A DNA stretch of 32,024 nt. Source: Acidobacteriota bacterium. GTDB taxonomy: Bacteria; Acidobacteriota; Blastocatellia; Pyrinomonadales; Pyrinomonadaceae. The stretch is taken from NCBI GenBank assembly GCA_019247455.1, contig JAFAOW010000184.1:1-32024 (forward strand). Direction: 5' to 3'. This document shows positions 1 to 32,024 of this stretch, in pieces (position 1 is the first letter of the stretch; every line of letters begins with the position of its first letter). The notes beneath the pieces are model-generated. The model was not told the origin of the DNA, searched no databases, and saw only the letters and a list, made by a program, of their open reading frames with translations. The position numbers were made by a program, and so were the translations under genes.

Positions 1-331
1 ATTTCTTGAGCTTGCCCGGGGAGATCTGAGCGAGTTTCTCCGCAAGATCGCCCTGCGGGCCGTTTGCGTAAAGCGTTGAGGTATGCGTGATCTTGTCGAC
101 CTGGTCTTTCCACGCCTTGTTAACGCGCGGCTCTGCGTGCCCGACACTTACCGTCAGCACGCCTCCGAAACAATCAAGGTATTTATTTCCCTGATCGTCC
201 CAAACATATTCGCCTTCGCCGTGATCAAGTGCGATCGGTTCCTGGTAATACGTTGCTACGGCCGGAAAGAGAAATTCCTTATGCTTTCTGACGGCCTCAG
301 AAAGCGACGATCTTTGTTCTGCTTGCGTCAT
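1..331 (-). CDS. Class III (PLP-dependent) aminotransferase, N-terminal fragment
   Basis: The gene starts at the ATG complementary to 329-331 and runs off the left edge, so only about 110 N-terminal residues are visible. The translation contains ALDHGEGEYVWDDQGNKYLD followed by CFGGVLTVSVGHAEPRVN. This is the N-terminal signature of class III aminotransferases (4-aminobutyrate, ornithine and alanine-glyoxylate types), in which a 'G.y.wD..G..ylD' strand precedes the 'GH..P.v' motif. The later HTSTLYAN segment also fits. AAGGG lies about 10 nt upstream of the ATG and is an acceptable ribosome binding site. The PLP lysine is outside the window, so the substrate cannot be assigned. The fold call is fairly secure. 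The neighbouring lipoprotein on the same strand gives no functional clue. Confidence 0.85.
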   Translation of the reverse strand, partial: MTQAEQRSSLSEAVRKHKEFLFPAVATYYQEPIALDHGEGEYVWDDQGNKYLDCFGGVLTVSVGHAEPRVNKAWKDQVDKITHTSTLYANGPQGDLAEKLAQISPGKLKK

Positions 332-410
332 AAGGTTAGGCCCTTAACGGGCGCGAATCGAGCAGGTCATTTTACTCCACTTTCCCCGCTACGCGTGTCC
401 AATTTATAAG

Positions 411-935
411 TTACTTTGCCGACTTTTTCTTGTCATTGGAATTCGAGGGAAGAGTCAGCTTCCAAACGCCGTCCTCTTTCACGAAGTCCATTGTCCGCCA
501 TTCGCCGGACTTACTCGGATACTCAACCCTTGCCTTGTCGCCGTCGATCCTTTCATTACGCGAGTCATCCGTATCAGCCTGCGGCTCGGCGCACATGTCC
601 TTGATCATGTCTTCAAGTGACTTGTTATCCATCTTTCCCATTTGCGTTAGGAAATCCAGCACATCCTTGTCGAACAACTTCTTCAACTGAGGCACGTCGC
701 AGCTCTTTCGCGCGTAATAGGCCGCCTTGTAAGCATCTGTCGGAGATTTGGCCGGATCACAGGAAGCTGGCTTGTCGCTCGCGGGCGTTGCGGGAATGGT
801 GGCATTGGAATTCACCGCTGTATTGACCGTGTTCGAATTTGCGACCACCGCGTTGGAGTTATTCGCGGCCTTTGATCCGCAACCACCCACGATCAAACCA
901 GACGCGACTACTAAAGGTATGAATATTTTCCTCAT
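411..935 (-). CDS. Small lipoprotein with an NTF2/DUF4878-like C-terminal domain
   Basis: This is a 174-residue protein. I chose the ATG at 935, not upstream starts in the same frame, because it gives a clean lipoprotein signal peptide (MRKIFIPLVV..., lipobox V16-G17-G18-C19) and has GGAG at a good distance. Residues 20-50 form a low-complexity Asn/Ala/Val/Thr linker with repeated NSN units, typical of a tether between the membrane anchor and a globular domain. The C-terminal part (about 60-165) begins SPTDAYKAAYYA, continues with a Lys/Asp-rich helix (LKKLFDKDVLDFL) and ends with a strand pair containing W and VKEDGVWKLTLP. This resembles the DUF4878/SnoaL-like cone fold found in lipoproteins of unknown role. 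Expected location is the periplasmic face of the inner or outer membrane. The family call is moderate and no ligand can be named. Confidence 0.8.
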   Translation of the reverse strand: MRKIFIPLVVASGLIVGGCGSKAANNSNAVVANSNTVNTAVNSNATIPATPASDKPASCDPAKSPTDAYKAAYYARKSCDVPQLKKLFDKDVLDFLTQMGKMDNKSLEDMIKDMCAEPQADTDDSRNERIDGDKARVEYPSKSGEWRTMDFVKEDGVWKLTLPSNSNDKKKSAK

Positions 936-972
936 CAGTTCTCCGTATTTTTTATGAAAACCTCTTGAGAGC

Positions 973-1002
973 ATAATAGAAGCACAAAGGTTCGATTCAC
1001 AA
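973..1002 (-). promoter_or_regulatory. Putative sigma70-type promoter of the lipoprotein gene
   Basis: Read on the minus strand, TTGTGA (1002-997) and TATTAT (978-973) are separated by 18 nt. The predicted start would lie about 30 nt upstream of the lipoprotein ATG at 935. The -35 box sits just before the divergent pgi start, so the two promoters probably overlap. This is seen by eye only. Confidence 0.4.
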
Positions 1003-1032
1003 AAGGGTTTGGCGAGAAAATCGGTATCTAAT

Positions 1033-2718
1033 ATGGTCAACGAAATGCAATATTCCCTTCCCCAGCACGTCCGTAGGGCTTTTGACACGAACGTCGAACT
1101 ATGGGGCGCCGAGAAGCGGGTAGGTCGGGTATGGGCCAAGGACGCCTCAGTCTGGACGGGCACTGATGAGGCCGACTGGCTCGGCTGGCTAACGATCGTA
1201 GAAGAGGAAAATACGAAGATCGCTGATTATCTTGCATTGCAAAAGGATATCGAGCACGGCGCTTTTACAGATGTACTTCTGATGGGTATGGGTGGCTCTT
1301 CCCTTTGTCCTGAAGTCTTAGCGATAACTTTCGGTAAGCGGCACTTTCATATTCTCGATTCCACATCACCAACACAGATAGCAGCGGTGGAATCACGGCT
1401 TGACCTTCGTAGGACCTTATTCATCGTCGCGAGTAAATCTGGGTCGACACTCGAGCCGAATTGTTTCAAGCAGTATTTCTTTGAAAGAGTGTCACAACTG
1501 GTCGGCCGCGAGAATGCGGGCCAGCAATTCATAGCTATCACTGATCCTGGCTCAAAGATGGAACAGGTGGCAATAGGCGATGGCTTCCTTCACGTCTTTT
1601 ACGGCAAGCCATCGATCGGCGGCCGCTTTTCGGCGTTGTCGGCTTTCGGCCTGACCGCAGCTGCGGCCATGGGCCTGGATGTTGCGAAGTTCCTAAGGAA
1701 CACGTCGCCGATGATCGACGCGTGCAAAAACGCAAGGATCGCGGACAATCCCGGTGCGGAACTTGGATTGTTCCTCGGAACTTGTCAGCGGAATGGTCGT
1801 GACAAGGTGACGATATTTACATCGCCTGAGATCTATGATCTCGGGGCGTGGCTCGAGCAACTTGTCGCCGAATCAACCGGAAAGAGCGGCATCGCGCTGA
1901 TCCCCGTAGACCGTGAGCCCCTTGAGCCGACGGCAAAATACGGCGGGGATCGCATTTTTGCGTTTATCCGGATGAAAGGTGACCGCAGTTACGACGAAAA
2001 GATAACTGAGCTCACCGTTGCCGGTCATCCTGTAGTACAGATACGGCTGGATTCAAAGGAAACTTTAGGACAAGAATTCTTCCGGTGGGAATTTGCGACA
2101 GCGGTGGCCGGGTCGATCATGGGCATCAACCCATTCAACCAGCCGGATGTTGAGGCAGCCAAGATCGAGGCCCGCAAACTCACTGAGGAGTACGAAAAAG
2201 ACGGCCATTTCCCCGACGAAGAACCTTTCTTCTCGAGTGATGGATACAAGCTTTTCTCGGATGAGGGGTATGGTAACAAGTTGCTGAGCAAGGTTTCCGA
2301 ACCTGAAATTGCGGCCCTGCTATGGGCACATTTCGATTCGCTTGGCGAAGGCGATTACTTCGCACTCCTCGCTTTTATCGAAATGAACGCGGAGCATGAG
2401 CGGCTGCTGCAAAAACTGCGAGAGAAGGTGCTGAATCAGCACAAAGTAGCTACGTGCCTAGGCTTTGGACCTCGCTTTTTGCATTCCACCGGGCAAGCTT
2501 ACAAGGGCGGCGCCAACAACGGTGTCTTCCTGCAGATCACATGCGATGATGCTATCGATCTACCTGTACCGTACCAAAAGTATACCTTCGGGGTGGTAAG
2601 AGAGGCTCAAGCCCGCGGCGATCTTCAAGTTCTGATCGATCGGGGGCGGCGCGCGCTTCGGGTCCATCTCCCTGGCGACACAAAGAGGGCTCTTGATCAC
2701 TTGGTATCGATCACCTAG
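1033..2718 (+). CDS. pgi: Glucose-6-phosphate isomerase of the transaldolase-fusion (TalPGI) type
   Basis: This 561-residue protein should interconvert glucose-6-phosphate and fructose-6-phosphate in the cytoplasm. Sugar-isomerase (SIS) phosphate-binding motifs are visible: GMGGSS at about 85-90 and SKSGST at about 134-139. A later AESTGKSGIALIPV segment and the C-terminal block with GPRFLHSTGQAYKGG are characteristic of the PGI half of bifunctional transaldolase/PGI proteins, which are about 900 residues long. Here the transaldolase half is absent: about 100 nt upstream lies a divergent lipoprotein gene. The frame is open upstream, with a TTG at 1009 preceded almost directly by AAAGGG. I prefer the ATG at 1033, but 1009 (569 residues) is possible. 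A hairpin and promoter follow the stop. Function is confident; the start is uncertain. Confidence 0.93.
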   Translation: MVNEMQYSLPQHVRRAFDTNVELWGAEKRVGRVWAKDASVWTGTDEADWLGWLTIVEEENTKIADYLALQKDIEHGAFTDVLLMGMGGSSLCPEVLAITFGKRHFHILDSTSPTQIAAVESRLDLRRTLFIVASKSGSTLEPNCFKQYFFERVSQLVGRENAGQQFIAITDPGSKMEQVAIGDGFLHVFYGKPSIGGRFSALSAFGLTAAAAMGLDVAKFLRNTSPMIDACKNARIADNPGAELGLFLGTCQRNGRDKVTIFTSPEIYDLGAWLEQLVAESTGKSGIALIPVDREPLEPTAKYGGDRIFAFIRMKGDRSYDEKITELTVAGHPVVQIRLDSKETLGQEFFRWEFATAVAGSIMGINPFNQPDVEAAKIEARKLTEEYEKDGHFPDEEPFFSSDGYKLFSDEGYGNKLLSKVSEPEIAALLWAHFDSLGEGDYFALLAFIEMNAEHERLLQKLREKVLNQHKVATCLGFGPRFLHSTGQAYKGGANNGVFLQITCDDAIDLPVPYQKYTFGVVREAQARGDLQVLIDRGRRALRVHLPGDTKRALDHLVSIT

Positions 2719-2719
2719 C

Positions 2720-2747
2720 TTGAAAGTTCGGCCCCTCCGGTTATACA
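2720..2747 (+). promoter_or_regulatory. Putative promoter of the flippase-like gene
   Basis: TTGAAA (2720-2725), a 16-nt spacer and TATACA (2742-2747) lie immediately after the pgi stop. Transcription would start near 2754 and pass through the hairpin at 2778-2797 before the start codon at 2810. This is a visual match to the sigma70 consensus only. Confidence 0.45.
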
Positions 2748-2777
2748 CGTGAATCCAAAGCAGATATACTCTATTCG

Positions 2778-2797
2778 GACGGGTTGCCGTCTTTTTT
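2778..2797 (+). terminator. Short hairpin plus T-tract between pgi and the flippase gene
   Basis: The stem GACGG/CCGTC with loop GTTG is followed by six T. It may end pgi transcription. Because a good promoter match lies upstream of it and the next ATG is only 12 nt downstream, it could also act as an attenuator in the flippase-gene leader. The stem is only 5 bp, so confidence is moderate. Confidence 0.5.
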
Positions 2798-2809
2798 GTT
2801 GAAGTCTAT

Positions 2810-3907
2810 ATGCAAAAAGGAAGTCTCCTGAAATCTGACGGCGGCGAGATCGCGGTCGCCTCGGCCGGTCCCGCGGGCCCGAGCCGAAAAAACCTTCTTT
2901 TTTGGGTGCACGGGATAGCATTTCTCCTCGGCCTCGCCCTACTCGTCTACGTCGTCTACCTTATCGGTTACCGAACCGTCCTAGATAAGCTTCAACTTGT
3001 CGGCTGGGGAATCTTCATCATCATAGGCCTTAACGTCGCCCGACACTTGATCCGATCCTTGAGTATGTATACCGCGGTTCCCCGCGAATTTCGGACTGTA
3101 AGCTATTGGTCGGTGGTCGCCGCCAGACTCGGCGGCGAGGCGGTAGGCTATCTCACGTTTACCGGACCCCTGGGAGATGCGACGAAGGCTATGCTTTTGA
3201 GAAAGAATCTTCCACTCACGCGCGCGGCATCGGCGGTATTGATCGACACGATACTTTACTACGTATCCGTTATCATTTTCATCCTCGTCGGCATGCTCGT
3301 TTTGCTCTCAAAGTACGGAAGCAAAGGGGCGGGTGTCAATAATGTACTCATCGCGGTCGCGGTGGGCTCCTTCATAATTCTCGGCGCTCTTATAGCTACG
3401 GTTCGATTTAGACTGACTCCGGTATCGCGCTTCCTCTCGTTCCTCGCCGGTCATCATCTTCTGCCAAAATTCATCTCGCAGCGGCTCGAAGATGTCCGGT
3501 CCGTCGAGACGAACGTTTTTCAGTTCTACAACGATCGCAAGCGGGATTTTCTCGTAGTATTCACTCTCGCCCTGCTGGTGCATTTCGTATCAGTGACGGA
3601 GGTGCTTGCAGGACTTCGATTGCTCGAGGTCGATTACAGCTGGGGCAATTCCTTTATCATCGAAGGCCTGACGAAAGTGATCAACCTGATTTTTAGCTTC
3701 GTCCCCGGCACAGTGGGCGTTTATGAGGGCGGGAATGAGGCCATACTGACGTGGCTCGGATACACGGCCGCGATCGGCGTCTCACTTGCTTTGATACGCC
3801 GCGGCGGGATCCTGTTTTCGATATTTATTGGAATGGTCGTGCTGCTTTGGCGGGGCGTCACGAGAAGTGCTAGGGAGCTCACCCACGAAGATCCAGATCA
3901 GTTATGA
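2810..3907 (+). CDS. Lysylphosphatidylglycerol synthase TM-region / flippase-like membrane protein
   Basis: This is a 365-residue polytopic inner-membrane protein. After a polar N-terminus of about 28 residues there are about eight hydrophobic helices, the first near 32-52. The conserved region RLGGEAVGYLTFTGPLGDATKA, followed by a charged stretch and a TM pair, is typical of the LPG_synthase_TM (UPF0104/YbhN-like) family. The C-terminal FVPGTVGVYEGG motif is also characteristic. Members include the flippase half of MprF and stand-alone proteins linked to lipid or glycan-lipid transport. No lysyl-transferase domain is present, so lipid aminoacylation should not be inferred. The ribosome binding site is weak (GAAG). 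It overlaps the next gene tail-to-tail by 10 nt, so the two are convergent and not an operon. The substrate is unknown. Confidence 0.85.
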   Translation: MQKGSLLKSDGGEIAVASAGPAGPSRKNLLFWVHGIAFLLGLALLVYVVYLIGYRTVLDKLQLVGWGIFIIIGLNVARHLIRSLSMYTAVPREFRTVSYWSVVAARLGGEAVGYLTFTGPLGDATKAMLLRKNLPLTRAASAVLIDTILYYVSVIIFILVGMLVLLSKYGSKGAGVNNVLIAVAVGSFIILGALIATVRFRLTPVSRFLSFLAGHHLLPKFISQRLEDVRSVETNVFQFYNDRKRDFLVVFTLALLVHFVSVTEVLAGLRLLEVDYSWGNSFIIEGLTKVINLIFSFVPGTVGVYEGGNEAILTWLGYTAAIGVSLALIRRGGILFSIFIGMVVLLWRGVTRSARELTHEDPDQL

Positions 3908-6402
3908 ACGATCTGTGGGACCTTGTCACCCGTTATCTCAATGATCGTGCGTCCTGGAAACGGATGATAGCCTTCGTTCTTTAACTCCGCATCCGGAACG
4001 TTTTTCTCGTCGATCTTACCCATCAACCTAAATAGGGTGGGTGCAAGGCTCAGGCTGTCGTACGGCTCTGTGATCTCGAGACCGCGTGGAATGCCCGTTT
4101 TCGCGCCGCCCGCGATCATAAAGGTCGAATTGGTCGAAACCCTAAAGAAGGATCCGTGATTCCCGCCCGGATTAAACCCGCGAATATCAAAATTCCAGTG
4201 ATCGTTTGCAAGAATAAGCAGATCTGGCTCGACGAGATGCCGCTGTCTGTCGCGATAGCGGCGGATAAGCCGCTGGTCGTCTGAGATACCCGGCTCGAAA
4301 GTATCGGGCACCTCGTGATGTATCAGTTGTTCGTTGAGGCCGATCAAGCCATTCGAATAATGGGTCAGATGGATCGCATGTAACCATTCCATCTCCGTGT
4401 GCCATTCTGCAAACCAGGCCTTTCGATCGGCAACGGGTATCCCCAGGTTCGGATCCTCGAAGTATTCTAGCGGGAAGCCAGGTGCAATGTCCCTCGTCCG
4501 GAATCGCAGCTTGCCATCAGCCTCCTGGTGAAGACCGGAGACAGGTATGTACTTATAGCTCATCCCGCCATCGTCGTCGACGCGGGACAAAATAAAAGCC
4601 TGACTTTCTTCGCTTCCGTGAAGCCAGATGACGTCTTGATTAGCACGAGTTTCCGCCAATGGCGTGCCCGCGAAATTCGCAAGCGGAATGTGCGCAGCGA
4701 CAAAATCGATCGGCCTATTCTTTACGCCCGGCTGAGTATTGCTGCGAATGCTCTGATCGTGCAGAAGGTCGTAGTAATTGACGCTCACAAAACTCTTGTC
4801 CATATCTAGCAGCCCGTCGCTGCCGACCACAAGACCGGTCGGCTTAATGCCCACGTAGTAATCCTGGATCTGATGCAGCGTGTTCTGCCGCCCCATCGCA
4901 CCAGGCGCAATGAGATCGGCGATATTGATCTTCTTCGCGTCGAAATGATCACGCTGGAGGGCTAGCAGATTCCCAAGTGTTGAAAGGTATTTCTTATACT
5001 CGATCTCATTCTGCTTGGCGTTACCCACGAGTGCGCTGGCCCGAGCGACTTCCTTATCGTGGCCCGTTGCCTTATCCGCTATGGTCAGCGTCTTTCGCTC
5101 TGCGGTGACCTGCCGGTCCTCGACGTCGATCCACCTTTGCAAGGCCGCGAGTTCCTCATTCATCTCCGCGACGGTCTGCTGCCAGTAGGCCCGACGATCA
5201 TCGATCACTTTGAAAATGGTATTCACGGCGGCCGTTTTGACAGGAAGGGCGAGCTTTTTCTGCTGCAGTTCCTCAAGCAGCATCTGAAGGACGTTGAGTT
5301 CCCGCTCGCGGAGGTGCATCGCCGACCTTTCATTTCCGTCGAAATCTACAAGTGCGGTCGGATACTGCGAAGCCTGTCCCTTAAGATACAAAGAGTTCTT
5401 TGACGGAGTAATGATCGCCGGAACCATCGGATTTACGCCCAGCAATGAATAGTCGAGCAGGATACGCCGCTTCGTCTCGACATGATGTCCGCCTCCCTCG
5501 GGGCTCGTCATCATGTTTACGAGGTTGAAGCCCTGACTGTAGATACCGTTCTTCGCATTGAACCCATGGTCAGAGACGATCACGAGGGCTGTCTCGTCTG
5601 CACGGGAGCTTTTCTGGATCGCCGTCCAGAATTTCCCAAGCGTGCGATCTATCTTCTGCAGCTCGACAAGCCTCGACTTGTCGTCGTTGTTGTCGTGCAT
5701 GATGTGGTCGAAGGACGTGTCGTAGTAGTCAAAGTAGTCCAACTCGGGACGGGAAACTATCCTCTCGTGGATCTCCTTTTCGTTCTGGTTGACCGTCATC
5801 GGCAGGTACTGGAAACCTAACGCCCATTCGTCCACCAGATCACCTCTGTCCTTCGGAATAAGTCCGGCGGCACTGCTTCCTAATAGTTGGATCCAGTTAT
5901 TTGCACGCTGGTACAGCTGCGGACTGTGATATCGCGTCGGATACGGAAATGCGTCGACGAACAGCGGCACGCGCATTTGGTCCATGACCTCGGCCGCCGG
6001 CATGTCGGCACGCTTTTGCCGGAGAGAATCAAAGTAGAATGAAAAGAATCTCAGGTAGTCATACGCGAAAAGTGTGTAGCGATCGAACTCCACATTGCCT
6101 TTGATCTGCATGTGCTGTCCCGAATCGAGCATTCCCCATGCAGGTCCCGATAAGCTGATCCCTCGGGTGTAGAAGTTATCAAGCCGCGCGCCGTTTTTGT
6201 AGAAGATCTCCTCGAACCATGGAAGGAGCGATTTCCCTGTCTGAGGGTCCTTTTTATGGACGAATTCATCAACCGAATATCCGGGGAGCCCGTCGATCTT
6301 TACCATCACAAGGCGCTTTACGCCCTGAGCTGAAACGACCGACGAAAGGACGGTGACAAGCAATAACGCAAAAATACTGCGAGTCGAGCGGATTCGATGC
6401 AT
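3898..6402 (-). CDS. Secreted alkaline-phosphatase-superfamily protein (phosphodiesterase/nucleotide-pyrophosphatase type) with a large insertion
   Basis: This 834-residue exported protein has a signal peptide of about 25 residues ending VVSAQ. Metal-site motifs of the type I phosphodiesterase/nucleotide pyrophosphatase family are visible in order. They are VKIDG (Asp about 37), a nucleophile candidate in SLSGPAW (Ser about 85), D232-x3-H236 in FDHIMHD, SDHG (Asp/His about 278-279), and GGNHGS (His about 748). The catalytic core is therefore complete but interrupted. Between about 360 and 700 there is a coiled-coil-rich segment (about 365-485, Leu/Gln/Glu-rich) and a further region with no motif I recognise. 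It should hydrolyse a phosphate ester or diester in the periplasm; the substrate is not evident. The unknown exported protein upstream is only 17 nt away, so the two probably form an operon. Confidence 0.85.
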   Translation of the reverse strand: MHRIRSTRSIFALLLVTVLSSVVSAQGVKRLVMVKIDGLPGYSVDEFVHKKDPQTGKSLLPWFEEIFYKNGARLDNFYTRGISLSGPAWGMLDSGQHMQIKGNVEFDRYTLFAYDYLRFFSFYFDSLRQKRADMPAAEVMDQMRVPLFVDAFPYPTRYHSPQLYQRANNWIQLLGSSAAGLIPKDRGDLVDEWALGFQYLPMTVNQNEKEIHERIVSRPELDYFDYYDTSFDHIMHDNNDDKSRLVELQKIDRTLGKFWTAIQKSSRADETALVIVSDHGFNAKNGIYSQGFNLVNMMTSPEGGGHHVETKRRILLDYSLLGVNPMVPAIITPSKNSLYLKGQASQYPTALVDFDGNERSAMHLRERELNVLQMLLEELQQKKLALPVKTAAVNTIFKVIDDRRAYWQQTVAEMNEELAALQRWIDVEDRQVTAERKTLTIADKATGHDKEVARASALVGNAKQNEIEYKKYLSTLGNLLALQRDHFDAKKINIADLIAPGAMGRQNTLHQIQDYYVGIKPTGLVVGSDGLLDMDKSFVSVNYYDLLHDQSIRSNTQPGVKNRPIDFVAAHIPLANFAGTPLAETRANQDVIWLHGSEESQAFILSRVDDDGGMSYKYIPVSGLHQEADGKLRFRTRDIAPGFPLEYFEDPNLGIPVADRKAWFAEWHTEMEWLHAIHLTHYSNGLIGLNEQLIHHEVPDTFEPGISDDQRLIRRYRDRQRHLVEPDLLILANDHWNFDIRGFNPGGNHGSFFRVSTNSTFMIAGGAKTGIPRGLEITEPYDSLSLAPTLFRLMGKIDEKNVPDAELKNEGYHPFPGRTIIEITGDKVPQIVHN

Positions 6403-6419
6403 AGGGAATTAGAACTCGG

Positions 6420-8459
6420 TTAGTTTACGCCAATAGCCGTGATCGCAGCAGCGTCGCGTGGAAGAATCTCCTGCCCCTCGGCGAGCGCCTTTTTTAGGTA
6501 CTTTGCACAAATGTCCTTCCAACGCGGGTCCAGTTTTGGATCTTGATAGATCGCAAGAAGTGAACTCTTTGCTTTGGGTTTGTTGATCCGATAAAGACCC
6601 TCGAGTGCGAGTGAACGCATTTGCTCATCATCAGTTATCGAAAAGACCGTCGCGAGCGACACGGCCGTTTTACCACCAGCATTTACCCCATTTACCGACA
6701 TGAATTGTAGTGCCGAGAGTAGTTTTACTGTATCGAAATCGATCTCGGGCTTTGACGACAGGTAAGCGCACTCGCGTATGACCCGTTCATGAAACTGCTG
6801 CTTCCTGCGTATGTCCATCTTCGCGACCAGTTCAGGCGTCGACTTGACCGCCTTGCCTTTATACAGCCCAAAGGTGACCAGGTTTAGAAACGATTTGCCA
6901 AACTGCGACTTGCCGCCGTTCGCGATCCGCGTCATCTCCTTCCGGCGGTCCAGTTCGAGCCTGGCTCCTAGGCCGTCGGGACGCTTCGCCCACGCCATCA
7001 GGTTCTTGTACTGCGCTCTCGCCAGGTTTATCTCGCTATCAAGATCATTCTGCAGTGGATTGAGAGCCACCCTTTCCACCCTGTCGGCCATCTCGGTTCG
7101 GAGTTTCGGAGCGAGGTCCTGATCGAGTGCGAGCATCATTTTTAACTCGCTGTAGGCACGAACACGAGTCGGCTGGTTGATGTCCATCCCGCGGCGTCCG
7201 GTAACAAAACTAAAAACCTTGTGCGCAAACATCAACGGCCAGTCTTGGCTGCGACGGATCGTTAGAAAATCGCTCGAGAGGTCATCGACCAGATGATGCG
7301 TCAATTCGCGGAACGCCGGATTATTGGAATTGCGAAAATCAACAAGGATCGCGGGGATTTTTGGATGATCAAAACCGTAGACGGCAAGCGGGATCAACGT
7401 CTTTACCGTTGCTCCGGGCGTGTTAGCGGGCACCTCGCGGCTCTCTTCGTTGTACCAGCGGCGCTCGGTGTAACCCTGCCATTTGCGAAGGCTGCCGTCA
7501 CGCCAGGGGTTCTTGATGTTCAGGAACCGTCCGTCCCAATTTCGGTTCTTGTTTGCATCAAGATCTTCCTTAGCGACCCATATGATCGCGTGGCGCGAGC
7601 TCCCGTCGGGCAATTCGATAGGATCGAAGTAGAGGCCCTGCGACTCTGAAAACCGGCGAAGCAGTTCATGCGTCTGGCCGCGATTGGCCTGTTTGGTCAG
7701 AGTCTCTCGGTCGTATTCCCGATTCAGATTCTCGGCCTTAAGCCCCGACCCGAACGACTTGTCGGTCAGCCACAGGCGCGACTGAATATCCTTCAGTTCC
7801 TGTTGAGTGAGGAATTTCTCACCCGAAAGATCTTCAATTTGCGATAGCACGAGGAGTGCTTCGGCAACACCGGACCGATCATAGTCACCGGTCTGGGTCG
7901 CATTCTGCGCAAGTACCGCTTTCGCCGGGCGGCTAATGATGCCCAGGACAGGGCCCCGGAAGAAACTCCAAAGCAGCTTTCCGTACCCGGCCTTCTCCGG
8001 CGAGTGCATGTCGATAACTGCCTTTGGCAGCGAATTTCCCGCATTCTTCTTGTTTCCGATCCTCGTGTACAGGAATGGTACGAATGACGCAACGCGTTGC
8101 GCCGCCGTAGGGTTCGTCATCGTCAACATCCAAACATACCGGAGTCGATCATTCTCGGCCGCCGGATCGCCCAGCGTGTCTCGAAGGATACTGATAAGCG
8201 GCACCTCGGTGCCCTTCGTCTCCCCTGATCCAAAGGCGCTCCGCTTTGCAAAAATGGTTACGATCTCTGCACCGCCCGGTACCGGGACCTTCTCGACCCG
8301 AAAGTTCGGCCCCAAGTCTGCTTCGACTTTAGATGCCGTTTGTGATGCGTTCGAAGCAGCCGACTGAAGAACATTCAGTCCCTGCGAGCGAGTTGTTATT
8401 ACACCGGCCGAGCAGGTGAGAACAACCACGGCCAGGAGTGCAAGCAGAAATCTATTCAT
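6420..8459 (-). CDS. Exported protein of unknown function, operon partner of the phosphodiesterase-like gene
   Basis: This protein is about 679 residues if it starts at the ATG at 8459, which gives MNRFLLALLAVVVL followed by an Ala/Gly signal-peptide end. The ATG at 8480 would add seven residues. I do not recognise the family. After the signal peptide comes a strand-rich region (about 45-130), a long mixed region with many aromatic and charged residues, and a helical C-terminus. The final 130 residues (SALQFMSVNGVN..., SITDDEQMRSLALEGLYRIN..., IYQDPKLDPRWKDICAKYL) look like HEAT-type helical repeats. No catalytic motif is visible. The 17-nt spacing to the downstream phosphodiesterase-like gene suggests they act together in the periplasm, perhaps as a substrate-binding or scaffold partner. 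That role is inference only. Confidence 0.75.
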   Translation of the reverse strand: MNRFLLALLAVVVLTCSAGVITTRSQGLNVLQSAASNASQTASKVEADLGPNFRVEKVPVPGGAEIVTIFAKRSAFGSGETKGTEVPLISILRDTLGDPAAENDRLRYVWMLTMTNPTAAQRVASFVPFLYTRIGNKKNAGNSLPKAVIDMHSPEKAGYGKLLWSFFRGPVLGIISRPAKAVLAQNATQTGDYDRSGVAEALLVLSQIEDLSGEKFLTQQELKDIQSRLWLTDKSFGSGLKAENLNREYDRETLTKQANRGQTHELLRRFSESQGLYFDPIELPDGSSRHAIIWVAKEDLDANKNRNWDGRFLNIKNPWRDGSLRKWQGYTERRWYNEESREVPANTPGATVKTLIPLAVYGFDHPKIPAILVDFRNSNNPAFRELTHHLVDDLSSDFLTIRRSQDWPLMFAHKVFSFVTGRRGMDINQPTRVRAYSELKMMLALDQDLAPKLRTEMADRVERVALNPLQNDLDSEINLARAQYKNLMAWAKRPDGLGARLELDRRKEMTRIANGGKSQFGKSFLNLVTFGLYKGKAVKSTPELVAKMDIRRKQQFHERVIRECAYLSSKPEIDFDTVKLLSALQFMSVNGVNAGGKTAVSLATVFSITDDEQMRSLALEGLYRINKPKAKSSLLAIYQDPKLDPRWKDICAKYLKKALAEGQEILPRDAAAITAIGVN

Positions 8460-8543
8460 CGTTTGGGGAACGAGATACATATTACGATCTTCGAGGAGAG
8501 AAGCTTTTTCGGATTTGATGCCGTTAGGCGCGTGTTGGACTGC

Positions 8544-8705
8544 CTAGATCGGCTTCGCAAACCTCGAGCGATAGACGGCCGCAAGATCTACCGCGAGCAC
8601 GCCTATTCCATTAAAAAACAGAAGATGCACAAATCCGCCCTTTCCGAAGAGAACAAGCACCAGCCAGATAAAAAGTAAAGCAAAACCGATCAACCTAAGT
8701 GCCAT
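8544..8705 (-). CDS. 53-residue membrane protein, DUF5670 (Lmo0937-like) family
   Basis: The ATG complementary to 8703-8705 follows AAGGAAGG, a strong if closely spaced ribosome binding site. It opens a 53-codon frame ending at TAG (8546-8544). The translation starts MALRLIGFALLFIWLVLVLF, continues GKGGFVHLLFFNGIGVLAV and ends in a basic tail with YRSRFAKPI. Two hydrophobic segments separated by a Gly-Gly-x-x-His turn match the pattern of DUF5670/Lmo0937-type mini membrane proteins. Those proteins have no established role and are sometimes stress-associated. A promoter-like pair lies directly upstream. I see no overlap with a better gene on either strand. The gene is well supported; the family name is less sure. 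Confidence 0.72.
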   Translation of the reverse strand: MALRLIGFALLFIWLVLVLFGKGGFVHLLFFNGIGVLAVDLAAVYRSRFAKPI

Positions 8706-8726
8706 AACCTTCCTTGGGTTTCGCCG

Positions 8727-8756
8727 AGTATATCAGTAATTTATGAAAATTTTCCA
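8727..8756 (-). promoter_or_regulatory. Putative promoter of the 53-residue membrane protein gene
   Basis: On the minus strand, TGGAAA (8756-8751) and TATACT (8732-8727) are separated by 18 nt. A start would fall near 8720, giving a leader of about 15 nt with AAGGAAGG in it. The -10 is good and the -35 partial. Confidence 0.4.
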
Positions 8757-8766
8757 CCTTTCTGGG

Positions 8767-9648
8767 TCAGATCAGATCGTCAATATCCTTGTCCAAAAAC
8801 TCTGTTCCGGGGATCCCGGTGTGCTGCGCAAGATACTCCTCGTCCTTGTAGAGGAACGTTAACAGCTTCTCCGAAAGAGATGACGGAAAAAGTGGAACTT
8901 TTGATAACAAACTTACGCCGCCGAGGGTCAGTCCATATGGCAACGGAATCTTCACGCTGCTGCGGCCTTGTTTCCTTTCAATGGCCGCCAGCATATCGTT
9001 CAGGTCGACCGGCCGCGAGCCAAAAACACGATATGTCCCTGAACTCAATGGTTTATCGATAAGAATATCGATGACGAGCAAGAAGTCTTCGGTCGTGATC
9101 GGATACACCGGCACAGATGCCCCCTTGAATCGCACCGCAATGGGACTCTTCTTAACGACCTTAGAAAGTAGGGCGTAAGGTCCGCGAGGCTCTTTGTCCA
9201 CGATCAGTCCGGTGACAAGTATCACCGCTCCCCACTCGCGAAGCTCATTCGCCAAACGAAACTTTACTCTGCCATATCCGCTAAAAGCACCCGGTGACGC
9301 CGCGACCGACGAGATGAAGACGAGCTTTTCCGGATCAGTGACATGTTCCTTGACGTTTTTGAGAATGGAACGGTTTGTCGATAGGATCTCGGGCTCCGTA
9401 CCGCCCCGCTTCCAAGCGAATTGCAGCACGAGATCGGCCGATCTGATCTCGCTCGCAAGTTTGTCGGTTAAGGTTTTTGCGAGGTCCGCCCGAGTGTACT
9501 CAATACCCTTGCCGGTGATAATTCCGCTATCACTTCCCCAAGGTGAGATTATGCCGAGCAAGTTGATATCTGCCCGGTTTCGAAGGTGCTCTACGACCTT
9601 CTGCCCTAGATAGGAGTGTGCTCCGGCCAGGATGATCCTTTTAGCCAT
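8767..9648 (-). CDS. NAD(P)-dependent epimerase/dehydratase-like protein (atypical/extended SDR)
   Basis: This 293-residue Rossmann-fold protein has a dinucleotide-binding loop GAHSYLG at 9-15, equivalent to GxxGxxG. It has a serine-containing strand FISSVAAS at about 111-118 and the catalytic pair Y125-x3-K129 (GYGRVK). The C-terminal part (about 180-290) carries the substrate side, with a strand-turn around SGTYRVFGSRPVDLNDMLA. Together these place it in the extended or atypical short-chain dehydrogenase group that includes nucleotide-sugar epimerases. Its ATG overlaps the end of the GMC flavoprotein gene by 8 nt, so the two are probably translationally coupled. The substrate is unknown. 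A glycan or lipid-linked sugar precursor would fit the nearby GT39-like gene, but this is inference. Confidence 0.85.
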   Translation of the reverse strand: MAKRIILAGAHSYLGQKVVEHLRNRADINLLGIISPWGSDSGIITGKGIEYTRADLAKTLTDKLASEIRSADLVLQFAWKRGGTEPEILSTNRSILKNVKEHVTDPEKLVFISSVAASPGAFSGYGRVKFRLANELREWGAVILVTGLIVDKEPRGPYALLSKVVKKSPIAVRFKGASVPVYPITTEDFLLVIDILIDKPLSSGTYRVFGSRPVDLNDMLAAIERKQGRSSVKIPLPYGLTLGGVSLLSKVPLFPSSLSEKLLTFLYKDEEYLAQHTGIPGTEFLDKDIDDLI

Positions 9649-11149
9649 TTACAGCCTCCGTCGCAGTACGGGCGGCGTTGGCCATGATGGTGAAGGTCAG
9701 CGTCTGTGCCGGGCTCTCGGGGAAAACGGACGAATCTGCGATATGAACGTTGGGCATGACCTCGCCGCTCCTTGCGACAGACACGTCTGTCCCAGCGTAC
9801 GGGAAGGCCCCCACATAGTGTGAGCTTGTGCTCATTCTCACCAGTTTCAGCGGTGGAAGAATGAAACCATTACCAGAAACCACGCGGCGGAGATGTTTGA
9901 GCACCGCCTTTGCATACTGATCAGATGGCCCATAATCAAGTTTGTCCACCAGAAGTTTGTCAGAAACGTCCAGGGACAGCGCGTAAGACTTCGAGACCTC
10001 GGTCGGAAAATACATCTTTGCGAGGATCATCCGCGCCTTAAAGATCGAAGCGCCCCGACTTAAGTACCGCCAGGCACCGACGGGAAAATAATACCGCCAG
10101 TAATAGTCGGCAAATGGGGAGATATGCACGTGCGCATAAACTCCCTTCTCATCTTTTGGCACTATGCCAAGAACGGTATTGGTGATCGAAATGTATTTCG
10201 AATGATCATCCTTTGGAAGGCCGCCGCCGAAATAAAAGATCGGGAAAACGTAGGAGTTGTTGTCCTTGACTGTAATACCTTTAGAAAGCCCAGTGGAACG
10301 CATCAGGATCTCCGACGTACCAAAACAGCCCGCCGCCAAGAAGAGCTTGTCGAATCCGTTATGTCTCCCCTTTTCTGTCTCGACGGTCACTGAGCGGTCT
10401 TTGCTCGACACTTTTCGCACACGCTCAGCAACAAAGCTCTTTACAAACCCTGACGCGCGAAATGCGCCAACGGTCTTGGTCGCGTCATAGATCGCGCTTC
10501 TGAAACAGCCATACATACATTCGCCGCAATATACGCAGGAATTGGCCGAATCCTTTCGCGTGTCGACCGCCAGACGGTTCAACCCGGAAATGATGTCGTA
10601 ATCTCCTTTTTGATCCCGCTGAGCGTTGACGTGCTGATCGAGTCTTGTCAGTGGTGCCGGAACATCAATGGCAGGAAGGTTTACAAAGTCTTCTCCAAAA
10701 TAACTGTTCAGTCTGTCGTGGGCGCCTGAGATGCCGATGTGCTCCGCGATCTCGTTGTAATAGGGTGTCAACTCGTCCAGTCCTAGCGGCCATCCTTTGA
10801 AGTTCCCGGGTACGAAAGGAAAAACGCTCGCGCTCCAATGACGGCTAAGGCCGCCGTAGAACTCACTGATGAATGGTTTGGCGTTTTGCCCGGCCGGATG
10901 CTTTTTTAGGCCCTGCCCGAAGAATGTCTTCGGCGGCGGAAACGCCAATCCAAATTGTTCCTTTATTTGATGGTGAAGTTGGTCGTATTCGTCGATCGAC
11001 CATTCCTGAGGCGCTCGGTCACTGACCGGCGTGATCTGCGGTTCCTTTCCGATATCAAAAACGGTCACATCGGCGTCGGGCACTTCCTTGTGCAAAGCAA
11101 GTAAGGTCCCCGCTGATGCCGGCCCGCTTCCGATGATCGCTATCCGCAT
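9641..11149 (-). CDS. GMC-type FAD-dependent oxidoreductase with a four-cysteine cluster
   Basis: This 502-residue flavoprotein begins directly with the FAD-binding strand and loop IIGSGPASAG (about 5-14). The GMC C-terminal block is present: SSHYVGAFPYAGTD, then the NVHIADSSVFPESPAQTLTF segment and MANAARTA. These place the active-site His and the FAD-contacting region near 440-490. Residues about 205-215 form C-x2-C-x2-C-x3-C (CVYCGECMYGC). Related GMC proteins have Cys-containing motifs here, but this ferredoxin-like spacing is notable and could bind a cluster or metal. It has no signal peptide and so is probably cytoplasmic or membrane-peripheral. It is coupled to the SDR gene by an 8-nt overlap; the upstream GT39-like gene ends 87 nt away. 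The likely role is oxidation of an alcohol group on a lipid or sugar; the substrate is not known. Confidence 0.87.
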   Translation of the reverse strand: MRIAIIGSGPASAGTLLALHKEVPDADVTVFDIGKEPQITPVSDRAPQEWSIDEYDQLHHQIKEQFGLAFPPPKTFFGQGLKKHPAGQNAKPFISEFYGGLSRHWSASVFPFVPGNFKGWPLGLDELTPYYNEIAEHIGISGAHDRLNSYFGEDFVNLPAIDVPAPLTRLDQHVNAQRDQKGDYDIISGLNRLAVDTRKDSANSCVYCGECMYGCFRSAIYDATKTVGAFRASGFVKSFVAERVRKVSSKDRSVTVETEKGRHNGFDKLFLAAGCFGTSEILMRSTGLSKGITVKDNNSYVFPIFYFGGGLPKDDHSKYISITNTVLGIVPKDEKGVYAHVHISPFADYYWRYYFPVGAWRYLSRGASIFKARMILAKMYFPTEVSKSYALSLDVSDKLLVDKLDYGPSDQYAKAVLKHLRRVVSGNGFILPPLKLVRMSTSSHYVGAFPYAGTDVSVARSGEVMPNVHIADSSVFPESPAQTLTFTIMANAARTATEAVNG

Positions 11150-11236
11150 TTAGACTACTCCGTACGCGAGGCAGCAAGACCCGCAAAAGTAATCCGTTAG
11201 TTTATAATTTTGCGGCTTTGCCGCCAAATTGGAAGG
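11150..11236. other. Intergenic gap with a GC hairpin
   Basis: The 87-nt gap between the GT39-like stop and the GMC start contains the hairpin GCGGC-TTT-GCCGC (11212-11224). No T-tract follows on the minus strand, so it is not a standard terminator. On the minus strand TTGGCG, 15 nt and TATAAA could serve as a weak promoter for the GMC/SDR pair. Confidence 0.35.
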
Positions 11237-12940
11237 TTAGGGCGCGGAGTTTATAGCATCGATCGCCGCTTGATCGAGCTTATAGATTGCGACAGCCGGA
11301 ATATCTTGTACAAAGATCTGTTTTTCAGGCGTTGACGTGTTCACCAACGCATTCAGAATTGCGTCATTTGTGAGGTACCGCCTGCCCCGCGGAGCGATCA
11401 CATAATCCCCGGGCCTCATCAGGGCGAGGTTCACCGGATCTGACAACCAGATCGACTGAATGTCATTCCGCCCGGCCCGCTCAGCATAGTAGGTCACGAG
11501 TTTTGGCGTTTCATTAAAGATCCTCACGCCCGCGGGACCGTTCTGCGCAATATAACCCATAGTCTCGCCCAACCGGTCGTCAAAGAACTCGTCGTGTGGG
11601 AAGTAGGTCCCGGCTTTTTCATGCCCGCCGCCTAGTAAATTCACATACAGGCGGTAATAGGGAGCCGCTTTGATCGATTCAGTGGCCGGCACAGCTGCGA
11701 TGATAACGAGTACGGCGGCGTATGCGATCATTCGAACCGATCTTGAATTGGCAGCGATCAATTCGGTCGCTTTCTTCATCAGCCAGACGATGCCCACGGC
11801 GGCGATGATCTCAACGACAGGTAACGCAGTCGCATAGTAGCGCGTGAACTTCCCGCCCAGAACCGTAAATGGCATGAACCAGAAAAAGCACCAGAAAAAA
11901 ACCAGCCACTGCCCGTCGCCGGTCCGTTTACGAAACATTAGTGGTATACCTGCGGCAAGTCCCGCGAGCGTTGTCAGCGGCGTTTTTACCAGAATGAAAA
12001 CGTAGTAGAAATGCCACGGTATGCCTGCAAGCCAGAGCGTCACCTTGTTGCCGTAAAGCTGGCCGAGATACTCGTAACTGCTCGCCTCCTGATAGCCGAC
12101 GCGATTCTCGCTTAGGAACGCGAGCATAGCCCGCCATGTGTCCGGCAAAAGGATCGTCGGATTAAATACCAGGAACGCACACCCCATCACGACAAAAAAG
12201 AGCAGCCATTTAGGCCGTCCCAATCGCCATTTTGTCTCCGGAATGTTCTGAAAGATGAAGTAATACCCAGCAAGGATTGCGAGAAAATGCGGCATGTACT
12301 TCGACGCCATGAACGCCGCGAAGGCAACGCCCGCGGCCCATACCCAGCGCAGCCATTTATCGCCCCCTTCTTCAGCGATACGCTGGCTGCGCACCCAACA
12401 CCAACAAGCGATCGTGAAGAAGAAGACCATTAGGACGTCTTCCTTGGCAATGCGCGAGAAACCAATGCCCGACGGGTCGAACGCCCACAGCGCTGCCGCG
12501 ACGAGTCCTACCTCTGCACCAAAAAGCTCCGCGGCCAGGAGGAAAACGATCACCGCAGCGAGCGAGCCCACGATGGTGACGGGCAGCCGTAACGCTGTTT
12601 CCACGGGGATCTGCTTTGCGGGATCATTCGCCGCGAATGAGGAGTTGTTCCACTTATCCGCCGCGGCAACGCCCAGCGTCAGCAAGCCTTTGAGAAGAAA
12701 AGGGTGTTCCCCGTTAGCTCCCGAGAGACCGTCGGCACGATACTCCTCGACCGTCATTAGCTTCTTGAACTCATCCTCACCGAGGCTCTCGGCACTCAGG
12801 CCGGTAGACCTTAGCCAAAATCCTCCGAGGACGAGGACGGCCAAAACCGCGATGATCACCGGCCGCGAGAGCACAGAGTCTTCGTTGCGGAAATACAGGC
12901 CTTCAGATCGAAGGCTGGCTGTTTTGGCGGGATAACTCAT
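11237..12940 (-). CDS. Glycosyltransferase family 39 / ArnT-like membrane protein
   Basis: This is a 567-residue polytopic membrane protein. I chose the ATG at 12940, 11 nt after the upstream permease stop, over an earlier start in frame that gives an Arg/Cys-rich, non-membrane extension. The first TM helix (about 22-40) is followed by an extracytoplasmic loop with ESLGEDEFKK, the acidic motif expected for the catalytic Asp/Glu of GT-C enzymes. About ten further hydrophobic helices follow to about 430, and then a C-terminal soluble domain. The pattern, with LWAFDPSGIGFSRIAKED in the third-loop region, fits the PMT/GT39 group that transfers sugars from polyprenyl-phosphate donors to protein or lipid acceptors on the periplasmic side. 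The acceptor is not evident. Confidence 0.8.
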   Translation of the reverse strand: MSYPAKTASLRSEGLYFRNEDSVLSRPVIIAVLAVLVLGGFWLRSTGLSAESLGEDEFKKLMTVEEYRADGLSGANGEHPFLLKGLLTLGVAAADKWNNSSFAANDPAKQIPVETALRLPVTIVGSLAAVIVFLLAAELFGAEVGLVAAALWAFDPSGIGFSRIAKEDVLMVFFFTIACWCWVRSQRIAEEGGDKWLRWVWAAGVAFAAFMASKYMPHFLAILAGYYFIFQNIPETKWRLGRPKWLLFFVVMGCAFLVFNPTILLPDTWRAMLAFLSENRVGYQEASSYEYLGQLYGNKVTLWLAGIPWHFYYVFILVKTPLTTLAGLAAGIPLMFRKRTGDGQWLVFFWCFFWFMPFTVLGGKFTRYYATALPVVEIIAAVGIVWLMKKATELIAANSRSVRMIAYAAVLVIIAAVPATESIKAAPYYRLYVNLLGGGHEKAGTYFPHDEFFDDRLGETMGYIAQNGPAGVRIFNETPKLVTYYAERAGRNDIQSIWLSDPVNLALMRPGDYVIAPRGRRYLTNDAILNALVNTSTPEKQIFVQDIPAVAIYKLDQAAIDAINSAP

Positions 12941-12951
12941 TGATCGTTGGC

Positions 12952-14055
12952 TTAATCGTAATTGAGGGCTTCGACCGCGTCGAGGCGAGCCGCTCGAATA
13001 CCAGGGTAGAGAGCTCCAATGATCCCACTTACAAGTCCGACACCTACGATCATCGCAACGACGCCCGGATCGACGGCCACAGTCAGCGAAGTCCATTTAC
13101 CGAGGGCGAGCTTGAGCAAATAAGTGCCCAGGACCCCAAAAATTATCCCGCCGATGCTGATAAGCAGCGCCTCTTTGACGATAGTCCAGCCGATATTTAC
13201 GTTCGACATTCCGAGCGATTTCAGGACGCCTATTTGACGAGTCCTTTCAGTAACTGTCGTATACATCGTGAGCAGAATGATCAACGCGCTGATAAAGCCG
13301 GCAACCCCGATCACGACGTTCAGGAAGACATTGAGTGCGGGAATACCCTGCATGTAAAGCTCTTCGAGCTCGCTCGTTCGAATGATCTGGTTATCGGGGT
13401 AACGCTTTATCAACTCGTCACCAACCTGCTGCACCGTGTAACCTTCTTTAACCTTGATAAGAAACCCGGAAACATGTCCCTCGGCTCCCAGCTGCGTTTG
13501 CATCGTCGAGAGCGGGATCTTGATCCGGGGGCCGGCCGCGGGCTCATAGGTTCCCACGATCTCGAATTGCCGGTCGTACAACTCGAATTTGTCGCCGATC
13601 TTGAGCTTTCGCCCCTCAAGCCAACCCTCGTCGGCCATCATCTCGTCCTTACCGTCGACAAACTTCCGGCCTTTAACTATCGTCAGCCCGGCAACGGCGG
13701 CGTACTTGTCATAATCGACTCCGTCGACCAGCCTACTGCCCGTAATGCCGTCCTTGGCCGGTACGGTATTCTGGGCCTGAGGAACGGCGGCGGCCACTCC
13801 CGGAACCTTTTCAAATTCGCTCTCCAAAGAGATCGGCATTCGCAGCGCGTCCGCGCTCGATAAGCTAAAACTGCCTAGAGGCCGGATCATGATCTCTGCA
13901 CCTACATTTCCGTCACGCTGCGCGCGCTCTCGAAGGCTTCCGTTCGCCAGCCCGATCGTAAAAACAATAAGTAGTATTCCGATGCCGATGCCTATAACGC
14001 TGACAGTGGTCCGCGCCGGCCTATGCATCATGTTTGTGAGAACGAGGCTGTTCAT
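12952..14055 (-). CDS. ABC transporter permease, MacB/FtsX type
   Basis: This is a 367-residue protein starting at the ATG at 14055. A longer frame to 14169 would run into thrC, and its translation is not membrane-like. The first helix (MNSLVLTNMMHRPARTTVSVIG then GIGIGILLIVFTIGLANG) is followed by a periplasmic MacB-core-like domain (about 45-240). Three C-terminal helices then follow, with the segment VTERTRQIGVLKSLGMS between them; this is the conserved FtsX-domain coupling region that meets the ATPase. The end LDAVEALNYD is typical of the family. Such permeases form mechanotransmission or lipoprotein-extraction pumps with a LolD/MacB-like ATPase. No ATPase is adjacent on this strand; the nearest is the divergent gene at 16118. 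Spacing to thrC is 34 nt and to the GT39-like gene 11 nt. Confidence 0.9.
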   Translation of the reverse strand: MNSLVLTNMMHRPARTTVSVIGIGIGILLIVFTIGLANGSLRERAQRDGNVGAEIMIRPLGSFSLSSADALRMPISLESEFEKVPGVAAAVPQAQNTVPAKDGITGSRLVDGVDYDKYAAVAGLTIVKGRKFVDGKDEMMADEGWLEGRKLKIGDKFELYDRQFEIVGTYEPAAGPRIKIPLSTMQTQLGAEGHVSGFLIKVKEGYTVQQVGDELIKRYPDNQIIRTSELEELYMQGIPALNVFLNVVIGVAGFISALIILLTMYTTVTERTRQIGVLKSLGMSNVNIGWTIVKEALLISIGGIIFGVLGTYLLKLALGKWTSLTVAVDPGVVAMIVGVGLVSGIIGALYPGIRAARLDAVEALNYD

Positions 14056-14089
14056 TCGTAAAGCATTGAATTTACCAAATGCCTCGTCC

Positions 14090-15253
14090 CTATTGGAAAC
14101 ACTCGAGATACTTGATCCCCGATCCGGTATTGAACAGGACGACCTTTTCGCCGGGGGAGACGGCTCCATTCGCTATAAGCTTTCGCAACGCCGGCAGGCA
14201 GGCCGCACCTTCCGGGGCGGCAAAAATGCCTGTCGCCGCTCCAATCTGGCCAACTGCCGCTACAAGCTCGGCGTCATCAACGGCGATGGCTGTGCCACCC
14301 GAGGCACGAATGGCGTCGAGTATCAAAAAATCTCCGATCGCTTTAGGTACGCGCAGGCCCGAGGCGACTGTCGCGGCATTCTTGAATTCATCTGCGAATC
14401 GCTCCCCCTGTTTGAAGGCACGTACGATCGGTGCGCACGTGGACGACTGGACCGTCACCATGCGCGGGCGCTTCGAGCCGATCCAGCCCATCTGCTCCAT
14501 TTCGTCGAATGCCTTCCACATACCGATCAGCCCGGTGCCGCCACCCGTCGGGTAGATGATGACGTCAGGAAGCGCTCCAAACTGCTCAAACAACTCGTAG
14601 CCCATCGTCTTTTTCCCCTCGACACGATAGGGTTCCTTAAGGGTCGAAACGTCGAACCAGCCTTGAGCTTCCTTTCGCTCCGCCACGATCTTTCCGCAAT
14701 CGGTTATCAGGCCGTCGACAAGCGTTACGTTCGCGCCGGTCTGCTGGCACTCGATCACGTTCGCACGCGGAGTGTCTTGAGGCATGAAGATATGAGCCTC
14801 CATCCCGGCTTCGGCCGCGTAAGCCGCCATTGCGCTCGCTGCGTTTCCTGCCGATGGGACGGCAAGTTTCTTCACGCCGAGCTCGTTTGCCATCGTGATC
14901 GCGGCAGTCATCCCCCGTGCCTTAAAGCTCTGTGTCGGATTTTGTGCCTCGTCCTTGATGTAGAGGTCGATGTCACAACCGAGGGTCGCTGCGAGCCGCT
15001 CGGCCCTGATGAGCGGAGTCCAGCCCTCGCCAAATGAAACGATATTGTCCTGATTCTCGACCGGGAGCACCTCCAAATACCGCCAGAGCGAGGCCTCGCG
15101 GCATTTCAGCGAGTCGGGCGTCAGCGTCTCCGCCGCTTTCTTGAGGTCATAGCGAACAAGAAGCGGCTTGCCGCATTCACGACAGAGGTTTTGAAGTGTA
15201 TTCGCCTCATGCCGCAGGCCGCACACAGCGCATTCCAGATGGGTTACATTCAT
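14090..15253 (-). CDS. thrC: Threonine synthase
   Basis: This 387-residue PLP enzyme should convert O-phosphohomoserine to threonine in the cytoplasm. An N-terminal zinc-ribbon-like motif (C8-x2-C11 and C24-x2-C27) is followed by the SFGEGWTP strand. The PLP-binding lysine is K111 in [16 protein letters not shown] is the loop that holds the substrate, and the glycine-rich phosphate cradle [11 protein letters not shown] is present. Length and layout match the short bacterial/archaeal threonine synthases with an N-terminal zinc ribbon. The related diaminopropionate and threonine dehydratase families lack this combination. The gene heads the long minus-strand row, 34 nt before the permease, with no obvious Shine-Dalgarno. 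Upstream is a palindromic repeat that reaches the esterase stop. Confidence 0.93.
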
Positions 15254-15263
15254 TACGAAGATT

Positions 15264-15332
15264 TAGCCACAAAATACACAAAGGGCACAAAATGGCTCTC
15301 TTTGTTTGTGATCTTTGTGTGTTATGTGGCTA
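15264..15332. repeat. Palindromic intergenic repeat, arms of 9-nt 'CACAAA' units
   Basis: The left arm 15264-15291 and right arm 15305-15332 are imperfect inverted copies (24 of 28 positions), separated by 13 nt. The left arm begins TAGCCACAAAATACAC and the right ends TGTGTTATGTGGCTA. The left half is made of 9-nt units CACAAAATA, CACAAAGGG, CACAAAATG (15268-15294). It sits between thrC and the esterase, and its right arm supplies the esterase TAG stop (15330-15332). Similar 'CACAAA' palindromes are familiar as dispersed repeats in several environmental phyla; that comparison is from memory. Confidence 0.75.
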
Positions 15333-16022
15333 TTTTTGCAGGAGCGGCTGCAGGGCCTTGTACACATTCTCGGTCATGATCTTCTCCCCCTCGGCATTTG
15401 GATGGATCCCGTCGGCTTGATTAAGGTCTTTGTTCATCGCGATATTATCGAGGAGGAACGGCAGGAATTCGACCTTGTTCTCGCTCGCGAGATCGGGAAA
15501 TGCATTGGTGAAATCCTTCTGATACTTTTGGCCCATCGTCGGCGGGGCAAGCATCCCGCAAAGCAGGATCTTCAAATTCTTTGCTTTGGCCTTATGGATG
15601 ATCGCATCCAGATTCGCCTTCATTTTCTCGACCGGTATGCCCCGGAGCAGGTCATTCGCACCGAGCTCAAGAATGAGGACCTTCGCGTCATCCTGCTCAA
15701 GTACCCAGTCTGAGCGTTCGAGCCCACCAAGGCTTGTATCGCCCGAGACCCCTGCGTTCACCACCTCGTAATCATAGCCGTCAGCATTCAGCCGCTGCTG
15801 CAGCAGGTATGGGAAGGACTCTTTTTCTGTGAGGCCGAAACCAGCGGTGAGACTGTCGCCGAGAGCAACGATCTTCGGCCGCTTTTTGGTTACGGGCGGC
15901 GTTGCCAGCGGCTTGTCCAGTGCCGAATTATTTCCACCTGTCTTAGCTCCGCCGCATGATAGGGCGGACCCAACGAGAATGAAGGAACAAAAGATGAGCG
16001 AACTTCGAATAACAAGGTGCAT
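15330..16022 (-). CDS. tesA: GDSL/SGNH esterase-lysophospholipase, TesA-like, probable lipoprotein
   Basis: This 230-residue SGNH hydrolase starts at the ATG at 16022. An upstream in-frame ATG at 16085 would read through a palindromic repeat. All four blocks are present: GDSLTAG (Ser about 57), GVSGDT (Gly about 94), GAND (Asn about 123) and DGIHP (Asp204 and His207). The enzyme should hydrolyse thioesters, esters or lysophospholipids. The signal peptide ends GSALSCGG with Cys23. This suggests lipidation, though the -3 residue is Ala and the lipobox is weak. E. coli TesA is a soluble periplasmic protein, so anchoring would be a difference. The gene is divergent from the YbbA/YbbP-like pair, exactly as in E. 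coli. The stop codon lies inside a palindromic repeat. Confidence 0.9.
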   Translation of the reverse strand: MHLVIRSSLIFCSFILVGSALSCGGAKTGGNNSALDKPLATPPVTKKRPKIVALGDSLTAGFGLTEKESFPYLLQQRLNADGYDYEVVNAGVSGDTSLGGLERSDWVLEQDDAKVLILELGANDLLRGIPVEKMKANLDAIIHKAKAKNLKILLCGMLAPPTMGQKYQKDFTNAFPDLASENKVEFLPFLLDNIAMNKDLNQADGIHPNAEGEKIMTENVYKALQPLLQK

Positions 16023-16032
16023 GAATAGAAAT

Positions 16033-16107
16033 GTGAGATTTGAGATGTAACGCGCGCCCAAGAGAAAGAGTTTCCCATTTCTCATATCTCACTTCTCATA
16101 TCTAATA
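16033..16107. repeat. Palindromic repeat of 7-nt units between esterase and ATPase genes
   Basis: GTGAGATTTGAGATG (16033-16047) is an imperfect inverted copy of CATTTCTCATATCTCAC (16076-16092). The right side is four heptamers: TCTCATA, TCTCACT, TCTCATA and TCTAATA (16080-16107). The left side holds matching TGAGAT heptamers. It fills the divergent gap and ends 10 nt before the ATPase start. Confidence 0.65.
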
Positions 16108-16117
16108 TTGGTTCGTA

Positions 16118-16795
16118 ATGATACGACTTTCAAATGTCACAAAGACCGTTCGCTCCGGCGACGAGGACCTGACGATCCTCGACGACGTCTCGATCGATAT
16201 TCCAGACGGACAGTTCGTCGCGATCACGGGGGCGTCGGGTAGTGGTAAATCGACTCTCCTTGGGCTCGTCGCGGGGCTCGACGCACCTTCCTCCGGGAGC
16301 ATAATGATCGATGAGGACGAGATCACTGCGCTCGGCGAAGACGCGCTTGCCGCAATTCGCAGCCGCAAGATCGGATTCATTTTTCAATCCTTTCACCTGA
16401 TCCCGAGCCTTACGGCTTTTGAGAATATACTGATCCCCATGGAGATCCTGGGGCTGAGCGACGTTGTAACTCGTGCAAATGCGTTGCTCGACAACGTTGA
16501 TCTCACGAATCGCGGCCATCACTATCCTGCTGAGCTTTCGGGAGGTGAGCAGCAGCGTGTCGCGATCGCCCGCGCGTTCTCGAATTCGCCAAAGATCCTG
16601 CTTGCGGACGAGCCGACCGGCAATCTCGATACAAAGAACGGCCACCACATCTTCAATTTGATGAAGGACCTTCACAACCGCCATAACGTCACGCTCGTGC
16701 TCGTAACGCACGATGCCGACCTCGCTGGCCAAGCTCAACGGCGGATCGTCCTCGCCGACGGCCGTGTTGTGAGTGATGAGGTGAATGCGAATTAG
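16118..16795 (+). CDS. ybbA: ABC transporter ATPase, YbbA/LolD-like
   Basis: This is a 225-residue cytoplasmic ATPase of the MacB/LolD group. It has Walker [10 protein letters not shown] (38-46), Q-loop Gln90, signature LSGGEQQR (140-147), Walker B LLADEP (161-166) and H-loop His198. The TGNLD sequence after Walker B is typical of LolD, MacB, FtsE and YbbA proteins. It should power the two-module permease encoded 97 nt downstream on the same strand. With the divergent TesA-like esterase, this matches the tesA-ybbA-ybbP neighbourhood of E. coli. No clear Shine-Dalgarno precedes the ATG, and a palindromic repeat lies in the divergent gap. Assignment to YbbA rather than LolD rests on the neighbours. 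Confidence 0.92.
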
Positions 16796-16802
16796 AAAAG
16801 AT

Positions 16803-16883
16803 TCAAACAGGATGTACGGGATTCGCAGGATACGGGCGCGGCATTTCGCTCTTTATCATGTCCATTCGATCTATCCTGTTTGA
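16803..16883. repeat. Palindromic repeat of 9-nt 'CAGGAT' units between ATPase and permease genes
   Basis: TCAAACAGGAT (16803-16813) and its exact inverted copy ATCCTGTTTGA (16873-16883) flank the gap. The left arm continues as 9-nt units, ACAGGAT-gt, ACGGGAT-tc and GCAGGAT (16807-16831). Beyond the perfect 11 bp, the arms match at about 20 of 29 positions. The permease ATG follows 9 nt after the right arm. CAGGAT-type palindromes are familiar as dispersed repeats in other environmental genomes (from memory). Confidence 0.72.
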
Positions 16884-16892
16884 TTTCCACCT

Positions 16893-19421
16893 ATGAGATT
16901 CATTCTGAATCTGACAAAGCGCGAGATACGCTCTTCCTGGCGGCGTCTGCTGTTCTTTTTTTTATGCATCGCGTTGGGAGTGGGTTCGATCGTCTTTTTG
17001 CGGTCGCTGATCTCTAACGTCACGAAAGTTGTCGGCAACGACGCTCGCGCCCTGATGACCGCTGATGTCGATATCTCTTCAACAAATGATTTCTCACCGA
17101 CCGATGTCGCCAAGATCGAGAATGTGGTCGCTAAATTTCCCATCGTCGAGGCTCGCGATGAGGTTATTTCGACCGCGTCGATGGCGCGGCCCGTCGACCC
17201 GTCGAACCAAACTATTAAATTCGTCGAGCTGAAAGGCATCGATCCGCCCTTTCCGCTGGTCGGCAGCTTTACGCTCGCTGAGGGCCGACCATTCGATTAT
17301 AGCTTGCTCTCTGATCACGGCGCCGCCGTTGCGAGGATCGTCCTGGAAGACCTCCACGTAAATGTCGGCGACAAGCTGAAGATCGGCGAGGCCGAATTCA
17401 CGATCCGGGCCGTGTTTGACGAGGAACCGGGCGGGTCAAGCGGCTTCAGGCTCGGAGCACGCGTCTTCATTGAAAAAAAGGCTTTTGATGATGCGGGTCT
17501 TACTCGGACGACCAGCCGTGTTCGCCGCCGCATTCTGTACCGCACGAGTGACAACCCGACAGCGTTCGTAAAGGCGCTTCGCGACGAGCTAAAGGGCACG
17601 ACGATCCAGGTCAACTCATACCGGGAGCAGCAGGAGAATATGGATGAGCAGTTCGTCCGCACTGAGAATTATCTTTCGCTCACGGGTCTGCTTATTCTCG
17701 TTCTCGGCGGCGTCGGCGTTTGGAATGTCGCGCGGGCCTTTATCGAACAAAAAAGAAAAACCGTCGCGGTCCTCAAATGCCTGGGAGCCGCCGGCGGACG
17801 CATCATCACGGTCTACCTACTGCAAATGATGACCCTGGGTCTGATCGGCAGCGTTTTCGGCGTGCTGCTGGCGCAGTTCGGGATGTGGCTGGCACGATGG
17901 GAATATGCCGACGCATTACCCGCGAAAATGAGATACTCCGTCGCCCTTCAGGCATCGTGGCAGGGCATCGTCTTGGGCGTACTGATCTCACTGCTTTTTT
18001 CCGCTCTGCCCCTGATGCAGATCCGCACCATCAAGCCGAAGCTGCTGCTTCGTGACGAGAATAACGTCAGTATCAATCGCCTCGACTGGACCAAATGGCT
18101 CATCGGCGTCATCTCCATCTGCATTCTGCTCGCCCTCGCGGTCTGGCAGGCAGGCTCGGTGACCGTCGGCGCATTCTTCCTCGGCGGCTTGGCGGCGACC
18201 GGGCTTGTTCTTTTTCTGTCCTCCTGGCTGCTAACCTGGATGCTGAAGAAAGCCAAGCGCAGCAGTTCATTCTCTTTCCGACAAGCGGTCAACTCACTCT
18301 ACCGTCCCGGAAATCAAACGCGGATCATTTTGCTCGCTGTTGGGCTCGGCGCTTTCGTCGTTATCGCTGTGCAGACGATGCAGACAAATCTGGTTCGTGA
18401 ATTCGATTTCACAAAAAATCGCCGTTTGCCGAGCTTGGTCTTCGTTGATATCGGTATGACGCAGATCGATGGCGTAGTCAAAATGATCGAGCAAGGTACA
18501 GGCGAAACGCCCGAATCCGTTCCGACCGTACGCGGGCGCATCGCCGCCGTGAATGGTGTTGGATTCGATTATGACAACAAAGAGATCAGGCAAAATTCGG
18601 GCCAGATCGGGCGCGAATTCGCACTCACCTACCGGCCGAATCTCGATACAAATGAAACTGTAGTGGCCGGCCAGTGGTGGCCGACGGGCGATCCTGCGGA
18701 CGAGCTACAGGTCTCGGTCGAGGAAGGCATGTCCAAGACTCTTGGGGTTACGGCGGGCGACTCGATAACGTTCGACATTTCGGGGCGCAAGATCACTGCC
18801 CGAGTTTTGAGTATTCGCAAGATCGATGTCAAAAATGCCAGGACTGCGTTCGTGTTTGTCTTTCGGCCGGGGACGCTCGAAAAGGCTCCCCAGAGCTTCG
18901 CCGCGACAGTACTGAATCACGTGCCCGCGACCGACCGCCAGCGGCTGCAGCGTGATATCCTCGAACAGTATCCGAATGTCCAGATCTTTGACGTCGCCGA
19001 TATCGTCGAAACGATCAACAGGCTCGTCAGGAACTTCGTGATCGCGGTGTCGTTTGTAGGGAGCTTTGTCCTGCTGAGCGGGATTCTTATCCTGATAGGC
19101 TCAGTTGCCCTCACAAAAACGCAGCGTATCTATGAGAACGCCATCTTAAAAACGCTGGGCGCGAACCGCCGCACTCTTGCCACCATTCTGTTGACCGAAT
19201 ACGGCCTCCTAGGGCTTATCGCCGGCCTCATCGCGACTAGCTTCGCCGTTACTCTTTCGTACCTCGTGTGCCGTTATCTGATGAATATTGACTGGGAATT
19301 CAATTGGATGATCTCACTGCTCGGAGTGTGCATGACCACAGCCCTTGTGACGATCGTCGGCGCGGCTGCGAGTTTCGACGTGCTCTTCAGGAAGCCTCTC
19401 GCAACGCTCCGGTCGCAGTAG
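16893..19421 (+). CDS. ybbP: ABC transporter permease with two FtsX domains, YbbP-like
   Basis: This 842-residue inner-membrane protein starts at MRFILNLTKREIRSSWRR, with the first TM near 20-40. A periplasmic domain follows (about 45-260). A first FtsX module (about 265-390) carries the coupling motif EQKRKTVAVLKCLGAAG. A middle TM pair (about 405-455) is followed by a second N-terminal-type helix (about 480-500, GNQTRIILLAVGLGAFVVIAV) and a second periplasmic domain (about 510-700). The final FtsX module (about 710-842) contains TQRIYENAILKTLGANR. Ten or so TM helices and this double layout fit YbbP, whose E. coli form is about 800 residues. With the ATPase and esterase it should form a machine extracting hydrophobic molecules; the substrate is not established. 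Its stop abuts the next convergent stop with no spacer. Confidence 0.9.
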   Translation: MRFILNLTKREIRSSWRRLLFFFLCIALGVGSIVFLRSLISNVTKVVGNDARALMTADVDISSTNDFSPTDVAKIENVVAKFPIVEARDEVISTASMARPVDPSNQTIKFVELKGIDPPFPLVGSFTLAEGRPFDYSLLSDHGAAVARIVLEDLHVNVGDKLKIGEAEFTIRAVFDEEPGGSSGFRLGARVFIEKKAFDDAGLTRTTSRVRRRILYRTSDNPTAFVKALRDELKGTTIQVNSYREQQENMDEQFVRTENYLSLTGLLILVLGGVGVWNVARAFIEQKRKTVAVLKCLGAAGGRIITVYLLQMMTLGLIGSVFGVLLAQFGMWLARWEYADALPAKMRYSVALQASWQGIVLGVLISLLFSALPLMQIRTIKPKLLLRDENNVSINRLDWTKWLIGVISICILLALAVWQAGSVTVGAFFLGGLAATGLVLFLSSWLLTWMLKKAKRSSSFSFRQAVNSLYRPGNQTRIILLAVGLGAFVVIAVQTMQTNLVREFDFTKNRRLPSLVFVDIGMTQIDGVVKMIEQGTGETPESVPTVRGRIAAVNGVGFDYDNKEIRQNSGQIGREFALTYRPNLDTNETVVAGQWWPTGDPADELQVSVEEGMSKTLGVTAGDSITFDISGRKITARVLSIRKIDVKNARTAFVFVFRPGTLEKAPQSFAATVLNHVPATDRQRLQRDILEQYPNVQIFDVADIVETINRLVRNFVIAVSFVGSFVLLSGILILIGSVALTKTQRIYENAILKTLGANRRTLATILLTEYGLLGLIAGLIATSFAVTLSYLVCRYLMNIDWEFNWMISLLGVCMTTALVTIVGAAASFDVLFRKPLATLRSQ

Positions 19422-20705
19422 TCAAGCAGACTGGAAGGGATGTTCCGAGAGTACCGCCCGCAGCGAAACCTGCCCGAAGAGAGTTTCAAGATAGGCACCG
19501 AAACGGTGGAGCAGCGGGACGAGGTCCTTCGAATCGCGCGTAAGCAATATTTCCTCAATGAACCGTTCTACCGTTTCCGTATCCTTATAAAACAGATATC
19601 TGACCGGACCGGATGAGAAGTCGATAAGTGCGGCCTGGATCGATTCGAGTTCTTTTTTCTCAGGCGCAGCCTCTGCGGCCCGCACCGCCTCGATCATCCG
19701 CCATAGTTCGCCCCTCAACACTACCGAGCGCTCAAGTTTGATATGAAAATTTGGGAAGAGGGAGAATACGTCGGACTCCCCATCGATAAGCCGAGCAAAG
19801 TCCGCCAGCATGTGCTGAAACCCCTCATTCAGGAGCGAATAGGCGGTCTCCATTCGGGCGTAGACGGTGGGGGCGGGCCGAACTTCGCTGAGTCCCGCGA
19901 GTTCTTGCGAGAATACTTTTTTCAATTCTATAGCCGCAGTGTAGGCAGCTGCATCGAGCGCGGAAGCCAGTTCGGCCCCCTCGCCCTCTAAGCAGGCAAG
20001 TCGGCGTTCGATTGACCGGGTCAGATCCGCGACCTGGTCGTTTACCGATGCGAATATTACCAGCGAAGCTTTTACGGGCTCGTCCTGATCGAGTAGAACA
20101 CCGATCACGCTCAGCCACTTTAGTATCTTCCCAAAATACGGCAGAAAATAAGCGAGCTCCTTCATCTCCTTGCTTAGCTTCGAGCTGCCGTGCGTGAGCG
20201 AAAGCAGCGCGTCGGGAAGGTAATTCTCACCCGCTGCTTCAGCGATCCCGACTATTTGCCTTGACGCTTCGCATGATTCAAATCGTTCGCAAAGCGTTTG
20301 AGCCCATGCTTGCCACTCAAGGGGTTTGAGCGAACCGCCGCGAATGATGGCGTCTCCCGCCAACGCGGCCTCCCGCAGGGTGAAAGCATGTGCCCGCAGC
20401 TTAGCAATAGTTAGCCCTGACGGAATCGTGTTGCGGCCAAGTGTCGCTTCGCTGGTCAGTCTCGCATTTAATAGCACACAACGCTGCAGCGCAGAACGAG
20501 CAACTTGAAATTCTTTTATCGCTTCGCCATTCTTGGAGCTTCGCGGGGAATGAAGATAGCTCTGCAGTCCAGACAACCAGATGCCCAACTCCTCGATGGT
20601 GCCCTCAGCGTCGAAAGAGTCTGGTGTCTGCGGCCGCGCGGCATTTTGCTCCAGCGGGTCGACGGACAGAACATCAACTTCGTTTTCGAGAACTATAGAC
20701 GCCAA
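19422..20705 (-). CDS. Hypothetical helical cytoplasmic protein
   Basis: This 427-residue protein belongs to no family I recognise. There is no signal peptide or TM segment. The sequence is mostly predicted helix, rich in Leu, Ala and Glu with little Gly, and has heptad-like stretches. The N-terminal 35 residues are acidic and probably disordered. A helical region (about 35-120) resembles a bundle, and another (about 270-430) ends in ETLFGQVSLRAVLSEHPF. No metal-binding or nucleotide-binding motif is visible. It is divergent from rdgB and shares no operon with the permease, whose stop codon directly touches its own. A promoter-like pair lies upstream. Length and codon use look normal for the region, which supports a real gene. 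Confidence 0.75.
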   Translation of the reverse strand: MASIVLENEVDVLSVDPLEQNAARPQTPDSFDAEGTIEELGIWLSGLQSYLHSPRSSKNGEAIKEFQVARSALQRCVLLNARLTSEATLGRNTIPSGLTIAKLRAHAFTLREAALAGDAIIRGGSLKPLEWQAWAQTLCERFESCEASRQIVGIAEAAGENYLPDALLSLTHGSSKLSKEMKELAYFLPYFGKILKWLSVIGVLLDQDEPVKASLVIFASVNDQVADLTRSIERRLACLEGEGAELASALDAAAYTAAIELKKVFSQELAGLSEVRPAPTVYARMETAYSLLNEGFQHMLADFARLIDGESDVFSLFPNFHIKLERSVVLRGELWRMIEAVRAAEAAPEKKELESIQAALIDFSSGPVRYLFYKDTETVERFIEEILLTRDSKDLVPLLHRFGAYLETLFGQVSLRAVLSEHPFQSA

Positions 20706-20771
20706 TTTGTGATTCCTCTTACCGGGAAGTGCTCAAGACGGGGAGCGGCCAAAGCGACAGCCGCTATCTAA

Positions 20772-20801
20772 TTTATACCTTTATTTGCTACAGTTTGGCA
20801 A
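20772..20801 (-). promoter_or_regulatory. Putative promoter of the 427-residue unknown gene
   Basis: On the minus strand, TTGCCA (20801-20796), an 18-nt spacer and TATAAA (20777-20772) match a sigma70 pattern. The leader to the ATG at 20705 would be about 60 nt. It lies just before the rdgB start on the other strand. Confidence 0.45.
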
Positions 20802-20806
20802 TCAAA

Positions 20807-21424
20807 ATGTCATTTTCGGGCAACAAGCTGCTCATCGGAACGCATAACCAAGGGAAGGTACGCGAGCTTCAAGGAATGCTCGGATCGCTGGCTCTGGAAG
20901 TCTATTCCCTTGCGCATTTTCCCCAGATCGGTGAAGTCGACGAGACCGGTACAACCTTCGCCGAAAACGCCCGCCTCAAGGCCGTTGCATATGCCGCTAA
21001 GTCCGGGTTAGTAACGCTAGCCGACGATTCGGGCCTCGAGGTCACGGCCTTGCATGGGCGCCCCGGGGTGCAGTCAGCCCGCTACGGTGGAGATAATTCA
21101 GAATTTTCACAAAAGATCGCGATGCTTCTTGACGAGATAAGAGCTGCCGACGACGGACGAGAGGCACGCTTTGTTTGTTCGATCGCTGTCGCTTCACCTA
21201 AGGGTGACCTACTCGCCCAAGTTGAAGGCGTTTGTAACGGTATGATCGAGAATGAGCCTCGCGGCGGCCATGGTTTCGGCTACGACCCGGTCTTTGTTCC
21301 GAACATGTCCGATAGGACCTTTGGCGAAATGTCGGATGAGGAAAAGGCGCAAATCAGCCACAGGGCAAACGCTTTTTCGCAAATAATCCCGTTTTTACGG
21401 GATTTTTATGGGGTTTCGACTTGA
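20807..21424 (+). CDS. rdgB: XTP/dITP diphosphatase (Ham1/RdgB family)
   Basis: This 205-residue cytoplasmic house-cleaning enzyme removes dITP, dUTP-like XTP and other deaminated purine triphosphates from the nucleotide pool. I chose the ATG at 20807 because the family starts close to the strand LLIGTHNQGK (THN-x2-K, 13-18). Other signatures are LADDSGLEV, PGVQSARYGG, GHGFGYDPVF and the C-terminal SHRANA. The more upstream in-frame start gives 26 residues of no family similarity. No Shine-Dalgarno is visible. The last codons fold as a terminator-like hairpin, and the TTGACG box of the tRNA promoter overlaps the stop. It is convergent with nothing; tRNA-Pro and HU follow on the same strand. 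Confidence 0.95.
   Translation: MSFSGNKLLIGTHNQGKVRELQGMLGSLALEVYSLAHFPQIGEVDETGTTFAENARLKAVAYAAKSGLVTLADDSGLEVTALHGRPGVQSARYGGDNSEFSQKIAMLLDEIRAADDGREARFVCSIAVASPKGDLLAQVEGVCNGMIENEPRGGHGFGYDPVFVPNMSDRTFGEMSDEEKAQISHRANAFSQIIPFLRDFYGVST
21385..21407 (+). terminator. Terminator-like hairpin inside the end of rdgB
   Basis: The stem AATCCCGT/ACGGGATT (21385-21392 and 21397-21404) has a TTTT loop and runs into TTT. It lies within the last 14 codons of rdgB, so coding sequence and terminator would be shared. The T-tract is short (five T counting the stem end), so strength is uncertain. Confidence 0.5.
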
Positions 21425-21449
21425 CGCGGCGCGCTTTCACGCTTAATAT
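21421..21449 (+). promoter_or_regulatory. Promoter of tRNA-Pro
   Basis: TTGACG (21421-21426), 17 nt and TAATAT (21444-21449) form the best sigma70 match in the window. The start would be near 21456, with tRNA position 1 at 21489. The -35 box overlaps the rdgB stop codon (21422-21424). Confidence 0.65.
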
Positions 21450-21488
21450 TCGACACTTGGAAACCGTTTCCGTTAGTGAAACAGAACC

Positions 21489-21565
21489 CGGGGCGTAGCA
21501 CAGCCTGGTAGTGCGCACGGTTTGGGACCGTGAGGCCGCAAGTTCGAATCTTGCCGCCCCGACCA
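21489..21565 (+). tRNA. tRNA-Pro (anticodon TGG)
   Basis: This is a 77-nt tRNA with encoded CCA. The acceptor stem CGGGGCG (21489-21495) pairs with CGCCCCG (21555-21561). It has a D-loop with CAGCCTGGTAG, an anticodon stem CACGG/CCGTG with loop TTTGGGA and so anticodon TGG, and a T-arm with GTTCGAATC. The C1-G72 pair and G37 after TGG are standard for bacterial tRNA-Pro. The discriminator is A and the 3' end GACCA. It reads CCA codons and probably other CCN codons. A seven-base inverted repeat (GACCAGC 21561-21567 and GCTGGTC 21580-21586) lets the trailer pair over the 3' end before processing. No terminator is visible between it and the HU gene, so the two may be cotranscribed. Confidence 0.97.
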
Positions 21566-21677
21566 GCAATGCTGCACAAGCTGGTCGCCTTGTACCCTCG
21601 AATCCGTCGAACTTTCGCGGACACGTTCACTTAGGAAGATTTAATAAACACTACCCAATTTGGAGGCTAATTTAATT

Positions 21678-21959
21678 ATGGCTCGTATGACTCAATCGGA
21701 GATTATCGGCACGTTGGCGGATTCCTGCGGATGCAAGAAATCGGATGTCAAAGCAATGTTTGACGCCCTTGCGGACCTCGCAACAAAGGAAGTAAAGACG
21801 AATGGCGAGTTTACCGTCCCCGGCTTCGGCAAACTGAAGAAGACGCACCGCAAGGCTCGCGAAGGCCGTAATCCCGCCACCGGCGCTGTCATTCAGATCC
21901 CCGCAAAGACCACTGTCAAATTCTCGATCGGCAAATCGATGAAGGACGCGGTCAGCTAA
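21678..21959 (+). CDS. HU-family DNA-binding protein
   Basis: This is a 93-residue histone-like protein. I chose the ATG at 21678 because it gives a normal HU N-terminus (MARMTQSEIIGTLAD) and has GGAGG 11 nt upstream. The helical dimer base is followed by GEFTVPGFGKLKKTHRKA and the DNA-gripping arm GRNPATGAVIQIPAKTTVKF, which carries the R-N-P tip that intercalates at DNA kinks. The protein should bend and compact DNA as a dimer; HU and IHF cannot be separated from sequence alone. A strong terminator follows the stop. The protein has two Cys in the early helical part (CGC), which is unusual for HU. Confidence 0.93.
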   Translation: MARMTQSEIIGTLADSCGCKKSDVKAMFDALADLATKEVKTNGEFTVPGFGKLKKTHRKAREGRNPATGAVIQIPAKTTVKFSIGKSMKDAVS

Positions 21960-21991
21960 GCTATACAGCATATTGTGAGGTGACTCACTGG

Positions 21992-22026
21992 GACCGGCAT
22001 ACCTTGTGGTTTTGCCGGTCTTTTTT
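21992..22026 (+). terminator. Rho-independent terminator after the HU gene
   Basis: The stem GACCGGCA/TGCCGGTC (8 bp; 21992-21999 and 22013-22020) contains a further ACC-TTGT-GGT helix and is followed by six T (22021-22026). It is a strong intrinsic terminator 33 nt after the stop. Confidence 0.85.
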
Positions 22027-22257
22027 CATCGTCCGAAAAAAAATGGTGACAAAACAAATGGCCTCTGTTACCATAATATTACAGTTGAATCGACGCCCTC
22101 AGTACCTATTCGGCAGCCGAATGCTGGACGAGTTCTCAACTTACTTTACCCGGCTCCGCGTTATGTTTCATGCGGGATCCGGCAATGATTTGCTCATTGG
22201 AGCAGGTCAAAGCTGTACCGATTAAGGGGCAGAATTTGAAACAAAGGAGAATATAAA
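22027..22257 (+). other. Hairpin-rich leader of the 82-residue gene
   Basis: The 231 nt between the HU terminator and the next GTG carry no ORF that looks real. GTGACA (22046-22051), 17 nt and TACCAT (22069-22074) could be a weak promoter. Downstream are a perfect 15-nt palindrome ATTCGGC-A-GCCGAAT (22108-22122), a longer imperfect hairpin (22150-22182, CCGGCTCC paired with GGATCCGG) and TGCTC-ATTG-GAGCA (22191-22204). AAAGGAGA sits about 9 nt before the GTG. It does not match a riboswitch class I know. Confidence 0.45.
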
Positions 22258-22506
22258 GTGGCAGCAGCTAGACCCATGACCTTGCAGGACAGAGTTCTGC
22301 AGATCGACCATATACAGGCACGCCGGTTCTCAAAATTAACTGGTGACGCCGTCGAGATCGCCGCCGAAGGAATTATTCGCCATCTGAGGGCTTGTTCCCG
22401 GATGGACGTGAATCCCGACGCTTCAGCGGTTCGCGAGATCATTGATGATGCTCTCAACGGAAGGCGGGTATTCGCAGAAACGTCGAATGACCTGCTGGCC
22501 GCGTAA
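22258..22506 (+). CDS. Hypothetical 82-residue protein
   Basis: This gene starts at GTG after a good AAAGGAGA site and encodes 82 residues: a basic/polar start (MAAARPMTLQDRVLQ), then helix-rich sequence (IDHIQARRFSKLTGDAVEIAA), an HLRACSRMD turn and a final amphipathic part with REIIDDALNGRR. It has no signal peptide, TM helix or recognised motif. One Cys is present. The gene is flanked by a structured leader and its own strong terminator, which makes it an independent transcript and argues that it is real. A small nucleic-acid-binding or regulatory protein would fit the charge pattern, but this is a guess and no family can be named. Confidence 0.7.
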   Translation: MAAARPMTLQDRVLQIDHIQARRFSKLTGDAVEIAAEGIIRHLRACSRMDVNPDASAVREIIDDALNGRRVFAETSNDLLAA

Positions 22507-22539
22507 TAGCAGTACTTATTATTTTAGTAATACCGGTTC

Positions 22540-22565
22540 GCCCCGCATCGATGCGGGGCTTTTTT
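22540..22565 (+). terminator. Terminator after the 82-residue gene
   Basis: A perfect GC-rich stem GCCCCGCATC/GATGCGGGGC (22540-22559) with six T (22560-22565) lies 33 nt after the stop. The centre closes without unpaired bases, so the real loop would be about four nt. Its T-tract overlaps the stop of the convergent membrane-protein gene. Confidence 0.88.
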
Positions 22566-24375
22566 ATGACCGGAGCCTCAGGCGGTATATACGATACTTC
22601 CCGATCTCCTCGCCTTCCACGCGTTCGTACCACTTGTCTATAACATCGAGACGCTGATCGTTATCAACCCGGATCTTCATAAAGTCGAGCTTAATAGCCC
22701 CTTCCGATCTCGGGTCGAAATTCTTAATGTACGAGTCGTAGGCCTCAGCTGCCGCATCGATCTCGCGATAGGTCAGCGGCTTATAGTCGGCGTTCAGCCG
22801 ATCTGTATGCCGCCCCCAGCCGAAAAGGGCTATGATCGAGACAAAATCACCATGTTTCATCCGATCGGCGAGTTCCTGCTTCGTAACTCCCTCATAAAAC
22901 AAAAGCTGGTAGTATCTCTGCCTACTCTCCTCAGTGGTCTGTCCGGCAAACATCTCCTGGTGCCTGGCCCAAAGTACTGCGACCGGGGCCACCGTGGGCA
23001 GATCATCGGCTTCCATAACGTCGAGGTCTAACACGACGCGCTTATGAATGTTGGGATCCCCGCTAACCATCTCTGTCAGCCTTCGGGCTGTTGGCAGGGC
23101 TTCGTCGCGCGAAACATTAACGTCATCCAGAACCCGGACCGTGTAGTAGCACTCAATGAACCCCCAGAAGGCTGCGACGAATGCTAAACCGGCGGAAAGA
23201 GCGAGGACCCCCTTGAACCGCTTTTCGAACGCCGACCGTAGATAGATCCCCAAGGTCAAAACGAGTGCCAGTCCCGCTACATAGTTCCCGATGAAAACCT
23301 GGTAGTGGATAGGCTGCAAAGACTGCCCCGTGATCACCTGCTGGTTGAAAACCACGATGACCGATAGTGCCAAAGCCCCTGTGAAAATAACCTGCTTATC
23401 AGCGAGAAATGCTTCTTTTAGTACGATTGCCGCCCCCAGCGCTGCCAGCACACAAAATGCGATGATTTCCGGCACTCTTGTCAGATCAGGAGCATGTGTT
23501 ACCACCAGCAGCTGAATATCATCCATCGAATGCGAGCGCCTTGAAAGCAAATATGCGTAGGGAATGAGAGCTGCGAGCGCCCCGGCGGCTACGAAGGCGA
23601 GCGAACGAATATTGCTCCAGACACCTACAGGCCTTACAGCCAATAGAATAAAGCCTAGACAGGCCAGCCACGCTGCAGCCGTGGTCCAAACGTAGAAATA
23701 AGAGAAAACCGCATAGGCAAAACAGGCGATAGCGAACCCGGGAATAAGCCACCTGGATCGGCCGATCCGTGTTACCTCGTCATTTCTCGAGATCATCTTC
23801 CATACAAGGCCGACAAGCCAAAAAAACGCCGGAAAGGCCATTGCGGGGATGTACCTTCGAAATCCAGGGAAATAAGGATAAGAGAATCCGTCGAAAAAGA
23901 TCTCACTTACAGCCCCTTCGCCAGCGAATAAAGCTCCGCCCGCAAGCACAACCAGGCTGCCGGCCATCGCGTACCAGTTGTCCCGGAACATCATTCCGAT
24001 CAGCCAAAAAATCGCCACCGCTGTCAGGAATGCCGCGATGATTCCTGACAAGGTCATCGCCCACGGCGTACCGATCCCCAAGATCCTCGCCGGGATCGCT
24101 ATGTTGTAGGGAGCGGCAAACTGAATAGAGAACAATGACTCTTGCTGCGGGTCTTCACCGGAATCATCGCGGCCCGTGTAGGGATTGTTCTTACGCGGCC
24201 GCCCATCCATCAACGCTCTAACATAGGACGCGTAGGCGACCTCGTCGATGTCATTGTAGGCATAATTGCCGTTCCATTCGGAACCCCGGTTATAGAGGAG
24301 CTTCGCTTGAGGTGCGAAAGAGTAAATGGCAAGAAAAATACCTGCGATGATACCGAACCGCCATTTTATTTTCAT
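22564..24375 (-). CDS. Polytopic membrane protein, GT-C glycosyltransferase-like
   Basis: This is a 603-residue inner-membrane protein. The first TM is at about 8-22, followed by a long extracytoplasmic loop (about 25-90) with YNDIDEVAYASYVRALMDGR. An Asp/Glu pair in the first loop is the hallmark of GT-C enzymes. Some ten hydrophobic segments follow to about 405, with a long extracytoplasmic C-terminal domain (about 415-603). That domain contains VLWARHQEMFAGQTTEESRQ and ends in basic strands. The family is not clear to me; the layout fits a membrane glycosyltransferase or an uncharacterised GT-C relative. The gene stands alone: its end overlaps a terminator T-tract, and the gap upstream separates it from a divergent secreted protein. 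No good ribosome binding site is visible. Confidence 0.75.
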   Translation of the reverse strand: MKIKWRFGIIAGIFLAIYSFAPQAKLLYNRGSEWNGNYAYNDIDEVAYASYVRALMDGRPRKNNPYTGRDDSGEDPQQESLFSIQFAAPYNIAIPARILGIGTPWAMTLSGIIAAFLTAVAIFWLIGMMFRDNWYAMAGSLVVLAGGALFAGEGAVSEIFFDGFSYPYFPGFRRYIPAMAFPAFFWLVGLVWKMISRNDEVTRIGRSRWLIPGFAIACFAYAVFSYFYVWTTAAAWLACLGFILLAVRPVGVWSNIRSLAFVAAGALAALIPYAYLLSRRSHSMDDIQLLVVTHAPDLTRVPEIIAFCVLAALGAAIVLKEAFLADKQVIFTGALALSVIVVFNQQVITGQSLQPIHYQVFIGNYVAGLALVLTLGIYLRSAFEKRFKGVLALSAGLAFVAAFWGFIECYYTVRVLDDVNVSRDEALPTARRLTEMVSGDPNIHKRVVLDLDVMEADDLPTVAPVAVLWARHQEMFAGQTTEESRQRYYQLLFYEGVTKQELADRMKHGDFVSIIALFGWGRHTDRLNADYKPLTYREIDAAAEAYDSYIKNFDPRSEGAIKLDFMKIRVDNDQRLDVIDKWYERVEGEEIGKYRIYRLRLRS

Positions 24376-24599
24376 AGAAAGAATTGACAGAGTAGCACAG
24401 AGAAATCAGATACGGGCGATATGGCTCGGAATGACATTCACGGGCATCCTAAATAAACAACAAGGCGTCCCATTATTGGTCAGCAAAAAAATATTCCGCA
24501 GTGCTCCCGCCCCGGCCTTGGGAATATCATGTCGCTCATTTGACCATCCCCCTTGGCGAGCCCTCTGAACTAACTGGATTTTTTTATAGGAGGATAACA
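24376..24599. other. Divergent 224-nt gap with an inverted repeat
   Basis: The gap has ATATTCC (24491-24497) and its inverted copy GGAATAT (24521-24527), 23 nt apart, which could be an operator or a weak hairpin. No convincing promoter pair is visible for either direction. TTGACA occurs at 24385-24390 but has no well-placed -10. TAGGAGGA, an excellent Shine-Dalgarno, lies just before the ATG at 24600. Confidence 0.35.
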
Positions 24600-25040
24600 A
24601 TGAGAATTTTCAAGAACCCCATACTCTTCGCATTTTTTGTTTTAGTTATCGGCGTAGTTTCGACGAGCGCCCAGTTGTCTTACGGATCAGGGATACATTT
24701 CACGATGGACGAGCCATTCACGGTAAACGGAAAGGTTTTTGCTCCGGGAAAATATGTGATCTCTAGATCGACCCTGTCGACCATGTCGCCCTCAGCAATG
24801 ACGATCAGAGGTGAAAGTAGCGGTGCGGCGTTTGATACTGACTACACCCGCACCCCGGAAGCGTCGAACCAAACGCTGTTGATATTCAATAACATCGATG
24901 GAGCTAATGTATTGACCGGCATCCGCGTCAGGGGTGAGTTAGTGGGCAACACATTGAAGATGACTCCAAAACAGAAATTGATGATCGCGAGACATCGACC
25001 CGCGGAGCGAGTAGTGATCGCTGACACATCTAGTCTTTAG
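24600..25040 (+). CDS. Small secreted protein of the 'GK...PGKY.I.R' type
   Basis: This is a 146-residue exported protein with a clear signal peptide (MRIFKNPILFAFFVLVIGVV, then STSAQ). The start is fixed by TAGGAGGA seven nt upstream. The mature part opens with HFTMDEPFTVNGKVFAPGKY and VISRS. This resembles a group of small exported proteins common in Acidobacteria, in which a 'PF.V.GK..PAGKY.I' strand pair begins a beta-rich fold of unknown role. The rest alternates strands (LLIFNNIDGAN, TGIRVRGEL) and ends RVVIADTSSL. The family comparison is from memory and moderate. It is monocistronic: a strong terminator follows and no partner is nearby. Function cannot be assigned. Confidence 0.8.
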   Translation: MRIFKNPILFAFFVLVIGVVSTSAQLSYGSGIHFTMDEPFTVNGKVFAPGKYVISRSTLSTMSPSAMTIRGESSGAAFDTDYTRTPEASNQTLLIFNNIDGANVLTGIRVRGELVGNTLKMTPKQKLMIARHRPAERVVIADTSSL

Positions 25041-25064
25041 CTGCACCATCTGGCTTATGCGTGC

Positions 25065-25103
25065 AATGACGGGTTTACTCTTCCGCGAAACCCGTCATTT
25101 TTT
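25065..25103 (+). terminator. Terminator after the small secreted protein gene
   Basis: The 12-bp stem AATGACGGGTTT/AAACCCGTCATT (25065-25076 and 25088-25099) has an 11-nt loop and runs into a six-T tract (25098-25103). It is strong and well placed, 24 nt after the stop. Confidence 0.9.
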
Positions 25104-25124
25104 ATGTCTCCCGGCTCACGTTAC

Positions 25125-25153
25125 TTGAACGGAGGGGATACCCCGCCTATCCT
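25125..25153 (+). promoter_or_regulatory. Putative promoter giving a leaderless yqeY transcript
   Basis: TTGAAC (25125-25130), 17 nt and TATCCT (25148-25153) match sigma70 spacing. The start should fall six or seven nt further on, at or within the ATG (25160). No Shine-Dalgarno lies in the last 15 nt, consistent with leaderless translation. Confidence 0.45.
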
Positions 25154-25159
25154 GTCTCA

Positions 25160-25612
25160 ATGACATTGAAGGAACGAATAGTCGCGGACCTTACGGCCGG
25201 GATGAAGTCTCAGGACGCCGGACGGACGGGTACCCTCCGCATGGTAAAGGCCCACCTGATGAATCGTCAGATCGACAAGGGTTCGGAATTGACAGATGAA
25301 GACGTGCAGAAGGCCTTGCAGTCTTTGGTCAAACAGCGGCGCGACTCGATCGAACAATACGAAAAGGCCGGCCGGCCGGAACTCGCCGCGAAAGAGGCGT
25401 CCGAGATAGAAGTGATAGCGGGTTACCTCCCTCAGGCCGCGACACGGGAAGAGATCGATGCGGCAGTCGAGGCGGCAATTAGTTCAACCGGCGCGGCTTC
25501 AGTAAAAGACATGGGAACCGTCATGAAGGTCGCACAGGGCAACCTAGTGGGTAAGTCCGCCGATGGAAAAACAGTTAGTGACGTCGTCAGAGCAAGGCTC
25601 AGCGAACGGTAA
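25160..25612 (+). CDS. yqeY: GatB/YqeY domain protein
   Basis: This 150-residue cytoplasmic protein matches the stand-alone YqeY family, which resembles the tail domain of the GatB amidotransferase subunit. Typical features are an N-terminal helix with LRMVKAHLMNRQID, the segment DVQKALQSLVKQRRDSIEQY, the conserved GRPELAAKEASEIEVI turn into a YLPQ motif, and the final part with MGTVMKVA and KSADGKTVSDVVRARL. Family members may bind tRNA or assist amidotransfer, but the role of the stand-alone form is not settled. It is convergent with dnaJ, with 21 nt between the stops. Confidence 0.92.
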   Translation: MTLKERIVADLTAGMKSQDAGRTGTLRMVKAHLMNRQIDKGSELTDEDVQKALQSLVKQRRDSIEQYEKAGRPELAAKEASEIEVIAGYLPQAATREEIDAAVEAAISSTGAASVKDMGTVMKVAQGNLVGKSADGKTVSDVVRARLSER

Positions 25613-25633
25613 GGATCATCGAGTCAGGACCCT

Positions 25634-26734
25634 TTAACTGAATATATTTCGGACCTTATCCATTAGGGACTGATCCTCGAGATCGGTGTCCTCGATCTCC
25701 GCAAGCTGCTCCAGAAGCTGTCGCTGCTCCTTGGTAAGTGATTTCGGTGTCATGACCGTGACAGCAACAAACAGATCGCCTTTGCCGCGGCCGCCCAGAT
25801 TCGGCATGCCATGCCCCTTCACCCTGAAAACAGTACCCGTTTGAGTCCCCGGCGGAACTTTCAATGGTTCCTCACCATCAAGTGTTTTGACCTCGATCTC
25901 TGCACCTAGTGCCGCTTGAGCAAATGTCAGCGGGGCAACCGAGTACAAATTCTCTCCCTGCCTCTCAAAGTTCTCGTGCTCCTTAACGTGGAGTACTATG
26001 AACAGGTCACCCGACGGGCCGCCATTCACCCCGGCCTCACCTTCGCCGCTGACCCTTAACCGCGAACCAGTCTCCACACCCGCCGGGATCTTGATCTCAA
26101 TGTTTTTCTCTTTTTCAATACGGCCATTGCCACGACAAACTTTACAAGGAGTTCGGATTATCCGGCCGCGGCCCTGACAGGTCGAGCAGGTCCTCATCAC
26201 GCTGAAGAATCCCTGACTATATCGTGTTTGCCCACTGCCGGCACAGGTGACGCATTTTTCCGGCTGCGTGCCCTTCTCCGCTCCCGAACCCGAACATTCT
26301 TCACAGGTTTCCAGTCGCGGAATGCGCAGTTTCTCATCGCGCCCCTGGGCTGCGTCCTCCAGAGTTATCGCAAGGTCGTAGCGAAGATCAGCCCCTCGCT
26401 GTACGGTGGTGCGCTTGGATCGGCCACCGAAGATATCACTGCCGAATCCGAACAGGTCGAAGATATCCTCGATATTCGAAAACCCCGGGTCAAATCCAGG
26501 AGAACCCGCCCCCACGCCTTGATGGCCAAACCGATCGTAGGCCGCTCTTTTTTGGGGATCAGAGAGAATCGCGTAGGCTTCCGCTGCCTCCTTGAACTTC
26601 TCCTCGGCGTGCGGGTCGTTGGGATTCTTATCCGGATGGTGCTGCACCGCGAGTGCACGGTACGCCTTCTTGATCTCAGCGTCGGTCGCCGTTCGCGCAA
26701 CACCTAAAATTTCGTAGTAATCTCTTTTGCTCAT
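25634..26734 (-). CDS. dnaJ: Chaperone DnaJ (Hsp40, class A)
   Basis: This 366-residue cochaperone has an N-terminal J domain with HPD at 33-35, which stimulates DnaK ATPase. The Gly/Phe-rich linker (about 70-105) contains two DIF-type motifs ([15 protein letters not shown]). Four zinc-binding CxxCxGxG repeats follow, with Cys at 144/147, 161/164, 183/186 and 197/200. The substrate-binding beta domains (about 205-345) have [20 protein letters not shown]. Length and layout are typical. Unlike in many genomes it is not directly behind dnaK: an exported-protein gene and a terminator intervene, so it may have its own promoter. Its stop is near the yqeY stop on the other strand. Confidence 0.97.
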
Positions 26735-26786
26735 GCCCTAAGGTTCAAAAAGCGCCAGCCCAACGAGTTGAACTGACGCCTCTATT

Positions 26787-26815
26787 ATTTTGCGATAAAT
26801 GCTCGTTTTTCTCAA
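26787..26815 (-). promoter_or_regulatory. Possible promoter of dnaJ
   Basis: In the 98-nt gap upstream of dnaJ, the minus strand has TTGAGA (26815-26810), 17 nt and CAAAAT (26792-26787). The leader would be about 45 nt. Both boxes are four or five matches out of six, so this is tentative. CTTGAG also resembles a heat-shock -35, but no matching -10 is clear. Confidence 0.3.
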
Positions 26816-26832
26816 GCCCTAATTTAATGGCT

Positions 26833-28254
26833 TTATTTCAGGACGTATTTGATCAGCTCCGCGAGTTTCGCCTTGGCATTATCGTCGATAGTGATGACGG
26901 CATTCTCGAATTTAATCGTCACCGGCCCCCTTGAACTGCTGATCAGCTCGGCGTCTGCAGCCGCAAGACTTACGAGATAGGCGCCGACCGATTCCTTCAC
27001 GAGATCCTTCGAAGCGGCGGTCTTTGGGAGCGTGAGGTCAAATGCGCCGCGATCGAGGCTAAGATTTGCTTGAGTGTACGCGGGATAGCTATGGCCAGGC
27101 TCATTTCCAACACGAAACAAAAATTGGATGGCTCCTTTAGAAGGTCCGTCTGTCCCGAGTGGTCGGATCAAGGTCAGCCGTCCCCATCGCGCACCAGTAG
27201 TCGGTACGGCGATATCTTCTACAGCGACCATCATACCGAGGTAATCGATCATGCCCGTATACTTCGGGTGATAGACCTCCTCCGGGGTGACGAGGACAAA
27301 TGCTGTCTGATTCAGCAAACATCCGGGGCCGACATGGTCGACCTCTAACATCACAGAGATCGCCCCGCCGCGAGCGCCCGAAGTATTGACTGAAACGTTC
27401 TGCCCCTCGCCTTTCACACGCCCGGATGTAACGCTCCAGGTATAGAGCGGCGCAAGTTTAGGATCGCCGCCCGTGAGCTTTGCCGAAACATGGAGCTCCT
27501 CACCCTCAGCGATCTGAGAAGGCGCCGTGATCTGAACTGACGGGCATTTGGCGGTCGATTTGGATGTTGGGGTCGGGGTCGGGGCTGCAACCGCAACGGC
27601 GGTTGTAATGGTTTCGACCGGCCGTTTGGCAATCGCGTAAGACTTATTCGCTGACGCTTTCTTGCACGTCGGTACTCCTTCGACGTCGACTTTCACGGCC
27701 ATTTGATCGGCCGCTCGAGTGTCGGTTATCAAGTATCGCGCCTGACCACCCCCAACGGCCTTTCCGTTTACGGACCAGGAATATTTCAACTTCCACTTCG
27801 GGTCATATGCATCGATGGAGGCGAAGAACACCGACTTCTCGCCCACATACGCCGGCCCTTCCAGAACCGGCGCGACCGCTGGACAGCCGGAGGCGACAGA
27901 TGGACGAGGAATGTCAGCGAGTTCGACCTTTTCATACGCGCTCTGCCGACACGTCGTTCCGCCGACCGTCACTTCAACGTAGGTGCTGACGCCGAACTGC
28001 CCCGTGCTCGAGTCGACGACAATATGGTCGGTACCGTCCCCATACACGATGCTCCCGCCGGTCACTTTCCACGAATAATGCATCTTGGAGGCGGGCACTC
28101 CGCCACTCGTCTCGGCGCGAAAGACGACCGCGTCCCCGAGTTGATATTCTCGGTGATCGGGCGAGATGGATACGTTTGGACACTGCGCCGCCGCCGACGC
28201 GGCAAGGCAAAGATAGAGAGCACCAAAAAGGAGTGCGGCCAACGAGAATCTCAT
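26833..28254 (-). CDS. Exported protein with three tandem Cys-paired PKD/Ig-like repeats
   Basis: This is a 473-residue protein with a signal peptide (MRFSLAALLFGALYLCL..., cleaved near AAAQ24). Three beta-sandwich repeats follow. Each starts Cys-Pro, has a core Trp in a (Y/T)-(S/T)-W-(K/S)-V strand and ends with a second Cys. The pairs are C25/C102 with W62, C124/C197 with W160, and C237/C312 with W273. One disulfide per repeat is likely, consistent with a periplasmic or surface location. A Thr/Pro-rich linker with PTPTPTS lies at about 224-232. The C-terminal region (about 325-473) has no recognised fold. The gene sits between dnaK and dnaJ behind the dnaK terminator, with no Shine-Dalgarno. 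A link to the chaperones is not evident; adhesion or envelope structure is a guess. Confidence 0.8.
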   Translation of the reverse strand: MRFSLAALLFGALYLCLAASAAAQCPNVSISPDHREYQLGDAVVFRAETSGGVPASKMHYSWKVTGGSIVYGDGTDHIVVDSSTGQFGVSTYVEVTVGGTTCRQSAYEKVELADIPRPSVASGCPAVAPVLEGPAYVGEKSVFFASIDAYDPKWKLKYSWSVNGKAVGGGQARYLITDTRAADQMAVKVDVEGVPTCKKASANKSYAIAKRPVETITTAVAVAAPTPTPTSKSTAKCPSVQITAPSQIAEGEELHVSAKLTGGDPKLAPLYTWSVTSGRVKGEGQNVSVNTSGARGGAISVMLEVDHVGPGCLLNQTAFVLVTPEEVYHPKYTGMIDYLGMMVAVEDIAVPTTGARWGRLTLIRPLGTDGPSKGAIQFLFRVGNEPGHSYPAYTQANLSLDRGAFDLTLPKTAASKDLVKESVGAYLVSLAAADAELISSSRGPVTIKFENAVITIDDNAKAKLAELIKYVLK

Positions 28255-28341
28255 ATGCTAGTTGTCGGAGTGTAACGCCAGGTGCGTCAGAATATTGTAC
28301 GTGTCAATTTACGCTTCGGGAAGAGGCAGAAAAGAAATTGC

Positions 28342-28380
28342 AAAAAGAAAAAAAGCTCTAGCCCAACATAAGGGCTAAAG
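28342..28380 (-). terminator. Terminator of the hrcA-grpE-dnaK transcript
   Basis: On the minus strand, CTTTAGCCC pairs with GGGCTAGAG (nine pairs, one G-U) around the loop TTATGTT (28380-28356), followed by C and seven T (28354-28348). It lies about 40 nt after the dnaK stop and separates dnaK from the exported-protein gene. Confidence 0.85.
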
Positions 28381-28418
28381 CCTTCCATTGTAGGGATAGA
28401 CGAGTTTGATTATCGGGT

Positions 28419-30224
28419 TTAGGCCATCGTCAACATCGCGGCGGTTATCCGGTTCGCGGCGGCCTCAACCTTGCCAAGCTGGTCCTTGATCACGCTCAGA
28501 TCCGCCGATGACAAAGCCTCTTCAGCTGCGTTCAGCGAGCCGTTGATAGACTGCTGGTCTTCAAGTTCAAAAGACTTCCCGACCTCGGCCATCGCACGAC
28601 GCGCGTTTCGGATAAGCGTGTCCAGCTTATTCCTCTCGACGATCAGTTCTTTCTCTTCGCGATCGCGCTCGATCGAAGTTTCAGCCTCGATTATGAGCCT
28701 TTCGATCTCATCCGGCGACAGACCCGAAGAGGGTGTGATCTGCATCGCCTGCTCAAGACCCGTCATCTTGTCCTTAGCAGAAACACTCACAATACCATTC
28801 GCATCGATCTCGAACGTGACATCCACCTGTGGCACGCCGCGCGGGCTTGGAGGTATGCCCACGAGTTCGAATTTTGCAAGACTCCGATTCGAACTGGCAA
28901 TCTCTCGCTCACCTTGCAGAATATGGATCTCGACCGACTGTTGGTTATCAACCACGGTCGTGAATGTCATGGTATTCTTCAGCGGGATTGTCGAGTTACG
29001 CGATATCAGCTTGACGAACAAGCCTCCACGCGTTTCCAGACCAAGGCTCAGCGGAAGTACGTCCAGAAGAACAATGTCCTTTACGTCGCCGGTCAGAACG
29101 CCACCCTGGATCGCGGCCCCCATCGCGACCACTTCATCCGGATTGATCTCTGATGAAGGCTCCTTGCCGAATACTTCCGTAACCGTCTTTGCGATGATAG
29201 GGGAACGCGTTTGCCCGCCGACGAGAATCACCTTGTCAATATCGGAGGACTGGAGTTTTGCATCCCAAAGGGCTTTCTGACATGGCTCAATAGAAGATTC
29301 GACAAGGTCCTTGACCAGTTCTTCGAACTTTTCTCGGGTCAATGTGGCGTTGATATGCTTTGGACCTGATGCGTCGGCGGCAATGAACGGCAGGCTGATC
29401 GTCGTCTCCTGGACACTCGACAACTCGCATTTGGCGCGCTCTGAAGCTTCCTTCAATCTTTGTAAAGCCAAGCGGTCGGAACCAAGATCGATGCCGTGCT
29501 CCGCCTTGAATTCCGCGACCATCCACTCGATGATGCGCTGATCGAAATCTTCGCCACCCAAGAATGTATTTCCGGACGTCGACAACACTTCGAAAACACC
29601 GTCGTTTATTTCAAGGATCGAGATATCGAAAGTGCCGCCGCCAAGGTCATATACCGCGACCTTCTCGACCTTGCTCTTTCCGAATCCGTAAGCTAGCGCC
29701 GCAGCGGTCGGCTCATTTATGATCCGTTCGACTTCGAGTCCGGCGATCTTGCCGGCGTCGCGTGTCGCCTGACGCTGCATGTCGTCAAAATAGGCGGGTA
29801 CGGTGATTATCGCCTCCGTCACCTTATCGCCCAGAAATTCCTCAGCGGCTAGCTTCAATCGCTGCAGCACGATGGCGGAGATCTCTGGCGGGCTGTAGAT
29901 GCGATCGAGAACGCGAATGTGGGCATCACCGTTTGGCGATTCGACGATCTCGAAAGGCACGTTACCGCGCATCTTCTCGACCTCCGGAGCGTCGTACTTG
30001 CGGCCGATCAGGCGCTTCACCGCGTACAGAGTATTCGCTGCGTTGGTCACCGCCTGGCGCTTGGCGATCTGCCCGACGAGCCGTTCATCCTTATCGGTGA
30101 AACCGACAACGGACGGCGTTGTTCGTCCGCCTTCCTTATTCGAGATGATCTGGACCGTGCCGCCTTCTAGGACTGCGACGCAGCAGTTGGTTGTTCCAAG
30201 ATCGATGCCAATTACTTTACCCAT
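28419..30224 (-). CDS. dnaK: Chaperone DnaK (Hsp70) lacking the usual acidic tail
   Basis: This is a 601-residue Hsp70. I chose the ATG at 30224 ([18 protein letters not shown]); the longer frame adds 47 residues of no similarity, partly overlapping grpE. The ATPase domain (about 1-380) has the phosphate loops GIDLGTTN and [15 protein letters not shown] and an adenosine motif [13 protein letters not shown] linker contains [17 protein letters not shown], and the substrate domain (about 390-505) is followed by the helical lid (505-601). DnaK is usually about 610-640 residues with a disordered, acidic EEVD-like end. This copy stops at [11 protein letters not shown], after the lid helices. It is the third gene of the hrcA-grpE-dnaK row, 37 nt after grpE. 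AGGAA, the ribosome binding site, lies in a palindrome. Confidence 0.97.
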
Positions 30225-30233
30225 AGTGTTTGT

Positions 30234-30247
30234 TTCCTGGACAGGAA
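30234..30247 (-). promoter_or_regulatory. Palindrome containing the dnaK ribosome binding site
   Basis: TTCCTG-TC-CAGGAA is a perfect six-base inverted repeat on the minus strand. Its right arm contains AGGAA, nine nt before the dnaK ATG. If folded (five pairs with a four-nt loop), it would hide the site. Melting on heating would make a simple thermosensor; this is inference. Confidence 0.4.
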
Positions 30248-30261
30248 TGTGCGGATCGTTT

Positions 30262-31146
30262 CTATTCTTCGGGGAGAGATCCATCCAGTGGATCGGGGAG
30301 AGGAGACTCAGGTTCAGGGATCGAAGCCGGCTTCGATTCCGCTTCGACAGGTTTTTCTTCGGCACTCTTCCGCGGTGGTTGCGGGGCCGCCGTCACTTTC
30401 ACCATTGAATGACGGATCACACGGTTTCCGATCCGGTAGCCACGGAGCATCTCTTCCAGGATCGTGTTCGCGGGCAGGTCCGCCCTTTCTTCAGCTGAGA
30501 CCGCTTCGTGAAAATTCGGATCGAACTTTTCGCCAACAGTGGTGATAGGCGATACGCCTATTCCCGCAAATACCTCGTTAACCTGCTGGTTGACGAGAAC
30601 GATGCCGTCGTAGAATTGCTGAAATTCGACACTTTTTTTCGTATCGATCTTCTCTGCCGATGCGAGTGCCCGGTCGAGATTGTCGAGGACCGGAAGCATC
30701 TGAGATGCGAGCGTACTGATCTGTTCGATAAAAGCCCCGCGCCGTTCCCTGTCCATCCTGTACTTATAATTCTCAAAATCTTTTAGCCGGCGATCGCTCT
30801 TTTCCTGTATTTCATTCCGCTCTAAACGAAGAGCTGTCAAACGATCGTTCAACCGATCGATCTCCAGTTGCATCTCGTAGATCTGCGTTTTGGTACCGTT
30901 CTCACGTTTTTGAGGCTGGGAGGGCTCAGTTGCTGGTGAAGCTTCCGAAACCTCTGCAGCGATGAAGTCCGGAACCGACGTGTCAATATCGGCATCTTCC
31001 ACCTCGAACTTCATGTCGGCGGTAATATGCAGATCTTTTTCTTTCGCCTCAAGCTCGCGAATAAAGTCATCGACAGACGCCACAGTTTCGGCATCGAGGA
31101 CTTCGAGAGAGGCTTCGGGCTTTGGGATCTGGTCCTGTTTGTCCAT
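30262..31146 (-). CDS. grpE: Nucleotide exchange factor GrpE
   Basis: This is a 294-residue protein if started at the ATG at 31146; a TTG at 31173 would add nine residues. The GrpE core is clear. It has a long coiled-coil (about 85-140, [17 protein letters not shown] then [17 protein letters not shown]), a four-helix region with [11 protein letters not shown], and the beta wing with [12 protein letters not shown] and the closing [16 protein letters not shown]. It releases ADP from DnaK as a dimer. It is longer than E. coli GrpE (197 residues): there is an acidic N-terminal extension of about 80 residues and a Pro/Glu-rich C-terminal tail of about 40. It lies 36 nt after hrcA and 37 nt before dnaK. 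Confidence 0.95.
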
Positions 31147-31182
31147 TGGTTTGCAGTCGGCGGGAGAGAACAACCGCGGAGG

Positions 31183-32024
31183 CTAGTTTTTGGAGATGTC
31201 GGCGGACATCATTTTTTCGAGCGTTCGAGCGACATAACTGACTATCGAGATCATTCGCCCGTATTCGATCCTCGTCGGACCGAGAACGCTCAGAGTTCCG
31301 ACCGCAGAACTGCCCGCTATTCGGTAGGGCGCCGATATCAGGGTGCAATTTTGCAAGCTCGGAGTTCGGTTTTCGCTGCCAATAACGATCTGAACGTCGC
31401 CCTTGGCTGCTTTATCGCGCTGGATACACTCATCAAGGATCTGTATCAGACGCGATCTTTCGCCTATCGTCCCAAGGAGGTCACGGAGGCGTTCGAGGTC
31501 GGCAAAATCGCTTTTCGTCAGGATATTCGAAGTGCCGTCCACGAAAACTTCTCCCAGCCGGTCCTCGTCCTCGATACTCTGAGAACACAGGATCACTGCT
31601 GTTTGAAGAAGCTTGTCAAACAAGGCCTTTTCCTCATGCATGAGCTTTAAGATCTCCGCACGGATCTCGGCCAAGCTCTTTCCGACGAATTCAGCGTTAA
31701 GGTAGTTCGCCGTTGTCGTCAGCTCTTCTCTTGTAAAAGACGCCTCCAGCCGGATTATCTTGTTGTGAACGAGATTCGGGGCCGAAACCAAAACGACGAG
31801 AATTCTATTGTCGGAAAGATTTACGAATTCGATATGCTGCAGGCGGTCACTCGCCAAACTCGGCGATACTACGATGCCCACATTATTTGAAAGAGCAGAG
31901 AGCAGATGCGAGGTCCGCTCCATTAGCCGGTCGGGCGTCTCTCCCTTTTCGATCGGGCCGAGACCGAATTCGGACCCGATGCGATGCAGGTCGTCATTCG
32001 AAATGCTCAGCACGCCAAGCAGGT
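31183..32024 (-). CDS. hrcA: Heat-inducible transcription repressor HrcA, C-terminal part
   Basis: About 280 C-terminal residues are visible; the frame stays open to the right edge, so a GTG at 32013 is not the true start. The N-terminal winged-helix DNA-binding domain lies outside the window. The visible part has the GAF-like and inserted dimerisation regions typical of HrcA. These include DRLMERTSHLLSALSNNVGIVV, a segment HIEFVNLSDNRILVVLVS and, near the end, the hallmark GTLSVLGPTRIEYGRMISIVSYVA. HrcA binds the CIRCE inverted repeat to repress chaperone operons and needs the GroE system for activity. Any CIRCE controlling this operon would be upstream of hrcA and so not in view. I saw no CIRCE elsewhere in the window. 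Confidence 0.95.
   Translation of the reverse strand, partial: LLGVLSISNDDLHRIGSEFGLGPIEKGETPDRLMERTSHLLSALSNNVGIVVSPSLASDRLQHIEFVNLSDNRILVVLVSAPNLVHNKIIRLEASFTREELTTTANYLNAEFVGKSLAEIRAEILKLMHEEKALFDKLLQTAVILCSQSIEDEDRLGEVFVDGTSNILTKSDFADLERLRDLLGTIGERSRLIQILDECIQRDKAAKGDVQIVIGSENRTPSLQNCTLISAPYRIAGSSAVGTLSVLGPTRIEYGRMISIVSYVARTLEKMMSADISKN

Follow-up and report, generated by a model that had tools for sequence, protein, structure and literature searches.

A gene-less hairpin between two ABC transporter genes of an acidobacterium is apparently a member of a widespread kind of DNA hairpin

In the draft genome of an Acidobacteriota bacterium (3.28 Mb in 310 contigs), the stop codon of an ABC transporter ATPase gene and the start codon of a permease gene are separated by a gap of 97 nt (16796–16892) that is filled by a single short hairpin, called F3 here, and the question arises of what this hairpin is and how it came to lie there. 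The DNA that we analysed, hereafter the window, is the whole of contig C251 with a length of 32,024 nt, and its features bearing on the question are collected in Table 1. As the initial annotation had it, F3 lies between the ATPase and permease genes, has perfect 11-nt arms and carries 9-nt CAGGAT units in its left arm. Both outer arms, TCAAACAGGAT (16803–16813) and ATCCTGTTTGA (16873–16883), were re-found, the left hexamer cores stand 9 nt apart at 16808, 16817 (CGGGAT) and 16826, and the right cores are ATCATG (16855), ATTCGA (16864) and ATCCTG (16873). No ORF remnant was identified in the loop, the ends of the 81-nt, 9-nt-unit structure bear no GTAG or CGTC tag, and on the + strand it is followed by TTTCCACCTATG, with the T run of an intrinsic terminator absent. 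It is argued below that F3 belongs, as a form without a gene, to a widespread and apparently undescribed kind of DNA hairpin.

Table 1. Hairpins of the window and the genes that adjoin them.
Feature	Position	Strand	Basis
PALP (pyridoxal-phosphate enzyme) gene adjoining F1	14093..15253	-	
F1, hairpin without ORF, CACAAAnnn 9-nt units (15268, 15277, 15286), PALP-GDSL gap	15264..15332	.	
GDSL lipase/acylhydrolase gene flanked by F1 and F2	15333..16022	-	
F2, hairpin without ORF, 7-nt units (TGAGANN), GDSL-ATPase gap	16028..16105 (approx.)	.	
ABC transporter ATPase gene preceding F3	16118..16795	+	PF00005
F3, hairpin without ORF, CAGGATnnn 9-nt units	16803..16883	.	sequence, fold, arm match to L350
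ABC permease gene (MacB_PCD/FtsX) following F3	16893..19421	+	

Arm length alone does not lift F3 above what chance would give in 32 kb. Five shuffles of the window (order-1 Markov) yielded 2–5 inverted repeats each with a score of at least 11, the window itself has 5, and F3 is the weakest of them. Its fold is moderately unusual (z −2.75, with 4 of 200 shuffles as good), the corresponding z values of F1 and F2 being −6.33 and −2.21. F3 stands above chance because of its family membership, the left arm being identical at 27 of 33 positions to the reverse complement of the right arm of L350, an element of the same genome, where the maximum in 30 shuffles was 21. The left arm of L350 gave a best match of 18/31 in the window, not above shuffles.

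F1 and F2 fill the two gaps preceding that of F3, and the window scan gave no further unit-array hairpin, so that three consecutive gaps are indeed occupied with none elsewhere in the window. The units of F2 are TGAGATT and TGAGATG, with TGAGAAG, TGAGATA and TGAGAAA on the other strand, and its right arm agrees in 30 of 33 positions, as against at most 21 in shuffles, with the right arm of L314, a complete element on contig C143 of the same genome, with a second F2-type hairpin at C143:127-171, less than 1 kb from L314. For F1 the link is looser: it resembles the arms of a congener's GxxExxY element (L343) and a hairpin of G035, and has an arm score of 19.2, with an inverted repeat scoring at least 13 occurring in one of the five shuffles. 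The three had been taken for unrelated families, a view that we do not keep because each of them is a fold-back structure whose arms are inverted unit arrays; they have a common anatomy and a single kind of full-length form. The occurrence of three hairpins within 1.6 kb had also been read as telling. Such a density is unusual, but it is weak evidence: under a strict filter for periodic hairpins, 6 were found in 174,545 bases of the same genome, about 1 per 29 kb, and the window holds 2 by the same filter, which misses F3 itself, so that the rate is a lower bound and we therefore attach no P value to the clustering. Elsewhere in the window there are a perfect 12-nt inverted repeat without unit structure, AATGACGGGTTT/AAACCCGTCATT, at 25065–25099 between two + strand ORFs, and a tRNA gene at 21489–21562, the sole Rfam match.

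In the complete forms, one small gene is enclosed by two arrays of a short degenerate unit that are inverted relative to each other, and the whole occupies a short intergenic stretch, also within operons. They fall into two classes, one with a GxxExxY gene (PF13366/TIGR04256) and units of 8 or 9 nt, and the other with a gene for an IVP/S23 four-helix bundle (PF05635/TIGR02436) and units of mostly 7 nt. L350, on contig C238, is a complete CAGGAT element, in which a GxxExxY ORF lies between TTTAACAGGATAGACAGGATAAAGCAGGATG and ATTATCCTGCCGATCCTGTACATCCTGTTTAAA; its start codon is inside the third unit of the left arm, and the right arm contains the protein tail with the stop codon, so that the 9-nt unit equals three codons. 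L314 is a complete IVP element (TIGR02436, PF05635) with arms of the F2 type. When 119 listed loci were scanned for facing CAGGAT arrays over long distances, 2 long-loop pairs were found as against 135 short ones, and only one of the 2, L205, with near-perfect arms, encloses an ORF, which is again GxxExxY. A profile search found no known transposase in the complete forms.

The association of the two gene families with such arms was measured by Smith-Waterman comparison of the 200 nt upstream with the reverse complement of the 200 nt downstream, at a threshold score of 16, the relatives' loci being the top-scoring matches, 30 per family, rather than a random sample. Inverted arms were present at 25 of 34 GxxExxY loci, 19 of 39 IVP loci (39 of the 40 entered, flanks shorter than 60 nt being dropped and L317-L319 of the window's own genome left out), 1 of 30 Y1_Tnp loci and none of 21 ATPase control loci (of 30 fetched). 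Direct flank matches at the same score numbered 7, 1, 5 and 0, respectively. The strongest unit period was 9 or 8 nt at the GxxExxY loci and 7 nt at the IVP loci. In addition, 16 of 44 matched plasmid records from other phyla were inspected, comprising all 8 with GxxExxY and 8 of the 36 with IVP; inverted arms above shuffles were found in 8 of 8 for IVP, one of them marginal, and clearly in 3 of 8 for GxxExxY (Sphingomonas, Bacteroides finegoldii and Bernardetia). Strong direct flank matches, instead of or beside inverted ones, are present in three records (L423, L430, L431), two of GxxExxY and one of IVP.

Comparison of orthologous gaps shows such elements in several states at one place. In the sufD-sufS gap of 30 congeners, including the window's own genome, classification by eye gave 7 full elements (G003, G007, G009, G014, G019, G021, G026), 2 with the ORF interior deleted and the ends kept (G017 and G002, as aligned with G003), 3 hairpins (G004, G010, G035), 4 one-arm remnants (G022, G024, G027, which is weak, and G033) and 14 without an element, the window's own genome having there neither an element nor a gap. 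Since full, deleted, hairpin-only, one-arm and empty states are all present at this site, hairpins can arise by gene loss, and interior loss can leave hairpins with ORF remnants. In five congeners (L394, L396, L397, L402 and L403) the same gap holds instead a small ORF that looks ribbon-helix-helix-like by eye.

At the ATPase-permease gap of F3, with contents likewise assigned by eye in 36 genomes, the gap is at most 6 nt in 20, of which 15 have a 4-nt overlap. Hairpins of four different families are present in G000, G008, G013 and G032, one arm in G023, an IVP/S23 gene with inverted unit arms in the congeners G001, G007 and G011, and another insert in G012, G015 and G036, with 5 further gaps beside all these classes. 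The latter inserts (L253, L256, L276) are of another kind, 0.7–1.2 kb long with a small ORF that is presumably DUF4160-like. G018 in its PALP-GDSL gap, and G006 and G011 in their GDSL-ATPase gaps, also have hairpins of other families. A shared insertion preference, one of the two possibilities raised at the outset by the initial annotation, gains support, as each of these three gaps is occupied in congeners by hairpins of other families or by full elements, and full elements between operon neighbours occur in other phyla as well. In the close pair G032 and G004, a single insertion, that of a CRCRGAT hairpin, distinguishes G032 from G004. Target-site duplications were not found; none is readable at G032/G004, and junctions between species are strongly diverged. 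Within the PALP gene, G004 has a heptamer array AAAATCC (L245:7822-7863) and G032 a palindromic GC-rich stretch (L272), and as these replace each other inside the gene, the repeats also enter coding sequence.

The hairpins are spread far beyond these congeners. The strict CAGGAT pattern gave 0–208 matches per genome and is present in 119 of 195 genomes, the window's own included, with 0 in most for the reversed control; in the window's own genome there are 2 matches against 1 in the control. Two-unit CAGGAT hairpins, in at least 119 stretches, occur in Methanoperedens and ANME-2 archaea, Chloroflexota, Planctomycetota, Bacteroidota, Pseudomonadota and others. Among viral contigs they occur in 11 stretches, none with a GxxExxY or IVP ORF by profile. 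The F2 pattern gave 5 matches at 4 places in the window's own genome against 0 in the control, and the F1 pattern is barely enriched (214 against 160 in the reversed control over 98 genomes, and 1 against 1 in the window's own genome). Of the 195 relatives, PF13366 matches are present in 135 and PF05635 matches in 153, with 4 and 13, respectively, in the window's own genome. G069 has 208 CAGGAT hairpins and a single PF13366 gene, that one with CACAGAG arms, and G040, G067 and G109 have 90, 38 and 37 hairpins with no PF13366 match; because these genomes carry the hairpins without a matching PF13366 gene, they count against the need for a resident cognate gene. The loops within one genome look unrelated by eye, and the hairpins are therefore not plain copies of one master. 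Spacer identity between the arms is 0.51 over 316 nt, which is suggestive of a core more conserved than the spacer in a comparison that the search pattern biases. On a Deltaproteobacteria MAG contig (L095:77-592), five near-identical CAGGAT hairpins form a regular 112-nt tandem array.

Moreover, the arms and the enclosed protein appear to be linked in descent. Among 53 GxxExxY sequences, D is invariant (53/53), E is present in 52 with one D, K in 53, and both Q and Y of a QxxxY motif in all 53. The GxxExxY protein of the full forms thus has the D ... (E/D)xK pattern of PD-(D/E)XK enzymes and is predicted from its sequence to be nuclease-like; the QxxxY motif is linked to RecB/Cas4-like nucleases. 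A tree was made from 53 of the 54 distinct GxxExxY ORFs (one short row was left out), using the first 105 residues of the matched domain, a limit chosen to exclude arm-encoded tails. On it the arm classes (CRCRGAG 27, CAGGAT 8, CRCRGAT 5, CRCRAAG 5, other 8) require 13 changes, as against 24.3 in shuffles, with none of 200 shuffles as low, and 6 changes without the 8 rows of the class other. As judged from these sequences, arm type follows the GxxExxY protein tree, with no clustering of the CRCRAAG class by itself. An AlphaFold model of GxxExxY for two sequences has a pLDDT of 50.7, too low for interpretation, and in a PDB sequence search the sole match, ketol-acid reductoisomerase at E 0.0013, was taken as chance. 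The L314 protein has a weak Avd match (E 1.9e-4). In the accessible parts of the literature, IVP is described as uncharacterised and associated with rRNA insertions (PMC11270868), and is tied to cas loci (PMC3936711) and to the Avd protein of DGRs (PMC10053308). The name GxxExxY occurs in two papers, in a passage of one of them in an unrelated context.

Based on these data, we consider it probable that F3, F1 and F2 are gene-less fold-back elements of the GxxExxY/IVP kind, which spread through recognition of the array by the encoded protein and later lost the gene. F3 would either descend from an element resembling L350, which has CAGGAT arms and a GxxExxY gene and is in the same genome, or have been moved in trans by such an element. 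The encoded protein would recognise its own family's unit array, which may be extruded as a hairpin or cruciform, and would help to cut and spread it. The gene would then be lost, while the hairpin may persist because it is harmless between a stop and a start codon. The movement, the action of the protein on its own arms, and gene loss in F3 rather than mobilisation in trans are what we infer here; no transposition event was seen, and at sufD-sufS one ancestral insertion followed by decay would give much of the same picture.

Several other explanations have to be weighed against this one. It is unlikely that the hairpins are immobile products of local replication slippage and template switching, with the enclosed genes accidental or captured. 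Such an origin would fit with units that are tandem and degenerate, with the differing spacers and with the seemingly unrelated loops, and the repeat hairpins of the Nostoc trnL intron, according to the accessible text of PMC4476775, owe most of their changes to something other than random mutation; however, archaea and many bacterial phyla have these core units in common, the same two gene families are enclosed repeatedly with arm type tracking the GxxExxY tree, and gene-bearing inserts are found at orthologous gaps where the ancestral state was probably an overlap. We give less credence still to RNA structures maintained by the host in the ABC operon as a terminator, attenuator or mRNA stabiliser. 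The folds are stable and F3 lies between co-directional genes, whose overlap in 15 of the 36 genomes suggests translational coupling, but 20 of the 36 orthologous gaps leave at most 6 nt, the one gap holds different sequences in different species, and no T-tract follows F3, although F3 may have a secondary action on the transcript.

REP/REPIN-like repeats, for which a Y1 tyrosine transposase (RAYT or TIRYT) provides mobility, share with the present hairpins that they are small intergenic palindromes, with non-autonomous copies of variable number beside a rarer gene-bearing form, and Y1 genes flanked by terminal inverted repeats are described in the available part of PMC3733652. The window's own genome has 6 Y1_Tnp matches, and a linked RAYT-like transposase had been suggested as a thing to look for. 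The link is largely refuted by the single armed locus among 30 Y1 loci and by G069, which has no Y1_Tnp match beside its 208 hairpins, and G136 with 129 hairpins has one weak match; also, the arms here are arrays of 7–9-nt tandem units with no GTAG/CGTC tag seen, unlike the tagged REP of 20–40 nt, and this origin is very improbable. A chance inverted repeat is an even poorer candidate: several inverted repeats with an arm score of 11 are to be expected in 32 kb, but the match to the own-genome element arm contradicts chance, as do the 9-nt core spacing, the exact fit to the gap and the fold.

The fold-back elements that we prefer as the explanation can be compared with other known systems. The intervening sequences (IVS) of 23S rRNA with an S23p/IVP ORF, for example in Coxiella burnetii, are sporadic, have been called selfish and have been proposed to be mobile, and as in the present elements their terminal inverted repeats form one long hairpin with the PF05635 protein in the loop, in the accessible part of PMC4990558. 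L314, the full-length relative of F2, has such an ORF inside a fold-back hairpin, while L350, the relative of F3, carries GxxExxY. By contrast, IVS lie within rRNA genes and are removed from the RNA by RNase III, F1-F3 lie between protein genes, and the present kind differs from IVS in its arms of mostly 7-nt unit arrays, its ORF-less copies and its second class with a nuclease-like gene. MITEs are non-autonomous relics with inverted repeats, left by internal deletion of a longer element. G017 and G002 at sufD-sufS are internal-deletion relics with the same ends, and F3 shares an arm with L350; unlike MITEs, the present elements have unit-array arms, no target-site duplication seen and no known transposase.

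Two heptamer systems also come close. The P6b element of the Nostoc trnL intron has, in the accessible text of PMC4476775, hairpins of heptameric repeats (TDNGATT or NNTGAGT), of which the whole motif was replaced repeatedly; its stem consists, as here, of degenerate 7-nt units, and the F2 unit TGAGATT fits TDNGATT, but it is inside a group I intron and a gene in its loop is not reported in that text. The TAACTGA heptamers of Beggiatoaceae, as given in the part of PMC4679880 at hand, are likewise tandem 7-nt units between genes, occur sporadically in distant phyla and have an unexplained origin, but nearly all of them are direct repeats in one orientation. No description of the GxxExxY/IVP unit-array hairpin kind was found in the open-access literature searched, subscription papers and preprints being outside that scope, and a term search of a stem-loop survey (PMC2267715) gave no match.

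We tentatively entertain, at somewhat below even likelihood, the wider proposal of a mobile fold-back superfamily of bacteria and archaea without a classical transposase, in which a GxxExxY nuclease or an Avd-like IVP would recognise its own 9- or 7-nt arrays, a large part of the hairpins and heptamer/nonamer repeats between the genes of many genomes would be gene-less copies, and the IVS of 23S rRNA would be one branch. Two widespread uncharacterised families, annotated as 'GxxExxY protein' and 'four helix bundle/S23 protein', gain context and a testable substrate, namely their own unit-array arms. The proposal would offer one origin for the intergenic hairpin-forming heptamer and nonamer repeats that recur in distant phyla, and would make the spread of the 23S rRNA intervening sequences, an old question, directly testable. 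It would also explain why such genes interrupt operons, as at fabD/fabG, cas10/cmr3 and cas6/cas4.

Finally, we note that on cyanobacterial plasmids unit-armed IVP genes lie between cas genes (L431, L433 and L435, at cas6/cas4 and cas10/cmr3), and for this reason the reported association of IVP with cas may be one of insertion and not of function.

Follow-up and report, generated by a model that had tools for sequence, protein, structure and literature searches.

Within the window, the whole 32,024-nt stretch of Pyrinomonadaceae DNA analyzed here (JAFAOW010000184.1, positions 1 to 32,024), rdgB, tRNA-Pro(TGG), an HU-type gene, a terminator, a leader region, a gene for an 82-residue protein and that gene's own terminator follow one another in this order. 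In most Pyrinomonadaceae, HU precedes the 82-residue gene in the same orientation, and so does rdgB where the available sequence extends far enough. The features of the locus are as follows.

21489-21565: tRNA-Pro(TGG)
21678-21959: gene for an HU-type DNA-binding protein
21992-22026, + strand: inverted repeat, intrinsic terminator of the upstream HU gene and left border of the unit
22036-22051, + strand: A-tract (22036-22043) and -35 element GTGACA (22046-22051)
22066-22074, + strand: extended -10 element, TG at 22066-22067 and TACCAT at 22069-22074, with a 17-nt spacer from the -35 element
22083-22088, + strand: AGUUGA, 5' strand of the closing helix P1 (AGUUGA:UCAACU)
22108-22122, + strand: inverted repeat, 15-nt perfect palindrome ATTCGGCAGCCGAAT with 7-nt arms and 1 nt between them
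22110-22131, + strand: hairpin P2 at the homologous site (UCG/CGA and CAGC/GCUG), holding box 1 (GCAGC, 22113-22117)
22136-22143, + strand: box 2 (UCAACUUA), homologous to GCAUCUA in clade B; UCAACU within it (22136-22141) forms the 3' side of P1
22150-22182, + strand: hairpin P3 (CCGG/CCGG and CCGCGU/AUGCGG)
22187-22208, + strand: hairpin P4 (GAUUUGCUC/GAGCAGGUC)
22243-22249, + strand: ribosome-binding site AAAGGAG, 8 nt before the GTG
22258-22506, + strand: gene for the 82-residue family-signature protein, GTG start, predicted four-helix domain
22540-22566, + strand: intrinsic terminator, end of the monocistronic unit

The strong terminator that the original prediction had placed before the leader is indeed there, as a hairpin (21992-22020) with an 8-bp stem, GACCGGCA/TGCCGGTC, followed by a T6 U-run to 22026; of 65 relatives, 39 score for a hairpin with a U-run ahead of the promoter. 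By eye, both arms of this stem compensate between species, and the loop keeps CUUGUG or CUUGUA, a constancy that hints at some function of the loop besides termination.

The downstream gene had been described as an orphan, a description that did not survive the comparison: homologues adjoining HU were found in 108 of 119 Pyrinomonadaceae genomes, covering 29 of 29 genera, with identities of 70 to 99 percent in most. The named relatives are Pyrinomonadaceae, including OLB17 of the same genus. A profile search added four lower-scoring relatives, from a different family within the class; their genomic contexts are unrelated and gave no help with function. Copy number and integrity vary in places. 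One genome (G085) carries two intact copies, L109 and L110; another has a decayed second copy with two stops (G135:C12:29351-29566); and at L036 (G023:C44) promoter and leader are present and the small gene runs across a TGA close to its beginning, reflecting either a broken copy or an assembly error.

By sequence, the 82-residue protein gave nothing significant against Pfam, NCBIfam, PHROGs or the PDB. AlphaFold2 predicts four helices with a mean pLDDT of 82.6, blocks within residues 11-60 exceeding 90, and searches of the model with Foldseek and VIA-align yielded no fold that stands out and no convincing relative. No recognisable RNA-binding fold emerged from the AlphaFold2 model, Foldseek or VIA-align, an absence that is not evidence against leader binding. 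Pfam and the fold comparison both return weak matches of the protein (22258-22506) to sigma-70 region 2: the best E value for Pfam Sigma70_r2, which matched 4 of 24 members of the protein family, is 0.036, and VIA-align gave Z scores of 2.4-3.5 to several sigma factors. This resemblance is too weak to claim and serves as a lead only.

The A-tract, -35 and extended -10 elements (22036-22074) make up what is, from its sequence, a housekeeping (sigma-A)-type promoter. Its motif, AAAAAAA(G/A)TNGTGACA, about 17 nt and TNTGNTANNAT, is nearly identical at about 65 related loci, which constitute clade A and about half of the Pyrinomonadaceae; clade B is the other half and carries a TATAAT-type promoter at a similar position. 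In the genomes where it matched, the extended motif occurs only at the small-gene locus. It lies 110 to 215 nt before the GTG in clade A (65 loci) and about 177 nt before it in the window. With a promoter at this position, transcription should start near 22081, which would leave a leader of about 177 nt and not 231. The structured leader originally proposed thus stands, whereas its length of about 230 nt does not, the first 50 nt or so being promoter. A start site close to the GTG, named at the outset as an outcome that would speak against a leader, is not what the conserved promoter predicts, as it puts the start about 177 nt upstream. Shortly before the A-tract, six clade A loci (L006, L007, L011, L014, L028 and L055) have a near-palindrome, GAGAAAAAT(N)TCACAA, possibly an activator site; it is absent from the window species.

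Folding of the window sequence itself gives moderate support for hairpins: the 231-nt stretch reaches -65.6 kcal/mol against -54.6 kcal/mol for dinucleotide shuffles (z -2.4, 1/200), the z over the approximately 177-nt leader is only -1.7 (60 shuffles), and the mean over 65 leaders is -1.6. Stronger support comes from comparing species. Column-wise covariation on plain MAFFT alignments returned noise because loop and linker lengths vary, and we therefore used anchored half-swap tests, in which leaders are anchored on two conserved boxes, every hairpin is divided in two, and the folding energy obtained with both halves from one species is compared with that of halves exchanged between species. 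For P2 (52 species), own halves averaged -4.54 kcal/mol and swapped halves -3.30 kcal/mol; the corresponding values were -8.50 and -5.40 kcal/mol for P3, the strongest co-evolution signal, and -8.72 and -7.24 kcal/mol for P4. In each case 0 of 5000 permutations reached the observed mean, counts that overstate significance and are not probabilities, as the species are related, with swapping among relatives also diluting the difference. The own-minus-swapped differences were -1.26, -3.17 and -1.52 for P2, P3 and P4, compared with -0.2 to -0.3 (P3 -0.21, P4 -0.30) under a composition-matched null in which letters were shuffled within each half so that only composition was shared. In the same test, the hairpins that surround and follow the boxes in clade B also passed, at 9 and 8 of 5000.

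For the closing helix P1, 85% of cells are paired across 24 sequences, and P1 and P2 together have 80% of cells paired over 24 leaders against 23-48% with slid partners; conserved primary sequence raises the P1 counts, and compensatory changes there are few and mostly in the outermost pairs. The swap test for P1 (S1:S4) was weak (120/5000). Overall, P1 has modest extra support. A P1 analogue in clade B did not rise above permuted partners (518/2000) and was dropped. Taken on this comparative evidence, P2, P3 and P4 are evolutionarily maintained through coordinated changes of their arms. The check suggested with the original prediction, covariation in homologous leaders, thus came out in its favor for P2-P4, its two further hairpins (22150-22182 and 22187-22208) are present, and a lack of hairpin conservation was not what we found.

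The perfect 15-nt palindrome fared differently. It is present on the + strand at 22108-22122, as had been noticed, but the importance given to it falls away with its lack of conservation: it occurs in none of the other leaders examined and is confined to the window species, and we rejected it as a key element. A loop of 1 nt cannot form in RNA, so the palindrome would instead form a 6-bp stem closed by a 3-nt loop. It occupies the site where relatives form P2, the homologous P2 pairing also being available in the window, and is best seen as a local, species-specific alternative hairpin at that site.

The two boxes used as anchors read GCAAC and UCAACUAA in clade A and GCAUCC and GCAUCUA in clade B, and are set 21-22 nt apart. 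Of 52 clade A leaders, 39 have a spacing of exactly 21 nt, and all 37 anchored clade B leaders have one of 21 or 22 nt. Part of this constancy comes from how the boxes were picked, since their spacing had to fall within a window of a few nt and, for clade A, 21 was mildly favored; the peak inside that window does not come from the selection. The window leader is a weak member, with a box spacing of 23 nt and an E value of 0.002 to a covariance model of P1-P2. The core is CAAC in clade A and CAUC in clade B, and both boxes agree within each clade; a shared core that differs between clades and matches within them means that one partner probably reads both boxes.

These regularities also bear on the main rival to an RNA element, namely that the twin boxes act as DNA, either as an internal ECF-like promoter (-35 GCAAC/GCAUC, -10 CAACUAA/CAUCUAA), which would give a second start about 60-110 nt before the GTG, or as a two-turn direct-repeat operator. 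The 21-22 nt spacing is fixed in both clades while the intervening sequence changes, and 21 nt equals two helix turns, so that the fixed direct-repeat spacing would also suit a DNA-binding protein and counts against an RNA reading; the joint switch of both boxes from CAAC to CAUC is what one would expect if one protein reads both; and most clade B sequences have TANNNT after box 2. Against this stand the covariation of the hairpin arms surrounding and following the boxes, the presence upstream of a better conserved promoter, and the frequency of the two-box motif at other loci, which does not exceed that of controls and leaves a single target; a single target is unusual for a sigma factor. Sigma factors normally also control themselves. 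On balance we regard boxes acting as DNA as unlikely.

The single target emerged from several searches. A clade A motif search of 15 genomes matched only at the small gene, and a clade B search of 18 genomes found the small gene in most, other matches not exceeding the reversed-pattern control. The P1-P2 covariance model, run on 21 genomes, gave matches with E < 0.01 only at the leader of the small gene and recovered two leaders absent from its training, one of them from a genus outside the model; its sensitivity is limited, divergent clade A leaders and every clade B leader having escaped it. As far as these searches reach, the leader element appears dedicated to one gene.

The leader matches no family among the Rfam 15 covariance models; on the window only the tRNA reaches the gathering score, and the leader has no sub-threshold match either. 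This agrees with the initial remark that no known riboswitch fits, and a known Rfam riboswitch was accordingly set aside. A riboswitch of another kind, with the leader binding a small molecule and the protein answering to that molecule, would explain a long structured leader with several hairpins and short conserved boxes before one gene. We consider it very improbable, given that no Rfam class matches, the conserved core consists of two short boxes only and not of an aptamer-like large core, and no expression platform is common to the leaders. Transcription attenuation was rejected, terminator-like sites occurring in only 12 of 65 leaders at scattered positions, with no terminator in common. 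Leader-peptide control was likewise rejected: 22 of the 65 leaders have no closed ATG upstream ORF, and in the others such ORFs differ in length, none being shared.

The ribosome-binding site called good in the original prediction, AAAGGAG ahead of the GTG at 22258, is confirmed, and a GGAG-type site precedes nearly all homologues. It is moderately open, with a mean probability of being unpaired of 0.55, and no helix sequestering it was found in the leaders. The start codon itself (22258-22260) is GTG in 102 of 107 homologues across 29 genera, and is retained even in genera with quite different following codons. In clade A, where codons 2 and 3 encode alanine they are GCA in 62 of 62 and 58 of 59 cases, respectively, alanines deeper in the coding sequence using all four codons. 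The fixed GTG and the GCA codons suggest that the region constrained at the RNA level extends into the coding start of the 82-residue gene; a simpler possible cause is selection for an easily initiated start region. A pairing of the AGUUGA leader segment with the conserved codons GCAGCU was tried and rejected: it is possible by eye, but one genus has lost the pair, and the start pairs with that segment at a mean of only 0.05.

The strong promoter, a mean folding z of only -1.6 over 65 leaders and the moderately open ribosome-binding site could fit a passive structured 5' UTR, one that stabilises a strongly transcribed mRNA or keeps the start open and has no regulator. Such a UTR would have no need for fixed-sequence boxes at fixed spacing, nor for a GTG kept in 102 of 107 homologues, and we doubt that it accounts for the locus.

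We favor the reading, at a probability of roughly 0.6, that 22081-22257 is a structured cis-acting leader dedicated to the 82-residue protein, in which a trans-acting factor on the boxes would alter ribosome loading. By comparison among relatives, it draws on the promoter, hairpins P2-P4, the spaced boxes, the ribosome-binding site, the near-invariant GTG and the restriction to a single gene. The leader is probably a new, lineage-specific cis-acting element controlling translation of its own gene. The suggestion of a new regulatory RNA therefore keeps its conserved hairpins and its lack of an Rfam match, and loses the palindrome, the length and the orphan status with which it was put forward. 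In the proposed mechanism, the sigma-A-type promoter would transcribe the leader from near 22081, and P1 and P2 would present the twin boxes to a trans-acting factor, whose presence there would change ribosome loading, giving control of translation or of mRNA stability and not of termination. The element being found only before one gene, the gene's own product is the first suspect and would be the likeliest factor, as with ribosomal protein genes under autogenous control; alternatives are some other protein, a metabolite or a small RNA. Autoregulation by the 82-residue protein, which the original prediction raised as a possibility, would be plausible and fits the restriction of the element to this gene. 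A more specific version, in which the four-helix Pyrinomonadaceae signature protein binds the CAAC/CAUC boxes in its own leader as a new protein-RNA autoregulatory pair, protein and boxes having changed together at the family split and the fixed GUG being part of the control, is more tentative, and we put it forward as a possibility that may well prove wrong.

Elements of this arrangement have precedents. The E. coli genes infC (AUU) and rpsT (UUG) have non-AUG starts under translational feedback. As in their leaders, evolution has retained an unusual start codon before a small protein, but the start here is GUG, a common one, and its role in control may only be surmised. Autogenous leaders are found on the mRNAs of bacterial ribosomal proteins (review: PMC10931766). 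They share with ours a structured leader before the controlled gene, action in cis only, lineage-specific forms and control at the level of translation, the last being proposed here; they differ in that the product here is not a recognised ribosomal protein, no rRNA mimicry was identified, and binding by the product is putative. Comparative genomics has also yielded candidate cis-regulatory motif RNAs, for example a set of 104 candidates (PMC2864571). Like these, our leader shows covariation upstream of one gene family, in one lineage and with no known ligand; unlike them, it has no Rfam 15 match and its associated gene is itself without known function. We thus describe it as a new candidate cis-regulatory leader of a known general type, and do not claim autoregulation.

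Acidobacteriota are abundant soil bacteria, and the literature searched contains almost nothing on their RNA regulation. Here, nearly every member of one family has a gene that lacks an annotated function, and this gene carries its own preserved leader, which has no Rfam family. If the protein binds this leader, the leader would be a direct biochemical handle on the protein, and, if the pairing of protein and boxes is true, two box types over about 100 species would show the co-evolution of a regulator and its target site.
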